Of a stretch of 64,000 bases of DNA, positions 1 through 64,000 are shown in pieces. Every line of letters starts with the position of its first letter. Within the stretch, counting starts at the first letter, position 1. A program made the position numbers and the translations under genes. The DNA is from Pseudonocardiales bacterium (GTDB taxonomy: Bacteria; Actinomycetota; Actinomycetes; Mycobacteriales; Pseudonocardiaceae). Below the pieces are notes generated by a model. It made no database searches and was not told the origin of the DNA. It worked only from the letters and a program-made list of their open reading frames with translations. Location: NCBI GenBank assembly GCA_019247305.1, contig JAFAPC010000191.1, positions 1 through 64,000 on the forward strand, given 5' to 3'.

Positions 1-258
1 GCGCATCAGCGCTTCCAGATCCGGCCAGACCGCGTAGGTCCGCTCAGCGAGCACGTCGGGCTGCTCGTTGAGCACCTCGTAGAGGATCATGATTCCCTGG
101 TTGGGCAGCCCGACCTCGTAGGCGTCCGGGTACATCAACGCCCAGCGCACCGTAGTGCGGTCCCACTCCTTTACGGTGGCGTTGAGCTCGCCTCCCACAT
201 ACTGCACCGGCTTGGCGACCCGGGACAGCAGTGGCTCCAGCTGCTCGAACACCGACAT
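1..258 (-). CDS. B12-binding-domain radical SAM protein (TIGR03960-like), N-terminal part only
   Basis: This gene runs off the left edge, so only its first 86 codons are visible; it is absent from the ORF track because no stop lies in the window. The reverse strand reads MSVFEQLEPLLSRVAKPVQY, then a segment with YPDAYEVGLPNQG and VLNEQPDVLAERTYAVWPDL. I recognise this as the N-terminus of the long cobalamin-binding-domain radical SAM family that usually sits just upstream of a TIGR03936 (DUF2344) gene and rne in actinomycetes. The iron-sulfur CxxxCxxC segment would lie outside the window. An in-frame ATG three codons upstream (267) is possible, but MSVFEQLE is the usual family start. No clear ribosome binding site helps. 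The family assignment is from memory of the conserved N-terminus; the reaction is unknown. Confidence 0.85.
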   Translation of the reverse strand, partial: MSVFEQLEPLLSRVAKPVQYVGGELNATVKEWDRTTVRWALMYPDAYEVGLPNQGIMILYEVLNEQPDVLAERTYAVWPDLEALMR

Positions 259-566
259 CACAGACATGGCGCTCAGCGTAGGTCGCCGGACCCACCGGCC
301 TTCAGGGACGGTGCCCCCGGTGAGCCCAGCGCCCACCGTGGGGTGGCTGGGTCTTCATGTCTCTGGGTCTTCATTTCTCAGGCCAGCCGCGGGTGTGACG
401 CTGTACCTCAAAGAGCTATTCGTCACCGAGACATTCCAGCGACTTCTGCTCGGGCGGTCTCTCATTGACGGAAGAAATACGACCGTCGTTTCACCATCGC
501 GCGTGGGTTGGTGGAGCTCTTCAGCGCTGCCCACAATTCCCGGCGACCCTGCCCGCAGCTCACTCA

Positions 567-692
567 GGTGCACAAGCATCCATAAGTCCCCGCACGGGCG
601 ACCCGCAGGGTGCACAAGCATCCATGAGACCGTCCGGGAGTGGGCTACTGGGTGCACAAGCATCCATAAGTCCGTGCTGGGAGCCTGATGCG
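567..692 (+). repeat. Three tandem 42-bp units with a conserved core
   Basis: Conserved cores begin at 567, 609 and 651, exactly 42 bases apart. Each starts GGTGCACAAGCATCCATRAG (R = A or G) and continues for about three more bases before a roughly 19-base variable spacer. The same core in the opposite orientation occurs twice at 33221-33290, again 42 bases apart. The family is therefore dispersed, and its spacing equals four turns of B-DNA. It does not encode a protein in a consistent frame. Function is unknown; phased protein-binding sites are an inference. Confidence 0.8.
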
Positions 693-734
693 GAAGTTTT
701 CGGTGGCTGAAGGGTGCTGGACGCCAGCTGGTGC

Positions 735-818
735 CGCTCTGGGTGCGCCGAGTTCGACAGGAGAGCTGTCGCGAGCCTTGTGCACAGCTCTGACGTCGAA
801 CTCGGCGCACTTAGAGCG
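735..818. repeat. Nested inverted repeat (REP-like palindrome)
   Basis: Outer arms 743-758 and 795-810 are a perfect 16-base inverted repeat (GTGCGCCGAGTTCGAC). They extend to 735-818 through two G-T positions and a further six perfect pairs. A second perfect 8-base inverted repeat (AGAGCTGT/ACAGCTCT, 762-769 and 784-791) sits inside the loop. The RNA or cruciform would be one long stem capped by a second stem. There is no T-run, so it is more likely a REP-like element or a processed structure than an intrinsic terminator. Confidence 0.75.
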
Positions 819-949
819 ACGCTTGGTGCTCTGGTACGCAATGGTTCTGGTTACTAGTCTTTGACTCGTCATGCTCGGGCGAGCTGAGTGTGTCACGCGT
901 GTTTCTCCTCAACGTCATCAACCGGATACTCCTGGTGGATGTGTGGTCC

Positions 950-1249
950 TCACGGTGACGGCTCCCAGGCGAGTACCTCGGTGAGCACCTCGATCGCGCT
1001 GCCCTGCACCCGGCGTTCGATCAGCTCAGCCCCGGGGACGATTAGCGGCGATGTCCGCTGGCGCACGGCCAGACAGTCGCGACTGAACCCCGCGAGGTGA
1101 ATGACATCGACCCAATCACCGCGCAGCCGGTGTCCCACCAGCGGCCCATCCTCCCCCGAAGCGACCCGCCGGAACACAAAGCCACCCAACTTGGCCTGGT
1201 CAAGCAGGCTCTTAGCGAGCACCACATCCGGGCTGTCCACAGTCCCCAT
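950..1249 (-). CDS. Small conserved-looking hypothetical protein
   Basis: A 99-residue soluble protein rich in Val and Leu, with no membrane segment or signal peptide. The ATG at 1249 follows a purine-rich stretch (GAGGGGGGTGAT) about ten bases upstream, which supports this start. It reads as a compact alpha/beta protein (segments GFVFRRVASGEDGPLVGHRL and DWVDVIHLAGFSRDCLAVR). I do not recognise the family. It lies 120 bases downstream of another small gene on the same strand and may be cotranscribed with it. Codon use looks normal for the region, and the competing long ORF in another frame (1042-1584) has Arg/Ser/Trp-rich composition typical of a shadow. Confidence 0.5.
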   Translation of the reverse strand: MGTVDSPDVVLAKSLLDQAKLGGFVFRRVASGEDGPLVGHRLRGDWVDVIHLAGFSRDCLAVRQRTSPLIVPGAELIERRVQGSAIEVLTEVLAWEPSP

Positions 1250-1369
1250 CGCCTATCACCCCCCTCAACGCCCAAGCCACCTATCCGCGGTGCTGCTCCG
1301 CGGCCCTGACCGGCCCGTGTCCCCTCGGTGCCGCAGTGATCACACTCTGGGTGGCCGGGATAGCGGGCA

Positions 1370-1681
1370 TCAGCGGATCTCGGGGGTGTCCAGGAGGCGT
1401 AGGTGCTGGGGTGGGAGGTTGACCAGGTAGTGCCATCCCTGATCGAAGACGACATAAACCCGGTCCCAGTCCCGTCCGACGATCTTTCCCTGGTGGTGCA
1501 GCCGGGAGCGCAGTGCCCCGTGGTCCTCATCCACCGAGACCTGCTCAACCCGATCGCCCAACGACAGTGTCCTGCCCTCGGCATCCTGCAACGGGAAGTC
1601 CTTCAGGGGACGGAAGGTGCCGTCGGGGCTGCGCCGAGAGTTCTCCGGAGCGAATCGGGGTCGTGGGGTACGAGGCTCCAT
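1370..1681 (-). CDS. Small hypothetical protein with SH3-like barrel character
   Basis: A 103-residue protein. The ORF track starts at 1726, but an AAGGAG ten bases before the ATG at 1681 marks the real start (MEPRTPRPRF). The N-terminal third is Pro/Arg-rich and probably disordered. The C-terminal half has short beta strands and conserved-looking turns (SLGDRVEQV, GKIVGRDWDRVYVVFDQG, NLPPQHLRLL) that resemble a KOW/SH3-like barrel as found in small phage- or plasmid-linked proteins. That fold guess is inference. It is divergent from the HTH/TPR regulator to the right and may form a two-gene unit with the 99-residue gene downstream. Confidence 0.55.
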   Translation of the reverse strand: MEPRTPRPRFAPENSRRSPDGTFRPLKDFPLQDAEGRTLSLGDRVEQVSVDEDHGALRSRLHHQGKIVGRDWDRVYVVFDQGWHYLVNLPPQHLRLLDTPEIR

Positions 1682-1980
1682 GGTGGATGTTCTCCTTGTG
1701 GGGTTGGTGGAGGGCCGGCTGGCCACGGGGAGCCGGAACAGGGGCAGGAGGGCTCAACCAGCGGCCAGCCGGCGATAGCGGGGCCAACGCCCCGAGGCCT
1801 GGGGTCGACCGAGACATCAGTGCGATGAGCACCTGGCACAGTTTGGACAGGGCGCTGCCGCTGGGGAACAGGCTGGTACGGCCCAGACGAGGGACCCGCA
1901 CGACATGGCACCGACGAGGAACCCACAAAGTATTACGCTCAGCACAACTGCCCCTACCGAGAGGATCGCGGGTACACCCT
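1682..1980. other. Divergent intergenic region
   Basis: About 300 bases separate the start of the small minus-strand gene from the start of the HTH/TPR regulator. It should hold promoters in both directions. The plus-strand ORF track extends the regulator through this stretch in frame, but that extension (rich in Arg, Pro, Gly and Trp) does not resemble the family and has no ribosome binding site. I see no clear hairpin or repeat and cannot place -35/-10 boxes with confidence. Confidence 0.4.
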
Positions 1981-3399
1981 ATGGTCACTGTCCAGTGCTG
2001 GACCGGAGCCGAAACCACGGCCCTGCGCCGAGCCATGCGCCTGAGCATTTGCGCCTTCGCCAAACACCTCGGCGTCGACACCCGGACCGTCACCAAGTGG
2101 GAATCCCGCGGCCACACCATCACCCTGCTCCCCGACACCCAAGCGCTCATGGACACCGCCTTGCGCCGGGCCCCCGAGGAGGTCAAGACCCGCTTTGACC
2201 AGGCAGTAGGCACGAAAGACCAGAAGCCCACCACGGCTTCCCCACCCGGGTCCCCAGAAACGTCACCCACCATCACCCAGTGGAACCATCATTCTATTAC
2301 ACTGGCAGCACAACAGATAACAGGTGAGGACTTGTCTATCCCACGTCGAAACACGCTAGCGGCGGGCCCCCCTGCGGTCCTCGCAGGGGCCGCACTGACG
2401 GAACCGCTCAAGCAATGGCTACTCCCACTCAACCAGGACACGAAAGTAGCAACGTCCGGGTCGGGTTTCTCCCCCACCGAACTCGCGTCACTCGAGGAAG
2501 TAATACAGCAATTCAGAGGCTGGACCAAAAACGGTCAGGGCATGCTGGTGCGCAAGGCGGCCATCGCCCAGCTGAACGATGTCACGGATCGTCTCCGCGA
2601 GGTGTCCCCGGAGCCCGCGACGTGGCGGGCTTTCGGAGTCGCCGCAGAGCTCGCCCAAGCGGTCGCTTGGATATTGTGGGACCATGGCCTGCATCGCTCC
2701 GCGCAGCGGTATTACATCTTATCCGTGCAGCTGGCAAAACTGGCGAACGACGACGAACAAGCCGCCTACGTGCTCGCACTCCTGGCCCGACAATGCTACG
2801 AACTTGGTCACCCCGAGGAGGGTTTGGAGATCGTGGCACTCGCCCAGTACGGCAGCCGAAAGACCGCAACGCCATGGATGCGCGCGATGCTGGCGGGACA
2901 TGAAGCGTGGGGCTATGCTCTCCGGGGAGAGTCACAAGCTGTCCATCGTACTGTCGGTCTTACGGAGGAGTATTTCTCCCACGGCCCGTCGGATGACGAC
3001 CATCGTCGTTTCCAATTTTTTGGCGTTCCTGGCGGGCTCGCTGGCCTGATCGGTGTGCGTTACCGCGAGTTGGCGCGACACGAGCCACGGTGGGCCGGGA
3101 AGGCTCACGAGTATCTTCAGGAGGCGCTTCGTCACCCCTCAGACGAACCCCGGCTCCACGCTTACGATCTTATTGCACTGGCGCGCACTCACTTGATCAC
3201 CGCCGAGCCGGAACACGCCTGCGAGCTGGTTCATCAAGCGATTGCGATCGCGCAGCCGTGGATGAAAGGGCGAGTGGGCGCCAAACTGGGGAAGTTCCAT
3301 CAGGAAGCGGCACAGTACGCGGATATTCCCGTGGTCGGCGATACCCGTGACCGCATCCGCGAGCTGACCGCCGCCAACAGATGGTGGATGCAGGGGTAG
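1981..3399 (+). CDS. HTH-domain regulator with TPR-like C-terminal half
   Basis: A 472-residue cytoplasmic protein. Residues about 1-70 are an XRE-type helix-turn-helix (LSICAFAKHLGVDTRTVTKW, then an acidic/Arg helix), as in actinomycete regulators that begin with a WTGRE-like segment. A linker of low complexity follows. From about residue 180 the protein is all-helical with TPR-like repeats (AQRYYILSVQLAKLANDDEQ, CYELGHPEEGLEIV, HAYDLIALARTHL). Start 1981 gives the expected family N-terminus; a GAGAGG lies 16 bases upstream, rather far, so the start is moderately supported. The stop is three bases before the next gene, a SLOG-like protein, so the two form an operon. Inference: a signal-sensing transcriptional regulator whose TPR domain binds a peptide or the SLOG partner. 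Confidence 0.8.
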   Translation: MVTVQCWTGAETTALRRAMRLSICAFAKHLGVDTRTVTKWESRGHTITLLPDTQALMDTALRRAPEEVKTRFDQAVGTKDQKPTTASPPGSPETSPTITQWNHHSITLAAQQITGEDLSIPRRNTLAAGPPAVLAGAALTEPLKQWLLPLNQDTKVATSGSGFSPTELASLEEVIQQFRGWTKNGQGMLVRKAAIAQLNDVTDRLREVSPEPATWRAFGVAAELAQAVAWILWDHGLHRSAQRYYILSVQLAKLANDDEQAAYVLALLARQCYELGHPEEGLEIVALAQYGSRKTATPWMRAMLAGHEAWGYALRGESQAVHRTVGLTEEYFSHGPSDDDHRRFQFFGVPGGLAGLIGVRYRELARHEPRWAGKAHEYLQEALRHPSDEPRLHAYDLIALARTHLITAEPEHACELVHQAIAIAQPWMKGRVGAKLGKFHQEAAQYADIPVVGDTRDRIRELTAANRWWMQG

Positions 3400-3402
3400 C
3401 CA

Positions 3403-3888
3403 GTGGCGCGAATCGGGATCACTGGTCACATGAACCTCGCTCGCGACAGCGTCCCGCTCGTCGCCGAAGCGCTCCGCGACGTCCTGACGAACGACGCCGA
3501 GGGCGACCTCGTCGGTGTTTCGTGTCTCGCACGGGGTTCAGATCAAATCTTTGCCCGGGTTGTGCTGGAGTATGGCGGCGCCGTTGACGCGGTACTCCCC
3601 GCAGCCGACTATCGAGAGCGGAAGGTCAAACCCGACAATGTAGCAGAGTTCGATGACCTCATCAGTCGCGCTCGCACGGTGCGGACATTACCGTTTGACA
3701 CATCTCACAACGACGCGTACATGGCGGCGAGCGAGGAGATGTTTGACGCTGTTGATTCCCTCATCGCAGTATGGGATGGCAAGCCTTCCGGGGGTTACTC
3801 GGGTACCGCCGATGTCGTGGCCGCCGCCCGCGAGCGCGGGATACCGGTCACCGTGGTGTGGCCCGAGGGTGCACGTCGCGAGCACTAG
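3403..3888 (+). CDS. SLOG/DprA-LOG-like Rossmann-fold nucleotide-sensor protein
   Basis: A 161-residue protein with GTG start three bases after the regulator stop. The fold signs are an N-terminal strand and glycine turn (RIGITGHMN), a second strand with SCLARGSDQIFA, a third with DAVLPAADYRERK, and a C-terminal DSLIAVWDGKPSGGYSGTAD segment with ADVVAAARERGIPVTVVW. This is the pattern of the SLOG superfamily (LOG, DprA, YspA relatives), which bind nucleotides or nucleotide-derived ligands and often work in signalling and conflict systems. The PGGxGTxxE motif of phosphoribohydrolase LOG enzymes is replaced by GGYSGTAD, so catalysis is doubtful and ligand sensing is more likely. Coupling to the HTH/TPR gene suggests it feeds a nucleotide signal to that regulator. 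It ends overlapping the convergent ABC permease gene by four bases. Confidence 0.75.
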   Translation: MARIGITGHMNLARDSVPLVAEALRDVLTNDAEGDLVGVSCLARGSDQIFARVVLEYGGAVDAVLPAADYRERKVKPDNVAEFDDLISRARTVRTLPFDTSHNDAYMAASEEMFDAVDSLIAVWDGKPSGGYSGTADVVAAARERGIPVTVVWPEGARREH

Positions 3889-4742
3889 CGCAGGAGGAGG
3901 AACTTCAGGCGGCGGGCGGCTACCACGACGCCCACGGCAGCCATCACCCCGAAGTACGCCAAGTGCCCGAGCAGGGACCAGCCGACAACGCCGGTGGTCA
4001 AGTCGCGCATCAGCGTCACCGCGTGGTAAAGCGGGAAGGCCTGCACCAGCCGCTGCAGCGCCAGTGGGTACACCGACAGCGGGAAAAAGGTCGCGGAGAA
4101 CAAGAACATTGGCAGTATCGCCAGCACAACCAGGTCGAAGTCCTGCCAGGAACGCATGAACGAGGCGGCAGTTAATCCCACGGACGCAAACGCGAACGCC
4201 ACGAACAGCCCAGCGGGTAACGCCAGCAATGCCCACGGTGTGGAGATCAGCCCAATCCCGAACATGATGGCGAGGAAGCCGGCGGAGTACATCCCGCCCC
4301 GGATCAACGCCCACCCGATCTCCCCCAGCGCGATGTCCATCGGACCCAGCGGGGTGGCGAGCATCGCGTCGTAGAGCTTCGCGTACTTCAACTTGAAGAA
4401 GACATTGAACGTACTGTCATATACCGCCCCATTCATCGCCGAGGCGGCCAGCAATCCGGGCGCCAGGAACGCCGGATAGCTCAGGTGCTGCCCAGCCGGC
4501 CCTACCACGGTGCCGACCAGGCTGCCCAGCCCCTGGCCCATCGCCGCCAGATAGAGCAGCGGCTCCACGAACCCCGAGACGAGGGCCAACCAGACGTTTC
4601 GTGACGCCAGCGATGAGCGCACGAGGAGCATCCGGGCACGGCCGGCGTAGAGGCCCGGCGGCACTACCCGCATCAGCAGCCTGAGGCGTGGCGCGCCGAG
4701 TTCCCGCGACAGCTCGTCCAGTGCGCTCCTCGGGGCGCTCAT
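3885..4742 (-). CDS. ABC-2 type transporter permease
   Basis: A 285-residue integral membrane protein with about six hydrophobic segments (for example WLALVSGFVEPLLYLAAMG, GFLAIMFGIGLIS, LLALPAGLFVAFAFASVGL). It has the ABC-2 permease pattern of DrrB/NodJ relatives, including the motif around SATFFPLSVYPLALQRLVQAFPLYH. The ATG at 4742 overlaps the stop of the upstream permease (ATGA), so I take it over the ORF-track start at 4769. It works with the second permease and the DrrA-like ATPase upstream, probably as a heterodimeric exporter. Substrate unknown; drug, lipid or polysaccharide export are all possible for this family. Confidence 0.9.
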   Translation of the reverse strand: MSAPRSALDELSRELGAPRLRLLMRVVPPGLYAGRARMLLVRSSLASRNVWLALVSGFVEPLLYLAAMGQGLGSLVGTVVGPAGQHLSYPAFLAPGLLAASAMNGAVYDSTFNVFFKLKYAKLYDAMLATPLGPMDIALGEIGWALIRGGMYSAGFLAIMFGIGLISTPWALLALPAGLFVAFAFASVGLTAASFMRSWQDFDLVVLAILPMFLFSATFFPLSVYPLALQRLVQAFPLYHAVTLMRDLTTGVVGWSLLGHLAYFGVMAAVGVVVAARRLKFLLLR

Positions 4743-5554
4743 CGGGACAACCTCACCCGGAACTGCCACCGCGACAGCTGCACGCCCACCACCAGCAACA
4801 CCGCCAGGTACGCGAGGTGTCCTGCGGCCTCGTCCAGCCGCAGGGTACCTAACGCGGCGCCGCGGGCCAGCTCAGTGCCGTGCCACAGTGGGCTGATCCA
4901 GGCCAGCGGCTGGACTACCGTGGGGAGCCGCGAGATCGGGAAGAAGGTCCCGGAGAACAGGGTCATCGGCAGCACGATGAACCGGAAGACAGCGACGAAC
5001 ACGTCCCCTTCGTGATTCCGCGCCGCCGCAAAGGCCACCAGCGGCGCGCTGAACGCCATGCCGCACAGCACGGCGAAGACCAACGCGAGCACCATGCCTG
5101 GTCCCGGGACCATACCGAACAGCGTGATCACAAGCAGGTAGCCGACGCCGGAGAAGGTCAGCCGCAGCGCGATCCAGGTGAGCTGCCCACCGGCCAGCTG
5201 ACCGGGCGTGATCGGGGTCGCCGCGATGCCCTCATAGGTGCGCCGCCACTTGAATGCCGCGAGGATCGGATAGCTCGACTCGAAGGCCGCGGTCTCGACG
5301 GCGCCGGCCGCGAGCAGCGCTGGGGTGAGGTACACCAGGTAGGGAACCCCACCGGTGGCCTGGGCCGCGCGGCCACTGGCGGCGATCACGCTCCCGAGGC
5401 CGACGCCGAAGGCCGCCAAGAACAGCAGCGGCTGCAGCAGACTGGAGACCACCGTGGCCCGCCAGGTGTGCCGGTACCGAGTCCACAGTCCCTCGACGAC
5501 ACGCAGCGCGGGCCGCCACCTGGTCAGCACCCGGCCGTGGGATGGGGCAGTCAT
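4739..5554 (-). CDS. ABC-2 type transporter permease
   Basis: A 271-residue membrane protein homologous to its downstream neighbour, with about six membrane segments and the same FSGTFFPISRLPTVVQPLAW motif before the last segments. It begins with ATG at 5554, one base after the ATPase stop, and ends in an ATGA overlap with the next permease, so the three cistrons are translated as a unit. Two different permeases with one ATPase is a known DrrABC-like layout. The N-terminal cytoplasmic stretch (LTRWRPALRVVEGLWTRYRH) contains the amphipathic coupling helix typical of the family. Substrate not predictable from sequence. Confidence 0.9.
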   Translation of the reverse strand: MTAPSHGRVLTRWRPALRVVEGLWTRYRHTWRATVVSSLLQPLLFLAAFGVGLGSVIAASGRAAQATGGVPYLVYLTPALLAAGAVETAAFESSYPILAAFKWRRTYEGIAATPITPGQLAGGQLTWIALRLTFSGVGYLLVITLFGMVPGPGMVLALVFAVLCGMAFSAPLVAFAAARNHEGDVFVAVFRFIVLPMTLFSGTFFPISRLPTVVQPLAWISPLWHGTELARGAALGTLRLDEAAGHLAYLAVLLVVGVQLSRWQFRVRLSR

Positions 5555-6481
5555 TCAGTCCACCAGGGATCGGCCGGTGAGCCGGAGGAACACATCCTCC
5601 AGGGTGGACCGCCGGACCAGGCTGGAGACCGGGCGCACCCCGCGCTGATGCGCGGCGGCCAGCGCTGCATCACCGTCTGCGGTGTAGAGCAGCAGCCGGT
5701 CGGGCAGCTCTTCGACGCGCTGCGCCAGGACGTCCAGCGTCGCACCCCAGCCGTGCTGGGCACCTGGGGTGAACCGCAGTTCGAGTACCTCGCGGGTGGA
5801 GTACCGGGCGATGAGCTCCCGTGCGGAGCCCTCAGCGATAATCAGCCCGTCGTCCATCACGACCAGGCGGTCGCACAGCTGCTCAGCCTCGTCCATGTAG
5901 TGCGTGGTGATGATCAGTGTGACGCCCCGCTGCCTGAGCTGGAACAGCCGGTCCCACAGCAGGTGCCGGGCCTGCGGGTCCAGCCCGGTGGTCGGCTCGT
6001 CGAGCAGCATCAGCTCCGGGTCGTTGATCATTGATCGGGCGATGGTCAGCCGCCGCTTCATCCCTCCGGAGAGCTGCTCAACGGGATCAACAGCCCGATC
6101 AGTGAGCTGGACGAAGTCCAGCAGCTCGGCGGCTTTGGCCCGCACCGCGGCCCGGGACATGCCGAAATAGCGACCGTAGACGTGCAGGTTGTCCCGCACC
6201 GAGAGCTCGACGTCCAGGTTGTCCTGCTGCGGTACCACGCCAAGGCGGGCCCGGATCTGCGGTCCGTCAGTATCCGGGTCCATCCCGAGGATCTGAAGCT
6301 CACCGGCGCTACGCGGGGACACGCACCCGATCATGCGCATGGTCGAGGACTTGCCGGCGCCGTTGGGTCCCAGGAAACCGAACACCTCGCCCGCCCGGAC
6401 ATCGATGTCGATGCCCCGGACGGCCTCGAAGGCACCGAACCGTTTGCGCAGCCCACGGGCCTGCACGAGAGAATCGGACAC
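5555..6481 (-). CDS. ABC transporter ATP-binding protein, DrrA-like
   Basis: A 308-residue nucleotide-binding subunit. Walker A (GPNGAGKSS), Q-loop (VVPQQDNLD), signature (LSGGMKRRLTIA), Walker B (LMLLDEPTTGLD) and the H-loop (IITTHYMDEAEQL) are all intact. A C-terminal extension of about 80 residues is characteristic of DrrA-type exporters. GTG start at 6481. It hydrolyses ATP to drive export through the two permeases that follow without gaps. A strong hairpin just upstream separates it from the ndk gene, so the exporter probably has its own promoter in the short interval or relies on read-through. Confidence 0.93.
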   Translation of the reverse strand: MSDSLVQARGLRKRFGAFEAVRGIDIDVRAGEVFGFLGPNGAGKSSTMRMIGCVSPRSAGELQILGMDPDTDGPQIRARLGVVPQQDNLDVELSVRDNLHVYGRYFGMSRAAVRAKAAELLDFVQLTDRAVDPVEQLSGGMKRRLTIARSMINDPELMLLDEPTTGLDPQARHLLWDRLFQLRQRGVTLIITTHYMDEAEQLCDRLVVMDDGLIIAEGSARELIARYSTREVLELRFTPGAQHGWGATLDVLAQRVEELPDRLLLYTADGDAALAAAHQRGVRPVSSLVRRSTLEDVFLRLTGRSLVD

Positions 6482-6493
6482 GCCCTTGACGCT

Positions 6494-6530
6494 ACCTGGC
6501 GGCGGCCCTGTGCGCGGACCGCCGCCAGGT
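6494..6530 (-). terminator. Terminator-like hairpin after ndk
   Basis: A perfect 12-base inverted repeat (ACCTGGCGGCGG ... CCGCCGCCAGGT) with a 13-base loop lies between the ndk stop (6545) and the start of the ABC ATPase (6481), both minus strand. It has no clear U-run, as is common for GC-rich actinomycete terminators. Its position 15 bases after the ndk stop fits termination or 3'-end stabilisation. Confidence 0.7.
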
Positions 6531-6544
6531 GGATGACTGTTCGA

Positions 6545-7054
6545 TCAATAAGCGAGCTTCTCGGCGAGCGTCTCGTACTCGAACTGCTCCTCATCGCCGA
6601 ACCACAGCCCGACCTCATACTTGGCTTCCGCGGAGTTCCCCGAGGCATGCACCAGGTTGATGATCGCTTTACCGCTGAGCTTCGACGATGCCTTCGTCTG
6701 ATGCGCGAAGTCGCCGCGGATGGTTCCCGGCGATGCCTCGTCGGGATACGTGCTGCCGATGATGGCGCGCACTTTACGCACGGCATCCACACCTTCCAAC
6801 ACAAGCGCGATCACCGGACCGGTCTGCATAAACTCCGCAGTGGTGCGATAAACCTCCGCCCCCAAACGCTCTTCGAGATCGAAGTAGTGCTGGCGGGTGA
6901 ACTCCGCGTCCATGTGTCTCATCTTCACGCCAACGATTTTGAGTAGCGCGTCCTCGAATCGCGCGACGACCCGGCCCGCGAGCCCCCGGGCGACGGCGTC
7001 GGGCTTCAGCAGCACAAGAGTGCGCTCAACACCCACGTCCGGCGAGTCCACCAT
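6545..7054 (-). CDS. ndk: Nucleoside diphosphate kinase, long form
   Basis: A 169-residue enzyme that transfers the gamma phosphate from one nucleoside triphosphate to another nucleoside diphosphate via a phospho-histidine. The family motifs are TLVLLKPDAV near the N-terminus, SPGTIRGDF, and the catalytic histidine (about residue 136) in NLVHASGN. Canonical actinomycete Ndk is near 136 residues. This one carries an extra stretch of about 13 residues between GDF and the catalytic His and a longer C-terminus, as in a divergent long-form clade. A GGAAGG six bases before the ATG at 7054 fixes the start; the ORF-track start at 7072 lies upstream of that site. It sits 36 bases downstream of the PP2C gene and is followed by a terminator hairpin. 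Confidence 0.88.
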   Translation of the reverse strand: MVDSPDVGVERTLVLLKPDAVARGLAGRVVARFEDALLKIVGVKMRHMDAEFTRQHYFDLEERLGAEVYRTTAEFMQTGPVIALVLEGVDAVRKVRAIIGSTYPDEASPGTIRGDFAHQTKASSKLSGKAIINLVHASGNSAEAKYEVGLWFGDEEQFEYETLAEKLAY

Positions 7055-7089
7055 TGTCTTCCTTCCGGTCAAAGTCCATGACGATGTGC

Positions 7090-8157
7090 CTAGGTGCCGA
7101 GGATGGTGCCCGAACGGCCATCTCCGTCAGACCTGACCGGCCTGATGCGGACGCCCCCCGCAACCGGAGCATACCGGGGCGGCCACTTACCGTTGCTGGA
7201 CGAGGCGTCGCTGCGGTGCGGACCGGCGCTGTGGCCGGGGAACGGAAGGACGGCGACCGTGACGTTGTCGTGGCCACCACAGTGCAACGCGATCTTGACG
7301 AGCCAGCGGGCCGCCTCCAAGGGGGCTTCGAGCGCATCGCTGGGAAGCACCGCCGAGAGCTCCTCGACGGTGTCGAAATAGTTCCACAGCCCATCGGTGC
7401 AGACCACGACCACACCGGGCCCATCCGGGGTGATGGTGCGGACGTGGGGCTTGAGCTGATCGGCGTCCTCACCGAGACCGAGCCACGCGGTGATGGCGTG
7501 CGCGCGCCGGTCAGCGGCCGCCTGGGCTGGACTGAGTCGTCCGGCCGCTAACGCCTGGGCCAGCCAGGAGTCGTCCCTGGTGAGCCGAGTCGGCGCCGAG
7601 TCGGCGGATGCCAGGGGCATCCAGTAAGCCCGGCTGTCTCCCACCCAGCCCACCGTGACCTCCTCGCCGGTGACAATAGCGGAGACGAACGTGCAGGCCG
7701 GGGCTCTGCGATCGGCCTGAGCGGAATCGGCCTGACCGACATCGGCCAGCGCAGTAACCGCTTGGTCCGCTGCGCGGATAGCCGCCAGCGTCGCGGCGAC
7801 CGGACCGTCCTCAGCGCGCAGGGCGGCGACCAGCGTCGCGGCGGCAACCTCCGCGGCGGTCTCGGAGGCCTCATCGGGACGAGCGGATGAGGACACACCG
7901 TCGCAGACGATCGCCACCGCGGCGCCACCCTGCGCTAACCCCGGGTTGGCGCGACGGCCGGGACCCACCTCGCGCAGCGCTAAGGCGTCTTCGTTGCGGT
8001 GGCGCCGCCGACCCCGATCGCTGACCCCCGCCGCGACCCCGACGTCGAGCTCGACCCGATCCCGCCGCCGGTCGGCCACCCAGGCACCGCATTGCTCGCA
8101 GTACCGGTCCTGCGGGCCCACCGCTTCGGCGCACTGACGACACAACTGGCCGGGCAT
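7090..8157 (-). CDS. PP2C-family Ser/Thr phosphatase with N-terminal zinc ribbon
   Basis: A 355-residue cytosolic protein. Residues about 5-22 form a zinc ribbon (CRQCAEAVGPQDRYCEQCG). The PP2C catalytic domain follows: RHRNEDALA, VAIVCDGVSSSARPDEAS (metal-binding Asp), GWVGDSRAYW (metal Asp), VVVVCTDGLWNYFD (Asp) and GGHDNVTVAVLPF. ATG at 8157 comes four bases after the stop of the solute-binding lipoprotein, so the ORF-track N-terminus (from 8442) is a shadow of that gene. Being in the PknG operon, it is the natural antagonist of that kinase; the pairing is inference from context. The C-terminal 50 residues are Arg/Gly/Ser rich and probably disordered. Confidence 0.92.
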   Translation of the reverse strand: MPGQLCRQCAEAVGPQDRYCEQCGAWVADRRRDRVELDVGVAAGVSDRGRRRHRNEDALALREVGPGRRANPGLAQGGAAVAIVCDGVSSSARPDEASETAAEVAAATLVAALRAEDGPVAATLAAIRAADQAVTALADVGQADSAQADRRAPACTFVSAIVTGEEVTVGWVGDSRAYWMPLASADSAPTRLTRDDSWLAQALAAGRLSPAQAAADRRAHAITAWLGLGEDADQLKPHVRTITPDGPGVVVVCTDGLWNYFDTVEELSAVLPSDALEAPLEAARWLVKIALHCGGHDNVTVAVLPFPGHSAGPHRSDASSSNGKWPPRYAPVAGGVRIRPVRSDGDGRSGTILGT

Positions 8158-8161
8158 CGGG

Positions 8162-9430
8162 TCAGCCGCCCGTGACGGTAGCATTGAGGAAGTTCCGCAG
8201 CGCTTCCACTGCCGCCTCCAAATCTTGATTGCCGGTATAGGCACCGTAGACCTGCTGCTGCATCTCCGCGCTGATCGCGGCCCACTCCGGGGTGACCGGC
8301 CGTGGCTTGGCGCTCGGCAACACCGTGGCCAGCAGGGCCACCATCGGATCAGCCACCAAGTCGTGGTACGCCACCTTGAGCGTCGGAGCCAGCGAGTGCC
8401 GCTGGGCCAGCCCCAGTTGCACATCCCGGGAGGTCGCGACAAACCTGACGAACTCGGTGGCCGCAGGGATGTTACCCGAGGATGCGCTCACGGCGAGGTT
8501 GTGGCCACCGAGCGCAGTAATCGAGCGATGACCGGTGAATGCCGGCAGCGGCGCGATGCCGAGCTTCCCGACGACCTGACTATCCGGGTCCCCGCCGTTC
8601 ATCTGCTGGTAGGCATACGGCCAGGAGCGCATGAAGACCGCGCCGCCCGCCTGGAAAGTCTTGCGGGCCTCTTCTTCGTCCATCGTGTTGAACCCGGGTG
8701 CGTATACTCCCTCAAGGAACGCTGTGCGCATGAACGTGAGTGCCCGCACCGCCGGGTCGTGCTGGAAAAGCACCGACTGGCCATCGTGGCCGAAGACCTC
8801 ACCACCGAGGCCCCAGAAGTACTCCAGGTACTGGACCACCAGCCCCTCGTACTGCTTGCCGGCGGCGACGAACGGCGCGAGGCCGCTGCGCTCGCCGACC
8901 CGGCGGCCGATGTCGATCAGGTCCTCCCAGGTGGTCGGCGGCTGGCCCACCAGGTCTGATCGGTAGTAGAGGATCCCAGCGTCGGTGACTTGCGGCGCGG
9001 CCCACAGTGTCCCGTTCCAGACGGCGGCCTGCACCGGACCGGGCAATGAGACCCGCTCAATCTCGGGGCGCAAATCTCGCAGGTCCACTAGCCAGCCGCG
9101 CTGAGCGAACTGCGGGATCCAGACCACGTCGAGAGTGAGGATGTCGAGGTTCTTTAAGCCGGCGTTGAGCTCCAACTCCAGTATCCGACGCAGATCGTTG
9201 GAGGACGGCGGCAGGGGCTCCACCCGCACCTTTGGTCCATCCGGATGCAGTCTCGCCCATTGCGCCACCACGTCCAAGGCGGTATCCCGGTCCGCCGGGC
9301 CGATCCCGCCGGTGGCCCATACCAGCTCTGCCCTCGACCCGGAGTGGGTGGCATCCGCACAGCCAGCGGTGGCCAGCACCACGGCCGCGGCCAGCACTGC
9401 CCGTCGACTGAGCATTGCGTCGCTGCTCAT
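8162..9430 (-). CDS. Extracellular solute-binding lipoprotein (ABC sugar-type)
   Basis: A 422-residue lipoprotein. The N-terminus has a twin-arginine-like SRRAVLAAAVVLATAGC with a lipobox ending at Cys 24. The mature part has the family 1 solute-binding pattern of carbohydrate-type binding proteins (VWATGGIGPADRD, LDILTLDVVWIPQFAQRGWL, YYRSDLVGQPPTTWEDLIDIG, AVFMRSWPYAYQQM). The start overlaps the pknG stop (ATGA), and no permease genes accompany it. It therefore probably serves as a sensor or chaperone for the PknG circuit rather than in transport. Ligand unknown; sugars are typical of the family. Confidence 0.88.
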   Translation of the reverse strand: MSSDAMLSRRAVLAAAVVLATAGCADATHSGSRAELVWATGGIGPADRDTALDVVAQWARLHPDGPKVRVEPLPPSSNDLRRILELELNAGLKNLDILTLDVVWIPQFAQRGWLVDLRDLRPEIERVSLPGPVQAAVWNGTLWAAPQVTDAGILYYRSDLVGQPPTTWEDLIDIGRRVGERSGLAPFVAAGKQYEGLVVQYLEYFWGLGGEVFGHDGQSVLFQHDPAVRALTFMRTAFLEGVYAPGFNTMDEEEARKTFQAGGAVFMRSWPYAYQQMNGGDPDSQVVGKLGIAPLPAFTGHRSITALGGHNLAVSASSGNIPAATEFVRFVATSRDVQLGLAQRHSLAPTLKVAYHDLVADPMVALLATVLPSAKPRPVTPEWAAISAEMQQQVYGAYTGNQDLEAAVEALRNFLNATVTGG

Positions 9431-11505
9431 GTCCAGCTCCGGTTGCGGCGGTCGTTGGCCTTATCGACGAAGGTGATCCGCTTCGCCCTGGTGGGGGCCA
9501 GCCGGGCGAGCTCGCGGTAGGCGAGCTCTAGCCGGTCCCGCACGCCGTGCTGGTTGAGCGGGTATTCGAACAGGGTGGCCGGAATCGGTGTGGGTGGCTC
9601 GGCTGGCCACGGTTGGTTGGCGTGCTGCCAGCACAACACGGTCTCGAGCACTTCCGCAATCGCCAGCTCGCGTTGCTGGTCGTCAAGCTTCAGGGTGAGC
9701 AGCTGCTCGGCGGCGGCGAAGAAGTCGGTGACTGGTGGCTGCCCGGCTGGGCATCCACGGGCCCGGGCCAGGATCGCACACAGCCGGGCCGTGTCGGCGT
9801 AGCGGGAGCTCTCCGGCACGGTCTCCAGCGCGGTGGCCGCGCTGGCAATGTTTCCGAGGGCGAACTGGGCCCGGGCCAGCCCAAACGCGGCGCTCACGTA
9901 CGACCGGTCGGTTTGCCACACGGTCGCGTAATGCCGTGCGGCCAGCTCGGCAACACCCTCGCGCTGCGCGCACAGCGCCAGCGCGAGCTTGGGCGCGGCC
10001 TCCCCCGGCAGCGCATCGAGCACCGCAGTGAAGCTGTGCTGGGCGGCCTCGAGGTCGTTGTCGACCAGCGACTTGAGTCCCCGGTACCAGTCGATCCGCC
10101 AGTCACCCGGCTGCTGAACAGCCAGCGCGTCGAGGTCGGCGCCGGTGTCGGGATGGCGCGGCTCGATCCGAACCCGCACCACCCGCAGCCGCGTCTCCAG
10201 CGAGGGGTCGGGTAACGCGGCGAGCACCCGCTCGGTCTCATCAGGACTCTCAGTGCTGATCGTGGCCAGGAGGCCGGCGTGTGGGTCGGCGGGATCGACC
10301 TGCGGGTCGGGCAGGGCCAGCGCCGCCGCAACCGGGTCCGGGTCCACGAGAAGGAAGGTGTCCGGCTCGGTCCCTACCACCCGCAGCTCCGGCCCGAACC
10401 GGACCGAGGCGGCGGGGAACGGCCGGCCCTCCCGCACCGCGCGGATCTCCCGCAACACCCCTTCCAGCTGCTCGGCCATATCCGCTGCGGAGGCGAATCG
10501 CTGGTGCGGATCGGGATTGGTCGCGCGGCGCAGCAGCCCAGCGAAGGACGGGTGGAGGGCTAGCAGCTCTACCTCGTCCGGATCCGGGATCGGTTCGTCG
10601 TCGGGGAACCCCGGGAACGGGAAGCTCAGCACAGCCATCATCCGCGCGATGGCGTACAGATCTGTCGCGACCGACGGACGACCGGATATCGTGATCTGCG
10701 GATCCATGTAGCCAGGCTTGCCCCAAAAGGTCTTATTGTCCTGATCGTCGATCCGGCGGACCGCGCCTAAGTCGATCAGCTTGACAACACCCGTGGAGTA
10801 GATCACGTTGTCCGTGGACACGTCGCAATAGAGCAGGCCGTGCTGCGTGTGCAGGTGCTCCAAGGCAGCCAGCACTTTTAGAGCAAACCCGCAGACGTGA
10901 TCCACCGGCAGGTAAGGATCGCTGTCCGGACGCTCCTGGGATAGCTGCCTGAGCGACTTGCCGGGCAGGTACTCCATCACGATGTAGTTGACATCACGCC
11001 CGGTGAGCGGGTGTGGATGCCGAACCACGTTGAACACGGTGACGATGTTCGGATGGCTGGCACCGGCAAGCGCCTTCAACTCGGCGACCGCAGCCTGGCG
11101 ACTATCTGGATCGTCGGGATCGATCAGACCCTTGAGCACCACCCGGCGGCGCAAGACCCGGCAATCCCACGCCCGATACACCCAGCCCAGCCCGCCATGG
11201 GCGATCGCGCCTTCCACCTCGAACTGGCCGTTGCCGACCAGATCTCCGGGCTGCAGCGGCGGCCGAAAGGAAAACCTGGTCCTACACTGCGGGCAAAAGC
11301 CCTCGACCCGACCAGGCCGGCCATTGCGGGCCCGACCCACCTTCTGACCGCACGTGGGATTCGGACAGAACCGCTTGCGCTCGGACACCTGTGGGTTCTC
11401 CAGCACCGGCGCTATCTGATCGCCGTTGGGTACCTCGGGCAGCGTGATCAGCGATGACCGGCGCAGGCCCCTGGTCACGACCTGCGAGGGCACCGGTCGG
11501 GTCAT
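9427..11505 (-). CDS. pknG: Serine/threonine protein kinase PknG
   Basis: A 692-residue soluble kinase. Residues 47-74 carry the rubredoxin-like metal site (FCPNPTCG ... FCPQC), followed by a kinase domain from about 92: glycine loop with AHGGLGWVY, Lys 125 in VVLKGL, catalytic Asp 228 in YCDVSTDNVI and DLG at 245-247. The C-terminal 300 residues are TPR-like (ARFALGNIASAATALE-type helices). This is the PknG order: disordered N-term, rubredoxin, kinase, TPR. In mycobacteria and corynebacteria PknG phosphorylates the FHA protein GarA/OdhI to control 2-oxoglutarate use in response to amino acids sensed by GlnX/GlnH, which are encoded directly upstream here. Its stop overlaps the lipoprotein start. 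Confidence 0.96.
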   Translation of the reverse strand: MTRPVPSQVVTRGLRRSSLITLPEVPNGDQIAPVLENPQVSERKRFCPNPTCGQKVGRARNGRPGRVEGFCPQCRTRFSFRPPLQPGDLVGNGQFEVEGAIAHGGLGWVYRAWDCRVLRRRVVLKGLIDPDDPDSRQAAVAELKALAGASHPNIVTVFNVVRHPHPLTGRDVNYIVMEYLPGKSLRQLSQERPDSDPYLPVDHVCGFALKVLAALEHLHTQHGLLYCDVSTDNVIYSTGVVKLIDLGAVRRIDDQDNKTFWGKPGYMDPQITISGRPSVATDLYAIARMMAVLSFPFPGFPDDEPIPDPDEVELLALHPSFAGLLRRATNPDPHQRFASAADMAEQLEGVLREIRAVREGRPFPAASVRFGPELRVVGTEPDTFLLVDPDPVAAALALPDPQVDPADPHAGLLATISTESPDETERVLAALPDPSLETRLRVVRVRIEPRHPDTGADLDALAVQQPGDWRIDWYRGLKSLVDNDLEAAQHSFTAVLDALPGEAAPKLALALCAQREGVAELAARHYATVWQTDRSYVSAAFGLARAQFALGNIASAATALETVPESSRYADTARLCAILARARGCPAGQPPVTDFFAAAEQLLTLKLDDQQRELAIAEVLETVLCWQHANQPWPAEPPTPIPATLFEYPLNQHGVRDRLELAYRELARLAPTRAKRITFVDKANDRRNRSWT

Positions 11506-11536
11506 GCCAGGTCCCCCGTCGGCTCGGCGACACTCG

Positions 11537-12535
11537 TCATGGCGTCAGTTCCTGGTACTGCGGTGTCGGCGGTGATGGTGGCGGGCCCAGCGGCGTCAGC
11601 CAGTGCTCGTAGCTGGCCCGCCACCGGCCGTCCTGAGCCCGACGCTCCAACACGGCATTGACGAACCGCACCAGGTCCGGCGTCTTTTTCTTGATCACCA
11701 CGCCGTAGGGCTCTGCGGTGAGCCGCAGGTTGACAACCTCGGTCTGGCGATCCTGTTTCACCATGCCAGCCAGCAGGGTGTCGTCGGCCCATACCGCATC
11801 GACCTCACCGAGTTGGAGCAGCATCAGGCATTCCGGCTGGGTGGTCGCGCCAACCAAGATCGGCTTCGATGGGGAGGCCAGGATTGTCGGCACCGATGTC
11901 GCGCCCTGGGCAGCGCAGACCCGCTTGCCCCGTAGATCGTCCAGGCCCTTGATGGTTGAACCGCGATTCACCAACACCTGCTGCGTCCCCTCGTAGTACA
12001 CGGTGCTGAAATCGACCAGCTCACGGCGCGGGCAGGTGATAGTCGCCGCGGCGACCACCAGGTCGACCTGGTCCGACCTTGCGATCTCGAATCGCGTGGC
12101 CTCGTGCACTGGTCGGAACACCACTCGCTCGGGGTTACCGAAGATTGCCCCGGCGATATCCCGCGCAACGTCGATGTCGAATCCCTTCAGCTGCAAGTCC
12201 ACGTCCCGGAAAGACATCGGATAGGTGTCCTCAAGGACGCCGACGGTCAGGTGACCTTGCTGCGCGATTCGGGCCATCGTGGACCCGGCGGGCATCTGAC
12301 CAGGTGCCGGCAGCGGGCCCTGCGGGCGCAGGCTGGCTCGGAGATTGTGCGGGGTGCAGTCCTCCGAGGTAGCTGGTGGCTGCGCGGGTGAGCTCTCCGC
12401 CGCCAGACGTACGGCGGTGATCGGCCTGGGGGTCGCCGTCCCCGGAACCGGGTGATCTGAGCACTGATCGCTGGCCGCCACGGTGAGCATCACGGCGACC
12501 AGTGCCCAGCAGGCGAGCGTGAAACGAGTACTCAT
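11537..12535 (-). CDS. glnH: Glutamate/aspartate-binding lipoprotein GlnH
   Basis: A 332-residue family 3 solute-binding protein. It has an N-terminal signal peptide (ACWALVAVMLTVAAS) with Cys 25 as possible lipid site. The binding domain is typical of amino-acid binders: GHLTVGVLEDTYPMSF, LKGFDIDVARDIAGAIFG, FEIARSDQVDLVVAAATIT, LVDFSTVYYEGTQQVLV and DLRGKRVCAAQG. It starts in an ATGA overlap with glnX and ends 31 bases before pknG. In the established mycobacterial system it binds Asp/Glu outside the membrane and signals through GlnX to PknG; no dedicated permease is present. Confidence in the role comes from the conserved glnX-glnH-pknG order. Confidence 0.94.
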   Translation of the reverse strand: MSTRFTLACWALVAVMLTVAASDQCSDHPVPGTATPRPITAVRLAAESSPAQPPATSEDCTPHNLRASLRPQGPLPAPGQMPAGSTMARIAQQGHLTVGVLEDTYPMSFRDVDLQLKGFDIDVARDIAGAIFGNPERVVFRPVHEATRFEIARSDQVDLVVAAATITCPRRELVDFSTVYYEGTQQVLVNRGSTIKGLDDLRGKRVCAAQGATSVPTILASPSKPILVGATTQPECLMLLQLGEVDAVWADDTLLAGMVKQDRQTEVVNLRLTAEPYGVVIKKKTPDLVRFVNAVLERRAQDGRWRASYEHWLTPLGPPPSPPTPQYQELTP

Positions 12536-13908
12536 CGGTACTCTTCTAGCCGCTGCTGCACGCCCAAGGCCACCCCAACCACCGCCCCGAGGGTTAACCC
12601 AACGGTGCCGATCGGGAGGCCGGTCAGTGAGCCACGAACGTGGTTCAGATCCTGGGTAAAGGCCCCGTGTTCGTACTCGATGGCAGTGGTGAGCGCTGCG
12701 GTGAGCCGGTCGAACGCCGCAGCCGCGCTGCCTTGATCGGGCTTCAGGGCAGCGTCAACCGCCTTGGTGTACTCGCCGTCGTCGTCCAGCTGCCGGACCT
12801 CCCGGTGTGCTCTCGCGTAACCGAGGGCGCCGTCAACCGCTGCCTGTACCCGCGCTTTGCCTTGCTCGTCGGTGGCGAATTGCCGGGCCGCGCCCAGTGC
12901 GCCGCCAGTCCCCTTGTTCCGTGCGAGCAGCTGCATCTGGGCGTCGAACTCCGGCTCGATGGCAGCAGCGTTGCGATCCACCAGCTCAAGGCTCTCTAAG
13001 GCGCGCGCCTGCAGCGCCGCGATCTGCGCCGGGGCCAGCCCGTCGGACACCGACCGGCTATGTCCGAGTGCGCTAGTCAGCGAGTTGGCCGAGGTCACCC
13101 CCGCGACCGTCCACCACCCCAGGCCGATGAGCACCGCCGCGCTGGCGAGGACCAAGCCGATGTTGCAGACTCGGTGCGTCCGCCGGAACAGGAAGACCTG
13201 TGCAAAGATCAGTCCGGCCAGACTCACCCCGCAGGAGACAAGCGCGACAATCGGAACCGACTCCGCCCGCCGGTAGGCGTCGTCGAGCCGCGCGGCCTGC
13301 CGTTGTTGCAGCTCCGCTGCCTCGGACAGGATCGAGCTCTGCATCAGCTCCGAGGCGTGCCGGAGGTAGGCCACCCCGACCGGGAAACCCTGCCGGTTGT
13401 TTGCCCGGGCCCGCTCGACCAAGCCGGTGTACGTCGGCAGCTGGGTGGTGATGTCAGCGATCCACTTGGCGGTCACCACCTCTCCCTCGGTTTGGGTGTC
13501 GGCCTGCGCCAGGTTCGCCGCCGCGGCGCGCAGGTCGCGTTGATAGCGGGTCAGGAGCTCGTTGGGTTCCACCCCACCGGACAAGTATCCAGCGGCCACC
13601 GTGGCATCCGCATCAGCCAGCGACCGGTACAGCGTGGTGACGTTGGCATTGAGCGGCTCGAGGTGCTCGGCGATGTCGCGAGTGGTGTTCACCCGGACGA
13701 TCGCGGCGTAGACCCCGACGACGCCGGCGAGCAGCACTCCGAGCACGAGGACGATCTGGGCCACCCGGAGTTTGCCGGGCGTGGTGTTCCAGTCGTCGTA
13801 GCGGATCCGACCCACCACCTGGCCAGTCGGCTTGATCTGGCCTGGCGGCGTCCGCCTGATCTCGATGGTCTGCAGGCTCGACTGCACGACAGGTCTCCAG
13901 TCCGTCAC
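12532..13908 (-). CDS. glnX: Membrane sensor GlnX
   Basis: A 458-residue membrane protein with GTG start at 13908 and a GGAGGG seven bases upstream. A cytoplasmic N-terminus of about 45 residues precedes the first membrane helix (IVLVLGVLLAGVVGVYAAI). A large mostly helical extracellular region (Ala/Gln/Arg-rich, four-helix-bundle like) follows. Two central helices (IVALVSCGVSLAGLIFAQVF and IGLVLASAAVLIGLGWW), a second helical ectodomain and a final helix near the C-terminus (IGTVGLTLGAVVGVALGV) complete it. This matches the GlnX topology with tandem helical sensor domains. It should transmit GlnH-ligand binding to PknG. First gene of the operon; the promoter must lie in the short interval before 13978 or within the MFS gene. 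Confidence 0.9.
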   Translation of the reverse strand: MTDWRPVVQSSLQTIEIRRTPPGQIKPTGQVVGRIRYDDWNTTPGKLRVAQIVLVLGVLLAGVVGVYAAIVRVNTTRDIAEHLEPLNANVTTLYRSLADADATVAAGYLSGGVEPNELLTRYQRDLRAAAANLAQADTQTEGEVVTAKWIADITTQLPTYTGLVERARANNRQGFPVGVAYLRHASELMQSSILSEAAELQQRQAARLDDAYRRAESVPIVALVSCGVSLAGLIFAQVFLFRRTHRVCNIGLVLASAAVLIGLGWWTVAGVTSANSLTSALGHSRSVSDGLAPAQIAALQARALESLELVDRNAAAIEPEFDAQMQLLARNKGTGGALGAARQFATDEQGKARVQAAVDGALGYARAHREVRQLDDDGEYTKAVDAALKPDQGSAAAAFDRLTAALTTAIEYEHGAFTQDLNHVRGSLTGLPIGTVGLTLGAVVGVALGVQQRLEEYR

Positions 13909-13977
13909 CGACCCTCCGCGGATCAGTAGAACTCCATCCCATCACCCTAGCGAGCGGACAGCTCTCATCGCGGGTAT

Positions 13978-15411
13978 TTAAACCCGGATCCGCAGTTCCA
14001 GCACGGCCACCAGCAGAGCCAGGCACACGAACCCGGTCGCGGTGAGCAGAGCCGCGGCGATCGCGTCCGGGTAGCCCGCACGCTGCGACAGCACGCCATA
14101 GAACACTGCGGCCAGCGTGGCCGTCCCGATCGCCGAGCCGATCCGCTGCCCGGTCTGCAGCGCTCCGGCCGCAGCCCCGCCCATCAGGGGTGGCACGCAC
14201 TCCAGGGTCAGCGTGACATTCGGCGAGATCACCGCGCCGCTCCCGATACCCGCCACGAGCAAGGGCAGCGCCGCCGCCCATTGCGCCGACGCTGCGGGTG
14301 CGCCGTGCAGCACCATGGCGCTGCCCACCAGCCCGATCGCGACACCACTGAGCCCCAGCACGGTCACCCAGCGGCCGTACTTGGTCACCAGCCGGCCGGC
14401 TATCGCAGCCGAGGTCGCCGATCCGAGCGCGAACGGCGTCACCGCGAGTCCGGACTGCAGCGGCGTATACCCCAGCCCGCGCTGGAAGTACAGCGCGAAC
14501 ACCAACCAGATCCCGCTGAAGCCGACGAAGTACACCAACCCCAGCGCGGCCCCCGCCGGGTAGCCGGGTGTGGCGGACAGCATGCGGGTGTCCAGCAACG
14601 GCGCCCGGCCGCGTCGCACCATCTCCTGCTCCCAGTGCAGGAACACCACCACCAGCATCGGCGCCACCGCGAACAGCCACCATAGCTGGCGCAGCCCACC
14701 GTCTTCGACCTGCACCAGCGGCAGCAGCAGGCACAGCACGCCGACCCCGAGCAGCACCGCGCCCACCACGTCGATCTGTGCTGCCGAGGCTGCCCGGCGC
14801 GGCGGGGACGGCAGCAGGCGCCAGGTCGCCAGCAGGGCGACCAGGCCGATCGGGACGTTGACGTAGAAGAGCCACCGCCAGCCCTCCTGCTCCCCCGCCG
14901 CGGTGAGGATGAAACCCCCGAGCACCGGTCCGACCGCCGTGGACAACCCGACCGTGGCGCCAAAGACACCGAAAGCCTTACCCCGCTCCGGGCCGTGGAA
15001 CAGCACCTGGATCAGGCCCGTATTCTGCGGGGTGAGCATCCCCGCGGTGACTCCCTGCAGCAGCCGGCCCGCGACCAGCAACTCCGCGCTGGGGGCCGCC
15101 CCGCAGAGCGCGCTGGTCACGACGAACCCGCTCAGCGCGACGAGGAACATCCGCCGCCGGCCCAGGGCGTCGCCCAGCCGCCCGCCCGCCACCAGCACCA
15201 GCCCGAAGGTGAGCGCGTAGCCGGACACCACCCACTGCACCTGCGCCACCGAGGCGCCCAGGCCCCGCTGAATGGAGGGCAGCGCAATGTTCACGATGCT
15301 GACGTCCAACAGAGTCATGAAACCCGCCATCTGGGTCACGGCGAGGGCTCGCCAGCGCTGAGGGTAAGCGATCAGGCTGGTGGTGGGGGCGTCCGGATGA
15401 ATGCTCATCAC
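13978..15411 (-). CDS. DHA2-family (EmrB/QacA) MFS drug exporter
   Basis: A 477-residue transporter with about 14 membrane segments. Motif D1 (MTLLDVSIVNIALPSIQ), motif A (GRLGDALGRRRMFL), motif B (GRLLQGVTAGMLTPQN) and motif C (GATVGLSTAVGPVLGG) are intact, and EQEGWRWLFYVNVPIG is the usual loop. These place it in the proton-driven 14-helix DHA2 group. It exports hydrophobic drugs or metabolites; the substrate is not predictable. It is divergent from the SRPBCC gene and lies just upstream of glnX on the same strand, separated by 69 bases. Confidence 0.93.
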   Translation of the reverse strand: MMSIHPDAPTTSLIAYPQRWRALAVTQMAGFMTLLDVSIVNIALPSIQRGLGASVAQVQWVVSGYALTFGLVLVAGGRLGDALGRRRMFLVALSGFVVTSALCGAAPSAELLVAGRLLQGVTAGMLTPQNTGLIQVLFHGPERGKAFGVFGATVGLSTAVGPVLGGFILTAAGEQEGWRWLFYVNVPIGLVALLATWRLLPSPPRRAASAAQIDVVGAVLLGVGVLCLLLPLVQVEDGGLRQLWWLFAVAPMLVVVFLHWEQEMVRRGRAPLLDTRMLSATPGYPAGAALGLVYFVGFSGIWLVFALYFQRGLGYTPLQSGLAVTPFALGSATSAAIAGRLVTKYGRWVTVLGLSGVAIGLVGSAMVLHGAPAASAQWAAALPLLVAGIGSGAVISPNVTLTLECVPPLMGGAAAGALQTGQRIGSAIGTATLAAVFYGVLSQRAGYPDAIAAALLTATGFVCLALLVAVLELRIRV

Positions 15412-15548
15412 CCTATCTTCAGTTCTCGATGCACGTTGCGCGTGCGATGCGGCAGCGTGGGCGGGGTGATGTTCCCCTCCAGCGATGCTGGGGCCGAGGA
15501 GGCACGCTTGGTCGGTTTCACCGGAACTGCAGGCGGGTATTCACAGCT

Positions 15549-15989
15549 GTGGCGGTCCTCAATGGGCGCATCGAGCGCCCACCCGACGTGGTGTGGGCGT
15601 TGCTGGAGGACGGGCATTCCTATGCCGACTGGGTCGTTGGCACCCGGCAGGTCCATGAGGTCGACGACACCTGGCCGGCAGTGGGCTCGCGCCTGCGCTT
15701 CACGGCCGGTTTCGGCCCGTTCACGGTCGAGGACATCACCACCGTCCGGCGGATCGAACCCAAGCGGTCGCTGGAGCTGGAGGCCCACGCGGGATGGTTG
15801 GGCAGCGCCCGGATCTGCTTTGACGTGCGCTCCTGGGGAGAGCACACCCTGGTCATCATCGACGAGCACCCGTTGAGCGGGTTGGGCGCCCGGTGGCACA
15901 ACGCGGTGCTGGAAGTTCTGTTCCGGTTCCGCAACCGCCGCATGCTGGAAAACCTGGACCACGCGGTCAAAAACCGAAGCCAGCGCTAG
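15549..15989 (+). CDS. SRPBCC (polyketide cyclase/START-like) family protein
   Basis: A 146-residue single-domain protein. The ORF track starts at 15429, but family similarity begins at the GTG at 15549 (VAVLNGRIERPPDVVWALL). The helix-grip fold is visible: first strand and helix with PPDVVWALLEDGHSYADWVVG, W/RLRF strands, the EDITTVRRIEPKRSLELEA segment and a long C-terminal helix (ALEVLFRFRNRRMLENLDHAV-like). Such proteins bind hydrophobic ligands; some are cyclases, many have no known function. It converges on and overlaps the flavoprotein gene by four bases. The product name is secure at fold level only. Confidence 0.8.
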   Translation: MAVLNGRIERPPDVVWALLEDGHSYADWVVGTRQVHEVDDTWPAVGSRLRFTAGFGPFTVEDITTVRRIEPKRSLELEAHAGWLGSARICFDVRSWGEHTLVIIDEHPLSGLGARWHNAVLEVLFRFRNRRMLENLDHAVKNRSQR

Positions 15990-17593
15990 CGACCGATGGC
16001 GAACCGCACACTGGCCGCGGCCAGCCGCTGGGCGCGCGCCCGGTGACCGCGCAGCGCGGCCCGAGCGGCGTTCGCCCCGCACGCCCCGTGCACCGCACCG
16101 CCGGGGTGGGCCGACGACGAGGCTAGGTAGAGACCGGCGACGGGCGTCTCCGGGCGCCCCAGCCCCGGGGTGGGCCGAAACACCAGTTGCTGATGCAGCG
16201 CGGTGGTGCCACCGTTGATCGCACCGCCGACCAGGTTTGCGTTGTGCTCAGCGAGCTGCGGCGGCGCCGTGACCGTCCGGGCGAGGATCCGGTCCCGGAA
16301 CCCGGGGGCGAACCGCTCGATCTGACGTTCGATGCGGTCGGCGAAGGCCTCCCGATCTCGCTTATCCCAGCTCCCCGAGATTGCATCGTCGCCACCATCG
16401 CCGCGGACCTGCCGCGGCACATGGGTGTAGGCCCACAACGATTCGGTGCCCACTGGTGAGCGGCACGGGTCCGCTGTCGTCATCTGCCCGGCGATCAGGA
16501 ACGGGCGGGCCGGGACGAGTCCCATGGCGATGTGCGCGGTGTACTCCGTCATCTCATCGAGGTCGGCCGCGAGGTGAACCGTGCCGGCACCCGCGACCTC
16601 ACTCGCCGACCAGGGCACCGGCGCGCGCAGCGCCCAGTCGAGCTTGAAGGTGCCGTAGTCCCACTGGAAGCGGCGGATGTCGTCGCGCAGCCGGGGCGGC
16701 AGGTGCTCCCAGCCGACGAGACCGCCGTAGAGGTAGGTGGCCGGGATCGCGGCCAGCACCGCGCGGCGGGCGCGGACGTCCTCGCCGTCGGCGGTGCGGA
16801 CACCGACCGCACGGCCCCGGCGCACCACTACCTCACGGACCGGGGCACCGCAGCGGACCCGAGCGCCCCGGCTCTCCAGCCGGCGCAGGAGCGCGGCGGT
16901 GAGCTGGCCGGCGCCTCCTTGGGGGACCGGGAAACCGAACTGCTGACCCAGCATCGCCATCAGCCATCCGAACAGGGCGCCCCCGTTGGACTCAGGCATC
17001 AGATCAGCATGCAGCGCGGACCCGGCCAGCAGGAGCGATCCGCCGGGTCCGGTGAACTCCTCTTCCACAAGCCGGCGCACCGGCAGCAGCCCAAACCGGG
17101 TGAACCGCAGCAACTCACTCGGTCCCAGCGCCGCCACCAGGCGGGCGCCAGCGCGCACCGGCGGGAACGGCACAAACAGGGCGTCGAGCAACATGGGGCT
17201 GAGCCGCTGCCAGGTCCCGTAGAGTCGTCTCCACGACGCGCCGTCACCGGCGCCCAGGGCGTCTAGCCCAGCCGCTGTCTGGTCCAGGTCCCGCGACAGC
17301 ACGGCGGCGCGCCCGTCGAGCAGCGGGTGCGCGAGCACCACGGGCGCGTGCACCCAGTGCAGCCCGTAACGCTCCAGCTGCAGCGAGCCGAGAGCCCGGG
17401 AGGCCGCGCCGAGGGGGTAGAACGCGCTGCACAGGTCAGTGATGAACTCCGGCGCAGGGCCGGTAGCGCTGCGCACCGCCCCGCCGGGCTCGGGTTGCTC
17501 CTCCAGGACGAGGACGTCCCACCCGGCGTCGGCGAGTACGTTCGCCGCGACCAGCCCGTTGGGCCCGGCGCCAATCACCACGGCATCGACCAC
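15986..17593 (-). CDS. FAD-dependent oxidoreductase, phytoene-desaturase-like
   Basis: A 535-residue flavoprotein starting with GTG. The dinucleotide-binding motif AVVIGAGPNGLVAANVLADAG and the partner EEQPEPGGAVRSA are at the N-terminus. The C-terminal FAD motif is GLYLASSSAHPGGAVHGACG. The family (phytoene dehydrogenase-related, COG1233) includes carotenoid desaturases and isomerases, and many members of unknown substrate such as human PYROXD2-like proteins, which this sequence resembles in length and C-terminal motif. No carotenoid genes are adjacent, so I do not assign carotenoid synthesis. It lies between the convergent SRPBCC gene and the mrp operon. Confidence 0.88.
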   Translation of the reverse strand: MVDAVVIGAGPNGLVAANVLADAGWDVLVLEEQPEPGGAVRSATGPAPEFITDLCSAFYPLGAASRALGSLQLERYGLHWVHAPVVLAHPLLDGRAAVLSRDLDQTAAGLDALGAGDGASWRRLYGTWQRLSPMLLDALFVPFPPVRAGARLVAALGPSELLRFTRFGLLPVRRLVEEEFTGPGGSLLLAGSALHADLMPESNGGALFGWLMAMLGQQFGFPVPQGGAGQLTAALLRRLESRGARVRCGAPVREVVVRRGRAVGVRTADGEDVRARRAVLAAIPATYLYGGLVGWEHLPPRLRDDIRRFQWDYGTFKLDWALRAPVPWSASEVAGAGTVHLAADLDEMTEYTAHIAMGLVPARPFLIAGQMTTADPCRSPVGTESLWAYTHVPRQVRGDGGDDAISGSWDKRDREAFADRIERQIERFAPGFRDRILARTVTAPPQLAEHNANLVGGAINGGTTALHQQLVFRPTPGLGRPETPVAGLYLASSSAHPGGAVHGACGANAARAALRGHRARAQRLAAASVRFAIGR

Positions 17594-17634
17594 GCGAAGT
17601 GATACCCCCGCCGGGGCTCGGCGAAACGTCGCCC

Positions 17635-19500
17635 TCAGCTGGTGGCGAGGCCGATCGTCAGGAGGGTGACGCCCACCAGCAGCCAGATGACGTAGTCGCC
17701 GAGCTGACCTGAGTGCGCGGTGCGCAGAGCGCGCAACGGCAGGGCCAGCGCGCCCGCGATCCGGCGCACTGGCCGCGGCAGGCGGTCGGGGTACCCGCCG
17801 AGCACGGCCACGAGCAGGGCCAGCAGGGCCGAGAGCACACCGAGGAGCACCCCAGATCGGCTCCAGCTTGTCACCGCGGCGACGGAGGATGTGATCGTCG
17901 GTTGTCCGTCCAACGCAGCGGCGGCGTAGCCACCGGGGTCGAGCAGCTCGTGGGCGGCGTGCTGAGCGTGCGCCGCCAGTCCCGGAACGAGGCCCAACGC
18001 AAGACCACCCAGCAGCAGGGCGACCACGGGCACGAGCATGGTGAGGGGTGCGCGCGCAACGTGGCGGTCGATCTCCGGCTGCTCCTCGGAGCCCTGGGCC
18101 TCGGAGCGCTGGACCTCGGAGCCTTGGGCCTCACCTCGGGTGTCGGGCGGGGAGCCCACATCGAGGAAGACGCGCATCCCCACCCGCAGCACGGCCCCGC
18201 CGGTGAGCGCGGAGACGCCCACGAACAGGACGCTGGCCCACTCGAACCCGGCGTGCGACAGGCCGTCTTCGGCCAGGGTCTTACCCAGCCAGGTGCCAAA
18301 CGGGGGCAGCGCGGCGAGCGCCAGTCCGCCGACGAGGAAGCAGACTCGGGTGATCGGCATGTCGCGGCCTCGGCCGTGCAGTTCGGTTTCCTCGACGCTG
18401 CCCCGGGTATTGAGCAGGATCCCGGTGCACAGGAACAACGCGCCTTTCACCGCGGCATGCCCGAGAACGTAGATGGCCAGTCCCCCAACCGCGGCCGGCT
18501 CGAGCGCGCCGAGCGCGACGAGAAACAGACCGACGTGGCCAACGGTGGAGAAGGCCAGTAACCGTTTAAGGTGTGATTGGGCCACGCACATCACGGCACC
18601 GACCACCGCGGTGGCCACGCCCGCGACCATCAGTACCGGCCGAAGCCGCTCGGCCGGCAGCGCCGGGGACAACGCGGCCGACCAGGTTCGGACCACCCCA
18701 TAAATCCCCAGTTCGACCATCACTCCAGAGAACAGCACACACACCGGCGACGGTGCGACGGCGTGCGCGTCGGCCAACCAGAAATGAAACGGCACCGCAG
18801 CGCCCTTGACCAGGAACCCGGTGAACACCAGCGCGGCAGCCATCAGCACTAGCCAGTCAGGGCTGTGGGCGGCTAAGGCTCGCTGCACCTGTGCGAAACC
18901 CAGCTCCCCGGTCCGCCCATAGATCAACCCGATTCCCAGCAACGAGCAGTAGGCACCGAGTGAATTGATGACCGCGAAGTTGAGTGCGCCTTGCAGCGGC
19001 TTGGCTTCTTCGATTTTGTAACCGGTCAGCACGTAGGCCACCGCGCCCATCAACTCGAAGAACACGAAGGCGTTGAACAAGTCGCCGGTCAGCGCAAAAC
19101 CGACCATGGCCGCCAGAAACAGCAGGATCAGGGTATGAAAGTAGCTCTCCACCTCATCGAAGTAACGCCAGGTGTAGGTCAACGCTGCGGCAACGAGGAC
19201 GGCTACTAGAGTGGCTAGCCCGGCGCCGATCCGATCGACGACGAAGACCACTCCGACGCTGGTTCTGTGGCCGTTAGGCCCAGGCGGGGGTGAGTACCCT
19301 CCCAGCCAGCTGACCACCCGCTGTGAACCGGTGGCCACGAGCAGCATGACCGACCCAGCGAGCACCAGCAGGCAGGTGAGCATGGAGGTCGCATCGGTCA
19401 CTGCACGGGGCACCACCCGGCCCACGGCGGCCAGCGCGGTCGCCGCGACCAGGGGCAACGCCACCATCAGCGGGGGCAGCGCCTCGACCATGGGCGGCAC
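17635..19500 (-). CDS. mrpD: Mrp antiporter subunit D (NuoM/NuoN-like)
   Basis: A 621-residue polytopic membrane protein with about 14 helices of the complex I antiporter-like fold. Signature segments are FNAFVFFELMGAVAYVLTGYKIE (with key Glu), KGAAVPFHFWLADAHAVAPSPV (Lys on helix 7 and the HAVAPS loop) and HAAVKGALFLCTGIL. At about residue 440-480 it has a hydrophilic Glu/Gln/Ser-rich insert (repeats of GSEVQRSEAQ type) not typical of MrpD. It is the last gene of the operon. It forms the proton/cation channel module; because no full MrpA is present, it is probably the only antiporter-fold subunit of this complex. Confidence 0.9.
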   Translation of the reverse strand: MPPMVEALPPLMVALPLVAATALAAVGRVVPRAVTDATSMLTCLLVLAGSVMLLVATGSQRVVSWLGGYSPPPGPNGHRTSVGVVFVVDRIGAGLATLVAVLVAAALTYTWRYFDEVESYFHTLILLFLAAMVGFALTGDLFNAFVFFELMGAVAYVLTGYKIEEAKPLQGALNFAVINSLGAYCSLLGIGLIYGRTGELGFAQVQRALAAHSPDWLVLMAAALVFTGFLVKGAAVPFHFWLADAHAVAPSPVCVLFSGVMVELGIYGVVRTWSAALSPALPAERLRPVLMVAGVATAVVGAVMCVAQSHLKRLLAFSTVGHVGLFLVALGALEPAAVGGLAIYVLGHAAVKGALFLCTGILLNTRGSVEETELHGRGRDMPITRVCFLVGGLALAALPPFGTWLGKTLAEDGLSHAGFEWASVLFVGVSALTGGAVLRVGMRVFLDVGSPPDTRGEAQGSEVQRSEAQGSEEQPEIDRHVARAPLTMLVPVVALLLGGLALGLVPGLAAHAQHAAHELLDPGGYAAAALDGQPTITSSVAAVTSWSRSGVLLGVLSALLALLVAVLGGYPDRLPRPVRRIAGALALPLRALRTAHSGQLGDYVIWLLVGVTLLTIGLATS

Positions 19501-19503
19501 CGG

Positions 19504-19848
19504 TCAGTTCCGCAGCGCGCGCAGCTCGTCAGGATTCACGGTGCCGTGTCTCTTATGGATCTGGATGGTCAGCGCCAGCAGCACCGCGGTAACCGTCGCC
19601 GACACTACAATATCGGTCAAGGTCAAGGCCTGGACCACCGGATCGACGACCCGGGTCCCGACCGGGACGTCGCCAAAGACCGGTGCGGACGCCCCGGCGC
19701 GAAAGCCAACGGTCAACAGCAGCACATAGGTGGCGGACTGGGTGACGGTCAGGCACGCCACCGTGTGCACGAGGTTGCGGCTGGTCACCATGCCGTAGCA
19801 GCCCAGGAGAAACAGCCAGCCGGCCACCAGGTAGGGCAGCACGCTCAC
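19504..19848 (-). CDS. mrpC: Mrp antiporter subunit C (NuoK-like)
   Basis: A 114-residue membrane protein with three helices (LVAGWLFLLGCYGMVTS, THVACLTVTQSATYVLLLTVGF-like, ALTLTDIVVSATVTAVLLAL), the NuoK-like topology. The GTG at 19848 overlaps the mrpB stop (GTGA), so the long N-terminus in the ORF track (from 20232) is a shadow of mrpB. The DPVVQALTLTDIVVSAT motif is the classic MrpC/NuoK signature. It contributes to the proton path between the B and D modules. Confidence 0.93.
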   Translation of the reverse strand: MSVLPYLVAGWLFLLGCYGMVTSRNLVHTVACLTVTQSATYVLLLTVGFRAGASAPVFGDVPVGTRVVDPVVQALTLTDIVVSATVTAVLLALTIQIHKRHGTVNPDELRALRN

Positions 19849-20597
19849 GGCGGGTCCTGGTGATCCGCGCGTCGCAGGATGATGGTCTGCTCCAGGAACG
19901 CGGCGAGCAGCAGCACAACCGCGGCCGCCACCGCCACCCCGATGGCCGCGTTGATCACTGGAACTGTCCCGCCAGAGAGAAGCGCACCCAGGGAACCGGT
20001 GGGCAGCATGTTCGCCAAAAATCCCCCGCCGAGCCCAAGACCGGCCACGCCCAGGGCCACGAAAGCAGCCACGGCCAGCGACTCGATGACCTCCAGCACC
20101 GTCTGCGGCACGGCGCGGCGCAACGCCGCGTAGCGCCCGGCGACGTAGAGCAGGTGCCATCCGGTGGCCAGCACCACCCCGCCCTGGAACCCGCCACCCG
20201 GGCTGAGCTGGCCGTGGGCGATCACGTAGCACCCGACCAGGACACTGACCGGCAGCAACAGATATCCTGCCAACCGGGTGGTCGGCAGGACCCGGCCCTC
20301 CTCCGGGTGCCCGATCTCTCGCTCCTCGGGTGAGGGGCGCAGCAGCACGACGGTCCCGATCACCGAACCGAACAGGATGAACTCCTCCCCCAGGGTGTCC
20401 ACCGCTCGCTGATCGAAGTTCACCGACGACACCACGTTAGCGCTCGCGCGCTGGACGGTGGCCACCGTCACTGCCCGATCCCCATAGGGATGAAAGTCAG
20501 AGCCGAAACTCGGCAGACCCCGGGCCGCGAGGACAAACAGCACCGAGAACACGGGTGCCACCAGGGCGAAAAGCACCACTCGGGCCCGCCGGCTCAC
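19845..20597 (-). CDS. mrpB: Mrp antiporter subunit B (MnhB domain protein)
   Basis: A 250-residue membrane protein. The GTG at 20597 overlaps the DUF4040 stop (GTGA). The N-terminal part (ARVVLFALVAPVFSVLFVLAARGLP) carries a helix and an extracytoplasmic stretch with FDQRAVDTLGEEFILFGS, which resembles the MbhE/MrpA C-terminal segment. The C-terminal part is the MnhB domain proper (LPVSVLVGCYVIAHGQLSPGGGFQGG, with the conserved HGQLSPGGGFQGG motif). It is therefore a fusion of the MbhE-like and MnhB segments, consistent with a split MrpA arrangement. Confidence 0.9.
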   Translation of the reverse strand: MSRRARVVLFALVAPVFSVLFVLAARGLPSFGSDFHPYGDRAVTVATVQRASANVVSSVNFDQRAVDTLGEEFILFGSVIGTVVLLRPSPEEREIGHPEEGRVLPTTRLAGYLLLPVSVLVGCYVIAHGQLSPGGGFQGGVVLATGWHLLYVAGRYAALRRAVPQTVLEVIESLAVAAFVALGVAGLGLGGGFLANMLPTGSLGALLSGGTVPVINAAIGVAVAAAVVLLLAAFLEQTIILRRADHQDPP

Positions 20598-20830
20598 CGC
20601 CGACCACCCACTTTCCGAATCGTCAACATGATCATCAACGGTACGACTGCGGTGCCGATGGCCAGTTGCGACAACGCCACGTCTGGGGCCTGCACGGTGA
20701 CGAAGAGAATTGTCAGCGTCAGACCGAACACCGAGAGCGTGACCGCCTGCTGGGCCGGATCCCGGGTCAGCACGACTACGGCGCCGGTGAGGGCAACCAG
20801 CCCCAGCGCGAGGACAATCACCAGCATCAT
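20594..20830 (-). CDS. DUF4040 / MbhD-like small antiporter subunit
   Basis: A 78-residue protein with three membrane helices (LVIVLALGLVALTGAVVVL, VTLSVFGLTLTILFVTVQA, AIGTAVVPLMIMLTI). The VQAPDVALSQLAIGTAVVPL motif is the hallmark of the MbhD/DUF4040 domain, which in full-length MrpA lies near the C-terminus. Here it is a separate gene, starting in an ATGA overlap with mrpG and ending in a GTGA overlap with mrpB. Confidence 0.9.
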   Translation of the reverse strand: MMLVIVLALGLVALTGAVVVLTRDPAQQAVTLSVFGLTLTILFVTVQAPDVALSQLAIGTAVVPLMIMLTIRKVGGRR

Positions 20831-21126
20831 GCTGGCGAATCCGTCTCGATGAACCCCTCACGCTGCGCGGTAGCCCGTCCAAAAGCGGCCACCGTGACCG
20901 CGCCGCTACCGATCAGCAGCACGCCAATCAGGACCAGTTTGACCGCTGAGCGACCCAGACCCTCATGAATGACGAGCGCAGCGATGATCAGAGGAGTGCC
21001 CAAGGAGGACGCGGGACCTAGGTAATGCAGCCGCAGCAGAGTATCGCGTGCCGCGAGCAGGCCCAGGCACCCCATGGCCACCGCGACAAGTCCCGCGATG
21101 AGCAGCACCACCTCCACACGTGCCAT
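20827..21126 (-). CDS. mrpG: Mrp antiporter subunit G
   Basis: A 99-residue membrane protein with three helices (VVLLIAGLVAVAMGCLGLLA, LGTPLIIAALVIHE, LVLIGVLLIGSGAVTVA) and the MrpG motif RDTLLRLHYLGPASSLGTPL. I take the ATG at 21126 rather than the ORF-track start at 21423; it gives the normal family length and the usual two-base gap after mrpF. Role: small accessory subunit needed for assembly of the antiporter. Confidence 0.93.
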   Translation of the reverse strand: MARVEVVLLIAGLVAVAMGCLGLLAARDTLLRLHYLGPASSLGTPLIIAALVIHEGLGRSAVKLVLIGVLLIGSGAVTVAAFGRATAQREGFIETDSPA

Positions 21127-21128
21127 CG

Positions 21129-21374
21129 CTACCCCACCAAACGCGCAAAGACGAGTGATCCGGTCAACGACAATGTCGCCAAGACCAGACCGGTGTCCAC
21201 ATAGGAACTCCGCTGGTATCCCGCGGACAGCAGCAGCAGCTCCAGCGTGGCGACCACCCCGGCCATCGCCAGGCCGGCCAGCCGGTCCAGGGTGCGTCCC
21301 CGAGCGGCCACCACCACCGCCGGCACCATCCCCACCACCAGGAGCACGGCCGCAGCCACCAACCACCGGTTCAC
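21129..21374 (-). CDS. mrpF: Mrp antiporter subunit F
   Basis: An 81-residue membrane protein with three helices (LVAAAVLLVVGMVPAVVVAA, AGVVATLELLLLSAGYQ, DTGLVLATLSLTGSLVFARL). It has the MrpF pattern of RGRTLDRLAGLAM followed by YVDTGLVLATLSLTGSLVFAR. It starts in overlap with mrpE (ATGA). The E-F-G order is the normal one for mrp operons. Confidence 0.93.
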   Translation of the reverse strand: MNRWLVAAAVLLVVGMVPAVVVAARGRTLDRLAGLAMAGVVATLELLLLSAGYQRSSYVDTGLVLATLSLTGSLVFARLVG

Positions 21375-21863
21375 CGCTGCACCGACCTTTCCACCACGCG
21401 CTTTTCCACCACGCCCAGTTCATCGCGAACGGCGTGGATGAGCAGCCTCGGCGGGCTAGGGCTGCTGTCCACGACGAAGCTGCCCGGGCTCAGGCTAAGC
21501 ATCAATCCGGCCACCGCCTGCGCCTGCTGCTCGCGGAGCTCATCAGGCGCCGCCGCCAACGTCAGGCGGCGCAGGGCACCCACCGGTACCGCCCGCCGCC
21601 GCAGCTGCGACCCCACCAGCCGCGCCAGCCACCAGGTGTCGGCCAGCACCGCTGCTGGGATCCGAAGGAGGCCACCCACCCCGCCCGGGGGCAGCGTGAA
21701 CGGCGAGCCGCTCATCCGGTGCGCCGTCATGGCCGTGCCCGCGGCGAGGCCGCTGAGCACTGCGCCGAGGACGAACTCACCGCCCGATAGCGGGGACACC
21801 AGCATCAGGTACCCGGCGAAGAGCAGGACCCACCACAGCGCCACGCCGACCAGCGGGGAAGCC
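21371..21863 (-). CDS. mrpE: Mrp antiporter subunit E
   Basis: A 164-residue membrane protein, first gene of the antiporter operon. Two N-terminal helices (VALWWVLLFAGYLMLVSP and FVLGAVLSGLAAGTAM) are followed by a cytoplasmic domain with the MrpE pattern VAGLMLSLSPGSFVVD and HAVRDE. ATG 21863 gives the family-like start. A GTG four codons upstream (21875) is an alternative, and neither has a strong ribosome binding site. The ORF-track extension to 22045 is not family-like. The promoter lies in the 190-base interval shared with the divergent ThDP enzyme gene. Confidence 0.85.
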
Positions 21864-22056
21864 ATGCGTTGGCCCACGCCGTCACCGTCTCCCCTCTCCT
21901 GCCCCCTCTGCCCCAGCGGAGCTGACCGTGGGGCTGCCAGGGGGGCTAGCTGTGTCGTCGGCCACGACGCCAGTTTAGGTGCATAAACACGATGGTTGCG
22001 GGGAATGCTGGAGCGGGAAGCTTGGGCGCCTTGTCCGGGACTCAAAGGGAGAGACC

Positions 22057-23850
22057 GTGGCCGCAGTGACTGTTGCTGATCACGTGTTGGGCCGTTTGCG
22101 GGACTGGGGGGTGGACACGGTTTTCGGCTACCCCGGTGATGGAATCAACGGACTGCTGGCCGCGTGGGGCCGGGCGGAGAACCGACCGCAGTTCGTGCAG
22201 GCCCGGCATGAGGAAATGGCGGCGTTCGAGGCGGTGGGGTATGCGAAGTTCACCGGGCGTCTGGGGGTATGCGCGGCGACGTCGGGGCCGGGCGCGATCC
22301 ACCTGCTGAACGGCTTGTATGACGCCAAGCTCGACCACGTGCCGGTGTTGGCGATCGTCGGGCAGACCAACCGCAGCGCGATGGGCGGCGCCTACCAGCA
22401 GGAGGTCGACCTGCTGAGCCTGTTCAAGGACGTCGCCAGCGACTACCTGCAGATGGTCACGGTGCCCGAGCAACTGCCCAACGTGCTCGACCGGGCGATC
22501 CGAATCGCCCTGGGGCGCCGAGCGCCCACCGCGGTGATCCTGCCGGCCGACGTCCAGGAGCTGGCGTACTCGCCCCCCAGCCATGAGTTCAAGATGGTGC
22601 CCTCCAGCCTGGGCATCTGCTGGCCACAGCTCGCGCCGGATTCCGACGCGCTGCGCCAGGCGGCGGAGATCCTCAACGGGGGCCGTAAGGTCGCGATCCT
22701 GGTGGGCTCCGGTGCCCGGGGGGCGGCCGCGGAGCTGGAGCAGGTCGCCGATCTGCTGGGTGCCGGGGTAGCCAAGGCGCTGCTGGGCAAGGACGTGCTC
22801 TCCGATGAGCTGCCGTATGTGACCGGGTCGATCGGACTGCTGGGCACCCGGCCAAGTTATGAAATGATGCGCGAGGCCGACACTTTGCTGACGGTCGGGT
22901 CAAGTTTCCCCTACACCCAGTTCATGCCCGAGTTCGACCAGGCCCGCGCGGTGCAGATCGACCTCGACCCGGTCATGATCGGCATGCGTTATCCCTACGA
23001 GGTGAACCTGGTGGGGGACGCGGCGCTCACCCTGCGCGCGCTGCTGCCGCTGCTGGTCCGCAAGCACGACCGGTCCTGGCGCGAGAGCATCGAGGCCAAG
23101 GTGACCCGCTGGTGGGAGACCATGGCGATGGAGGCCAGCGTCGAGGCGGATCCCATCAACCCGATGCGGCTGTTCGCTGAGCTGAGCCCCCGGCTGCCGG
23201 AGAACGCGATCGTCACCGCCGACTCCGGATCGGCAGCCAACTGGTACGCCCGCCAGCTCAGGTTCCGCGGTGTGATGCGCGGATCGCTGTCCGGGAACCT
23301 GGCGACCATGGGTCCGGGGGTGCCCTACGGGATCGGGGCGAAGTTCGGCTATCCAGACCGACCGGTGATCGTGTTCGCTGGAGACGGCGCGATGCAGATG
23401 AACGGCCTCGCTGAACTGATCACCATCAAGCGGTACTGGGAGCAGTGGTCGGACCCTCGGCTGATCGTCACCGTGCTGCACAACGACGACCTGAACCAGG
23501 TCACCTGGGAGATGCGCGCGATGGCCGGCGCCCCCAAGTTCGTCGAGTCGCAAAGCCTGCCCAACGTGGATTACGCCGCCTTCGCGGCCAGCCTCGGGCT
23601 GGCGGCCATCGCGGTGGACAAGCCCGAAGGCATCGCGTCGGCCTGGGAACGCGCGCTGGCCGCCCAGGCGCCAACGCTGCTCGATGTGCGCTGCGACCCG
23701 AATGTGCCCCCGGTGCCGCCGCACGCCACCCTGGAGCAAATGACCAACGCGGCTAAGGCCCTGCTGGCCGGAGACGAAGACCGCTGGGGCGTGATCAAGG
23801 AAGGTGCCAAGACCAAGATCCAGGAGCTCTTGCCGCACCGGGAGAGCTGA
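22057..23850 (+). CDS. Thiamine-diphosphate enzyme, pyruvate oxidase/dehydrogenase (PoxB)-like
   Basis: A 597-residue enzyme. The GTG at 22057 follows AAGGGAGAG at good spacing, so the upstream 26 codons in the ORF track are not used. Three domains are visible. The N-terminal PYR domain has WGVDTVFGYPGDGINGLLA and the catalytic Glu in ARHEEMAAFEAVGYAKFTG. A central FAD/nucleotide-type domain has AILVGSGARGAAAELEQVA. The PP domain has the ThDP-Mg motif GDGAMQMNGLAELITI and LHNDDLNQ. It is closest in layout to pyruvate oxidase/PoxB and related 2-oxoacid decarboxylating enzymes, as often annotated in actinomycete operons with GMC dehydrogenases. Exact substrate not assignable. First gene of a six-gene operon. 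Confidence 0.85.
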   Translation: MAAVTVADHVLGRLRDWGVDTVFGYPGDGINGLLAAWGRAENRPQFVQARHEEMAAFEAVGYAKFTGRLGVCAATSGPGAIHLLNGLYDAKLDHVPVLAIVGQTNRSAMGGAYQQEVDLLSLFKDVASDYLQMVTVPEQLPNVLDRAIRIALGRRAPTAVILPADVQELAYSPPSHEFKMVPSSLGICWPQLAPDSDALRQAAEILNGGRKVAILVGSGARGAAAELEQVADLLGAGVAKALLGKDVLSDELPYVTGSIGLLGTRPSYEMMREADTLLTVGSSFPYTQFMPEFDQARAVQIDLDPVMIGMRYPYEVNLVGDAALTLRALLPLLVRKHDRSWRESIEAKVTRWWETMAMEASVEADPINPMRLFAELSPRLPENAIVTADSGSAANWYARQLRFRGVMRGSLSGNLATMGPGVPYGIGAKFGYPDRPVIVFAGDGAMQMNGLAELITIKRYWEQWSDPRLIVTVLHNDDLNQVTWEMRAMAGAPKFVESQSLPNVDYAAFAASLGLAAIAVDKPEGIASAWERALAAQAPTLLDVRCDPNVPPVPPHATLEQMTNAAKALLAGDEDRWGVIKEGAKTKIQELLPHRES

Positions 23851-23853
23851 GCA

Positions 23854-24999
23854 GTGGGGACCACAGTGCTGGACGCGACCGTCGAGGCGATCGAGGTCGC
23901 GGTGTACACCATCCCGACCGACGCACCCGAGGCTGACGGAACCCTGACGTGGGAAGCCACCACGATGGTGCTCGTCGAGGTCCGCAGCGGCGAGATCTGC
24001 GGAACCGGCTGGACCTACGGCCCGCCCGCCTGCGCTCACGTGGTCACCGGTCAGCTCGCTGATGTGGTGGTGGGGGGCGACGCCCTAGACGTGACCGCGG
24101 CGTTCGACGGCATGGTCACAGCGGTCCGCAATGCCGGACGCCCCGGGGCGGTCGGTTACGCGATCTCCGCGGTGGATACCGCGCTGTGGGACCTCAAAGC
24201 CCGGTTGCTCGGGCTGCCGCTGCACCGGCTGCTCGGTGCGGTGCGTGAGGCGGTGCCGGTGTATGGCAGTGGCGGGTTCACGTCCTACGACGAGGCACGC
24301 CTACGCGAGCAGTTGACGGGCTGGGTCAGCGGGCAGCGCATACCCCGGGTGAAGATCAAAATTGGGGAGTCGTGGGGGACGAATCCCGCCCGGGATCTCG
24401 CGCGCATGACCCAGGCGCGCGAGGTGATCGGACCGAGCGTGGAGCTGTTTGTCGACGCCAACGGCGGCTACGAGCGCAAGCAGGCTATTCGGGTGATGCA
24501 CGCCGCTGCCGAGCTGGACATCCGGTGGTTCGAGGAACCGGTGTCCTCCGATGACCTCCACGGGCTCCGCGAGGTTCGCCGCGCCGTCGCCCCGGATGTC
24601 ACCGCCGGAGAGTACGGGGATAGTTTGGCCTATTTCCAGCGGATGTGCGCTGCGGGCGCGGTGGACTGCCTGCAGGCGGATGTGTCCCGCTGCGGCGGCA
24701 TCACCGAATGGTTGCGGGTCGCCGCCGTCGCGGCCGCCCACCAGTTGGAGATCTCCGGGCACTGCGCGCCGCACCTGCATGTGCACGCGGCGGCGGCCAC
24801 CCCCAACCTGCGGCACCTGGAGTGGTTCCACGACCACGTCCGGATCGAGCAGATGTTCTTCGACGGCGCCCTGGACCCCACCGGCGGCGCGCTCCGCCCC
24901 GCACCCACGGCTCCCGGCCATGGACTGCGGCTACGGCGTGAGGTCGCCTCCCGCTATCAGGTCGGCTCAACCGCATGCCACGAACAGAACTCGAGGTGA
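23854..24999 (+). CDS. Enolase-superfamily (mandelate racemase/muconate lactonising) enzyme
   Basis: A 381-residue protein. The N-terminal capping domain is followed by a barrel with the expected catalytic residues: KxK (RVKIKIGES), metal ligands Asp in VDANGGYE, Glu in RWFEEPVSS and Glu in VTAGEYGDS, an Asp in LQADVSRCGG and a His in ISGHCAPHLH. The KxK plus terminal His pattern fits the mandelate-racemase subgroup, whose members mostly dehydrate or racemise sugar acids. GTG start four bases after the ThDP enzyme stop. Inference: dehydration of an aldonic acid produced by the downstream oxidases. Confidence 0.88.
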   Translation: MGTTVLDATVEAIEVAVYTIPTDAPEADGTLTWEATTMVLVEVRSGEICGTGWTYGPPACAHVVTGQLADVVVGGDALDVTAAFDGMVTAVRNAGRPGAVGYAISAVDTALWDLKARLLGLPLHRLLGAVREAVPVYGSGGFTSYDEARLREQLTGWVSGQRIPRVKIKIGESWGTNPARDLARMTQAREVIGPSVELFVDANGGYERKQAIRVMHAAAELDIRWFEEPVSSDDLHGLREVRRAVAPDVTAGEYGDSLAYFQRMCAAGAVDCLQADVSRCGGITEWLRVAAVAAAHQLEISGHCAPHLHVHAAAATPNLRHLEWFHDHVRIEQMFFDGALDPTGGALRPAPTAPGHGLRLRREVASRYQVGSTACHEQNSR

Positions 25000-25008
25000 T
25001 CTGAGGTG

Positions 25009-26493
25009 ATGATCGGAAACCGGCACGCTGGACAGGTCGTGGTGGTGACCGGCGCGAGCGGCGGGATCGGGCGAGCCGTCGCGCAGGCCTTTGGTGCCCG
25101 GGGCGCGAAGGTCGCGTTGCTGGCCCGCGGCGTCCTGGGCCTTGAAGGGGCGGCCAAAGAGGTGGAGGAGGCGGGGGGAAGCGCGCTGCCGATTCCGGTG
25201 GACACCGCCGACTACCAGCAGATCGAGCGGGCCGCCCAGCAGGTGGAGCAGGACCTTGGACCGATCGACGTGTGGGTCAACGTCGCCTTCACCTCGGTGT
25301 TCGCCCCGTTCATGAAGATCGAACCCGAGGAGTACAAGCGAGTCACCGAGGTCAGCTACCTCGGGTACGTCTACGCGACCCGGGTGGCCCTGGACCGGAT
25401 GATCCCCCGTGATCACGGCGTAATCGTGCAGGTCGGCTCGACGTTGGCCTATCGCGGCATCCCGCTGCAGTCGGCGTACTGCGGCGCCAAACACGCCATC
25501 CAGGGTTTCCACGACTCGTTGCGCTGCGAGCTGTTGCATGACAAGAGCAACGTGCACGTGACCATGGTCCAGATGCCCGCGGTGAACACCCCCCAGTTTT
25601 CCTGGGTCCTGTCCCGGTTGCCCCGTCGCGCCCAACCCGTCCCGCCGATCTACCAGCCCGAGGTGGCCGCCAAGGCGGTGGTGTACGCCGCGGACCACCC
25701 CAAGCGTCGGGAATACTGGGTGGGTGGCACCACCGCGGCCACGGTGATCGGCAACAAGGTGGCCGCCGGCCTGCTGGACCGCTACCTGGGCAAGACCGGG
25801 TACTCCGCGCAGCAGACCGACCAGCCCCGCGACCCCGATCAGCCGGCGAACCTGTGGGAGCCCGCCGACGGGCCCGGCGGTCGTGACTTTGGCGCCCACG
25901 GCGTCTTCGATGCCCGCTCGATCTCGCACAGCTACCAGCTCTGGGCATCCCAGCACTACGGACTGCTCAGCGCCGTAGGCGCGGGAGCCCTCGCGGCGCT
26001 TGGCCTGTTCTCGCCCCGGTCGAGACGCTCACCGGCCACCGCCCATGGTGCGGTGGCCGGCGCCGAGCACCTGCTCGACCGGATCGTGTCCAACATCTCC
26101 CACGGCCGGTTCGAACGCTCATTATCCGGGCTGACCGCCGTGTCCGCGCTGGTCACCGGCGTGGAGGTCTACCTGGAACACTACAAGGCCAGCTTCGGCA
26201 ACAAGTGGATGTGGAGCCCGATCGCGCTGACCCCACCCCTGGTGGTAGCCGGGGTAGGTGGGGTGTTCTCCAAACGCTGGGCCAAGACCGTCCTGCCGGT
26301 GACCGCCGCGCTCTACGCCGCCAATGGGCTGCTGGGTGAGTATTTCCACGCTCGCGGGGTGGCCCGCAAGCCCGGTGGCTGGAAGCTGTACTCCTACAAC
26401 CTGCCGATGGGTCCGCCGATCTCCGCCCCGGGACTGATGACGATGGTCGGCGGGATGGGTCTGCTCGCGGCCCTGCTGCGCCGGGAGAAGTGA
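25009..26493 (+). CDS. SDR oxidoreductase with C-terminal membrane-associated extension
   Basis: A 494-residue protein. Residues 1-250 are a classical short-chain dehydrogenase: VVTGASGGIGRAV at the cofactor site, VNVAFTSV in place of NNAG, the Ser in QVGSTLAY and YCGAKHA (YxxxK). Residues about 300-494 are an extra region with hydrophobic segments (GLLSAVGAGALAALGLFS, VVAGVGGVFSKRWAKTVLPV, APGLMTMVGGMGLLAALL), probably membrane-anchoring. I chose the ATG at 25009 with GAGGTGAT eight to nine bases upstream; the GTG one codon before is equally possible. Similar long SDRs occur next to GMC-oxidoreductase genes in actinomycetes. Substrate unknown. Confidence 0.82.
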   Translation: MIGNRHAGQVVVVTGASGGIGRAVAQAFGARGAKVALLARGVLGLEGAAKEVEEAGGSALPIPVDTADYQQIERAAQQVEQDLGPIDVWVNVAFTSVFAPFMKIEPEEYKRVTEVSYLGYVYATRVALDRMIPRDHGVIVQVGSTLAYRGIPLQSAYCGAKHAIQGFHDSLRCELLHDKSNVHVTMVQMPAVNTPQFSWVLSRLPRRAQPVPPIYQPEVAAKAVVYAADHPKRREYWVGGTTAATVIGNKVAAGLLDRYLGKTGYSAQQTDQPRDPDQPANLWEPADGPGGRDFGAHGVFDARSISHSYQLWASQHYGLLSAVGAGALAALGLFSPRSRRSPATAHGAVAGAEHLLDRIVSNISHGRFERSLSGLTAVSALVTGVEVYLEHYKASFGNKWMWSPIALTPPLVVAGVGGVFSKRWAKTVLPVTAALYAANGLLGEYFHARGVARKPGGWKLYSYNLPMGPPISAPGLMTMVGGMGLLAALLRREK

Positions 26494-26496
26494 ACC

Positions 26497-27243
26497 GTGC
26501 CGGACCTCTCACGCCCTGATCACCTGCCCAACCGGCGGCCCGGCAACCAGCCGCTGAACCCGTCGTGGCTGCCCCGCCAGCGGCGGGGCACCACCCCGCA
26601 GATGATCGGACGCTACCCGGACTTCGACGTGTTCGACGCGCAGGCGAGCTGGGACGAAGCCACCAAACGGGTGGTCCTGGCCCGGTTGGACCCCGCGGGG
26701 CCGCTGCGCTTTTTCACCGCCGAGGAGGAACCGACGCTGCGGGCGTTCTGCGACACCGTGCTGGCCCAAGACTGCGAGCCCCGGATCCCGGTGGCCGAGA
26801 TGGTCGACACCAAGCTCGCCGAGGGCCGTCTCGACGGCTACCAGTACGCCGATATGCCCGATGACCGGGACACCTGGCGGCTCGTGCTGCGTGGGCTAGC
26901 GCACACCGCGACCCAGGGCTACCAAACCAGTTTCGCCGACTGCACCGAGACCCAGCGCGAGGCGATCGTGGCGCAGTTCGCCCAGGGCCGCCTGGTGGGC
27001 GGCGCCTGGGACCAGCTGAACGTCACCCGCGCCTGGTCCGTGGTGATGCGAGCGACGCTGGCGGCGTTCTACTCCCACCCCTGGGCCTGGAACGAGATCG
27101 GGTTCGGCGGCCCGGCCTACCCCCGCGGGTTCATGCGCCTGGGCGGCCCTGGTCCCGAAGGGCCCGGGGTGCGGGAGCCCTTCGAGCGCCCGGGCGCCAC
27201 CGACGAGGACCCGGTGCGCATCGTGGCGGACTGGGAACGCTGA
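26497..27243 (+). CDS. Gluconate 2-dehydrogenase subunit 3-like protein
   Basis: A 248-residue protein of the gluconate_2-dh3 family, the small subunit of membrane-type FAD sugar dehydrogenases. Family features are the RFFTAEEEPTLRAFCDTVLAQD segment, IPVAEMVDTKLAEGRLDGYQYADMP and a C-terminal EIGFGGPAYPRGFMRL. It has no Tat signal at its N-terminus, unlike exported members, so the complex may be cytoplasmic or use another anchor. GTG start three bases after the SDR stop. Its stop overlaps the start of the GMC subunit (TGATG), as expected for a coupled heterodimer. Confidence 0.87.
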   Translation: MPDLSRPDHLPNRRPGNQPLNPSWLPRQRRGTTPQMIGRYPDFDVFDAQASWDEATKRVVLARLDPAGPLRFFTAEEEPTLRAFCDTVLAQDCEPRIPVAEMVDTKLAEGRLDGYQYADMPDDRDTWRLVLRGLAHTATQGYQTSFADCTETQREAIVAQFAQGRLVGGAWDQLNVTRAWSVVMRATLAAFYSHPWAWNEIGFGGPAYPRGFMRLGGPGPEGPGVREPFERPGATDEDPVRIVADWER

Positions 27244-28913
27244 TGGGCACCCTGTGGCGCGGCATCCTCAAAGGCGCGATCGGGCCGCGGAACAACGACT
27301 CCCGGTACCTACTCGACGTGCACACCCGAGACCTGCCCGGCGAACGAACCATGCGCCGCTACGCCGACACCGACGACGTCGACCTGGTGATCGTCGGCGC
27401 CGGGGCCGGCGGCTCCGTGCTAGCCCAGCGACTGGCCCGCCACGGCTGGCGAGTGGTGATCATCGAAGCTGGACCGTTCTGGCATCCCGACGAGGATTGG
27501 GTGTCCGACGAGGCGGGCAGCCACCCGCTCTACTGGACCCAGAAACGGATCATCGGCGGGGCCGACCCCATCGAGCTGGGCAAGAACAACTCCGGCCGCG
27601 GTGTGGGAGGATCCATGGTCCACTACGCTGGCTACACCCCACGCTTTCACCCCAGCGACTTCTCCACCTACACCGACGATGGGGTGGGCGCGGACTGGCC
27701 GATCAGCTACGAAGACCTGCGCCCGCACTACGAGCAGGTCGAAGCCGAACTGCCGGTGGCCGGGCAGAACTGGCCCTGGGGCTACCCACACCGCTACCCC
27801 TTCTCCCCGCACCCGGTCTCCGGAGCCGCCGCGAAGCTGCGCGAGGGGGCGCTGCGCTGCGGCATCGAGATGCGGGTCGGCCCCGTCGGTATCGTCAACG
27901 GCACCTTCGGCAACCGCCCGCACTGCATCTACCGCGGCTACTGCCTCCAAGGCTGCAAGGTCAACGCCAAAGCCAGCCCGTACGTCACCCACCTGCCCGA
28001 TGCGCTAGCCCACGGCGTCGAGGTCCGCGCCAACTGTATGGCCCTGCGGGTGGAGATCGACCAGCACAGTGGCCGGGCCCTCGGCGTGGTCTACGCCGCC
28101 GAGGGCGACGGGGCGCACCGGCTCCAGCACGCCCGCTTTGTCGCGATCGCCGGCTACTCCATCGAAACCCCTCGGCTGCTGCTGGCCTCCACCAGCGCGC
28201 GCCACCCCCACGGTCTGGGCAACAACGAGGACCAGGTCGGGCGCTATGTGATGGTCCAAGGAGCCACCCAGACCGCCGGTCGCTGGCCCTATGAGCTGCG
28301 CATGTACAAAGCCCCGCCACCGGAGATCTCCAGTGAGCAGTTCTACGAAACCGACCCCGAACGAGGTTTCGCCCGCGGATTTTCCATCCAGACCGTCTCG
28401 CCGCTGCCCATCGGCTGGGCCGAGCACGTGCTGGCCGACGGGCACTGGGGTCGGGCGCTGCGCGAGTACATGCGCGACTACAACCATTGGGCCACCATCG
28501 GTGTCCTCAACGAGCTGCTCCCCTACCCGGACAACCGGGTCACCCTGGCCGAGGAGACCGATCCCTACGGCCAGCCCATCGCCCGGATGGACTACACGCT
28601 GAGCGACAATGACAAAGCCAACATGGCCTATTCAGCCAAGGTGATCACCGACATCCTGCACGCCGCAGGCGCTCAGGACGTGCTCACCATCCAGCGCTTC
28701 GCGCATCTCATCGGCGGTGCCCGGATGGGCAGCTCGCCGCAGAACTCGGTGGTCGACGCAAACCAGCACGTCTGGGCGGTGCCGAACCTCTTCATCGCCG
28801 ACGGATCGGTCTGTCCCACCCAAGGCAGTGCCAACCCCGCCCTGACGATCATGGCTCTGGCGTCCCGGCTGGCGCAGCGGATGGCCACGGGTACGGCTAT
28901 GGCGGCACCGTGA
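27243..28913 (+). CDS. GMC-family FAD oxidoreductase (gluconate 2-dehydrogenase large subunit-like)
   Basis: A 556-residue flavoprotein. FAD-binding motif VDLVIVGAGAGGSVLAQRLARHG begins near residue 42. GRGVGGSMVHYAGYTPRFHP is the second GMC signature. RGYCLQGCKVNAK is a Cys-containing loop typical of the gluconate/aldose dehydrogenase branch. The C-terminal catalytic and FAD segment is RFAHLIGGARMGSSP ... LFIADGSVCPTQGSANPALT. It oxidises a sugar or sugar acid with the subunit-3 partner encoded just upstream. No cytochrome c subunit is present in the window, so the electron acceptor is unknown. Confidence 0.9.
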   Translation: MGTLWRGILKGAIGPRNNDSRYLLDVHTRDLPGERTMRRYADTDDVDLVIVGAGAGGSVLAQRLARHGWRVVIIEAGPFWHPDEDWVSDEAGSHPLYWTQKRIIGGADPIELGKNNSGRGVGGSMVHYAGYTPRFHPSDFSTYTDDGVGADWPISYEDLRPHYEQVEAELPVAGQNWPWGYPHRYPFSPHPVSGAAAKLREGALRCGIEMRVGPVGIVNGTFGNRPHCIYRGYCLQGCKVNAKASPYVTHLPDALAHGVEVRANCMALRVEIDQHSGRALGVVYAAEGDGAHRLQHARFVAIAGYSIETPRLLLASTSARHPHGLGNNEDQVGRYVMVQGATQTAGRWPYELRMYKAPPPEISSEQFYETDPERGFARGFSIQTVSPLPIGWAEHVLADGHWGRALREYMRDYNHWATIGVLNELLPYPDNRVTLAEETDPYGQPIARMDYTLSDNDKANMAYSAKVITDILHAAGAQDVLTIQRFAHLIGGARMGSSPQNSVVDANQHVWAVPNLFIADGSVCPTQGSANPALTIMALASRLAQRMATGTAMAAP

Positions 28914-30694
28914 GCTCCACCGTCGCCGCCGAGTTCGCCCCGCACGTGCTGCGGGAGTACGCGCTGCTGGCCGACGGGGAACGCGGCATCCTCGTCGGAC
29001 CGCAAGGTGACTTCGCGTGGATGTGCGCCCCCCGGTGGGACTCCGACGCGGTGTTCTCCGCACTGATCGGCGGCCAGGGCGCCTACGCGGTCACCCCCGT
29101 TGAGCGACATGTGTGGGGTGGCTACTACGAGGAGGGCAGCCTAATCTGGCGGTCCCGCTGGAGCACCAACTCCGGGATCATCGAGTGCCGGGAGGCGCTG
29201 GGTTTCCCCGGCGAGGCGCACCGGGCAGTGATCTTGCGTCGCGTGGTCGCGGTGCACGGCGCCGCCCGCGTCCGGGTCATCCTGGAACCGGCAGCCGGCT
29301 TCGGTCGGGCGCACCTGCGGGAGGTGCGCCGCGGCGCCGCCGGGTGCTGGCAGGGTCAGGTTGGTGAGCTGGCGCTGCGCTGGAGTGGGGCTGCGGGCGC
29401 GCAGGTGCGCGGTGCGGGCCGGGGCCAGCGCCTGGAGATGGAGCTCACCGTGCCCGAGGGCGCTCACCATGATCTGGTCCTCGAACTGTCTGACACCGCC
29501 CTGCCCGAGCAGATGCCCGACGCCGACCGGACATGGGAGGGTACCGAGGCCGCGTGGCAGGCGAGCGTGCCGAGGCTGAGTGAGACGATCGCTCCGCGGG
29601 ACGCCCGGCATGCCTACGCGGTGCTGCGGGGGCTGACCAGCGCCGGAGGTGGCATGGTCGCCGCAGCCACGACGAGCCTGCCGGAACGGGTCGCGGAGGG
29701 TCGCAACTACGACTACCGCTACGTCTGGATCCGGGACCAGTGCTACGCCGGCCAAGCGGTGGCCGCCGACGGACCGCACCCGCTGCTGGATGACGCCGTG
29801 CGGTTTGTCGCGGAGCGTCTGCTGGCGGACGGCCCGAAGCTCATGCCGGCTTACACGACCACCGGGGCGCGGGTGCCCGACCTGCGGTCGCTGACCCTGC
29901 CCGGCTACCCGGGTGGTACCGCCATCGTAGGCAACCGCGTCAACGCCCAGTTCCAGCTGGACAACTTCGGTGAGGCACTGCTGCTGTTCGCCGCCGCCGC
30001 CTATTACGACCGCCTGGGCAGCGACGACTACCAGGCGATCACCGTCGCTGTGTCCGCGATCCAGGAGTGCTGGCACCAACCCGACGCCGGGATCTGGGAG
30101 CTCGATGACCAACGCTGGGCGCATTCCCGGCTGATCTGCGCGGCGGGACTGCGCGCGATAGCCGCTGCCGGGGCGAGTCGCGCGGACGCCGCGACGTGGA
30201 GCGCGCTAGCGGATGCCATCGTTGCCGACACCGCCGGTGACTGCCAGCACCCCGCCGGCCGCTGGCAGCGCGCCCCGGGCGACCCGCGGGTGGATGCGGC
30301 GCTGCTGCTGCCCGCTCTCCGGGGCGCACTACCCGCCACCGATCCCCGCTCCATCGCCACCTACACCGCGGTGCACGAGGAGCTGAGCGAGGATGGCTAC
30401 GTCTACCGCTTCCGCCAGGACCCGCGACCCCTGGGTGAGGCCGAAGGGGCCTTTGCGCTCTGTGGCTTCCTGATGGCGCTAGCCGCCCACCAGCAGGGCG
30501 ACACCCTCACGGCACTGCGCTGGTTCGAACGCAACCGCGCCGCCTGTGGCCCGCCGGGCCTGTTTTCCGAGGAGTACGACGTCACCCAGCGCCAACTGCG
30601 CGGCAACTTGCCGCAAGCCTTCGTACACGCCCTGCTGCTCGAAGCGGCCTCCCGACTCACCAGCCCGGACGCTCAGCTGGGAGGCCACGCCTGA
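28910..30694 (+). CDS. Glycoside hydrolase family 15 (glucoamylase/trehalase-like) protein
   Basis: A 594-residue enzyme with a GTG start overlapping the GMC stop (GTGA). An N-terminal beta-sandwich domain (ADGERGILVGPQGDFAWMCAPRWDS, typical of bacterial GH15) is followed by an alpha/alpha barrel from about residue 230. The motif YDYRYVWIRDQCYAG contains the general-acid-side signature; GLFSEEYD near the C-terminus provides the likely catalytic base. Actinomycete GH15 members include alpha-glucosidases and trehalases. No signal peptide, so intracellular. It probably releases glucose that feeds the oxidative enzymes of this operon. Confidence 0.9.
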   Translation: MSSTVAAEFAPHVLREYALLADGERGILVGPQGDFAWMCAPRWDSDAVFSALIGGQGAYAVTPVERHVWGGYYEEGSLIWRSRWSTNSGIIECREALGFPGEAHRAVILRRVVAVHGAARVRVILEPAAGFGRAHLREVRRGAAGCWQGQVGELALRWSGAAGAQVRGAGRGQRLEMELTVPEGAHHDLVLELSDTALPEQMPDADRTWEGTEAAWQASVPRLSETIAPRDARHAYAVLRGLTSAGGGMVAAATTSLPERVAEGRNYDYRYVWIRDQCYAGQAVAADGPHPLLDDAVRFVAERLLADGPKLMPAYTTTGARVPDLRSLTLPGYPGGTAIVGNRVNAQFQLDNFGEALLLFAAAAYYDRLGSDDYQAITVAVSAIQECWHQPDAGIWELDDQRWAHSRLICAAGLRAIAAAGASRADAATWSALADAIVADTAGDCQHPAGRWQRAPGDPRVDAALLLPALRGALPATDPRSIATYTAVHEELSEDGYVYRFRQDPRPLGEAEGAFALCGFLMALAAHQQGDTLTALRWFERNRAACGPPGLFSEEYDVTQRQLRGNLPQAFVHALLLEAASRLTSPDAQLGGHA

Positions 30695-30721
30695 AGCGAG
30701 CACCTCGCCCGCCAGCGTCAA

Positions 30722-31045
30722 TCACTCATCAGCGTGCGCCCGGCGGACGAGCGCGACGAACTCCCGTTCGGGGTCTTTGACCAGTGCGTGGATCCTTGTC
30801 ACCACCGGGCAGGGCCACTCTAAGGTGCAGATACAGCAGGTGCCATGGGGCGTCAACTGGTGCTCGATGAGCAGCCCGCGGATGACGAGCACCAGGTCGG
30901 GGATCAGGATGCGGGCAGCGTCCACGTCCTCATCGGACCACTCGATAACCTTGGTGGCCAGGAATTCCGCCTCGCTCAGATGCTCGTAGAGATCGTCCCG
31001 CAGCAGCTGGAATGCGTCGGTGAGAACTGGTGAGATCGCGTCCAT
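30722..31045 (-). CDS. Hypothetical protein with CxC/Cys-rich motif
   Basis: A 107-residue acidic protein. An AGGAGG seven bases before the ATG at 31045 sets the start; the ORF track begins 22 codons earlier. It is mostly helical (DAFQLLRDDLYEHLSEAEF, ARILIPDLVLVIRGLLIEH) and carries a short Cys/His-containing segment (GTCCICTLEWPCPVVTRIHALV) that could bind metal. I recognise the pattern as a small protein recurrent beside DUF5753 regulators in Pseudonocardiales, but no function is known. It is divergent from the DUF5753 gene and shares its control region. Confidence 0.65.
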   Translation of the reverse strand: MDAISPVLTDAFQLLRDDLYEHLSEAEFLATKVIEWSDEDVDAARILIPDLVLVIRGLLIEHQLTPHGTCCICTLEWPCPVVTRIHALVKDPEREFVALVRRAHADE

Positions 31046-31121
31046 CGGTTGCCTCCTGAAGGGTACGGCGCGATCCATCCCGCGCTCACCATGAGACAAC
31101 TCGTTGCCCAACAGACACGCA

Positions 31122-31140
31122 ATGTCCAGTCTAGTGACAT
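31122..31140. promoter_or_regulatory. Dyad in the divergent DUF5753 control region
   Basis: ATGTCCAGTCTAGTGACAT has 5-base inverted arms (ATGTC/GACAT) around a 9-base centre. It lies between the divergent starts at 31045 and 31219. DUF5753 HTH proteins commonly bind their own promoter region, so this is a reasonable operator candidate. No -35/-10 pair could be placed with confidence. Confidence 0.35.
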
Positions 31141-31218
31141 GGTGCGTGCTGGTGCCACAACCCGTTGACCATTGGTCTACGGTGTGCGGTGGGAGGTCAG
31201 CATGCGCGGGAGGTCAGC

Positions 31219-32094
31219 ATGCACAGTCGAGAGCCGACGGTCCGCAGTCGTGAGCTGGGCGAGGGGCTGCGCCGGGCGATGGAGCGAGCCGGGCTGAGCG
31301 GCAGGCAGGCCGCCGACGAGCTGGGCTTGTCCCCAAGCTGGATCTCGCGGCTGCTCTCCGGCCAGCGCAAAGCCACCGCGGTGCAGGTCGCCGCCTTCCT
31401 GGCGATGTGCCGGGTGACGGGTACGGAACGCGACCGGTTGCTTGCGCTCTGTGAGGACCAGCACCACCTGGGCTGGTGGCAGCAGCACGGCTCGCGGCTG
31501 CCCAAACAGCTCGTCACCTTGATCGATCACGAGAGCAGGGCGGTGGCGATCAGCGAGTTTCAGGAGGCGGCCGTGCCCGGCCTGTTGCAGACCGGTGACT
31601 ACGCCCGCGCGCGACTCAGCCACTCAAGCAACGTGCCGGCAGAGGAGGTAACCGATCGGGTGGCCGCCCGACTGGCGCGCCAGAGCCTGTTCAGCGAGGA
31701 GCGCCCCGCGGACTTCACCTTCTACCTGCACGAGGTCGTGCTGCGGCTGCCGGTCGGAGGTGGCGCGGTGATGTCCGAGCAGCTGCACCACCTGCTGCGG
31801 ATGTCGGTGCGGCCCTACCTCAGCCTGCGCGTGGTGCCGGCCGCGCTCGGCGCGCACGCCGCGATGACGGGGGCGTTCACGCTCCTGGAGTTCGCCGATT
31901 TCCGGCCGGTGGTCTATCTGGAGCACGAGACCTCCTGCCTGTTCCTGGAGGCACCGGTGGAGATCGAGGCCTACCGGAACATCCTGGCCACGCTGGCACA
32001 GACCGCGCTGAGCGAGGAACAATCGAGGGAGCTGATTGCCAGCCTGGCAACCGAGCTCTCTGCGGATCGAGAGGACGACGATGACCGCGCCTGA
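31219..32094 (+). CDS. XRE-family HTH regulator with DUF5753 domain
   Basis: A 291-residue regulator. HTH residues about 10-65 (LRRAMERAGLSGRQAADELG then SPSWISRLLSGQRKATAVQV). The remainder is DUF5753 (ISEFQEAAVPGLLQTGDYARAR, ARLARQSLF, HEVVLRLPVGG, VVYLEHETSCLFLEAPVEIEAYRNI). These proteins pair with a small DUF397 protein encoded immediately downstream, in a Scr1/AbaA-like regulatory module linked to development and antibiotic control in Streptomyces. The start ATG has GGGAGG at good spacing. The whole RBS-ATG segment is duplicated 17 bases upstream, in a different frame. Confidence 0.92.
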   Translation: MHSREPTVRSRELGEGLRRAMERAGLSGRQAADELGLSPSWISRLLSGQRKATAVQVAAFLAMCRVTGTERDRLLALCEDQHHLGWWQQHGSRLPKQLVTLIDHESRAVAISEFQEAAVPGLLQTGDYARARLSHSSNVPAEEVTDRVAARLARQSLFSEERPADFTFYLHEVVLRLPVGGGAVMSEQLHHLLRMSVRPYLSLRVVPAALGAHAAMTGAFTLLEFADFRPVVYLEHETSCLFLEAPVEIEAYRNILATLAQTALSEEQSRELIASLATELSADREDDDDRA

Positions 32095-32314
32095 GCCGGA
32101 CGGGATTGTCTGGCACCAGAGCAGCTACACCCACAACTTCAACTGTGTTGAGGTCGGCTGGCGCACCAGCAGCTACACGATGTGGGAGAACTGTGTCGAG
32201 GTCGCGCTCGCGCCGGAGACCGTGCTGGTCCGCGACTCCAAGAACCGCACCGGCCCCGCCCTGACCGTCCCCACCGCCGCCTGGCATACCTTCCTCACCA
32301 CCGTCACCCGCTGA
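32081..32314 (+). CDS. DUF397 protein
   Basis: A 77-residue protein overlapping the end of the DUF5753 gene by 14 bases. It contains two tandem half-copies of the DUF397 signature: WHQSSYTHNFNCVEV and WRTSSYTMWENCVEVAL, followed by VLVRDSKNRTGPALTVP. Most DUF397 proteins have one copy of the SSYS/NCVEV motif, so the doubled motif is a mild oddity. It is the presumed cognate partner (antitoxin-like or modulator) of the upstream HTH protein. Confidence 0.92.
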   Translation: MTAPEPDGIVWHQSSYTHNFNCVEVGWRTSSYTMWENCVEVALAPETVLVRDSKNRTGPALTVPTAAWHTFLTTVTR

Positions 32315-32569
32315 CTCCCTAGCTCGCTCTCCGACACCCTCGCCGTGTCCCGCGAGCACGACTGCCCCGCCCCAGGTCTGATGGGGTTCTATCGCCTACC
32401 GGATATCGTGCTCAGCCAGGAGCAACGCTCCATGTCACGATCGCCGGCACCTCCAGCGCCACGTCCTGATGTCACTGTCGGTGAGTTCCGGGAAAGAACC
32501 CTCGCCGCGCGCGGATGCTCCACCCGCCGACTCATATCTCATCCCGGCAGTGCCGGTAACCATGTTCGG

Positions 32570-32575
32570 TATACT
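32570..32575 (+). promoter_or_regulatory. Possible -10 box of a leaderless toxin-antitoxin transcript
   Basis: TATACT lies eight bases before the ATG of the antitoxin. A start point the usual seven bases downstream would give an mRNA that begins at the ATG. No good -35 was found at standard spacing, and there is no Shine-Dalgarno before 32583, which agrees with leaderless translation. The 268 bases from the DUF397 stop hold no other feature. Confidence 0.3.
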
Positions 32576-32582
32576 GGCTGGT

Positions 32583-32864
32583 ATGTCTACCACGACGATC
32601 AAGGTCGACAGCGTGACCCGAGATCGGCTGGCGCACCTTGCGCGGGCCCGCGGCATGACGATGGGTGCCCTGCTGTCCGACGTTGCCGAGCGGTTAGAAA
32701 CAGAGCAGCGCTGGTCCGATATCGAGGCCGCCTACGCGCGGATGCAGCGCGAGGACCCGGAGGGGTGGGCCGAATACCTCGACGAGCTGGCCGAGTGGGA
32801 ACTCAGCACCGCTAGCACCGACACGGCCGCTGCCCAGGAGTGGCCGGAGTACAACAACCAGTGA
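32583..32864 (+). CDS. Antitoxin, ribbon-helix-helix type (MazE-like partner)
   Basis: A 93-residue protein. The ORF-track start at 32469 is replaced by the ATG at 32583, which begins the family-like MSTTTIKVDSVTRDRLAHLA. Residues 5-45 look like a ribbon-helix-helix DNA-binding domain (TIKVDSVTRDRLAHLARARG). The acidic C-terminal half (DIEAAYARMQREDPEGWAEYL) is the usual toxin-binding tail. The stop overlaps the toxin start (GTGA). It should neutralise the MazF-like ribonuclease and repress the operon. Confidence 0.87.
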   Translation: MSTTTIKVDSVTRDRLAHLARARGMTMGALLSDVAERLETEQRWSDIEAAYARMQREDPEGWAEYLDELAEWELSTASTDTAAAQEWPEYNNQ

Positions 32865-33217
32865 GGGTTGCCCAAGGTCACGTCTGGTCAGTGACGCTGG
32901 ACCCCACGGTAGCCAACGAGCAACGCGGCACTCGCCCCTGCGTAGTGGTGTCCACCAACCGGTTCAACGCCCTGCCGATCCGGCAAGCCATCGTCGTCCC
33001 GTTGACAACCCGGGAGCGCGGGTTCCCGCACCACATCGCAGTCACCGACGATGGTGGATTGACCCGGCCGAGCTGGGCCATGTGCGAAGCCGTCCGAGCG
33101 GTGTCCCTGGAGCGCTTCGGCCAGTTCATCGGCACCGCCACCAGCGCCACAGTCACCGCGATCACCGACCAGTTGGTGCTCTGGCTGGACAGCAAGCAGG
33201 CCCCCTCACAGCCCTAG
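32861..33217 (+). CDS. mazF: MazF/PemK-family endoribonuclease toxin
   Basis: A 118-residue toxin with GTG start at 32861, coupled to the antitoxin. MazF fold signs are the first strand GHVWSVTLDPTVANEQRGTRPCVVVS (with the key RGTRPCVVVS), IVVPLTTRERG, and the helix/strand RPSWAMCEAVRAVSLERFGQFIG. The conserved Arg and Thr/Ser active-site positions are present. It cleaves single-stranded RNA at a short sequence that cannot be read from the protein. The 42-bp repeat begins four bases after its stop. Confidence 0.92.
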   Translation: MRVAQGHVWSVTLDPTVANEQRGTRPCVVVSTNRFNALPIRQAIVVPLTTRERGFPHHIAVTDDGGLTRPSWAMCEAVRAVSLERFGQFIGTATSATVTAITDQLVLWLDSKQAPSQP

Positions 33218-33220
33218 CAC

Positions 33221-33290
33221 GGTCTCATGGATGCTTAAGCACCTTGTGGGCCGCGCGTACGAGGTCTCATGGATGCTTATGTACCTGGTG
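33221..33290 (-). repeat. Two units of the dispersed 42-bp repeat, inverted orientation
   Basis: GGTCTCATGGATGCTT occurs at 33221 and 33263, again exactly 42 bases apart. On the minus strand each reads AAGCATCCATGAGACC, the core seen in the middle unit at 609-632. The block fills the gap between the convergent mazF and protease genes. Confidence 0.8.
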
Positions 33291-33313
33291 ACCTGCCCGT
33301 GGGCAGCGCCGGC

Positions 33314-34384
33314 TCAGCTGCCGGGGAGCTGGTCGAGGGTGACCATGACGGTGCGGGTGGCGCCTTCCTGGGTGGCCAGGGTGACCGGGATGGTCTGTCC
33401 CGGGTCGAGCTTGGCCAGGACCTGACCCAGCTCGGCAGTCCCATGCACCGGGACGTTGTTGACCGCGGTGATCACCTCACCGGCTTGTATCCCGGCGGCG
33501 GCCGCCGGCCCGCTGGGCACCACGCTGACCACCCCCACGCCGGCTGGTTGGCCGCTCAGGCCCACCATGGTGATCACCCGCAGACCCAGCTCGGCGCGAT
33601 GGGAGTTGACCACGTGGCCGTGGTGGGTAATGAGCTGCCCGGCGATGTCGGTGACAATATTGCTGGGAATCGCAAAGCCGATGCCCGGCGCGGCGGAGCT
33701 CCCCAGCGCACCCATCTGTGGCTCCAGCGCGGCCAGGGTGGGCACACCGATGACCTCGCCTGCCATGTCCACCAGCGCGCCGCCGCTGTTGCCCGGGTTC
33801 ACCGCGGCGCTGGTCTGGATGACATCAGGCAGCGTCGCGCCCGGGCCGGTCCCGGCGGGTTCGGTGACCGTGCGGCCGGTGGCCGAGACGATGCCGTTGG
33901 TGACGCTGCCGGTCAGCCCGAGCGGATTGCCCATCGCCAGCACGATCGCGCCGACCTGCAACCGGGTGGAATCGCCGAAGTGCGCCGGATGCAGCGACGC
34001 CGGTGGCTGATCGAGCTTGATGACGGCGAGGTCGTCGGGCCGGTAGGTGCCGACCAGCGTGGCCGGGAAGGCTTTCGGGTTGTCCGCTAGCCGCACCTGG
34101 AACCTGGTCGCCTGGCCCACCACGTGGGCGTTGGTGACGATGCTGCCGTGGGTGTCGAAGACGACGCCGGAGCCGAGGCTACGGCCGCTGGTGATCTGCA
34201 CGACCGAGGGCAGCACCTGCTGCACCACGCTGATGTAGGTCTGCTCCAGGGCGGGGACAGTCGCCGGCACCGACGACGGGCTGGACGAGGTCTGGAGGGT
34301 GGCGCCGTCGGCGGCGCATCCGGCGGCCAGGGTGATCGACGCGACGGCCAGCGCAGTCGCGAGCGCGGGGCGGAGCAGCTTCAT
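33314..34384 (-). CDS. HtrA/DegP-like trypsin-type protease with PDZ domain, lipoprotein
   Basis: A 356-residue secreted protein. The ATG at 34384 gives a signal peptide with a lipobox (ITLAAGC); the ORF-track extension upstream is not used. The catalytic triad is visible: His in IVTNAHVVG, Asp in YRPDDLAVIKLD and Ser in NPGNSGGALVD. A C-terminal PDZ domain (GVVSVVPSGPAAAAGIQAGE, AVNNVPVHG) follows. It acts as a periplasm-side quality-control protease anchored to the outer face of the membrane. It is divergent from the glycosyltransferase gene. Confidence 0.93.
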   Translation of the reverse strand: MKLLRPALATALAVASITLAAGCAADGATLQTSSSPSSVPATVPALEQTYISVVQQVLPSVVQITSGRSLGSGVVFDTHGSIVTNAHVVGQATRFQVRLADNPKAFPATLVGTYRPDDLAVIKLDQPPASLHPAHFGDSTRLQVGAIVLAMGNPLGLTGSVTNGIVSATGRTVTEPAGTGPGATLPDVIQTSAAVNPGNSGGALVDMAGEVIGVPTLAALEPQMGALGSSAAPGIGFAIPSNIVTDIAGQLITHHGHVVNSHRAELGLRVITMVGLSGQPAGVGVVSVVPSGPAAAAGIQAGEVITAVNNVPVHGTAELGQVLAKLDPGQTIPVTLATQEGATRTVMVTLDQLPGS

Positions 34385-34468
34385 CCCCCGGATCCTCGCC
34401 CGTGGCGCGGGGTTTCTCAAACAGCGCCTAGGGTCGCGGTTGCGCTCACACCCTGGCATGCTGCGTGG

Positions 34469-35689
34469 GTGCCACTGCTTGGGGCGCTTGGGACCGCCTC
34501 GGCGGTGACGTGGGCGTATCTGCTGATCGGGCACGGCGGCTTCTGGCTCACCTCAACTCGGCTGCCGGCCGAGGCGCCGGTGCCCGAGACCTGGCCGAGC
34601 GTTGGCATCATCGTCCCCGCACGCGACGAGGCGGCGGTGCTGAGCCAGACGCTGCCCACGCTGCTCACTCAGGACTACCCGGGCGAGCTCGCCGGGTGGC
34701 TCATCGACGACGGGAGCAGCGACGGCACGGGGGAACTCGCGCGCGCCCTCGCTGAGCTGGCCGGTCCCCGAACCCCGTTGACGGTGCTGGCTGCCCCGCC
34801 CCCGCCGCCGGGATGGACCGGCAAGCTCAACGCGCTGCAGCACGGCGTGGCCGCGGCCAGCGCCGCCGGGGTCGAGCTGCTGCTGTTCACCGATGCCGAC
34901 ATCGCCCACCACCCCGCCTCGGTGCGCCGGCTGGTCGCCAGCGCGCTGGCCAGCGACGACGACCTCGTCTCACTGATGGCGCTGCTGCGCACCCAGACCC
35001 GCTGGGAGCGCACCCTCATCCCGGCGTTCGTCTACTTCTTCGCCCAGCTCTACCCGTTCTCGCGAGTGGCCCGGCGCAGCGGACGGACCGCCGCAGCCGC
35101 CGGGGGTTGTGTCCTGCTGCGCCGAAGCGCACTTGAGCGGGCCGGGGGCCTGCGGCGGATCAGCGGCAGCCTCATCGACGACGTGGCCCTGGGCCGGCTG
35201 CTCAAGCGCTCCGGCGCACGGACCTGGCTGGGCTTCACCAGCGACCCACCCGAGGTGCGCAGCGTACGGCCCTACCCGCACCTCATCGACCTGTGGACCA
35301 TGGTCACCCGCAGCGCCTACACCCAGCTGCGCCGCTGCCCGGTGCTGCTCGCCGGCACGCTCGCCGGTCTGGGTCTGCTCTACGTCCTGCCGCCGATCGC
35401 CGCGCTGGTCGGGCTGGCCCAGCGCTCGCCGGTGCCCGCCGTGACCGGGCTGGGCGCGTGGGTCGCGATGGTCATCACCCAGACGCCGATCCTGCGGCTC
35501 TACGGCCTCTCACCGCTGCGCGGGCTCGCGCTGCCGGCCATCGCCGCGCTGTATGCCGCCATGACGGTCGACTCAGCGCGCCGGCACACGCGCGGTCGAG
35601 GCGGCGCCTGGAAAGGTCGCCTAGCCCCTACGCCTGGGCGGCCAGCACGTCCAGCGCGCGGCGCAGATCCTCCGGGTCCGGGCTGGTGA
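34469..35689 (+). CDS. Family 2 glycosyltransferase (HpnB-like)
   Basis: A 406-residue membrane-linked glycosyltransferase. A leading hydrophobic helix ([20 protein letters not shown]) is followed by a GT-A domain: [34 protein letters not shown] (DxD-type metal site), [16 protein letters not shown], then three C-terminal helices. The overall layout resembles hopanoid-associated HpnB and similar membrane GT2 enzymes. The GTG at 34469 is my choice for start; an upstream in-frame start inside the divergent promoter region cannot be excluded. Its 3' end overlaps the convergent RluD gene by about 60 bases. Substrate unknown, and no hopanoid genes are nearby. Confidence 0.82.
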
Positions 35690-36557
35690 ACTCCACCCAG
35701 CGGTCGTCGGCGGGATGCGGGAAGCCCAACCGCGCGGCGTGAAGCCACTGCCGCTCCAACCCGAGCCGCTGCGCCAGCGCGGGGTCCGCGCCATAGGTGA
35801 GGTCCCCACAACAGGGGTGGCGCAGCGCGGCGAAGTGCACCCGGATCTGATGGGTGCGACCGGTCTGGAGGGTGACCTCACACAGCGAGGCAGCCGGGAA
35901 CGCCTCGATCACCTCGTAGTGCGTCACCGACGGCTTGCCGCCCGCCACCACGGCAAAACGCCAGTCGTGCTGGGGGTGGCGGGCGATCGGGGCGTCGATG
36001 GTGCCTCGGGTGGGATCCGGGTGGCCCTGCACCAGTGCCCGGTAATGCTTGGCGACGCTGCGGTCCCGGAATGCCCGCTTGAGCGCCGAGTAGCCACGCG
36101 AGGACTTGGCTACCGCCATCAGTCCGCTGGTGCCCACGTCCAGCCGGTGCACCACGCCGTGGCGCTCAGCCGGGCCGGCGGCGGCGATCTGGATTCCGGC
36201 CGCAGCAAGCCCTTCGAGCACGGTCGGCCCACTCCAGCCGGGGCTGGGGTGCGCCGCCACCCCGACCGGCTTGTCCACCACCACCAGGTCGGCATCGTCA
36301 TGCAACACCCGCAGCCCCCTCACCGGCTCGGCGCGCACCTCGGTGGGTCGCGCCGGCTCGGGCAGGGTCACCTCCAGCCAGCTGCCCGCGGCGAGGCGGT
36401 CGGACTTGCTGACCGGGCTGCCGTCGAGAAGCACCACACCGGCCTCGGTCAGCCCGGCCACCACGGTGCGCGACAACCCCAGCAGCCGGGCCAACCCGGC
36501 GTCCACGCGCATCCCCGCCAGCCCTTCAGGCACCGGTAGCGTCCGAACCTCGCTCAC
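35628..36557 (-). CDS. rluD: 23S rRNA pseudouridine synthase RluD-like
   Basis: A 309-residue enzyme. GTG 36557 overlaps the lspA stop (GTGA). An N-terminal S4 domain ([21 protein letters not shown] and [17 protein letters not shown]) precedes the catalytic domain with the active-site Asp in [16 protein letters not shown]. Downstream family motifs include [38 protein letters not shown] and [12 protein letters not shown]. It converts uridines of large-subunit rRNA (helix 69 in the model enzyme) to pseudouridine. The lspA-rluD order is standard in actinomycetes. Confidence 0.95.
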
Positions 36558-37177
36558 TGCGGGGCCCCCCATCCGGTAGGTCCTGATCCAGGCCCGCGGG
36601 AGAGTCGATGGCCCCGGGTCCCGTCGAAGTCCCGGCCGGTGACGGCAAGCCACACCAGCACCACCACACCGCACACGATCGCCGAGTCCGCCAGGTTGAA
36701 TACCGGCCACACGCTGCCATCCGGGGCCAACAGCGACAAGAAGTCCACCACATGCCCGCGCAACGGCCCGGGGGCGCGCAGCAGCCGGTCGACCAAGTTA
36801 CCCAGCGCACCCCCCAGCACCAGCCCAAGCCCGAACGCCCACCCAACGCTGCGCAACCGGGGCGCCAACCGGACGATCGCCACCACCACGCCCAGCGCGA
36901 TCAGCGACAGCAGCCAGGTCAACCCGGTCGCCAGGGAAAATGCCGCCCCCGAGTTGCGGTAGACCACCAGGTACAGCCCACCACCCAACAGCTTCAGCGG
37001 TGGATGGCCTTCGAGGATCCGCACCGCAAGGGTCTTGCTCAGCACGTCCAGCAGGAGCGTGACCGTGGCGGTGAGGGCCAGCAAGCCGATCCGGCGGCGT
37101 CCCGGCAACACCTCGGGGACCTCCCGGTGGTCGGCGGCCGATTCCTCGGCATGCGGTGATGGGTTCATGGTCACCAT
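36554..37177 (-). CDS. lspA: Lipoprotein signal peptidase
   Basis: A 207-residue membrane protease with four helices and the two catalytic aspartates in GNLVDRLLR and FNLADSAIV, plus [11 protein letters not shown]. It cleaves the signal peptide of prolipoproteins at the lipid-modified Cys, and so processes the lipoproteins encoded elsewhere in this window. I chose the ATG at 37177 (GGCAGGTGG just upstream); ATG 37168 is almost as good. The N-terminal cytoplasmic stretch of about 28 residues is long, as in many actinomycetes. Confidence 0.95.
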
Positions 37178-37200
37178 TGTGACCACCTGCCTTTCGCTGC

Positions 37201-38679
37201 TCAGGTGCCGGTCTCCCCGAGCCATCGGGCCAGCCGGCCGACCCGGTGCACGGCCCGGAGCCGCTGCTGCGCCTGATCCCGGGCACCGAGCGTCGTGACG
37301 ACCAACAACTGGTCGTCCTCCTGAAGCCGGGTGGTCGGCGCTGGGGTGAACCCTTGGCTGTTGCGCACGACCAGACTGACCACCGCCCCGGCGGGAAGCC
37401 GCAGCTCCCAGAGGTAGACACCGTGCAGCCGCGAGAAGCGGGGAATCCGGACCTGCAGCAGCTGCGCGTCCATCTCGTCTAGGGCAGCGGAGTCAACCTC
37501 TATGTCCTGGCCCTGCTCTGGGCGGGACAGTCCCAACCAGCGCACCACCGGCGCCACCGTGACCCCCTGCACCACGGTGAGCAGCACCACCAGGACGAAC
37601 ACCACGTCCACCAGCCGCTGGGCACCCGGGAAGCCTCTGGTGAGCGCGATCAGCGCCAGCACAATGGGGACCGCGCCGCGCAACCCCGACCAGGACAGAA
37701 AGGCCTGCTCCCGCCAGGGCACCCGCAACGGTGCCAGGGCAAGTGCCACCGACAACGGACGCGCCGCCGCGACCAGCACGGCCCCGGCGAGCAGCGCTGG
37801 GATCACCGCACCGGCTAAGCGGGCCGGCGAGGCGTACAGGCCCAGCAGCACAAACAGGCCAATCTGGGCGAGCCAGCCCAGGCCCTCGGCGAAGGACACA
37901 GTGTCCCCGCGGTGCGGCAGGCGCGCGTTGCCGAGCACCAGCCCGGCCTGGTAGGTGGCCAGGAAACCCGAGGCGTGCAGACCCTGCCCGAGGGCGAAGG
38001 CGAGCACGCAGACCGCGATCGTGGCCAGCGGGTACAGGCCGGTCGCGGGCAGCGCCGCCCGGCGCAAGGTCCACGCTCCGGCGAATCCCAGCGCCACCCC
38101 CACCAGCGTGCCGACGAGCAGCTCGTAGCCAACGAGGAGGGGCGTCCACCAGCGCAGCGGGTCGCCCGCCGCGAGGAGCACCACCGCGATGTAGACCGGC
38201 GCGTCGTTGATGCCGGACTCCATCTCCAACGCGCCGGCCAGCTGGGGCGGCACGTTCAGCGCCCGCAACACGCTGAAGACCGCGGCCGCGTCGGTCGAGG
38301 ACAGCACCGCGCCCCACAGCAGCGCCGTGCGCCAGTCCAGCCGCAGCACCAGGTGCAGCGCCGAGCCGGTGATGGCGATGTTCGCCACGACCGCCACGGT
38401 GGCCAGCGCGATCCCCCGGGCCAGTGCTGGGCGAACCACCGACCAGCGCGTGGTGAGACCGCCTTCGGCCAGGATGAGGACCAGACCGGCGATGCCCGCG
38501 GCGGCGGTGAGTGGCGCATTGGAGAACTCGATGCCCAGGCCAGACTCGCCGAGCAGCAGGCCGATGGCCAGGTAGAGCAGCAGTGACGGCAGCCCGAGCC
38601 GGGTGGAGATCCGCACGGCGAGCACAGCCAGCAGCAGCACCGCCGCCCCCGCCCCGAGCGCGAGCTCCACCGCCGTCAC
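37201..38679 (-). CDS. K+/H+ antiporter of the CPA1 family (CvrA/NhaP2-like)
   Basis: A 492-residue transporter with about 12-13 helices (LPSLLLYLAIGLLLGESGLGIEF; SGINDAPVYIAVVLLAAGDP containing the ND motif; FLSWSGLRGAVPIVLALIAL with the GLRGA motif). The ESGxND region is the ion site of CPA antiporters. The last 90 residues form an RCK_C/TrkA-C-like regulatory domain (GAVVSLVVRNSQG, EDDQLLVVTTLGARDQAQQRL). It likely exchanges potassium or sodium for protons. It ends 23 bases upstream of lspA. Confidence 0.9.
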   Translation of the reverse strand: MTAVELALGAGAAVLLLAVLAVRISTRLGLPSLLLYLAIGLLLGESGLGIEFSNAPLTAAAGIAGLVLILAEGGLTTRWSVVRPALARGIALATVAVVANIAITGSALHLVLRLDWRTALLWGAVLSSTDAAAVFSVLRALNVPPQLAGALEMESGINDAPVYIAVVLLAAGDPLRWWTPLLVGYELLVGTLVGVALGFAGAWTLRRAALPATGLYPLATIAVCVLAFALGQGLHASGFLATYQAGLVLGNARLPHRGDTVSFAEGLGWLAQIGLFVLLGLYASPARLAGAVIPALLAGAVLVAAARPLSVALALAPLRVPWREQAFLSWSGLRGAVPIVLALIALTRGFPGAQRLVDVVFVLVVLLTVVQGVTVAPVVRWLGLSRPEQGQDIEVDSAALDEMDAQLLQVRIPRFSRLHGVYLWELRLPAGAVVSLVVRNSQGFTPAPTTRLQEDDQLLVVTTLGARDQAQQRLRAVHRVGRLARWLGETGT

Positions 38680-38749
38680 GCGCGGATTGTCCTCCCGTCT
38701 GGCCGCTGCGGCTGTGACTACTCAGCCTGGGACCGCTGCGCCGGGCCGC

Positions 38750-39538
38750 TCAGGTGGACCAGGAGACGGTGACCAGCTCGCGGCACCGCGGGCCCAAGGC
38801 GGCCACCGCCTCGATGACCTCACCCCGACGCTCGATGGGCAGGCACAGCCTGCGCAGCGAGAAATCGACCTCCGCCTCGGGGGAGCGAGGACGGGCGGGC
38901 CGGGTCCAGCGCTGGACCTCGGGGTGTATCCCCACTTCGGACACCACGGCCAGCGCGTCGTCCACGGTCGCCGGGGGTGGCCGGCGCAACCCGTGGAAGT
39001 GCTCCCACAACGGGTCCAGCCAGGCCCCTGGGTGCACGGCATGCAGCTCGACGACGACCCCGCGGCGGGCCGCGGCATCCAGCGCCATGACGAAAGAGCC
39101 TAAGTCGAGGGTGTTGTAGCCGACGTGGTGGCTGACCACGACGTCAGCAACGCCCGCCTCAGCGGCTACCTGCGGCCACGGGCCGGACACGCTGCGATGT
39201 ACCAGCCCCCGTTGAGCGCAGGCCTGCTCGAAGGCGCGCAGCATGTCCTCGGCGTGATCCACCCCGGTCAGATGCTGGACCCGGGGCGCCAAAGCCAGAC
39301 CGGCGGCACCTGCACCGCACCCGACGTCGAGCACCGTCCCGCCGTCAGGTCCCAGCAGCTGTAGCCCGGTGCGCCGGGAGGGGGTGTCCTCCGGAGTCAC
39401 CGGCGGCACAAAGTAGCCGGGATCGTGTCGGTGCGGGTCCCGGGGAGCGGCGGCTCGGATCTCAGCGGGGATCTCCCGCGCCTGCAACAGGCCCCGCCAC
39501 CGCTGCGCGGCAGGACCCGTGGTGAGTGGCGGGCTCAA
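38750..39538 (-). CDS. Class I SAM-dependent methyltransferase
   Basis: A 262-residue protein. I take the TTG at 39538, which overlaps the stop of the upstream gene (TTGA) and follows a GGAAG; the ORF-track N-terminus is a shadow of that gene. The SAM-binding motif is VLDVGCGAGAAGLALAPRV, then LTGVDHAEDML and VADVVVSHHVGYN. The N-terminal YFVPPVTPEDTPSRRTGLQLL segment is family-like for a group of uncharacterised actinomycete methyltransferases linked to the division gene block. Substrate unknown. Start codon choice is moderately sure. Confidence 0.85.
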   Translation of the reverse strand: MSPPLTTGPAAQRWRGLLQAREIPAEIRAAAPRDPHRHDPGYFVPPVTPEDTPSRRTGLQLLGPDGGTVLDVGCGAGAAGLALAPRVQHLTGVDHAEDMLRAFEQACAQRGLVHRSVSGPWPQVAAEAGVADVVVSHHVGYNTLDLGSFVMALDAAARRGVVVELHAVHPGAWLDPLWEHFHGLRRPPPATVDDALAVVSEVGIHPEVQRWTRPARPRSPEAEVDFSLRRLCLPIERRGEVIEAVAALGPRCRELVTVSWST

Positions 39539-40083
39539 CTGCTTCCGGCGGTGGTCGTGCGGGGGAGGCGGTGCTTGCGGGCCAACGTCGTGTCCGGCCG
39601 ACACCGACCACACGGTGTGAAACCCAACTCTCTGGCTTCTCGTACCGGCAACCGCTCGGCTCGAGCGCGGTCGGGCCACCTACAGCGAGGGAGGTGGTAG
39701 CGCGGGTGTTCGTCCACCACCAGCACCTCGTCCATCAGCTCGTAGATCACCAGCAGATCTGCGGCATCGGTGTCCTCCTCAGCAGGCTCTGTCTCACCGA
39801 GTTGGGCCTCACCAAGATGGGCCTCACCGGGCTGGGCGTCCTGCTCAGCGGACGCCCAGCCCGGCACAGCCTCTGGGGACGGAACTTCGGGCGGGTCCTG
39901 GTGCTGCACCCAGGACCGCCGCCATCGCCGGAGGATCAGCGCTGCAGCCAGGGCACTCAGCGCGACCGATCCCCACGCCAGACCAGCATGACCAGTGCCG
40001 AGCGCCGTGATGAGCAATCCCACCGCTGCCAGCAGCAGTCCTACCGTGACCAACACGTCGAGCCGGTCAGCCGGCTTCGGCAC
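39535..40083 (-). CDS. Two-helix membrane protein with C-terminal Cys/His motif (Rv2144c-like position)
   Basis: A 182-residue protein. The GTG at 40083 overlaps the divIVA stop region by 17 bases. Two N-terminal helices ([19 protein letters not shown] and [18 protein letters not shown]) form a hairpin. An acidic linker follows with a short repeat ([18 protein letters not shown]). The C-terminal domain carries conserved Cys and His residues ([14 protein letters not shown] and [11 protein letters not shown]) that could bind metal. A small membrane protein in this place, next to wag31/divIVA, is known in mycobacteria. Function unknown; a role in polar growth is only suggested by context. Confidence 0.75.
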
Positions 40084-40852
40084 GTGCGCCGAACCCGGAG
40101 GTGACAAAGCTCTGGGTGCGCACCGCGTCGGCTGGCGCAGCAGATCCGCGCCCATCAAGTTCCCGGAGCTGGGACTCCAGGTAGGTCTTCAAGCGAGTGC
40201 GGTACTCACGCTCGAACGTGCGCAGCTCGTCGATCTTCTTCTCTAGGATGTTCTTCTCGTGGCTGATCGAACCAATGATCTCGGTGTGCTTGCGCGCCGC
40301 CTCGCGCTCCAACGCGGCGGCCTTCTCCCGGGACTGCCGGTCCAGGGCTTCAGCTCGGGTGCGAGCGTCATTGAGCATGGTCTCGGCTCGGCCTCTGGCC
40401 TCGTTGACCATACCGTCGGCCTTGGCCCTGGCGTCGGAAAGCAGCTGCTCAGACTTGGTTCGGGCTTCGCCCAACATCCCGTCCGCCTCGGCTTTGGCCT
40501 CGCCGGTCAACCGGTCCGCCATCTCCTGGGCCAGACCCAGCACCTTGGCCGCTTGGACGTGATGGTCGCCACCGGAGGAGGTGTGTTCCATCATCGGCGG
40601 CACCGGGGCCATCATCGGCCGCGGCGGCTCCAGCGGGCGAAGGTTGCGTCCCGTATCGATCGGCGCTGTGCGCATCTGCTGATCGAGATGCGCAACGTGG
40701 TTGCGAAGATCGTTGTTTTCCTCGATCAACCGAGTCAGCTCGGACTCAACGAGGTCGAGGAAGGCGTCCACCTCGTCCTCGTTGTAGCCCCGCTTGCCGA
40801 TCGGCGGCTTACTGAACGCGACGTTGTGAACGTCGGCGGGGGTCAACGGCAT
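40067..40852 (-). CDS. divIVA: Polar growth coiled-coil protein DivIVA (Wag31)
   Basis: A 261-residue protein. The N-terminal lipid-binding domain is typical ([36 protein letters not shown]). After a Pro/Met linker, a long coiled coil follows ([16 protein letters not shown]-like heptads, [31 protein letters not shown]). It marks negatively curved membrane at the cell pole and recruits the wall-growth machinery. GAGGTGATC before the ATG is a strong ribosome binding site. A perfect 7-base dyad lies 29 bases upstream. Confidence 0.97.
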
Positions 40853-40880
40853 TGGATCACCTCACGCACTCCTCGACGAC

Positions 40881-40906
40881 TATGTACACGCTGGGGAACG
40901 TACATA
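40881..40906. promoter_or_regulatory. Inverted repeat upstream of divIVA
   Basis: TATGTAC and GTACATA form a perfect 7-base inverted repeat with a 12-base spacer, 29-54 bases before the divIVA start. The size and position suit a repressor or activator site at the divIVA promoter. No binding protein can be named. Confidence 0.45.
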
Positions 40907-40974
40907 CTGCGGGACATCTTGGGGGGACATCCTGGGGCACGGGCCATCATGCGGGGGCCGCTAGGGTGTCATGG

Positions 40975-41250
40975 CTACACCACGCGCATCAGGATGAGCA
41001 CCAGGAACAACAAAATCATGATGGACAGGTCCAGCCCCACACCCCCGATACGGATGGGCTTGACCACCCGACGGAGCGCGCGGACCGGTGGGTCCGTCAT
41101 GGTATAGACCGACTCCAGGGCGATTGCCACCACCCCCACCGGTTGCCAGCTGCGGGCAAAGGTGCGCACCAGCTCAACGACGATACGTGCCGTGAGCAGC
41201 AACCAAAAGAAGAGAAGCAGGTCGTGAACGACCGCCCGGACCACATCCAC
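40975..41250 (-). CDS. yggT: YggT-family membrane protein
   Basis: A 91-residue membrane protein with two helices: LLLFFWLLLTARIVVELVRTF and LDLSIMILLFLVLILM. The YggT signature TMTDPPVRALRRVVKPIRIGGVGLDLS sits between them. The GTG at 41250 gives the expected start; the much longer ORF-track N-terminus is Arg-rich shadow sequence. It lies between sepF and divIVA, as in all actinomycete division clusters. Proposed roles in division or osmotic tolerance are not established. Confidence 0.9.
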   Translation of the reverse strand: MDVVRAVVHDLLLFFWLLLTARIVVELVRTFARSWQPVGVVAIALESVYTMTDPPVRALRRVVKPIRIGGVGLDLSIMILLFLVLILMRVV

Positions 41251-41318
41251 AGCGACACTCTGCCATCGGCAGCGAGGCGGCGATGAACCGGGGTCCCTTG
41301 ACCGGGTTACGTCAGGGG

Positions 41319-42044
41319 TCAGCTGAACAAGTGACCTTCGGCGATCCGGCGCCGGTCTTCGGCAGAGACCTCGACGTTGGGCGGCGAGAGCAGGAAGACC
41401 TTGTTGGTGACCTTGTCGATCGAGCCCCGGAGCGCAAAGGCCAGACCAGCCGCGAAGTCGACGAGCCGCTTGGCGTCGCGGTCCTCCATTCCCGTCAGAT
41501 TCATGATCACTGGATTGCCCTCCCGGTAGCGTTCGCCGACAGGGCGGGCCTCGTTGTAGTTGTGCGGATGCAACGTGACGATGCGGGCCAGCGGGTGCGC
41601 GGCGTCGTCTCCGAGCAGGTCGTCGGCGAACGGGTCGGCTCGCAACACCGGCGGGACCCGGTGCGGGGCGACCGGTTGACGGACCGTGGACCTGGTGGTG
41701 GGGGCGGCCGTGTCGATGGCCAGCGAGCCCCGCACCGGAGTTTGCCCAGCGCAGGGGTCCGTCACGCGAGACTCGGCGGCTCGCGGCTCCCTGCTCCAAG
41801 AAGGCTCCCTGCTCCAGGAAGGCTCCCTGCTCCAGGAAGGCTCTGTGGTCCAGGACGGGTAGCGGGTAGAGTGCAGCCGCGGCGGCGCATGATGCCCGGT
41901 CGGGGTGGTCACGCCCTCGCCGTAGTCGTTCGACTCCGGGTGAGCCGAACGATGATCTGGGTGGTAGTCGGCGAACTCGGCTGCGTCGAACTCCTCGGCG
42001 GGGACCATGCCGAAGTACGCCTTCAGCCTGTGCAGCGCGCTCAT
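41319..42044 (-). CDS. sepF: Cell division protein SepF
   Basis: A 241-residue protein. GGAAGG before the ATG at 42044 fixes the start. The N-terminus is the membrane-binding amphipathic helix (MSALHRLKAYFGMV). A long variable linker follows, with four 6-residue repeats (WSREPS type) encoded by an 18-bp tandem DNA repeat. The C-terminal SepF domain spans about 150-241 (IVTLHPHNYNEARPVGERY, NPVIMNLTGMEDRDAKRLVD, FAAGLAFALRGSIDKVTNKV, FLLSPPNVEVS). It anchors FtsZ to the membrane and is essential for Z-ring formation in actinomycetes lacking FtsA. Confidence 0.96.
   Translation of the reverse strand: MSALHRLKAYFGMVPAEEFDAAEFADYHPDHRSAHPESNDYGEGVTTPTGHHAPPRLHSTRYPSWTTEPSWSREPSWSREPSWSREPRAAESRVTDPCAGQTPVRGSLAIDTAAPTTRSTVRQPVAPHRVPPVLRADPFADDLLGDDAAHPLARIVTLHPHNYNEARPVGERYREGNPVIMNLTGMEDRDAKRLVDFAAGLAFALRGSIDKVTNKVFLLSPPNVEVSAEDRRRIAEGHLFS
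41785..41856 (-). repeat. 18-bp tandem repeat inside sepF
   Basis: Four consecutive 18-base units (GGCTCCCTGCTCCAGGAA and variants) lie at 41785, 41803, 41821 and 41839. The second and third are identical, the first differs at one base, the fourth is more degenerate. They encode the SWSREP repeats of the SepF linker. In-frame unit length means copy-number change would lengthen or shorten the linker without breaking the gene. Confidence 0.9.
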
Positions 42045-42123
42045 CGTCTCGCCTTCCTGTCCCGCCCGTCGACGTACCACCCGCCCAACCACGCTGGGGA
42101 AGGAGTCAGGCCGTGGGATACGG

Positions 42124-42876
42124 TCAAAATGAGGTTAACGGCCGATCGCCCAGGAGCGCGGTTCCGACACGCACGCAGGTCGCACCGTAGGTGATGGCCT
42201 GCTCGAGATCACCGCTCATCCCGGCGGAAAGCTCGACCGCGCCGGGGTGCGCCTGGCGCAGCCGCGCTGCGGCCGCACCGAGTTGGGCGAAGGCGGGTTC
42301 CGGATCGACCCCAAGCGGGGCGATCCCCATCACTCCCTCCAGCCGGAGCTGTGGGGCGGCGGCCACCCGATCGGCCAGCGCCGCAAGGTGGGGCAGCGGG
42401 CAGCCGCCCCGAGTGGGGTCGCCATCCAGGCTGGCCTGAACGAGCACGCCCAAGGCGTCGCGCCGGTGGCCGGCCTCCCGGGCGAGGCGGGCAGCCCGGT
42501 CTAGCGCATCGACCAGGCGGGCTGAGTCCACTGACTGCACCTGCACCGCCCATCGGGCCACCGATCGGGACTTGTTGCGCTGCACGTGACCGACCATGTG
42601 CCAGCGGACCCTCGCCGCCGGGCGCAGCGCGGCAACCTCGGCCACCTTGGCGGCAGCTTCGGAGTCTCGGGACTCCGCGGCGTCGAGCAGGCCGAGGTCA
42701 ACAAGCAGCGCCACGTCCGCGGCCGGGAAGGTCTTGGTGACCGGGAGCAGCCGCACCTGCGCGGGATCCCGGCCCGCCGCAGCGCACGCGGCGGCGATGC
42801 GGCCGCGAAGGCGCATCAGTGCCGCAGCCAGCTCATCGCGGCGGGCCGCAGCCAGCTCATCGCGGCAACCGTCCAC
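42124..42876 (-). CDS. yggS: YggS/PLPBP family pyridoxal-phosphate homeostasis protein
   Basis: A 250-residue single-domain PLP-binding protein of the alanine-racemase-like barrel fold. The PLP lysine is in LLPVTKTFP. Further motifs are RWHMVGHVQRNKSRSVA, VQSVDSARLVDALDR, VLVQASLDGDPTRGGC, MGIAPLG, LSAGMSGDLEQAI and VRVGTALLGDR. Its N-terminus has a tandem duplication (RDELAAA twice). GTG start. The gene lies between pgeF and sepF as usual. Confidence 0.94.
   Translation of the reverse strand: MDGCRDELAAARRDELAAALMRLRGRIAAACAAAGRDPAQVRLLPVTKTFPAADVALLVDLGLLDAAESRDSEAAAKVAEVAALRPAARVRWHMVGHVQRNKSRSVARWAVQVQSVDSARLVDALDRAARLAREAGHRRDALGVLVQASLDGDPTRGGCPLPHLAALADRVAAAPQLRLEGVMGIAPLGVDPEPAFAQLGAAAARLRQAHPGAVELSAGMSGDLEQAITYGATCVRVGTALLGDRPLTSF
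42821..42868 (-). repeat. 24-bp tandem duplication in the 5' end of yggS
   Basis: Two 24-base units (42821-42844 and 42845-42868) differ only in the last two bases. They encode the repeated RDELAAA at the protein N-terminus, in frame and outside the PLP domain. Confidence 0.85.
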
Positions 42877-42920
42877 GATCGAGTCCTCCGCCAGCCCCGG
42901 TACCCCTTCTCGCTAGGCTT

Positions 42921-43634
42921 TCAGGCTTCTATCCAGGTTAGTGCGGCAAGCCGGCCCGTGACTCCCTCGCGGCGGTAGCTGTACAGCGCGCGGTCCTCGA
43001 TCGTGCACCGTGGGTCGAGCTCCACCCGGGTCACGCCAGCGGCAGCAAGCTGGCCCCGAAGCCCGGCCCGCAAGTCCAGGCCCGGGGTGCCCCAGCGAGT
43101 GCGGCACGCGCTACCGGGCAGGCCAGCCTGGACGTCGGCCTGCATCGAGGCGGGTACCTCGTAGCACCGCCCGCACGCCGACGGTCCGAGCAGCACCTCC
43201 AGGCGCTCCAGGCGCGCGCCGAGCTGACGCATCGCCGCCAGCGCGGCGGGCAGCACCCCGGCCTGGGCCCCCACGCGCCCTGCGTGCACGGCGGCGACCA
43301 CCTTTCGCACCGGGTCAGCGAGCAGCACCGGCACGCAGTCGGCCACCAGGACCGCGACCGCGAGGCGGGGCTGGGCGGTGACTAACCCGTCGCTGGCCGG
43401 CACCGGCCGCGGCTGCGGACCGTCGATCACGGTCACCGCGGCGCCGTGCACCTGCTGCGTCCACACCAGGCGCTGGGTGGGCAGCCCGATAGCGGTGGCC
43501 AGCCGCTGCCGGTTGTCGGCCACTGCCTCGGGACGGTCGCCCACGTGCTCGCCGAGGTTGAAGGAGGCATACGGCGGCGCCGACACCCCGCCGTGTCGAG
43601 TGGTGACCATCCGCCGGATGCTGATGGTGCTCAC
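42921..43634 (-). CDS. pgeF: PgeF/YfiH family purine nucleoside phosphorylase-like (laccase-domain) protein
   Basis: A 237-residue protein of the multicopper-polyphenol-oxidase/DUF152 fold. It has the three metal-site motifs: GEHVGD near the N-terminus, [22 protein letters not shown] (Cys and His) and [12 protein letters not shown]. It starts with a GTG overlapping the ftsZ stop (GTGA). Members act on purine nucleosides or edit peptidoglycan precursors (PgeF); the location beside ftsZ favours the latter in principle, but the activity is not certain. Confidence 0.93.
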
Positions 43635-44872
43635 CGCTTCATGAACGGCGGAACGTCTACCTCGTCATCGTCGTCGAAGTCGTCGGTCACCGGGACCGCC
43701 CGCGCTGACACGCTGGTCGTCGACGGCGCGCCGCTGAGCCCGGGTGCGCCGGTGGCGGGCTGGCGTGCGGCAGACCGGGACGGAGCTGGGGCTGGGCACG
43801 CTGGGTCCGCCGCCGCGGCAGCGGCGGGCCTGGACGACCGGGGGGCCTGGCCCACCTGCCCGGCCTGAGCTGCGACCACCGTGCGCGCGGCCACCGGCGT
43901 CGGGTCCAGCTTCTTGTGCGCCGGCGCACCGGAGTCGAAACCAGCGGCTATCACCGTGACGCGCACCTCATCACCCAGCGAGTCGTCGATCACCGTGCCG
44001 AAGATGATGTTGGCTTCGGGATGGGCGGACTCCTGCACCAGTGAGGCGGCCTCGTTGATTTCGAACAGGCCCAGGTCGGACCCGCCGGCGATGGACAGCA
44101 GGACACCGCGGGCCCCCTCCATCGACGCTTCCAGTAACGGCGAGTTGATGGCCTTCGCGGCGGCCTGCACTGACCTGCCCTCCCCGCGGGCGGAGCCGAT
44201 GCCCATCAGGGCACTACCCGCCCCGGACATGACACTTTTCACGTCAGCGAAGTCCAGGTTGATCAGACCAGGGGTGGTGATGAGGTCGGTGATGCCCTGC
44301 ACGCCAGAGAGCAGCACGTCATCGGCGGAGCGGAAAGCGTCCATCAGGCTCACGTTGACGTCGCCGAGCTGCAGCAGCCGATCATTGGGGATGACGATCA
44401 GGGTGTCGCACTCGTTGCGCAGCTCAGCGATGCCGTCCTCGGCCTGAGTAGCTCGCCGCTTGCCCTCGAAGGTGAACGGCCTGGTGACCACGCCGATGGT
44501 GAGCGCACCCAGCTTGCGGGCAATGTTGGCCACCACGGGAGCGCCACCGGTGCCGGTCCCACCGCCCTCACCGGCGGTGACGAACACCATGTCGGCCCCC
44601 TTGAGCACCTCCTCGATCTCGTCCCGGTGGTCCTCGGCGGCCTGGCGGCCGACCTCCGGGTTCGCCCCTGCGCCGAGCCCGCGGGTGAGCTCGCGGCCGA
44701 TATCGAGTTTGACGTCGGCGTCCGACATGAGCAGCGCCTGGGCATCGGTGTTCACCGCGATGAACTCCACGCCATGGAGCCCGACCTCGATCATGCGGTT
44801 GACCGCATTGACGCCACCACCACCGATTCCCGCGACCTTGATCACGGCGAGGTAGTTGTGCGCGGGCATCAT
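43631..44872 (-). CDS. ftsZ: Cell division GTPase FtsZ
   Basis: A 413-residue tubulin homologue. GTP-binding elements: [16 protein letters not shown], the tubulin signature [13 protein letters not shown], and the T7 catalytic loop [15 protein letters not shown] variable Ala/Pro-rich linker ends in [16 protein letters not shown], the C-terminal peptide that binds SepF. The ATG at 44872 or the next ATG at 44869 is the start; the extra eight codons in the ORF track lack support. Upstream, where ftsQ and murC are expected in actinomycetes, there is only an intergenic region and an unrelated divergent regulator. Confidence 0.97.
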
Positions 44873-45252
44873 CCGGTTACGCCTTTGCTGTCCCACTGTT
44901 CACTATCCCTCACAGTGCGGCCTTCCTCGTCACTGCCAGCACACCGCCGACGCCCGGACACTCCCGGTGCCCTCAGTGCCCGCAAACCTGACACAACCCT
45001 CAACCTCAGCTCAAGGATGAAAGTTATGTCAGCTTTTATTTCGGGGCGAGGGTAGACACCGCCACGAGGAGTATCCAGCAGGCACGCCGAGTGTATGCGG
45101 CGGCTGGCCGTGGCGCGGGCAGGGTCACGGCGGTCACCGTCATCTGGGGGATCACACCGAGCGTGAGGCGTGGTACATCTTTGCGGACACCAAGCACCAG
45201 ACGTGCTCAGTACTCACCGCCGCGCTGGGCCGATGCAGGTCAGGAGGGGATC
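44873..45252. other. Divergent intergenic region upstream of ftsZ
   Basis: About 380 bases between ftsZ (minus) and the TPR regulator (plus). The part nearest ftsZ contains an AT-richer stretch (around 45010-45040) that stands out from its surroundings and may hold ftsZ promoters. No ftsQ remnant is evident in any frame. No clear hairpin seen. Confidence 0.5.
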
Positions 45253-46641
45253 TTGCCCACACCGAATAAGTACACATCAAATAAGCAGTTTCGGGAGGCG
45301 CGGGCGCGCACCGCGTCCCTCACCCACCCTAAGGAGGGCCTGTCCCGCCAGGAACTCGCCGAGCTGGTCAATGCCTGGATCTGGAAGCATCACCGCACGA
45401 CGGTAGACTTCGACCGAAACTATATCGGCAAAATCGAACAAGGTGTCATCCGCTGGCCGGGAACCATGTGCCGGGAAGCCTTCCGGGAGATCCTGAGTGT
45501 CTCCGACGATGCCGGGCTGGGATTCGTCAATGCCCGGGCCCGCCGCCAAGCCGTGACACTGGAGGAGGTGGACGAGGCGAGACGACAAAAATTCATCCAC
45601 ACCACCACCCTCGGCGGCGTCAGCCTCCTCCTGGCCGAACCGCGGGCAGTGCTGCCGGAGCGCAGCACACCCCGCCCGACCCCGCGTCGGATCGGGGCGA
45701 GCGACATCGCGCAGATCCACGACGCCACCCAGGCGTTCGACTCGCAGAGCCGCCTCTACGGGGGCGGGGCGATCCTGGAGGCCGCCCTGGGGCAGCTGCA
45801 CTGGGCAGCCGGCCTGCTGGAAGCCACCTGCCCGGAGCGGCTGCGCCTCCAGCTGCACGCCGCCGTCGGTGCCCTCGCCGAGACCGCCGCCTACATGGCC
45901 GTCGACGCCGGTACTCACGCCGAGGCCCACCAGATATTCAGCTTCGCCCTGGCCTGCGCCGAGCAAGCCACGGACTGGCCGCTGCGTGCCAAGGTCCTGT
46001 CGGCGATGGCGGCGCAGGCGGTCTTGACCGGGCAGCCCGATGAGGGCCTCACGCTGGCTGAGCAGGCTCTGGTCCGCGCTGACCGGCTCACCCCGGCTGG
46101 ACGGGCGATGCTGCATACCGACCGGGCCCTCGCGCTGACCGCGATGCGCCGAGTCCAAGAGACCCTGAGTGCGGTCGGCACTGCCGATGAGCACTTCGCG
46201 CACTTCGCCCCGGACAACGAGCCATCGTCTATGGCCTTCTACACCGATGCGCTCCATGCCCAGCTCACTGGGCGGCCTCTGGTCGACCTGGCGATCCTAG
46301 GCCGTGACCCCGGCGAGGCCACCACTCGACTCACCACGGCCGCCGCCGGGCACCTCAAGGGCCATACCCGCTCCCGAGCGCGCTGCCTGACCAAGCTTTC
46401 CAGTCTCACGATGGCCACGGGTGACCCGCGCCAGGCCGTCGCCATCGGGAACGAGGCCCTGGAGATCGCCGGCACCCTCCGCTCGCACTGCGCCACCGAG
46501 GAGCTGCGGGAGCTATTCCGCCACGCCGCCGCGCACCAGGATCTGGAGGAGGTCGCCGACCTGCGGCACCGAATCCGCACCCTGGTCTGCACCGACAACC
46601 CCGGCAACCCTCCCCTCGATCCTCCCGTGACCCAGGCGTGA
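45253..46641 (+). CDS. HTH/TPR-type transcriptional regulator
   Basis: A 462-residue protein. I take the TTG at 45253, directly after AGGAGGGG; the ORF-track extension to 45091 looks non-coding. The N-terminal 80 residues contain an XRE-like helix-turn-helix with LSRQELAELVNAWIWKHH and NYIGKIEQGVIRWPG, typical of a family whose HTH includes a long insert. The C-terminal 300 residues are helical repeats (AAGLLEATCPERLRLQLHAA, AEAHQIFSFALACAEQATDW, EQALVRADRLTPAGRAMLH). Such regulators are abundant in actinomycetes with unknown signals. It is placed next to the STAND gene and may belong to the accessory block that separates ftsZ from ftsQ. Confidence 0.82.
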   Translation: MPTPNKYTSNKQFREARARTASLTHPKEGLSRQELAELVNAWIWKHHRTTVDFDRNYIGKIEQGVIRWPGTMCREAFREILSVSDDAGLGFVNARARRQAVTLEEVDEARRQKFIHTTTLGGVSLLLAEPRAVLPERSTPRPTPRRIGASDIAQIHDATQAFDSQSRLYGGGAILEAALGQLHWAAGLLEATCPERLRLQLHAAVGALAETAAYMAVDAGTHAEAHQIFSFALACAEQATDWPLRAKVLSAMAAQAVLTGQPDEGLTLAEQALVRADRLTPAGRAMLHTDRALALTAMRRVQETLSAVGTADEHFAHFAPDNEPSSMAFYTDALHAQLTGRPLVDLAILGRDPGEATTRLTTAAAGHLKGHTRSRARCLTKLSSLTMATGDPRQAVAIGNEALEIAGTLRSHCATEELRELFRHAAAHQDLEEVADLRHRIRTLVCTDNPGNPPLDPPVTQA

Positions 46642-46856
46642 TCCCGCGCCTCCCCTGCTGTGTGTCCGCGGCGCGGTCCGTAACGGCGTCACCGACGTTG
46701 TAGGGCGCCGCTCGACGTCGGTCTAGTCGAGTTCACGGCAGCCGGCCGAGCCGGCGATGAGGCCGCGACGGGCCGCACCCGCTGAGTCAGCGTCGGATCG
46801 CGGGGGTGCCACGGCACCCAGCAGAGCCGATACTGGTGCCCGGGAGGTGACCGAAC

Positions 46857-49800
46857 GTGGCCACGAACGGTACCGCAGGCACCGCGGGCGAGCCGGCCGG
46901 GGCCGAGCTGCGCCGGCTGCGTGAGGCCCAGGGTTGGTCGTTGGCGGAGCTGGCTCGGCGGGCGCCGTTCAGCAAGAGCTATTTGAGCAAGCTCGAAACG
47001 GGGGTCAAGCGGATCACCCCGGATATCGCGCGGTGTCTTGATGAGGCCCTCGATGCCGACGGCGCGCTGGCCGCGCTCGTTCCCGCCCCGGAAAGCCCAG
47101 TACCGGCGGAGGAGGACCGTGAGCCGATCGGTGCCGAGGTCTGTCCGTATCCGGGGTTGGCCGCCTTTGGTCCCGATCAGGCCCGGTGGTTTTTCGGCCG
47201 GGACCGCCTGACCGCTCATCTGATCAGCCAGCTCGATGATCGCCTCGCTGGCGGTGGGCTCCTGGCGGTGGTGGCCCCCTCCGGGGCGGGCAAGTCCTCG
47301 CTGCTGGCCGCCGGGGTGATTCCGGCCCTGGCCCGGGGGGCCTTGCCGGGCTCGCGGACCTGGCCGGTGGTGGCCACCACCCCGGGTGCGCACCCGCTGA
47401 TCACCCTGGCCACTGGGGTGGCCGAGCGGACCGGGGCCGATCCGGCGGCGGCCGAGGCCGCCGGCGATCCGGAGCGGTTCGTCGCGTTCCTGGCCGAGGT
47501 GGCAGCCGCCAGTGCCGGGAAACAGCGGGACACCGCGAACTCAGCCTGGATCGTGCTGCTGGTTGATCAGTTCGAGGAGATCTTCACCGAGTGCCGGATC
47601 GAAGCCGAACGCCAGGCGTTCATCGGTGCATTATGTGCCGCGGCGCACCAGGAGGTGGCGCTGGTCGTGCTCGGGGTGCGCGCGGATTTTTACGGCTCGT
47701 GCCTGGCGTATCCGGGGCTGCTGAGCGCGTTGCAGACCCCGGTGGCGGTGGGACCGATGAGCGCCGAGCAGCTGCGTGCAATCATCACCTGCCCCGCTCA
47801 GACCGAAGGTCTGGATCTGGAGCCGGGGCTGGTGGAGCTGCTGCTGCGAGATCTGGGCCTGCCCCAGGACGCCACGCCCGCGGGCTACGATCCCAGTGCG
47901 TTGCCCCTGCTGGCCCATGCGCTGCGCGCGACGTGGCAGCAACGCGACGGCCAGACGTTGACGGTAGCCGGTTATCAGCGCACCGGCGGGATCAGCCAGG
48001 CGTTGGCCACCACCGCCGAACGCGCCTATACCCGGCTGGGCGCGGCGCAGCGGCGGATCGTCCGGCAGGTCCTGCTGCGTCTGATCAACATCAGTGACCA
48101 AGGCGCCAGTGCAGATACCCGCCGCCGGCTGCCTCGGACCCGGCTGGTTGAGGCCGTGCCGCTGCCCGGGTCTGCCTCAGCGGTCGAGGCGGTGCTGGAG
48201 GTCTTTGGCCGGGCGAGGCTGCTCACCCTCGACACCACCAGCGTGGAGATCACTCACGAGGCCTTGCTGCGTGCCTGGCCCCGGCTGCGCCACTGGATCG
48301 ACACCGACCGCGCGGGCAACCTGATCCGCCAGGAACTCGACCACGCCGCCGCCGAGTGGGACCTGGAGGGCCGCGACACCGCAGGACTGTACCGGGGAAA
48401 CCGCCTGGAAGCAGCCCGCACCTGGGCCAGCTCTCATGCACAAGACGGCGAGCTGAGCCCCATCGCGTCCGTCTTTCTCGGCGCGTCCACCCAGCATGAA
48501 CGCCACGCCGCGACGCTGCGTCGCCTGGTGCCCGTCGTGCTGTCCGTGCTGGTTTTCCTCGCTTCCGGGGCTGCGGCCATCGCCCTTCATCAAAGCGCCG
48601 CCGCCCAGGGAGAACGCGATAACGCCGTCTTCAACCAGATCACCGCGCAAGCGGACCGCCTGCGCGGTACCGATGCGTCCCGGGCGGCGCAGCTCGACCT
48701 CACCGCCTACCGGATGCGACCAACATCCGATCTCTACACGGCTCTGGTCGCTGACGCGAACGCCACCTTGTCGACCCCGCTGAGCGGTCACACCGACTCT
48801 GTCTTCTCGGTGGCCTTCAGCCCAGACGGACACACCCTGGCCAGCGCCAGCGGCGACCACACCGTGCGGCTATGGAACCTCACCGACCCAACCCACCCCA
48901 CCCCCCTGGGACCACCCCTAACCGGCCACACCAGCACCATCTACTCCGTAGCCTTCAGCCCGGACGGGCGCACCCTGGCCAGCGCCAGCGGCGACCAGAC
49001 CGTGCGGCTATGGAACATCACCCATCCGACCCACCCCCTGCCTCTGGGTCCACCCCTGAGCGGCCACACCAGCACCGTCTTCTCAGTGGCCTTCAGCCCG
49101 GACGGGCACACCCTGGCCAGCGCCAGCGGCGACCAGACCGTGCGGCTATGGAACATCACCGACCCAACCCACCCCACATCCCTGGGTTCACCCCTAACCG
49201 GCCACACCAGCACCGTCTACTCCGTAGCCTTCAGCCCAGACGGGCACACCCTGGCCAGCGCCAGCCGCGACCAGACCGTGCGGCTGTGGGACGTGGCCAC
49301 TCACCACCTGCTCGCCACCCTCACCGGCCACACCAACTGGGTCTACTCAGTGGTCTTCAGCCCTGATGGGCGGATCCTGGCCAGCGGCAGCATCGACCAA
49401 ACCGTGCGGCTATGGAATGTGACCGACCCGACCTACCCCACACCGCTGGATTCACCCTTGAAGGGCCACACCAGCGCTGTCGTCTCGCTGATCTTTAGCC
49501 CCGATGGGCGCACCCTGGCCAGCGGCAGCGAGGACCAAACGGTGCGGCTGTGGAACGTCACCGACCCAGCCCACCCCACTCCCCTGGGTGCACCCCTGAC
49601 CGGCCACACCAACTGGGTCTACTCGGTGGCCTTCAGCCCCGATGGGCGCATGGTGGCGAGCGGCAGTGGTGACCGGACGGTGCGATTGTGGAGCATTCCT
49701 TCTGCGCGCATCACCGGCCACACCGAGGCGGTCAACGCGGTGGCGTTCAGTCGTGATGGGCGCACGCTGGCCACCGGCAGCCTGGACCAGACCGTGCGGC

Positions 49801-50753
49801 TGTGGAACGTCACCGACCCAGCCCACCCCACTCCCCTGGGTGCACCCCTGACCGGCCACACCAACTGGGTCTACTCGGTGGCCCTCAGCCCCGATGGGCG
49901 CATGGTGGCGAGCGGCAGTGGTGACCGGACGGTGCGATTGTGGAACGTCAGCGATCCGACGCGCCCCACGCCCCTGGGTCCACCCTTGGTCGGCCACACC
50001 GACATCATCGAATCGGTGGCGTTCAGTCTTGATGGGCGCACGCTGGCCAGCGGCGGCTTCGACCGGACCGTGCGGCTATGGAACGTGCGCGATCCGACGC
50101 GCCCCACGCTGCTGGGCGCACCCCTGACCAGCTACACCGACACCGTCATCTCGGTGGCGTTCAGCCCCGATGGGCGCACCCTGGCCACCAGCAGCAGCGA
50201 CCACACCGTGCGGCTGTGGAACGTGACCAACCCGGCCCGCCCCACGCCCCTCGGTCCACCCTTGAGCGGCCACACCGGCCGGGTCCACACAGTGGCGTTC
50301 AGCCCCGATGGGCATACCCTGGCCAGCGGCAGCGTCGATCAGACGGTGCGGTTGTGGAATCTGACCGACCTGAGCCACCTCAGCTCCCTGGGTCCGCCCC
50401 TGAGCGGCCACATCGGCTCCATCTTCTCGGTGGCGTTCAGTCCTGATGGGCGCACGCTGGCCAGCGGCGGCAGCGACCGGACCGTGCGGCTGTGGAACGT
50501 GTCCGACCCCGCCCACCCCACGCCCCTGGGTTCGCCCTTGAGCGGCCACACTCACTGGGTCAACGCGGTGGCGTTCAGCCCAGACGGACGCACCCTGGCC
50601 ACCGGCAGCGCCGACCAGACGGTCCGACTGTGGGGAATGAACGTCGACCAAGCGATTCAGCGGATTTGCACCGTCACCATAAACACCCTCACCCCCGCGA
50701 CGTGGGCGCAGTACGTATCACCGGGCCTGCCCTACCACCCGCCCTGCCCGTGA
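46857..50753 (+). CDS. HTH - STAND NTPase - WD40 (14 repeats) signalling protein
   Basis: A 1298-residue protein. GTG start with GGGAGGTGA six bases upstream. Residues 17-70 are an XRE HTH (LREAQGWSLAELARRAPFSK). Residues about 97-550 are a STAND-type P-loop NTPase: PYPGLAAFGPDQARWFFGRD, Walker A APSGAGKSS at 140-148, Walker B-like IVLLVDQFEEIF. A single membrane helix follows (VVLSVLVFLASGAAAIALH, about 560). From about 643 to the end there are 14 WD40 repeats of the GHTxxVxSVAFSPDG / TVRLWNVTD type, enough for two seven-bladed propellers. Members are thought to act as ligand-sensing, ATP-driven scaffolds; a defence or stress role is possible but unproven. Confidence 0.92.
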   Translation: MATNGTAGTAGEPAGAELRRLREAQGWSLAELARRAPFSKSYLSKLETGVKRITPDIARCLDEALDADGALAALVPAPESPVPAEEDREPIGAEVCPYPGLAAFGPDQARWFFGRDRLTAHLISQLDDRLAGGGLLAVVAPSGAGKSSLLAAGVIPALARGALPGSRTWPVVATTPGAHPLITLATGVAERTGADPAAAEAAGDPERFVAFLAEVAAASAGKQRDTANSAWIVLLVDQFEEIFTECRIEAERQAFIGALCAAAHQEVALVVLGVRADFYGSCLAYPGLLSALQTPVAVGPMSAEQLRAIITCPAQTEGLDLEPGLVELLLRDLGLPQDATPAGYDPSALPLLAHALRATWQQRDGQTLTVAGYQRTGGISQALATTAERAYTRLGAAQRRIVRQVLLRLINISDQGASADTRRRLPRTRLVEAVPLPGSASAVEAVLEVFGRARLLTLDTTSVEITHEALLRAWPRLRHWIDTDRAGNLIRQELDHAAAEWDLEGRDTAGLYRGNRLEAARTWASSHAQDGELSPIASVFLGASTQHERHAATLRRLVPVVLSVLVFLASGAAAIALHQSAAAQGERDNAVFNQITAQADRLRGTDASRAAQLDLTAYRMRPTSDLYTALVADANATLSTPLSGHTDSVFSVAFSPDGHTLASASGDHTVRLWNLTDPTHPTPLGPPLTGHTSTIYSVAFSPDGRTLASASGDQTVRLWNITHPTHPLPLGPPLSGHTSTVFSVAFSPDGHTLASASGDQTVRLWNITDPTHPTSLGSPLTGHTSTVYSVAFSPDGHTLASASRDQTVRLWDVATHHLLATLTGHTNWVYSVVFSPDGRILASGSIDQTVRLWNVTDPTYPTPLDSPLKGHTSAVVSLIFSPDGRTLASGSEDQTVRLWNVTDPAHPTPLGAPLTGHTNWVYSVAFSPDGRMVASGSGDRTVRLWSIPSARITGHTEAVNAVAFSRDGRTLATGSLDQTVRLWNVTDPAHPTPLGAPLTGHTNWVYSVALSPDGRMVASGSGDRTVRLWNVSDPTRPTPLGPPLVGHTDIIESVAFSLDGRTLASGGFDRTVRLWNVRDPTRPTLLGAPLTSYTDTVISVAFSPDGRTLATSSSDHTVRLWNVTNPARPTPLGPPLSGHTGRVHTVAFSPDGHTLASGSVDQTVRLWNLTDLSHLSSLGPPLSGHIGSIFSVAFSPDGRTLASGGSDRTVRLWNVSDPAHPTPLGSPLSGHTHWVNAVAFSPDGRTLATGSADQTVRLWGMNVDQAIQRICTVTINTLTPATWAQYVSPGLPYHPPCP
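48785..50635 (+). repeat. Fourteen WD40-encoding tandem repeats
   Basis: The 3' half of the STAND gene is built from 14 tandem units, most about 135 bases long. Two are shorter because the NVTDPxHPTPLGxPL linker is missing (units ending around 49320 and 49710). Neighbouring units are highly alike at DNA level; GTGCGGCTATGGAAC recurs many times, and units seven and nine are nearly identical over more than 100 bases. This points to recent duplication or gene conversion within the array. Confidence 0.9.
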
Positions 50754-50779
50754 GGTGCCTCGCGCTTTTTCTGTTTTGG

Positions 50780-50805
50780 CCGTTTCCGACCTCGTGCGGA
50801 AACGG
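50780..50805 (+). terminator. Hairpin after the STAND gene
   Basis: CCGTTTCCG and CGGAAACGG form a perfect 9-base stem with an 8-base loop, 27 bases after the stop. The T-rich run precedes rather than follows the stem, so classical intrinsic termination is not clear. About 130 bases further on, GGCCGTTAAG is repeated in tandem (50932-50951) just before the prenyl synthase ribosome binding site. Confidence 0.45.
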
Positions 50806-50968
50806 TCAACCCCTTGAGCCCGGCCACCAGAGCACCAACGGTGGAGCTGTCCCGGCCGTGAGCGCGGTGGTCTGACTCACACCGCCCAGGCCAGCGGGAT
50901 CCCTGTTCTGGTCGGCGCCGGCTCTGCGGCAGCCGTTAAGGGCCGTTAAGGGGAGAAGGTGCAGGGCC

Positions 50969-52015
50969 ATGAGCACCACGGATGTGCAGACGAAGACCGG
51001 AGGCCGGTCGGTACGGGAGATCCTGGCGTGGAGCCGCGCCATCATCCAGCCCGCGCTGCGCGCGGCTATCGGCATGCTGCCCGCCTCGATGCTGCGTATC
51101 GCGGGTTATCACTTTGGTTGGTGGAACGAGCACGGGCACCGGGAGACGGCTCACGGCGGCAAAGCGATCCGGCCCACGCTGGTGCTGCTGAGCGCCCAGG
51201 CCGTCGGCGGACTACCGGCCACAGCGGTGCCGGCCGCGGTGGCGGTGGAGTTGGTGCACAACTTCTCGCTGCTGCACGACGACGTGATGGACGCTGACCC
51301 CACCCGCCGTCACCGGCCCACGGCGTGGCGTGTCTTCGGGGTCAACTCAGCGATCCTGGCCGGGGACGCGCTGCTGACGCTGGCCCTGGACGTGCTCGCC
51401 GCCAGCGCGCACCCGGCCGCCACCGCCGGGATCCGGATGCTCAGCGCCGCGGTCCAGAATCTGCTGGACGGCCAGAGCGCGGACCTGGCCTTGGCGCACC
51501 GCGCCCAGGCCGAGGTGGCGCCATGCCTGCGGATGGCCGAGAACAAGACCGCCGCCCTGATGGGATGCGCCTGCGCCCTGGGCGCCTCCTTCGGTGGTGG
51601 CAGCCACGAGCAGCTCCAGCACCTGCGCGCTTTCGGTACCCACCTGGGCGTGGCGTTCCAACACGTGGACGATCTGCTGGGCATCTGGGGAGACCCCGCC
51701 GTGACCGGCAAGCCGGTCTACTCAGACCTGCGCAGCCGCAAGAAGTCCCTCCCCGTGGTGGCCGCCTTGACCTCCACCACCCCGGCCGGGCGCGACTTGG
51801 CCGCGCTATACCACCGGGCGGCTCCGCTCTCTGAGACCGAGGCGGCCCGCGCCGCAGAACTGATCGACACCGCCGGTGGACGCGCCTGGAGCCAATCCCA
51901 GGCTGAGGAGCTGCTGGCGCAGGCGCTGCGTGAGCTCCAGTCAGCCCACCCCACGCAGCGATCCGCCGAGGAACTGAACGCGCTCGCCCGCCTGGTTACC
52001 CACCGTGACCACTGA
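50969..52015 (+). CDS. Polyprenyl (geranylgeranyl-type) diphosphate synthase
   Basis: A 348-residue trans-isoprenyl diphosphate synthase. [14 protein letters not shown] at 63-76, first Asp-rich motif [10 protein letters not shown] (DDVMD at 104-108) and second motif [12 protein letters not shown] (234-242) are intact, so chain elongation should work. Product length is not certain; FPP to GGPP is likely. The N-terminal [13 protein letters not shown] ... [14 protein letters not shown] resembles the prenyl transferases annotated as family 2 encapsulin cargo, though the shell gene is not in the window and the N-terminal tail is short. GGGGAGAAGG precedes the ATG. First gene of the isoprenoid/halogenase cluster. 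Confidence 0.92.
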
Positions 52016-52043
52016 GTCTAGCCACCTCCCGGAGGCACCCCAG

Positions 52044-53003
52044 ATGTCTGTCACCGCGCGCAACCCCGCTGGAGTCCGCACCGTCCTGCTGGCCTCCCCA
52101 CGGTCGTTCTGCGCTGGGGTGGAGCGCGCCATCGCGATCGTGGAGCACCTCCTCGACCACCGGGACGGCCCGGTCTACGTGCGCAAGCAGATCGTGCACA
52201 ACACCCACGTGGTCGCTGATCTCCAAGCCCGCGGCGCGGTGTTCGTTGAGGAACTAGACGCCGTTCCGGATGGGGCCACCGTGGTGTTCTCCGCGCACGG
52301 GGTGTCCCCCGCCGTGCGCACCAAGGCGGCCGACCGGGGACTGGACGTGATCGACGCGACCTGCCCCCTTGTGACCAAAGTCCACACCGAAGCCCGCCGG
52401 TTCGCCGCCCGGGGCGACACCGTGATCCTGATCGGCCACGCTGGGCACGAAGAAGTCGAGGGCACCCTGGGTGAGGCCCCGGACCAAACGATCCTGCTGC
52501 AGACCGCCGAGGACGTCGCAGACCTGCACGTCGCCGACCCGACACGGGTGTCCTACCTCACCCAAACCACCCTCGCCGTCGACGAAACCGCTGAGATCAT
52601 CCACGCACTCCAGTCCCGGTTCCCCGCGCTGCAAGGACCGGCGTCCGACGACATCTGTTACGCCACGACCAACCGCCAGCACGCCCTCACCGCGATCGCC
52701 GAGGAATCAGATCTGGTCCTCGTCGTCGGCTCGACGAACTCCTCCAACTCACTGCGACTGGTGGAGCTCGCTCGTCGCCACGGCACTCCCAGCTACCTCA
52801 TCGACGATCCCACCGACATCCACCCCGAATGGCTCCAGGGGGCTCGCGTCATCGGGCTGACCGCCGGCGCCTCAGCCCCACCCAGACTGGTCAACGCGGT
52901 CATCGCCGCCCTAGCCGAACTCGGACCACTCACCGTGGTTGAACACGAAACCACCCGCGAGACCGTCCACTTCGCCCTGCCCACCCCGGTGCGGCAGTCG
53001 TGA
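52044..53003 (+). CDS. ispH: 4-hydroxy-3-methylbut-2-enyl diphosphate reductase (IspH/LytB)
   Basis: A 319-residue iron-sulfur enzyme, last step of the MEP pathway: HMBPP to IPP and DMAPP. The three cluster cysteines are in [24 protein letters not shown] and [13 protein letters not shown] in IVHNTHVV and [11 protein letters not shown] are the substrate-site motifs. The ATG at 52044 with GGAGG eight bases upstream is preferred over the GTG at 52005 that would overlap the prenyl synthase. Its position within the cluster suggests a dedicated second copy boosting precursor supply; the housekeeping copy would be elsewhere. Confidence 0.96.
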
Positions 53004-53064
53004 GCCGGCTCGGCCGCATCACCGGCCCCACCGCGACGCTGACCGCCCCGGCCAAGGAGATCTG

Positions 53065-54192
53065 ATGGCCCCTGTCGAACTGGGCATCCCGGCACCGCCG
53101 ACGTCACCGATCCCGGCGCGCCGGGCCTCCCGCCAGATCATGGTCGGGACCGTGCCCGTGGGTGGCGGCGCGCCCGTCTCGGTGCAGTCCATGACCACCA
53201 CCCGCACCGCCGACATCGACGCCACCCTGCAACAGATCGCCGAACTCACCGCAGCGGGATGCGAGATCGTGCGAGTCGCGGTTCCCACCCACGACGACGC
53301 CGACGCGCTGCCCGCCATCGCCGCCACATCGCCGATCCCGGTGATCGCCGATATTCACTTCCAACCCCGCTATGTTTTCGCCGCTATCGACGCCGGCTGC
53401 GCCGCGGTCCGCGTCAACCCCGGCAACATCAAAAAGTTCGACGACAAAACCAAAGACATCGCCGCCGCCGCCCGTGCGGCCCGCGTGCCGATCCGCATCG
53501 GCGTCAACGCCGGCTCCCTCGACCCCCGGCTGCTGGCCACACACGGCCACGCCAGCGCCGAGGCTCTCGTGGAATCCGCATTGTGGGAATGCTCCCTGTT
53601 CGAAGAGCACGGATTCCGCGACATCAAGCTCTCCGTCAAACACCACGATCCCCTCATCATGATCAGCGCCTACCGGAAGCTGGCTCAGCGCTGCGACTAC
53701 CCCTTGCACCTGGGTGTCACCGAAGCCGGACCACTCCTGCCCGGCACCGTCAAATCCGCCGTCGCCTTCGGCATCCTGCTCGCCGAAGGAATCGGCGACA
53801 CCATCCGGGTGTCGCTGTCCGCCCCACCGGTCGAGGAAGTCAAGGTCGGCCACCAGATCCTGCAATCTCTCGGCCTGCGACCCCGCCGTCTGGAGATCGT
53901 GTCCTGCCCTGGCTGCGGACGCGCCCAAGTCGACGTCCACACCTTGGCCGAGCAGGTCAGCGCCGCCTTCGAGGACTTCCCCATCCCGCTGCGCATTGCC
54001 GTCATGGGCTGTGTGGTCAACGGCCCCGGCGAAGCCCGGGAAGCCGACCTCGGCGTCTCCGCCGGCAACGGCAAAGGCCAAATCTTCGTCCACGGCACAG
54101 TGATCGCAACCGTCCCCGAACACCAGATCGTCGAGCGTCTCAGGGAAGAAGCGCTGCAGCTCACCAAAGGTCTAAGGGAAGCGACATCATGA
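53065..54192 (+). CDS. ispG: 4-hydroxy-3-methylbut-2-en-1-yl diphosphate synthase (IspG/GcpE)
   Basis: A 375-residue iron-sulfur enzyme of the MEP pathway (MEcPP to HMBPP). TIM-barrel motifs: [65 protein letters not shown]. The cluster domain has [11 protein letters not shown] and [16 protein letters not shown] with the three Cys. AAGGAGA four bases before the ATG at 53065 decides the start. Its stop overlaps the start of the isoprenoid-synthase-like gene (ATGA), tying precursor formation to that enzyme. Confidence 0.96.
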
Positions 54193-55280
54193 CGATACCT
54201 ACGGCGCTGACGCAAAAAAACCTCGACCTTACCGGAGAGCGACGACGACCCGAGTCCTGGGAAAGCGGATCGACGGTGCCAAGGGCGGCCGCAGACCGTG
54301 TGCAGTGGCCCGCGCCGGAACGGCTAACTCTGTCGGCGCTCGGTTCGTTGGCGTTCGGTAAGGTGCGGTTGGCTGCGGAGCATCGTCCGTTGCGGGACTG
54401 GCTCAACCGGCGAGTGCTGGTCTTCTGCGACCGGATGCCGGCGGCGTTGCGGGATAGCGCGTTGCTCGCTGTCCAAGCCCATCTGGCGCGGTATCGGGCC
54501 GGTCATGTCGCGGCGTTCTACGACAAGTATTACCCGCCCGCGTGGACGGTGATCCCCTTTCTCGCGAGCAGTCGCGACGAGGTGGCTCCCGGTCAGGTGC
54601 ACGATGCCCTGGGTGCGCAGGCGGCCGCCATGTTCCTGCATCTGCTCGATGACCATCTCACGGACGGCGACATCCCGGTCGACAACCTCTTCCTGCAACT
54701 CAGGACCGAGGTGTGGGGCGAATTCCAGGATGGGTTGGCACGGTTGGCCGGCTCGGACCAGGAAGCGAACCAGACGGTCGAATCGCTAGTGAACTTGTAC
54801 TTCTCCCATATCCACCGTCCTCCCGAGCGCCCCGACCTCGCCGCCTACGAGACGGTGTTTCTGGGACAGTCCGCGACATCACTGATCGCCCCGTTGCTCA
54901 TCGCGGCACAAGCCGGATACGACACCGAGCAGCGTCAACTCATTCGCTCAATGTATGAGGAATTCTGCCTGGCCTGGCGGATTCTCGACGATCTCCGGGA
55001 CGCCGCCGTCGACGCGGCTGCAGACCAGGCCACCGCTGTGTTTCATCTGCTGCCGATCGAAAGCCGCTGGGTATGGCACGACGTGGCTATGAACCCGTCC
55101 GACGGCGACCGACGCAACGCGTTGCTCGACGTCCTCCGCTGCGCCGCCTACCCGGCTGCGGTCCAGGCCATCCATACCCATGTGACCACCGCTGCGCGCG
55201 TGGCCGACGAACTGAACCTGCCCGGACTCAGGGGCCAATACCACGCTCTCGCGCACCCCTTGAAGGAGGTTACGCCATGA
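54189..55280 (+). CDS. Class I isoprenoid-synthase-fold enzyme of uncertain reaction
   Basis: A 363-residue all-helical protein. The long ORF-track N-terminus is a shadow of ispG; the ATG at 54189 overlaps the ispG stop. After about 45 variable residues, helices carry [15 protein letters not shown] (Asp-rich motif near 154-161) and [19 protein letters not shown] (DDLRD at 267-271). Paired Asp motifs on facing helices are the mark of trans-isoprenyl diphosphate synthases and class I terpene synthases, but spacing and flanks are unusual and no NSE triad is seen. It could condense, cyclise or transfer a prenyl group. NCBI-style naming would be class 1 isoprenoid biosynthesis enzyme. Coupled at both ends to ispG and the Nif11-like peptide. 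Confidence 0.75.
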
Positions 55281-55483
55281 AGACCTACCGCGATTTCATC
55301 TCTGACATTGTCGATGACACCAGCCTGTATGAGGAGTTGTGCCAGGCCGTCCCCTTCTCCGAACAGGCACAGCTGAACGACTGGTTCGCTACCCGCGGAT
55401 ACCAGCTGAACAGCACCGACGTTGAAGTTCTCTTCGCCAACCAGGAGGAGGTGGCAGGCAGCGATGAGCAAGTCAACTACTGA
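55277..55483 (+). CDS. Nif11-leader-like small protein (possible RiPP precursor)
   Basis: A 68-residue acidic protein with a strong AAGGAGGT six bases before its ATG; the start overlaps the previous stop (ATGA). The sequence follows the Nif11 leader pattern: FISDIVDDTSLYEELCQAV (F..xI..D..L...L..A), then WFATRGYQLNSTDVEVLF (G-Y-x-L-x-x-x-D/E-V). The last ten residues (AGSDEQVNY after EEV) would be the only possible core; a classic GG/GA cleavage site is not clear, although an AG pair is present. It could be a RiPP precursor with a Tyr-ending core, or a small carrier/recruitment protein built on the leader fold. No LanM, YcaO or peptidase gene is in the cluster. Confidence 0.65.
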   Translation: MKTYRDFISDIVDDTSLYEELCQAVPFSEQAQLNDWFATRGYQLNSTDVEVLFANQEEVAGSDEQVNY

Positions 55484-56270
55484 ACGCACCCCCTTGCTGA
55501 GCCTGCACGGCCTCAATCCCGCCGTCGCCCTCGATCTCGCTCCGGGCTGGCATCCCCAATTTTTTCCGATCTGCTTGAGCCCGTACTGGCAGTCGGTGCC
55601 TTGGGGCGGTGCGAACTGGACGATCGAGGGAACGAGTTTTCTGCTGCTGCCCGCAGCGCAAAAACCCGGTGGTTACTCGGCACGCTTCGACCCGAGTTCC
55701 CCGTTCTTTCAGTGCTTTCTCGGGTTGTACATGATCGCTCCCGTGCAGGGCGAGCGGGTTCCCCTGGACCTCTACTCATCCCTTGTACATTTTGACTACC
55801 TGGCATGGGGCCAGCGGCTCGGCGACCCTGCACCGCGTGGCGATGTGGATATCCGGATCCATCGGGTTGGCGTGGAGAAATGGGCCTACGACTCCACGGC
55901 GGCGTGCCACTTCGATGTCGGTCCGAACAATCCACAACACGGTATGCCACCCTTCTTGACCGTGCCACGGTGGCCCATCGCGCCCGGTGCCGCGCACTGG
56001 AGCGATGTGGTCGACAGCTACGACGAGCGGATCGATCTGGTGCGGGGTCACCTGTGGTACGAAGGCCCCTACCTTGTCTGCAGCTACTTCAGCGGCGCCC
56101 GCTTCACCGACCGCGCCGGGCGCACGATCGACACCCACACGCGCTATCCGCACGTGCTCCAGGGCGAGGAGGAGACGGTGGCGAGTATCCGGGTTTTCGA
56201 CCGTGGGACCGGATACCGCGGTCCCACGCCCTTCGGCTCACTGAACTCCGTAACGGAGAGGAAGCACTGA
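55464..56270 (+). CDS. Unrecognised 268-residue cluster protein
   Basis: Starts at ATG 55464, overlapping the Nif11-like gene by 20 bases with an AGGAGGAGG upstream, and ends in a TGATG overlap with the FAD oxidase. No signal peptide or membrane helix. It is rich in aromatic residues, with Trp/Tyr clusters (SPYWQSVPWGGANWTIEG, HFDYLAWGQRLGD, VRGHLWYEGPYLVCSYFSG) and probably mostly beta. I do not recognise the family. An aromatic-lined pocket would suit a hydrophobic isoprenoid ligand, so a lipocalin-like binding protein or a cyclase is possible; this is speculation from composition and context. Confidence 0.8.
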   Translation: MSKSTTERTPLLSLHGLNPAVALDLAPGWHPQFFPICLSPYWQSVPWGGANWTIEGTSFLLLPAAQKPGGYSARFDPSSPFFQCFLGLYMIAPVQGERVPLDLYSSLVHFDYLAWGQRLGDPAPRGDVDIRIHRVGVEKWAYDSTAACHFDVGPNNPQHGMPPFLTVPRWPIAPGAAHWSDVVDSYDERIDLVRGHLWYEGPYLVCSYFSGARFTDRAGRTIDTHTRYPHVLQGEEETVASIRVFDRGTGYRGPTPFGSLNSVTERKH

Positions 56271-57553
56271 TGGGCGAGGCATTATGCACCGATTTCGGTG
56301 GTGTCAAACGCGCCCAGCCAAATGCGGTGCTGTCCGCTTGCAGCGGGGAAGCCGATCCCGGTGCCCTGATCGCCGCGGCGGGCCAGCATGGCGATCAGGT
56401 GACCCTGCGCGGGGCTGGGCACTCTTGCAACGGTCAGACAGTCACCAACGGATTGCTCCTGGAGAACTTCAGTCCACACGAAGCCGCCGGACCGCACATC
56501 GTCGACGTTGGCGATGGCTACGTGGAGCTCCCAGCGTTCTTGAGTTGGTATGCCGTGGAGCGCGAGCTCAACACCCGCGGACGGGCCGTGCCCGTGCTCA
56601 CCGATTACCTGTACATGTCGGTCGGCGGCACGCTGTCGGTCGGCGGCCTGGGCCTCAACTCGATAGTGCACGGCTTGCAGGTCGATCAGGTCCGCCGCAT
56701 CCGGCTGATCGATGGCCAGGGCACAGCCCGCTGGTGCTCCACGGAGGAACATCCGGAACTTTTCCGTTTCGCCCTCGGCGGCCTCGGCCAGGTGGGGTTC
56801 ATCGACCGCGCGATCCTGCGTACTGTCCCCTATCGGCGGTTCGGCCATCTACACCGGGTGCACCATGCGTCGGCGGCCGAGATGGCCCGGTTCGCCGTCC
56901 GGTTGGCGGCAGAGCCGGACGTGGACCACTACAACGCGAATATCAATGGGAATCAGTTCTACTCTGAGATTGGCTGGTTCCACGCAGAGGAGATTTCTCC
57001 CTGCCAGACTCCCGACTGCACCATTATCCCCGACCTGCCTTTTTTCTTGCACGAGCGCCGAGAACGCTGGGTCGCCGCCTTCCCTGGACGCGTACGGATA
57101 TGGACGGACTATGTCCTGCCTCCCGACCGCTTCGGCACGTTCATCGACGCCATCGAAAATCTTCGCCAGCAACCACCGCTGTCCGGCTCGCTCAAAGGTA
57201 TGTACGTGCTGCTGATTCGGCGCCCCACCGGCTTCACCCACTTCGCGTTTGGCCCCGCCCCGTATGACTCGGTCGTGCTGGGCCTCGGCGTCTACGCCAT
57301 GGTCGACCAGCGCGACGCTCGCACGATTGTCCGCACCCGGCAGGCCCTGCGTTCTCTGCTGGAACTCTGCTGCGAGTTGGGCGGCAGGCCGTACCTGTAC
57401 GGAATGAACTCCCTGGACGGCACGCTGCTGAGGAACCTGTACGGGTCCGACCTCGACCAACTGGCAGTCCTGCGACACGCATACGGCTTAGAGCACGTCA
57501 ACGCGCACGTCCTGCATCCCACACCCACTACGGCAGTGACAATACCGTCATGA
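56270..57553 (+). CDS. FAD-linked oxidase (cytokinin dehydrogenase/BBE-like)
   Basis: A 427-residue flavoprotein of the PCMH/VAO superfamily. The FAD-binding half has VTLRGAGHSCNGQTVTNGLL and the glycine-rich MSVGGTLSVGGLGLNSIVHGLQVDQV. The His of GAGHSCNGQ is the likely covalent FAD attachment site, as in cytokinin dehydrogenase (single covalent bond). The substrate half (from about 230) has aromatic segments and ends with YLYGMNSLDGTLLRNLYG. The reaction is likely oxidation of an alcohol, amine or C-H of the cluster product. Start overlaps the previous stop; a hairpin follows the gene. Confidence 0.88.
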   Translation: MGEALCTDFGGVKRAQPNAVLSACSGEADPGALIAAAGQHGDQVTLRGAGHSCNGQTVTNGLLLENFSPHEAAGPHIVDVGDGYVELPAFLSWYAVERELNTRGRAVPVLTDYLYMSVGGTLSVGGLGLNSIVHGLQVDQVRRIRLIDGQGTARWCSTEEHPELFRFALGGLGQVGFIDRAILRTVPYRRFGHLHRVHHASAAEMARFAVRLAAEPDVDHYNANINGNQFYSEIGWFHAEEISPCQTPDCTIIPDLPFFLHERRERWVAAFPGRVRIWTDYVLPPDRFGTFIDAIENLRQQPPLSGSLKGMYVLLIRRPTGFTHFAFGPAPYDSVVLGLGVYAMVDQRDARTIVRTRQALRSLLELCCELGGRPYLYGMNSLDGTLLRNLYGSDLDQLAVLRHAYGLEHVNAHVLHPTPTTAVTIPS

Positions 57554-57570
57554 CCCATGAACAATGAGCC

Positions 57571-57595
57571 CCGTTCTGCTACGGGGCCAGAACGG
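57571..57595 (+). terminator. Hairpin before the halogenase pair
   Basis: CCGTTCTG and CAGAACGG pair perfectly over 8 bases with a 9-base loop, 18 bases after the oxidase stop. An alternative 6-base stem (GCCCCG/CGGGGC) overlaps it, so two conformers are possible. It could lower read-through into the halogenases or act as an attenuator. A degraded relative sits before the second halogenase. Confidence 0.4.
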
Positions 57596-57622
57596 CACGA
57601 ATAGAGAGACCAGGAGAATGAG

Positions 57623-59368
57623 ATGAATGAGAAGGTGCATGACGTAGCGATCATCGGTGGAGGTATTGGCGGCTCGATCACGGCTGCGATTCTCGCGCGT
57701 AACGGTGTCGATGTATTGCTGGCCGAGGGAACTCCACATCCTCGTTTCACGATCGGGGAATCGACCACTCCAGAGACCTCTCTTAGTTTACGGCTCTTGG
57801 CAACCCGTTACGGGGTGCCCGAACTAGGAAACCTGAGCACTTACTCCAATGTTCAAAAGATAGCGCCTACTTCGGGTGTCAAACGAAACTTCTGTTATGT
57901 CGGTCATCACATCGGGGAGAGGGCTCGACCACATGAATGCGCACAGTTTCCCACCTTTCCCCAGCCACTGGGTCCGGATATGCACTATTTCCGCCAAGAT
58001 ATCGACGCTTACCTCTTCCAGGTGGCAGTCAAATACGGCGCCACAGCAAAAAACGGCACCTTGATTGAGGATGTTGAATTTCACGACGATCTCGTGCAGC
58101 TCCGTGCCGCGGATGGGTCTACCTTCCTTGCTCGATATGTCGTCGATGCCGGTGGGCGCAACGCCCTGATCCCAACAAAACTCGGGTTACGCGACGCCGA
58201 GCCGAGATTCCAAACCAAGACACGTACCATATTCACGCATATGTTAGGGGTACTACCATGGGAAGCGGTAGGACCAAAGAAGGAAGACCACGGAATGCCT
58301 TCGCCGTTTAGCGAAGGCACCCTGCACCACTTCTTCAAAGGCGGCTGGATATGGATAATCCCGTTTAATAACCACCCACAGTCAGTGAACCCATTGTGTA
58401 GCATCGGTATCAATCTGGATATCGACTCGTACCCGATTCACCCAGGAATATCCGCCGAGCAAGAATTCTGGGGGATCATCAAAAATTACCCCTCCATCGC
58501 GGACCAGCTCCGGCAGGCGCGCGCGGTACGACCCTTTGTGTCCACCGGAAGGACACAATTCTCAAGCAAAAAAATTGTGGGGACCAGATTCTGCCTTCTG
58601 CCCCATGCTGCAGAATTCGTCGACCCACTCTACTCAACTGGCATGGCAATTACAGTGAATTGCATCAACGCTCTCGCGCACCGACTGATCGAGGCTGCAC
58701 GTTCCGGCGACTACAACACGGAACGGTTCCGCTACATCGAAGAATGGACCAAAAAATCGTTCGACGTCGCGGACGATACCATCTGGTGCACATACGAAAG
58801 CTTTTCTGACTTCCGACTATTCAACGCCGTACTCAAAATGTTCGCTATTCAGCAATTCTACACCACGACCAGTCCGCTAGAAACGTGGGCTCGCTACCTG
58901 CGCACCGGCAACAGAGAAGTCTTTTCGCGAATGGAAGAACACCCTCGAAGAGGTGCTCAATGTGCCGACTTTCCAGAAATTCGAGAAATGGTGACCAGTA
59001 TAACAAAAGAGATTTCCACATATAAATTTGGAGATCAAGATTGCGCGGATTTAACGAGCGCAATCTACCGGCACATTGCGACGTGCAGCGACCTAGTCCC
59101 GCCGTTTTTGAAAATACTCGATCCAGATTCCAGACTTCCCATCGGCCGGGTGACAATTCCACAAATTTTTCGCTTCCTGTTCTGGTTTAACTTTCAAGCA
59201 CCGAACCACGTTAGAAAACAGCATGTGACCATGCAAGCCATGCCTCTCATAATTAAGGAGGTGGTTCAGTCTTGGGGACACCAAGTTCAGCAGGCCGGCA
59301 ACGCTATTTGGCCCCATTTGCGGGATTACGTAGCGACCTGGAATCGCGACTGGAAACGTAGCATGTAA
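57623..59368 (+). CDS. Flavin-dependent halogenase (intact copy)
   Basis: A 581-residue enzyme of the tryptophan-halogenase superfamily. GGGIGGS at 12-18 binds FAD; IGESTTPE is the next FAD motif. WIWIIP at 242-247 is the WxWxIP halogenase signature that excludes monooxygenases. Lys 87 in SGVKRNF is a good candidate for the catalytic Lys that carries the haloamine or hypohalous acid, and FVDPLYSTGM is conserved. Sequence type is nearer to phenol/pyrrole-type halogenases than to free-Trp enzymes. AGGAGA precedes the ATG. Base composition is clearly more AT-rich than its neighbours, suggesting transfer. It needs reduced FAD, probably from the flavin reductase at 61566. Confidence 0.9.
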   Translation: MNEKVHDVAIIGGGIGGSITAAILARNGVDVLLAEGTPHPRFTIGESTTPETSLSLRLLATRYGVPELGNLSTYSNVQKIAPTSGVKRNFCYVGHHIGERARPHECAQFPTFPQPLGPDMHYFRQDIDAYLFQVAVKYGATAKNGTLIEDVEFHDDLVQLRAADGSTFLARYVVDAGGRNALIPTKLGLRDAEPRFQTKTRTIFTHMLGVLPWEAVGPKKEDHGMPSPFSEGTLHHFFKGGWIWIIPFNNHPQSVNPLCSIGINLDIDSYPIHPGISAEQEFWGIIKNYPSIADQLRQARAVRPFVSTGRTQFSSKKIVGTRFCLLPHAAEFVDPLYSTGMAITVNCINALAHRLIEAARSGDYNTERFRYIEEWTKKSFDVADDTIWCTYESFSDFRLFNAVLKMFAIQQFYTTTSPLETWARYLRTGNREVFSRMEEHPRRGAQCADFPEIREMVTSITKEISTYKFGDQDCADLTSAIYRHIATCSDLVPPFLKILDPDSRLPIGRVTIPQIFRFLFWFNFQAPNHVRKQHVTMQAMPLIIKEVVQSWGHQVQQAGNAIWPHLRDYVATWNRDWKRSM

Positions 59369-59460
59369 CGTCTCCATCATTTGGTAAAAAATGATAAGCC
59401 CTGCACTGCGACGGGGCTGGAGCGACGCTAGTGGGCGAAATAGAAGAATAGAGGAGCGAG

Positions 59461-61310
59461 ATGAATGAGAAGGTGCATGACGTAGCGATCATCGGTGGTG
59501 GAATTGGTGGCTCGATCATGGCCGCGATCCTCGCGGGTAATGGTGTCGATGTACTATTGGCCGAGGGAACTCCACATCCTCGGTTCACGATTGGCGAATC
59601 GACTACTCCAGAAACATCCATTAGTCTACGACTTCTGGCAGCCCGTTACGGCGTGCCCGAACTAGCATACCTGGAGGCTTATGCAAAACTCGGAGACGAG
59701 CTCTGTGATCATGTCGCTGACCTGCGGGGACGCCAATTTTTGATCATGTTCTCAAGGGGTTTTGCATAAGCCTCCTGAGCTCTTATTCCAGTGTTCAAAA
59801 GATAGCGCCGACCTCGGGTATCAAACGAAACTTCGGTTACGTCGGTCATCGTGTTGGGGAGAAGACTCGACCACAGGAATGCGCGCAGCTGTTCACCGTT
59901 CCCCAGCCACTGGGTCCGGATATGCACTACTTCCGGCAGGATATCGACGCTTACCTCTTCCAGGTAGCGATCAAATACGGCGCCACAGCAAAAAATGGCG
60001 TTTTGATTGAGGATGTTGAATTTTGCGACGATCTTATGCGACTGCGCGCCGCAGATGGGTCTACCTTCCTTGCTCGATACGTCGTCGATGCCGGTGGACG
60101 CAACGCCCTGATCCCCGAAAAACTCAGGTTGCGCGACACCGAACCAAGATTTCAAACCAAGACACGTACTATATTCGCGCATATGTTAGGCGTGCTTCCA
60201 TGGGATGAGTTGGGACCGAGGAAGGAAGAACATGAAATGCCTTCGCCATTTAGCCAAGGAACCCTACACCACTTTTTTAGAGGCGGCTGGATATGGGTGA
60301 TCCCGTTTAATAACCACCCACAGTCAGTGAACCCATTATGCAGCGTCGGCATCAACCTAGATATCAACTTGTATCCGATTCGTCCAGGAATATCCGCCGA
60401 GCACGAGTTCTGGGAGATTATCGAAAGTTACCCGTCCATTGCAGCCCACCTGCGGCGGGCGCGCGCGATCCGGCCCTTTGTGTCCACTGGGAGGACGCAA
60501 TTCTCGAACAAACAGATCGTAGGGACCAGATTCTGTCTTCTGCCGCATGCCGCAGAGTTCGTCGACCCACTATACTCAACCGGCATGGCAATTACGGTGA
60601 ACTGTATCAACACTCTCGCATGCCGACTGATCGAGGCTGCGCACTCCGGAGACTACGACACAGAGCGGTTCAGGTACATCGAAGAATGGACCAAGAAATC
60701 ATTCGACGTCGCGGACGATGTCATCTGGTGCACATACGAAAGTTTTTCCGATTTTCGACTATTCAACGCCGCATTCAGAATGTATATAATACAGTCATTC
60801 TACAGCACGGTCAGTCCAGCGGAGACATGGGCTCGTTACCTACACACCGGCAGCAAAGAAGTCTTTTTAAGAATGGAAGAACATCCTCGAAGAGGTACCC
60901 AGTGTGCCGATTTTCCAGAAATTCGAGAAATGGTGACAAATATAGCAAAGGAGCTTTCCTCATATAAGTCTGGAGATCAGGACTGCATGAATGCAACGAA
61001 CGCGATCTACCGGCACATAGCAGCACACAGTGACTTATTTCCGCCATTCTGGAAAATGCTCGATCCAGATTCCAGAATTCCCATGGGACGGCTGACTTTT
61101 CCACAATTTTTCCGCATCCTTATCTGGTTTAACTTTCAAGCTCAGCGCCATGTCAGAAAACAGCACTTGACTATGCAAATTGTACCACTCATCATTAAGG
61201 AGGCAGGCCAGTCTTGGGGGCGTCAAGTACAACAGGCCAGCAACGCTATTTGGCCCCATCTGCGGGACTACGTAGCAACCTGGAACCGCGATTGGAAACG
61301 TAGCATGTAA
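59461..61310 (+). pseudogene. Second flavin-dependent halogenase, disrupted by a small insertion
   Basis: A tandem copy of the preceding halogenase with nearly the same N-terminus (IGGGIGGSIMAAIL) and C-terminus (RDWKRSM). The ORF track shows it as two ORFs (59461-59769 and 59922-61310). The break is caused by an inserted element at 59673-59775 that adds a net 104 bases and shifts the frame by two. Removing those bases restores one open frame, reading ELAYL then SSYSSVQKIAPTSGIKRNF. The second part retains WIWVIP and DPLYSTGM. The gene was therefore intact until recently. The C-terminal fragment alone lacks the FAD-binding GxGxxG and should be inactive. Confidence 0.93.
59673..59775. mobile_element. 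103-bp MITE-like element with perfect 16-bp terminal inverted repeats
   Basis: The element begins GGAGGCTTATGCAAAA (59673-59688) and ends TTTTGCATAAGCCTCC (59760-59775), an exact inverted repeat of 16 bases. The intact neighbouring halogenase lacks it at the homologous codon. Comparing the two copies, 104 bases were gained, so 1 base (T) may be duplicated with a 103-bp element, or 3 bases (CCT) with a 101-bp element. It encodes no protein by itself and would need a transposase in trans from a parent element elsewhere in the genome. Confidence 0.92.
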
Positions 61311-61565
61311 CGTCTTCATTATTCGACAACAGCGTCGACCTAATATGGAAATATCGCCTTGAAACGCCTCAGGACCATGAATACATGACGCACATGGAGA
61401 ATGCCTAGCTTATATCCGGTGCTGCACATCTCCGGTGGCGGGCTGGGATGGTGGTGTTCGGAGTCGCGGCGATGAGGCGCTGGGAAGCTCGAGTGGTGTG
61501 AGAGAAGGCTACCTATGGTGTGGTCCCGGTAGAGTACAGGAATTCTGACTAACCAAGGAGCGTTA

Positions 61566-62138
61566 GTGAGTGCGATGAACATGCCGATGAGAGCAGCGTC
61601 TGCGGCGGGGGCGTCGGCCTTTTCGGTCGATGCCCCCGGATTCCGCTCGTTCTTCCGGCACTATGCGAGCGGAGTCTCCGTGATCACGGCATGCACGCCA
61701 GACGGCCCACGAGGGCTCACCGCCACCTCGGTCTGTGCCCTATCGCTAGACCCGCCGCTCCTGTTGGTGTGCATCACCCGAAACTCCCGCACCGGTATGG
61801 CTATCGCGCAGAGCGGGCTTTTTGCTGTCCATCTACTTCGCGCCGATCAAAGTTGGCTTTGCCGGAGATTCAGCGTCCTGGAAAGAGATGGTTCCCGTAA
61901 GTTTGAGAGACTGGAAATGATCAACAACTCACCCGTTCCGCTCATCGCAAATACATTTTCCTGGGTGGTGTGCGAACGTTGGGCCGAGTACGATGGAGGC
62001 GACCACACCATTATCGTGGGCCGACTGCTAGAATCCGGCCGTCCACAAGAAGAATCCGTCCCATTGATCTGGTTCGCGGGACGATCTTGCTATCCGGAGT
62101 CCGTTCACAACAGGCCGGACTCCTGGCCGGTGGTGTGA
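61566..62138 (+). CDS. Flavin reductase (partner of the halogenase)
   Basis: A 190-residue protein of the flavin reductase-like (HpaC/FRP) family. AAGGAG five bases before the GTG at 61566 sets the start. Family motifs: FFRHYASGVSVITACTPDGP, GLTATSVCALSLDPPLLLVCI, NSRTGMAIAQSGLFAVHLL and GGDHTIIVGRLLES. It uses NAD(P)H to make FADH2 for the halogenase. There are 255 bases between the halogenase relic and this gene with no feature I can define, so it may have its own promoter. The next gene, an SDR relic, follows directly in the same frame. Confidence 0.92.
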   Translation: MSAMNMPMRAASAAGASAFSVDAPGFRSFFRHYASGVSVITACTPDGPRGLTATSVCALSLDPPLLLVCITRNSRTGMAIAQSGLFAVHLLRADQSWLCRRFSVLERDGSRKFERLEMINNSPVPLIANTFSWVVCERWAEYDGGDHTIIVGRLLESGRPQEESVPLIWFAGRSCYPESVHNRPDSWPVV

Positions 62139-62141
62139 TCC

Positions 62142-62717
62142 AAACTCCGCGAACACCGACACCAAAAGAAGAGCGGGAAAGCAGCTCTGATCATTGGGGC
62201 CGCATCTGGGATAGGAGCGGCGTCAGCCCAGATGTTCGCCCGGCACGGAGCCAACGTCGTGCTCGCCGACATCGACGAAGGTGGCGGCAAGGACGTGGCC
62301 GAGAAAGTGGACGAGGCGGGTGGACAAGCGGTGTTCGTCCACGCCGACGTGACCTCGGCTCGGGACGTGGCGGGGACGATCGGGATCTCGATGGGCCTGG
62401 CAGCGTACGTGGCGGCCAAACACGGCGTCATCGGGCTCACCAGGGCCGCCGCGCTCGAGTACGCGACCAGGGGGGTCAGGATCAACGCCCTGTGCCCGGG
62501 CGTCGTCCGCACCGCGATGCTGGACGACGCCATCAGACGGGGAATCCTCACCGAAGAGGAGGCCGGTGCGGCAACTCCCGTGCGTCGCCTCGCCGACCCG
62601 GCCGAGATCGCCCAGGCAGCGATCTGGCTCTGTTCGGATGCGGCGTCCTTCGTCACAGGTCACGCCATGGCGTGTGACGGCGGCCTCACCGCAGGCATCC
62701 CCACCCGCCCAAGCTGA
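62142..62717 (+). pseudogene. Short-chain dehydrogenase relic (no start, internal deletion)
   Basis: The ORF track gives only 62232-62717, but homology extends further left in the same frame: GKAALIIGAASGIGAASAQM from 62175, the normal SDR cofactor motif. Between the flavin reductase stop and that motif there is no ATG, GTG or TTG. After HADVTSARDVAGTIGI the sequence jumps straight to GLAAYVAAKHGVIGLTRAAA: the central stretch with NNAG and the catalytic Ser is missing, while YxxxK and the C-terminus (CDGGLTAG) remain. The deletion is in frame, roughly 70-80 residues. It is unlikely to be an active enzyme. Confidence 0.85.
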
Positions 62718-62726
62718 GATCCGTTT

Positions 62727-64000
62727 GTGTTACTGCCTCTAGAGTTACCAGCTGTGGTCGATGAGGTGCGGGACACGATGGAGGACGACGAAGCGGGCTT
62801 GGCGGCTGAGCTGGCGCCGGTCATCTCGCCTACTGTGTTACCGAGGACTGGCGATGACGCCTGGCCCCAGATCACCCTGATCGCCCTCACCGGTGGGTGC
62901 GAGAAGCTAGCCGAGGAGCTGATGGCAGTGGTCCCCAGATTAGTGCACGCACTAGGCCGTCGGGACAGCATGCAGCTGAGCGGATCAGTGCTCGTCATCG
63001 CCGGGCTCCTGGACCTGAACAGTGACGAGTACTCCCGCATGGCGCACGCGGTGAACTCATCTAGCCTGGTTGACGCGCAGGTTGTGCAGAACCTCGCGAC
63101 CATGCTGGACCACGCCCAACGCCTAGAAGACACACTCGGCCCCTGCCGACTGTTCGAGACAGTCGTTGCGCAGCACAGACTCCTGCACCAGCTCCTGGCC
63201 GGCGGCTGCCCCGAGCAGCTACGCAAACCGATGAACCTGGTCGACAGCGATATGGCCGCAAGCATCGGTAGCTACCTGGTCGACATGGGCTACCCCGAGG
63301 AGGGCAGAGGCTACTTCAAGCACGCCCGCAAAGCCGCCCACGACGCCGACAGCCCCGCATTAGCTGCCTACGCGGCAGCCAATATCAGCTTTGCCGCGTT
63401 CCAGCTGGGTGACACACCGGTCGCACTGGACAATGCCGCTGCTGCGCAGAGCCTGGCCGAGCGCACCGATGACCCTCAGGTGAAAGCCTTCGCTGAGCGG
63501 GCGACCGCCGACGCGTATGCCCTTGATGGTGACCATGGGCTCTCGATGGCCGCCTCGGACCGCGCTCACGACTTTCTCACGACCGCACCGGGAAACGCCC
63601 CAGAGTCACCGGCCTATTGGGTGCACCACGGCAGCATCGACAGCAAACGTAGCCGTTTGCTCTCTCAGTTAGGTAAACCCCAGGAAGCCCTGGAGGCTGC
63701 CAGCACCGCCTTAGCTCAGTTCGACCCCGCCTATGTGGGCGGCTACGCCTTATGTCAAGTGCGATTCGCCCACGCCCTTGTCCTGGCTAACAACATCACC
63801 GAAGCCGCCCGTGTGCTGGGTGAGGCCGCTCCCCAGGCCCACCTGTACCCGAGGCTGACGGCGGAATTCCATACCGTCCGGGCGTTGCTGCAACCCTGGG
63901 CCCAGACCCAGGCCGTCACCACACTCGATGACCAACTCCAGGCTTACGGCCTGCTCCCCACCACGACATCGACACCAGGAGCCAGCCCAGAAAAAGATCC
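62727..64000 (+). CDS. TPR-type regulator-like protein, running off the window, HTH not seen
   Basis: An open frame reaches the right edge without a stop and is therefore absent from the ORF track. It starts after the SDR relic in the same frame; GTG 62727, GTG 62754 and ATG 62778 are all possible and none has a good ribosome binding site. The protein is the helical C-terminal part of actinomycete XRE/TPR regulators (MNLVDSDMAASIGSYLVDMG, ARKAAHDADSPALAAYAAAN, AAAAQSLAERTDDPQVKAFA). The usual N-terminal HTH is missing, so this may be a truncated relic left by the same event that damaged the SDR. Only the first 1.25 kb is visible. Confidence 0.7.
   Translation, partial: MLLPLELPAVVDEVRDTMEDDEAGLAAELAPVISPTVLPRTGDDAWPQITLIALTGGCEKLAEELMAVVPRLVHALGRRDSMQLSGSVLVIAGLLDLNSDEYSRMAHAVNSSSLVDAQVVQNLATMLDHAQRLEDTLGPCRLFETVVAQHRLLHQLLAGGCPEQLRKPMNLVDSDMAASIGSYLVDMGYPEEGRGYFKHARKAAHDADSPALAAYAAANISFAAFQLGDTPVALDNAAAAQSLAERTDDPQVKAFAERATADAYALDGDHGLSMAASDRAHDFLTTAPGNAPESPAYWVHHGSIDSKRSRLLSQLGKPQEALEAASTALAQFDPAYVGGYALCQVRFAHALVLANNITEAARVLGEAAPQAHLYPRLTAEFHTVRALLQPWAQTQAVTTLDDQLQAYGLLPTTTSTPGASPEKD

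What the first reader, a model, noticed from the sequence alone, without database searches (positions are those of the whole stretch)
59673..59775. 103-bp element with perfect 16-bp TIRs has knocked out the second halogenase
Seen: GGAGGCTTATGCAAAA at one end and its exact reverse complement at the other. The intact sister gene provides the empty-site sequence and shows a net gain of 104 bases, which explains the two-base frame shift exactly. The rest of the gene is still open, so insertion is recent.
Basis: seen in the sequence. Interest (0 to 1): 0.75.

Follow-up and report, generated by a model that had tools for sequence, protein, structure and literature searches.

The report
Tiny jumping element broke spare halogenase
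A 101-base mobile DNA element without genes of its own, with 22 full or partial matches in this actinobacterial genome, has jumped into the second of two tandem halogenase genes and broken it; this is a clear, recent example of a well-known kind of mutation.

Summary
The element is 101 bp (59674-59774), not 103. It has 16-bp perfect terminal inverted repeats (GAGGCTTATGCAAAAC) and a 3-bp target duplication, CTG.

The element is a type II MITE. The genome holds 22 matches, 10 of them full-length and identical. Of 15 copies with both flanks, 13 carry matching 3-bp duplications. Pooled sites, including relatives, fit a palindromic AC-NWN-GT target.

Full-length IS5-type insertion sequences (895-937 bp) with the same ends occur in this genome and its genus, so the MITE is probably moved in trans by them. 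One copy sits inside an IS66-family element that multiplied afterwards.

The halogenase is cut just before its conserved KRNF stretch. Translation ends at a TAA in the element's right end after 102 aa. The remaining 512 codons are open, with no clear excess of amino-acid changes, so the insertion is recent. The intact sister resembles CtcP and PltM.

This is a new member of a known kind, with a published precedent (microcystin genes in Anabaena). Only a paralogous empty site was available.

The parts
59674..59774 (.). 101-bp MITE
   Evidence: 22 matches in the genome, 10 full-length and identical
59674..59689 (+). left terminal inverted repeat GAGGCTTATGCAAAAC
   Evidence: 16-bp perfect match to the right end
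59759..59774 (-). right terminal inverted repeat; holds the TAA stop (59767-59769) that ends the broken frame
59671..59673 (.). target site duplication CTG, left copy
59775..59777 (.). target site duplication CTG, right copy
59461..59769 (+). truncated reading frame: about 70 halogenase codons plus MITE codons, 102 aa
59772..61310 (+). rest of halogenase gene 2, 512 codons still open, first in-frame start at 59922
57623..59368 (+). intact sister halogenase, 581 aa, paralogous empty site
   Evidence: Trp_halogenase; CtcP and PltM relatives

Best explanation
A type II MITE of an IS5-type family inserted into halogenase gene 2. An IS5-like DDE transposase encoded elsewhere in the genome binds the 16-bp ends of the 101-bp element and moves it in trans into a site of the form AC-NWN-GT with a 3-bp stagger; gap repair duplicates CTG. 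The net +104 shifts the frame by two. Ribosomes read about 70 halogenase codons, then MITE codons, and stop at a TAA inside the right terminal repeat. No start codon re-enters the frame before 59922, so the N-terminal FAD-binding part and the rest can no longer be made as one protein and the gene is dead. Shown here: element, ends, duplication, copy number, related full-length IS, frame consequence. Inferred: the transposase acting in trans, loss of enzyme activity, retention of halogenation by the sister gene.
For: 10 full-length identical copies, three identical copies cut by contig ends, and diverged copies at 75-96%. 13 of 15 own-genome copies with both flanks have matching 3-bp duplications. 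In a pool of 24 sites selected for a matching duplication (own genome, genus relatives, Rathayibacter, three IS) there is C before the triplet in 18, G after it in 17, and A/T at its centre in 22. Full-length IS with the same ends: 937 bp in this genome (frame broken), 931 bp in G002 with TTA/TTA, 895 bp in G007 with an intact 255-aa transposase and CAT/CAT. Transposases match DDE_Tnp_4 and HTH_Tnp_4 and NCBIfam IS5 models below cut-off. A second filled/empty comparison: IS66 copy with ATT[MITE]ATTGTGTGA against a related IS66 end at C2 with ATTGTGTGA. Between the halogenases dN is about 0.10 and dS about 0.57 in the 3' part; polarised amino-acid changes are 15 on the intact and 20 on the broken copy.
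Against: No true empty allele of this gene is available: no other genome of the genus has it, and the empty site is a paralogue at 82-91% amino-acid identity. The MITE interior shows no homology to the IS interiors, so the IS-MITE link rests on ends and duplication length.
Confidence: 0.93

Rival explanations
1. Assembly artefact: the 104 bases were joined in wrongly from another copy of the repeat in a draft genome with 6.87% estimated contamination.
For: The genome is a 206-contig draft and many contigs end inside these repeats; two other copies (C164, C115:4268) have mismatched flanking triplets.
Against: Both flanks belong to one gene collinear with the sister, no base is missing, and the CTG duplication matches. 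A chimera between two MITE copies would join unrelated flanks.
Confidence: 0.03
2. The element is an internally deleted copy of an IS present in this genome (type I MITE) rather than an independent type II family.
For: Same ends and duplication length; the right end keeps a GFA-stop coding tail like the IS transposases.
Against: Interior no more similar to the seven IS sequences or fragments than shuffled sequence; the MITE query finds no IS; MITE relatives keep the same length across the genus.
Confidence: 0.12
3. The insert is domesticated: a hairpin that regulates the operon or makes a functional split product, not a plain knock-out.
For: Strong predicted RNA hairpin, -47 kcal/mol, z -6; long open downstream frame.
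Against: No terminator-like or extra promoter-like site above chance, no Rfam match, covariation term about zero; the first start re-entering the frame is 59922, past the FAD site and KRNF stretch.
Confidence: 0.03

Closest known systems
Type II prokaryotic MITEs (review PMC10969869)
   Same: Short, no ORF of its own, terminal inverted repeats, target duplication, sequence shared with autonomous IS only in the ends, multiple copies
   Different: No difference of kind found; the 101-bp sequence itself is not named in any source read
IS5 family (IS1031/IS427/ISL2-like groups), e.g. IS1237 and ISLxx6 of Leifsonia (PMC2516522)
   Same: DDE transposase matching IS5 models, about 0.9 kb, three-base insertion site as reported for ISLxx6
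   Different: Below the curated NCBIfam IS5 cut-offs (55-64 against 140 bits), so the subgroup stays open; the MITE carries no transposase
MITE inactivation of the microcystin (mcy) cluster in Baltic Anabaena (Fewer et al. 2011, as cited in PMC10969869)
   Same: A MITE naturally breaks a natural-product biosynthesis gene
   Different: Cyanobacterium, other MITE; here the broken gene has an intact tandem sister
89-90-bp elements in Rathayibacter iranicus and R. tanaceti
   Same: Same 16-bp ends; 3-bp duplications at most sites
   Different: Different interiors and length; a distant actinobacterial genus
Flavin-dependent halogenases CtcP (tetracycline 7-halogenase) and PltM
   Same: The intact sister aligns over 500 residues with CtcP (E 2.8e-117) and about 400 with PltM
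   Different: Substrate unknown here

Membership tests
MITE (type II) | Short element without transposase, flanked by terminal inverted repeats | tested here: met
   101 bp, 16-bp perfect TIR, no room for a transposase
MITE (type II) | Target site duplication | tested here: met
   3 bp, CTG here; matching at 13 of 15 own-genome copies with both flanks
MITE (type II) | Multiple dispersed copies | tested here: met
   22 matches, 10 full-length identical
MITE (type II) | Sequence shared with an autonomous IS confined to the ends | tested here: met
   Same ends on full-length IS; interior not above shuffled controls
MITE (type II) | Mobilised in trans by a related transposase | not testable with these tools
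   Inferred from shared ends and 3-bp duplication
IS5 family (the partner IS) | DDE transposase of the IS5 type | tested here: inconclusive
   Pfam DDE_Tnp_4 over cut-off; NCBIfam IS5 models hit at E 1e-15 to 1e-17 but below their cut-off
IS5 family (the partner IS) | Length under about 1 kb and short target duplication | tested here: met
   895, 931 and 937 bp; 3-bp duplications CAT and TTA in the two relatives; the 937-bp copy in this genome has mismatched flanks
Flavin-dependent halogenase (sister gene) | Trp_halogenase domain, FAD-binding GxGxxG, WxWxIP motif | tested here: met
   Pfam; GGGIGG and WIWIIP in the translated sequence

The most novel reading that the evidence does not exclude
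The 101-bp family is a long-lived MITE lineage of this genus, with a partly conserved interior across species, that has recently spread by two routes: in trans by IS5-type transposases, and as a passenger inside an IS66-family element that it entered and that then multiplied. The halogenase knock-out is one product of that burst.
Probability: 0.6. Interest if true: 0.3.

Novelty: new member of a known kind. Interest (0 to 1): 0.22.

Why it matters
It is a clean example of how natural-product genes are lost: one of two tandem halogenases is broken by a MITE while the other stays intact. The identical copies, target consensus and related IS make the MITE a usable marker and a testable trans-mobilisation system in a little-studied actinobacterial genus. 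For cluster annotation it means gene 2 should be called a pseudogene, and product predictions should assume one halogenase.

Tried and rejected
Homologues of the halogenase in genome contigs: nothing confirmed. An IS sharing the MITE interior: none found. MITE elsewhere in the order: only two weak partial matches among 397 genomes beyond the own genome. A true empty allele in relatives: the halogenase pair is absent from the other ten genomes of the genus. Terminator or RNA-family reading: no support. A paper naming this element: not found.

Full report
What is there. At 59674-59774 lies a 101-bp element with 16-bp perfect terminal inverted repeats GAGGCTTATGCAAAAC. It is flanked by CTG on both sides (59671-59673 and 59775-59777). 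With the duplication, 101 + 3 = 104, exactly the net gain over the sister gene, and 104 mod 3 = 2.

It is a dispersed family. The 101-bp query gives 22 matches in the genome: 10 full-length and 100% identical, three identical copies cut by contig ends, and a diverged set at 75-96%. Of 15 own-genome copies with both flanks available, 13 have matching 3-bp duplications of differing sequence (ATT, TAA, ATG, CTG, TCT, CTT, CAT, AAA, AAG, ATC); two (C164, C115:4268) do not match. Seven identical copies at independent sites have perfect duplications. A pool of 24 sites with matching duplications (own genome, genus relatives, Rathayibacter, three IS) shows a palindromic target: C before the triplet in 18, G after it in 17, and A/T at its centre in 22. 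The site in the halogenase, AC-CTG-AG, fits in part.

The likely source of transposase. Full-length insertion sequences with the same ends exist: 937 bp in this genome at C142:145-1081 (reading frame broken, flanking triplets mismatched), 931 bp in relative G002 with TTA duplication, and 895 bp in relative G007 with CAT duplication and an intact 255-aa transposase. Their transposases carry DDE_Tnp_4 and HTH_Tnp_4 and hit NCBIfam IS5 models below the curated cut-off. A further 951-bp IS with variant ends (GTAGATTATTCAAAA) and CAG duplication is at C16. Many contig ends stop 130-146 bp inside IS copies with these ends, so the multi-copy IS is collapsed in this draft. The interior of the MITE has no detectable homology to any of these IS. 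In the terms of the review PMC10969869 it is a type II MITE, sharing only the ends.

A second proof of mobility. Six copies of the MITE share the same left 45 bp, GCAAACATTCAGCC...GGTGGCATT. This is the end of a separate element, C191:1-1836, whose transposase is of the IS66 family (PF03050, E 2e-32; NCBIfam IS66 over cut-off). The MITE sits 45 bp from its tip with ATT on both sides, and a related IS66 end at C2 reads GGTGGCATTGTGTGA without the insert. The IS66 element therefore received the MITE and then multiplied with it.

What it does to the gene. The sister (57623-59368, 581 aa) is a flavin-dependent halogenase: Pfam Trp_halogenase, with tetracycline 7-halogenase CtcP and PltM as the best solved relatives, and a 53% identical homologue next to a flavin reductase on a Streptomyces plasmid. 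In the second gene translation runs through about 70 halogenase codons and then MITE codons to a TAA within the right terminal repeat (ORF 59461-59769, 102 aa). The remaining 512 codons are open, but the first in-frame start is 59922. The cut lies just upstream of the KRNF stretch, which by position may hold the catalytic lysine of this enzyme class (from my own knowledge, not tested). The product should be inactive; this is inference.

Age. The two halogenases differ by dN about 0.10 and dS about 0.57 over the 3' part, and changes polarised with the Streptomyces homologue number 15 on the intact and 20 on the broken copy. So there is no clear relaxation, and there are no further stops or frameshifts. 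With identical MITE copies elsewhere, the insertion is recent relative to the gene duplication; no absolute date is possible.

Other hits and range. Another copy (C81, 96% identical) separates the Walker A half of an AAA ATPase domain from the rest, and the C115:4268 copy abuts a helix-turn-helix gene. MITE matches occur in five of ten other genomes of the genus at 72-93% identity, but only weak fragments turn up among 397 genomes of the order. Rathayibacter iranicus and R. tanaceti carry 89-90-bp elements with the same ends and mostly matching 3-bp duplications, so the end sequence is more widespread than this MITE.

Verdict. The finding is correct in substance and ordinary in kind. MITEs breaking biosynthetic genes are known, for example the microcystin cluster in Anabaena (cited in PMC10969869). 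The remaining gaps are raw-read confirmation, a true empty allele, and a transposition assay.

Noticed in passing
G000 C191:1-1836 (L061, L180), also C4, C56, C60, C136, C151: The same MITE is nested 45 bp inside one end of an IS66-family element, and the compound then spread to at least six sites.
   Followed up: yes
window 50969-62138: Cluster with polyprenyl synthetase, LytB/IspH, GcpE/IspG, FAD-binding oxidase, two halogenases and a flavin reductase; GC falls from about 69% to 58% in the last 8 kb, which suggests acquired DNA, possibly for a halogenated terpenoid.
   Followed up: partly
window 62160-62717: Short-chain dehydrogenase reading frame that looks incomplete (161-aa ORF, strongest Pfam match to profile positions 139-236 of 236); possibly a second decayed gene near the cluster.
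   Followed up: no
L119-L122 (Rathayibacter iranicus, R. tanaceti): 89-90-bp elements with the same 16-bp ends but different interiors in a distant actinobacterial genus.
   Followed up: partly
L074 (G000 C81:19114-19214): A 96% identical MITE copy splits an AAA ATPase gene between its Walker A half and the rest of the domain.
   Followed up: partly
G005 (L111, L114): MITE copies in this relative carry GCAGAAC in both ends, so both ends changed together, perhaps tracking a changed transposase.
   Followed up: no
G000 C16 (L086:1347-2297): 951-bp IS with divergent ends GTAGATTATTCAAAA, 3-bp CAG duplication and an open transposase frame; a sister lineage of the partner IS.
   Followed up: partly
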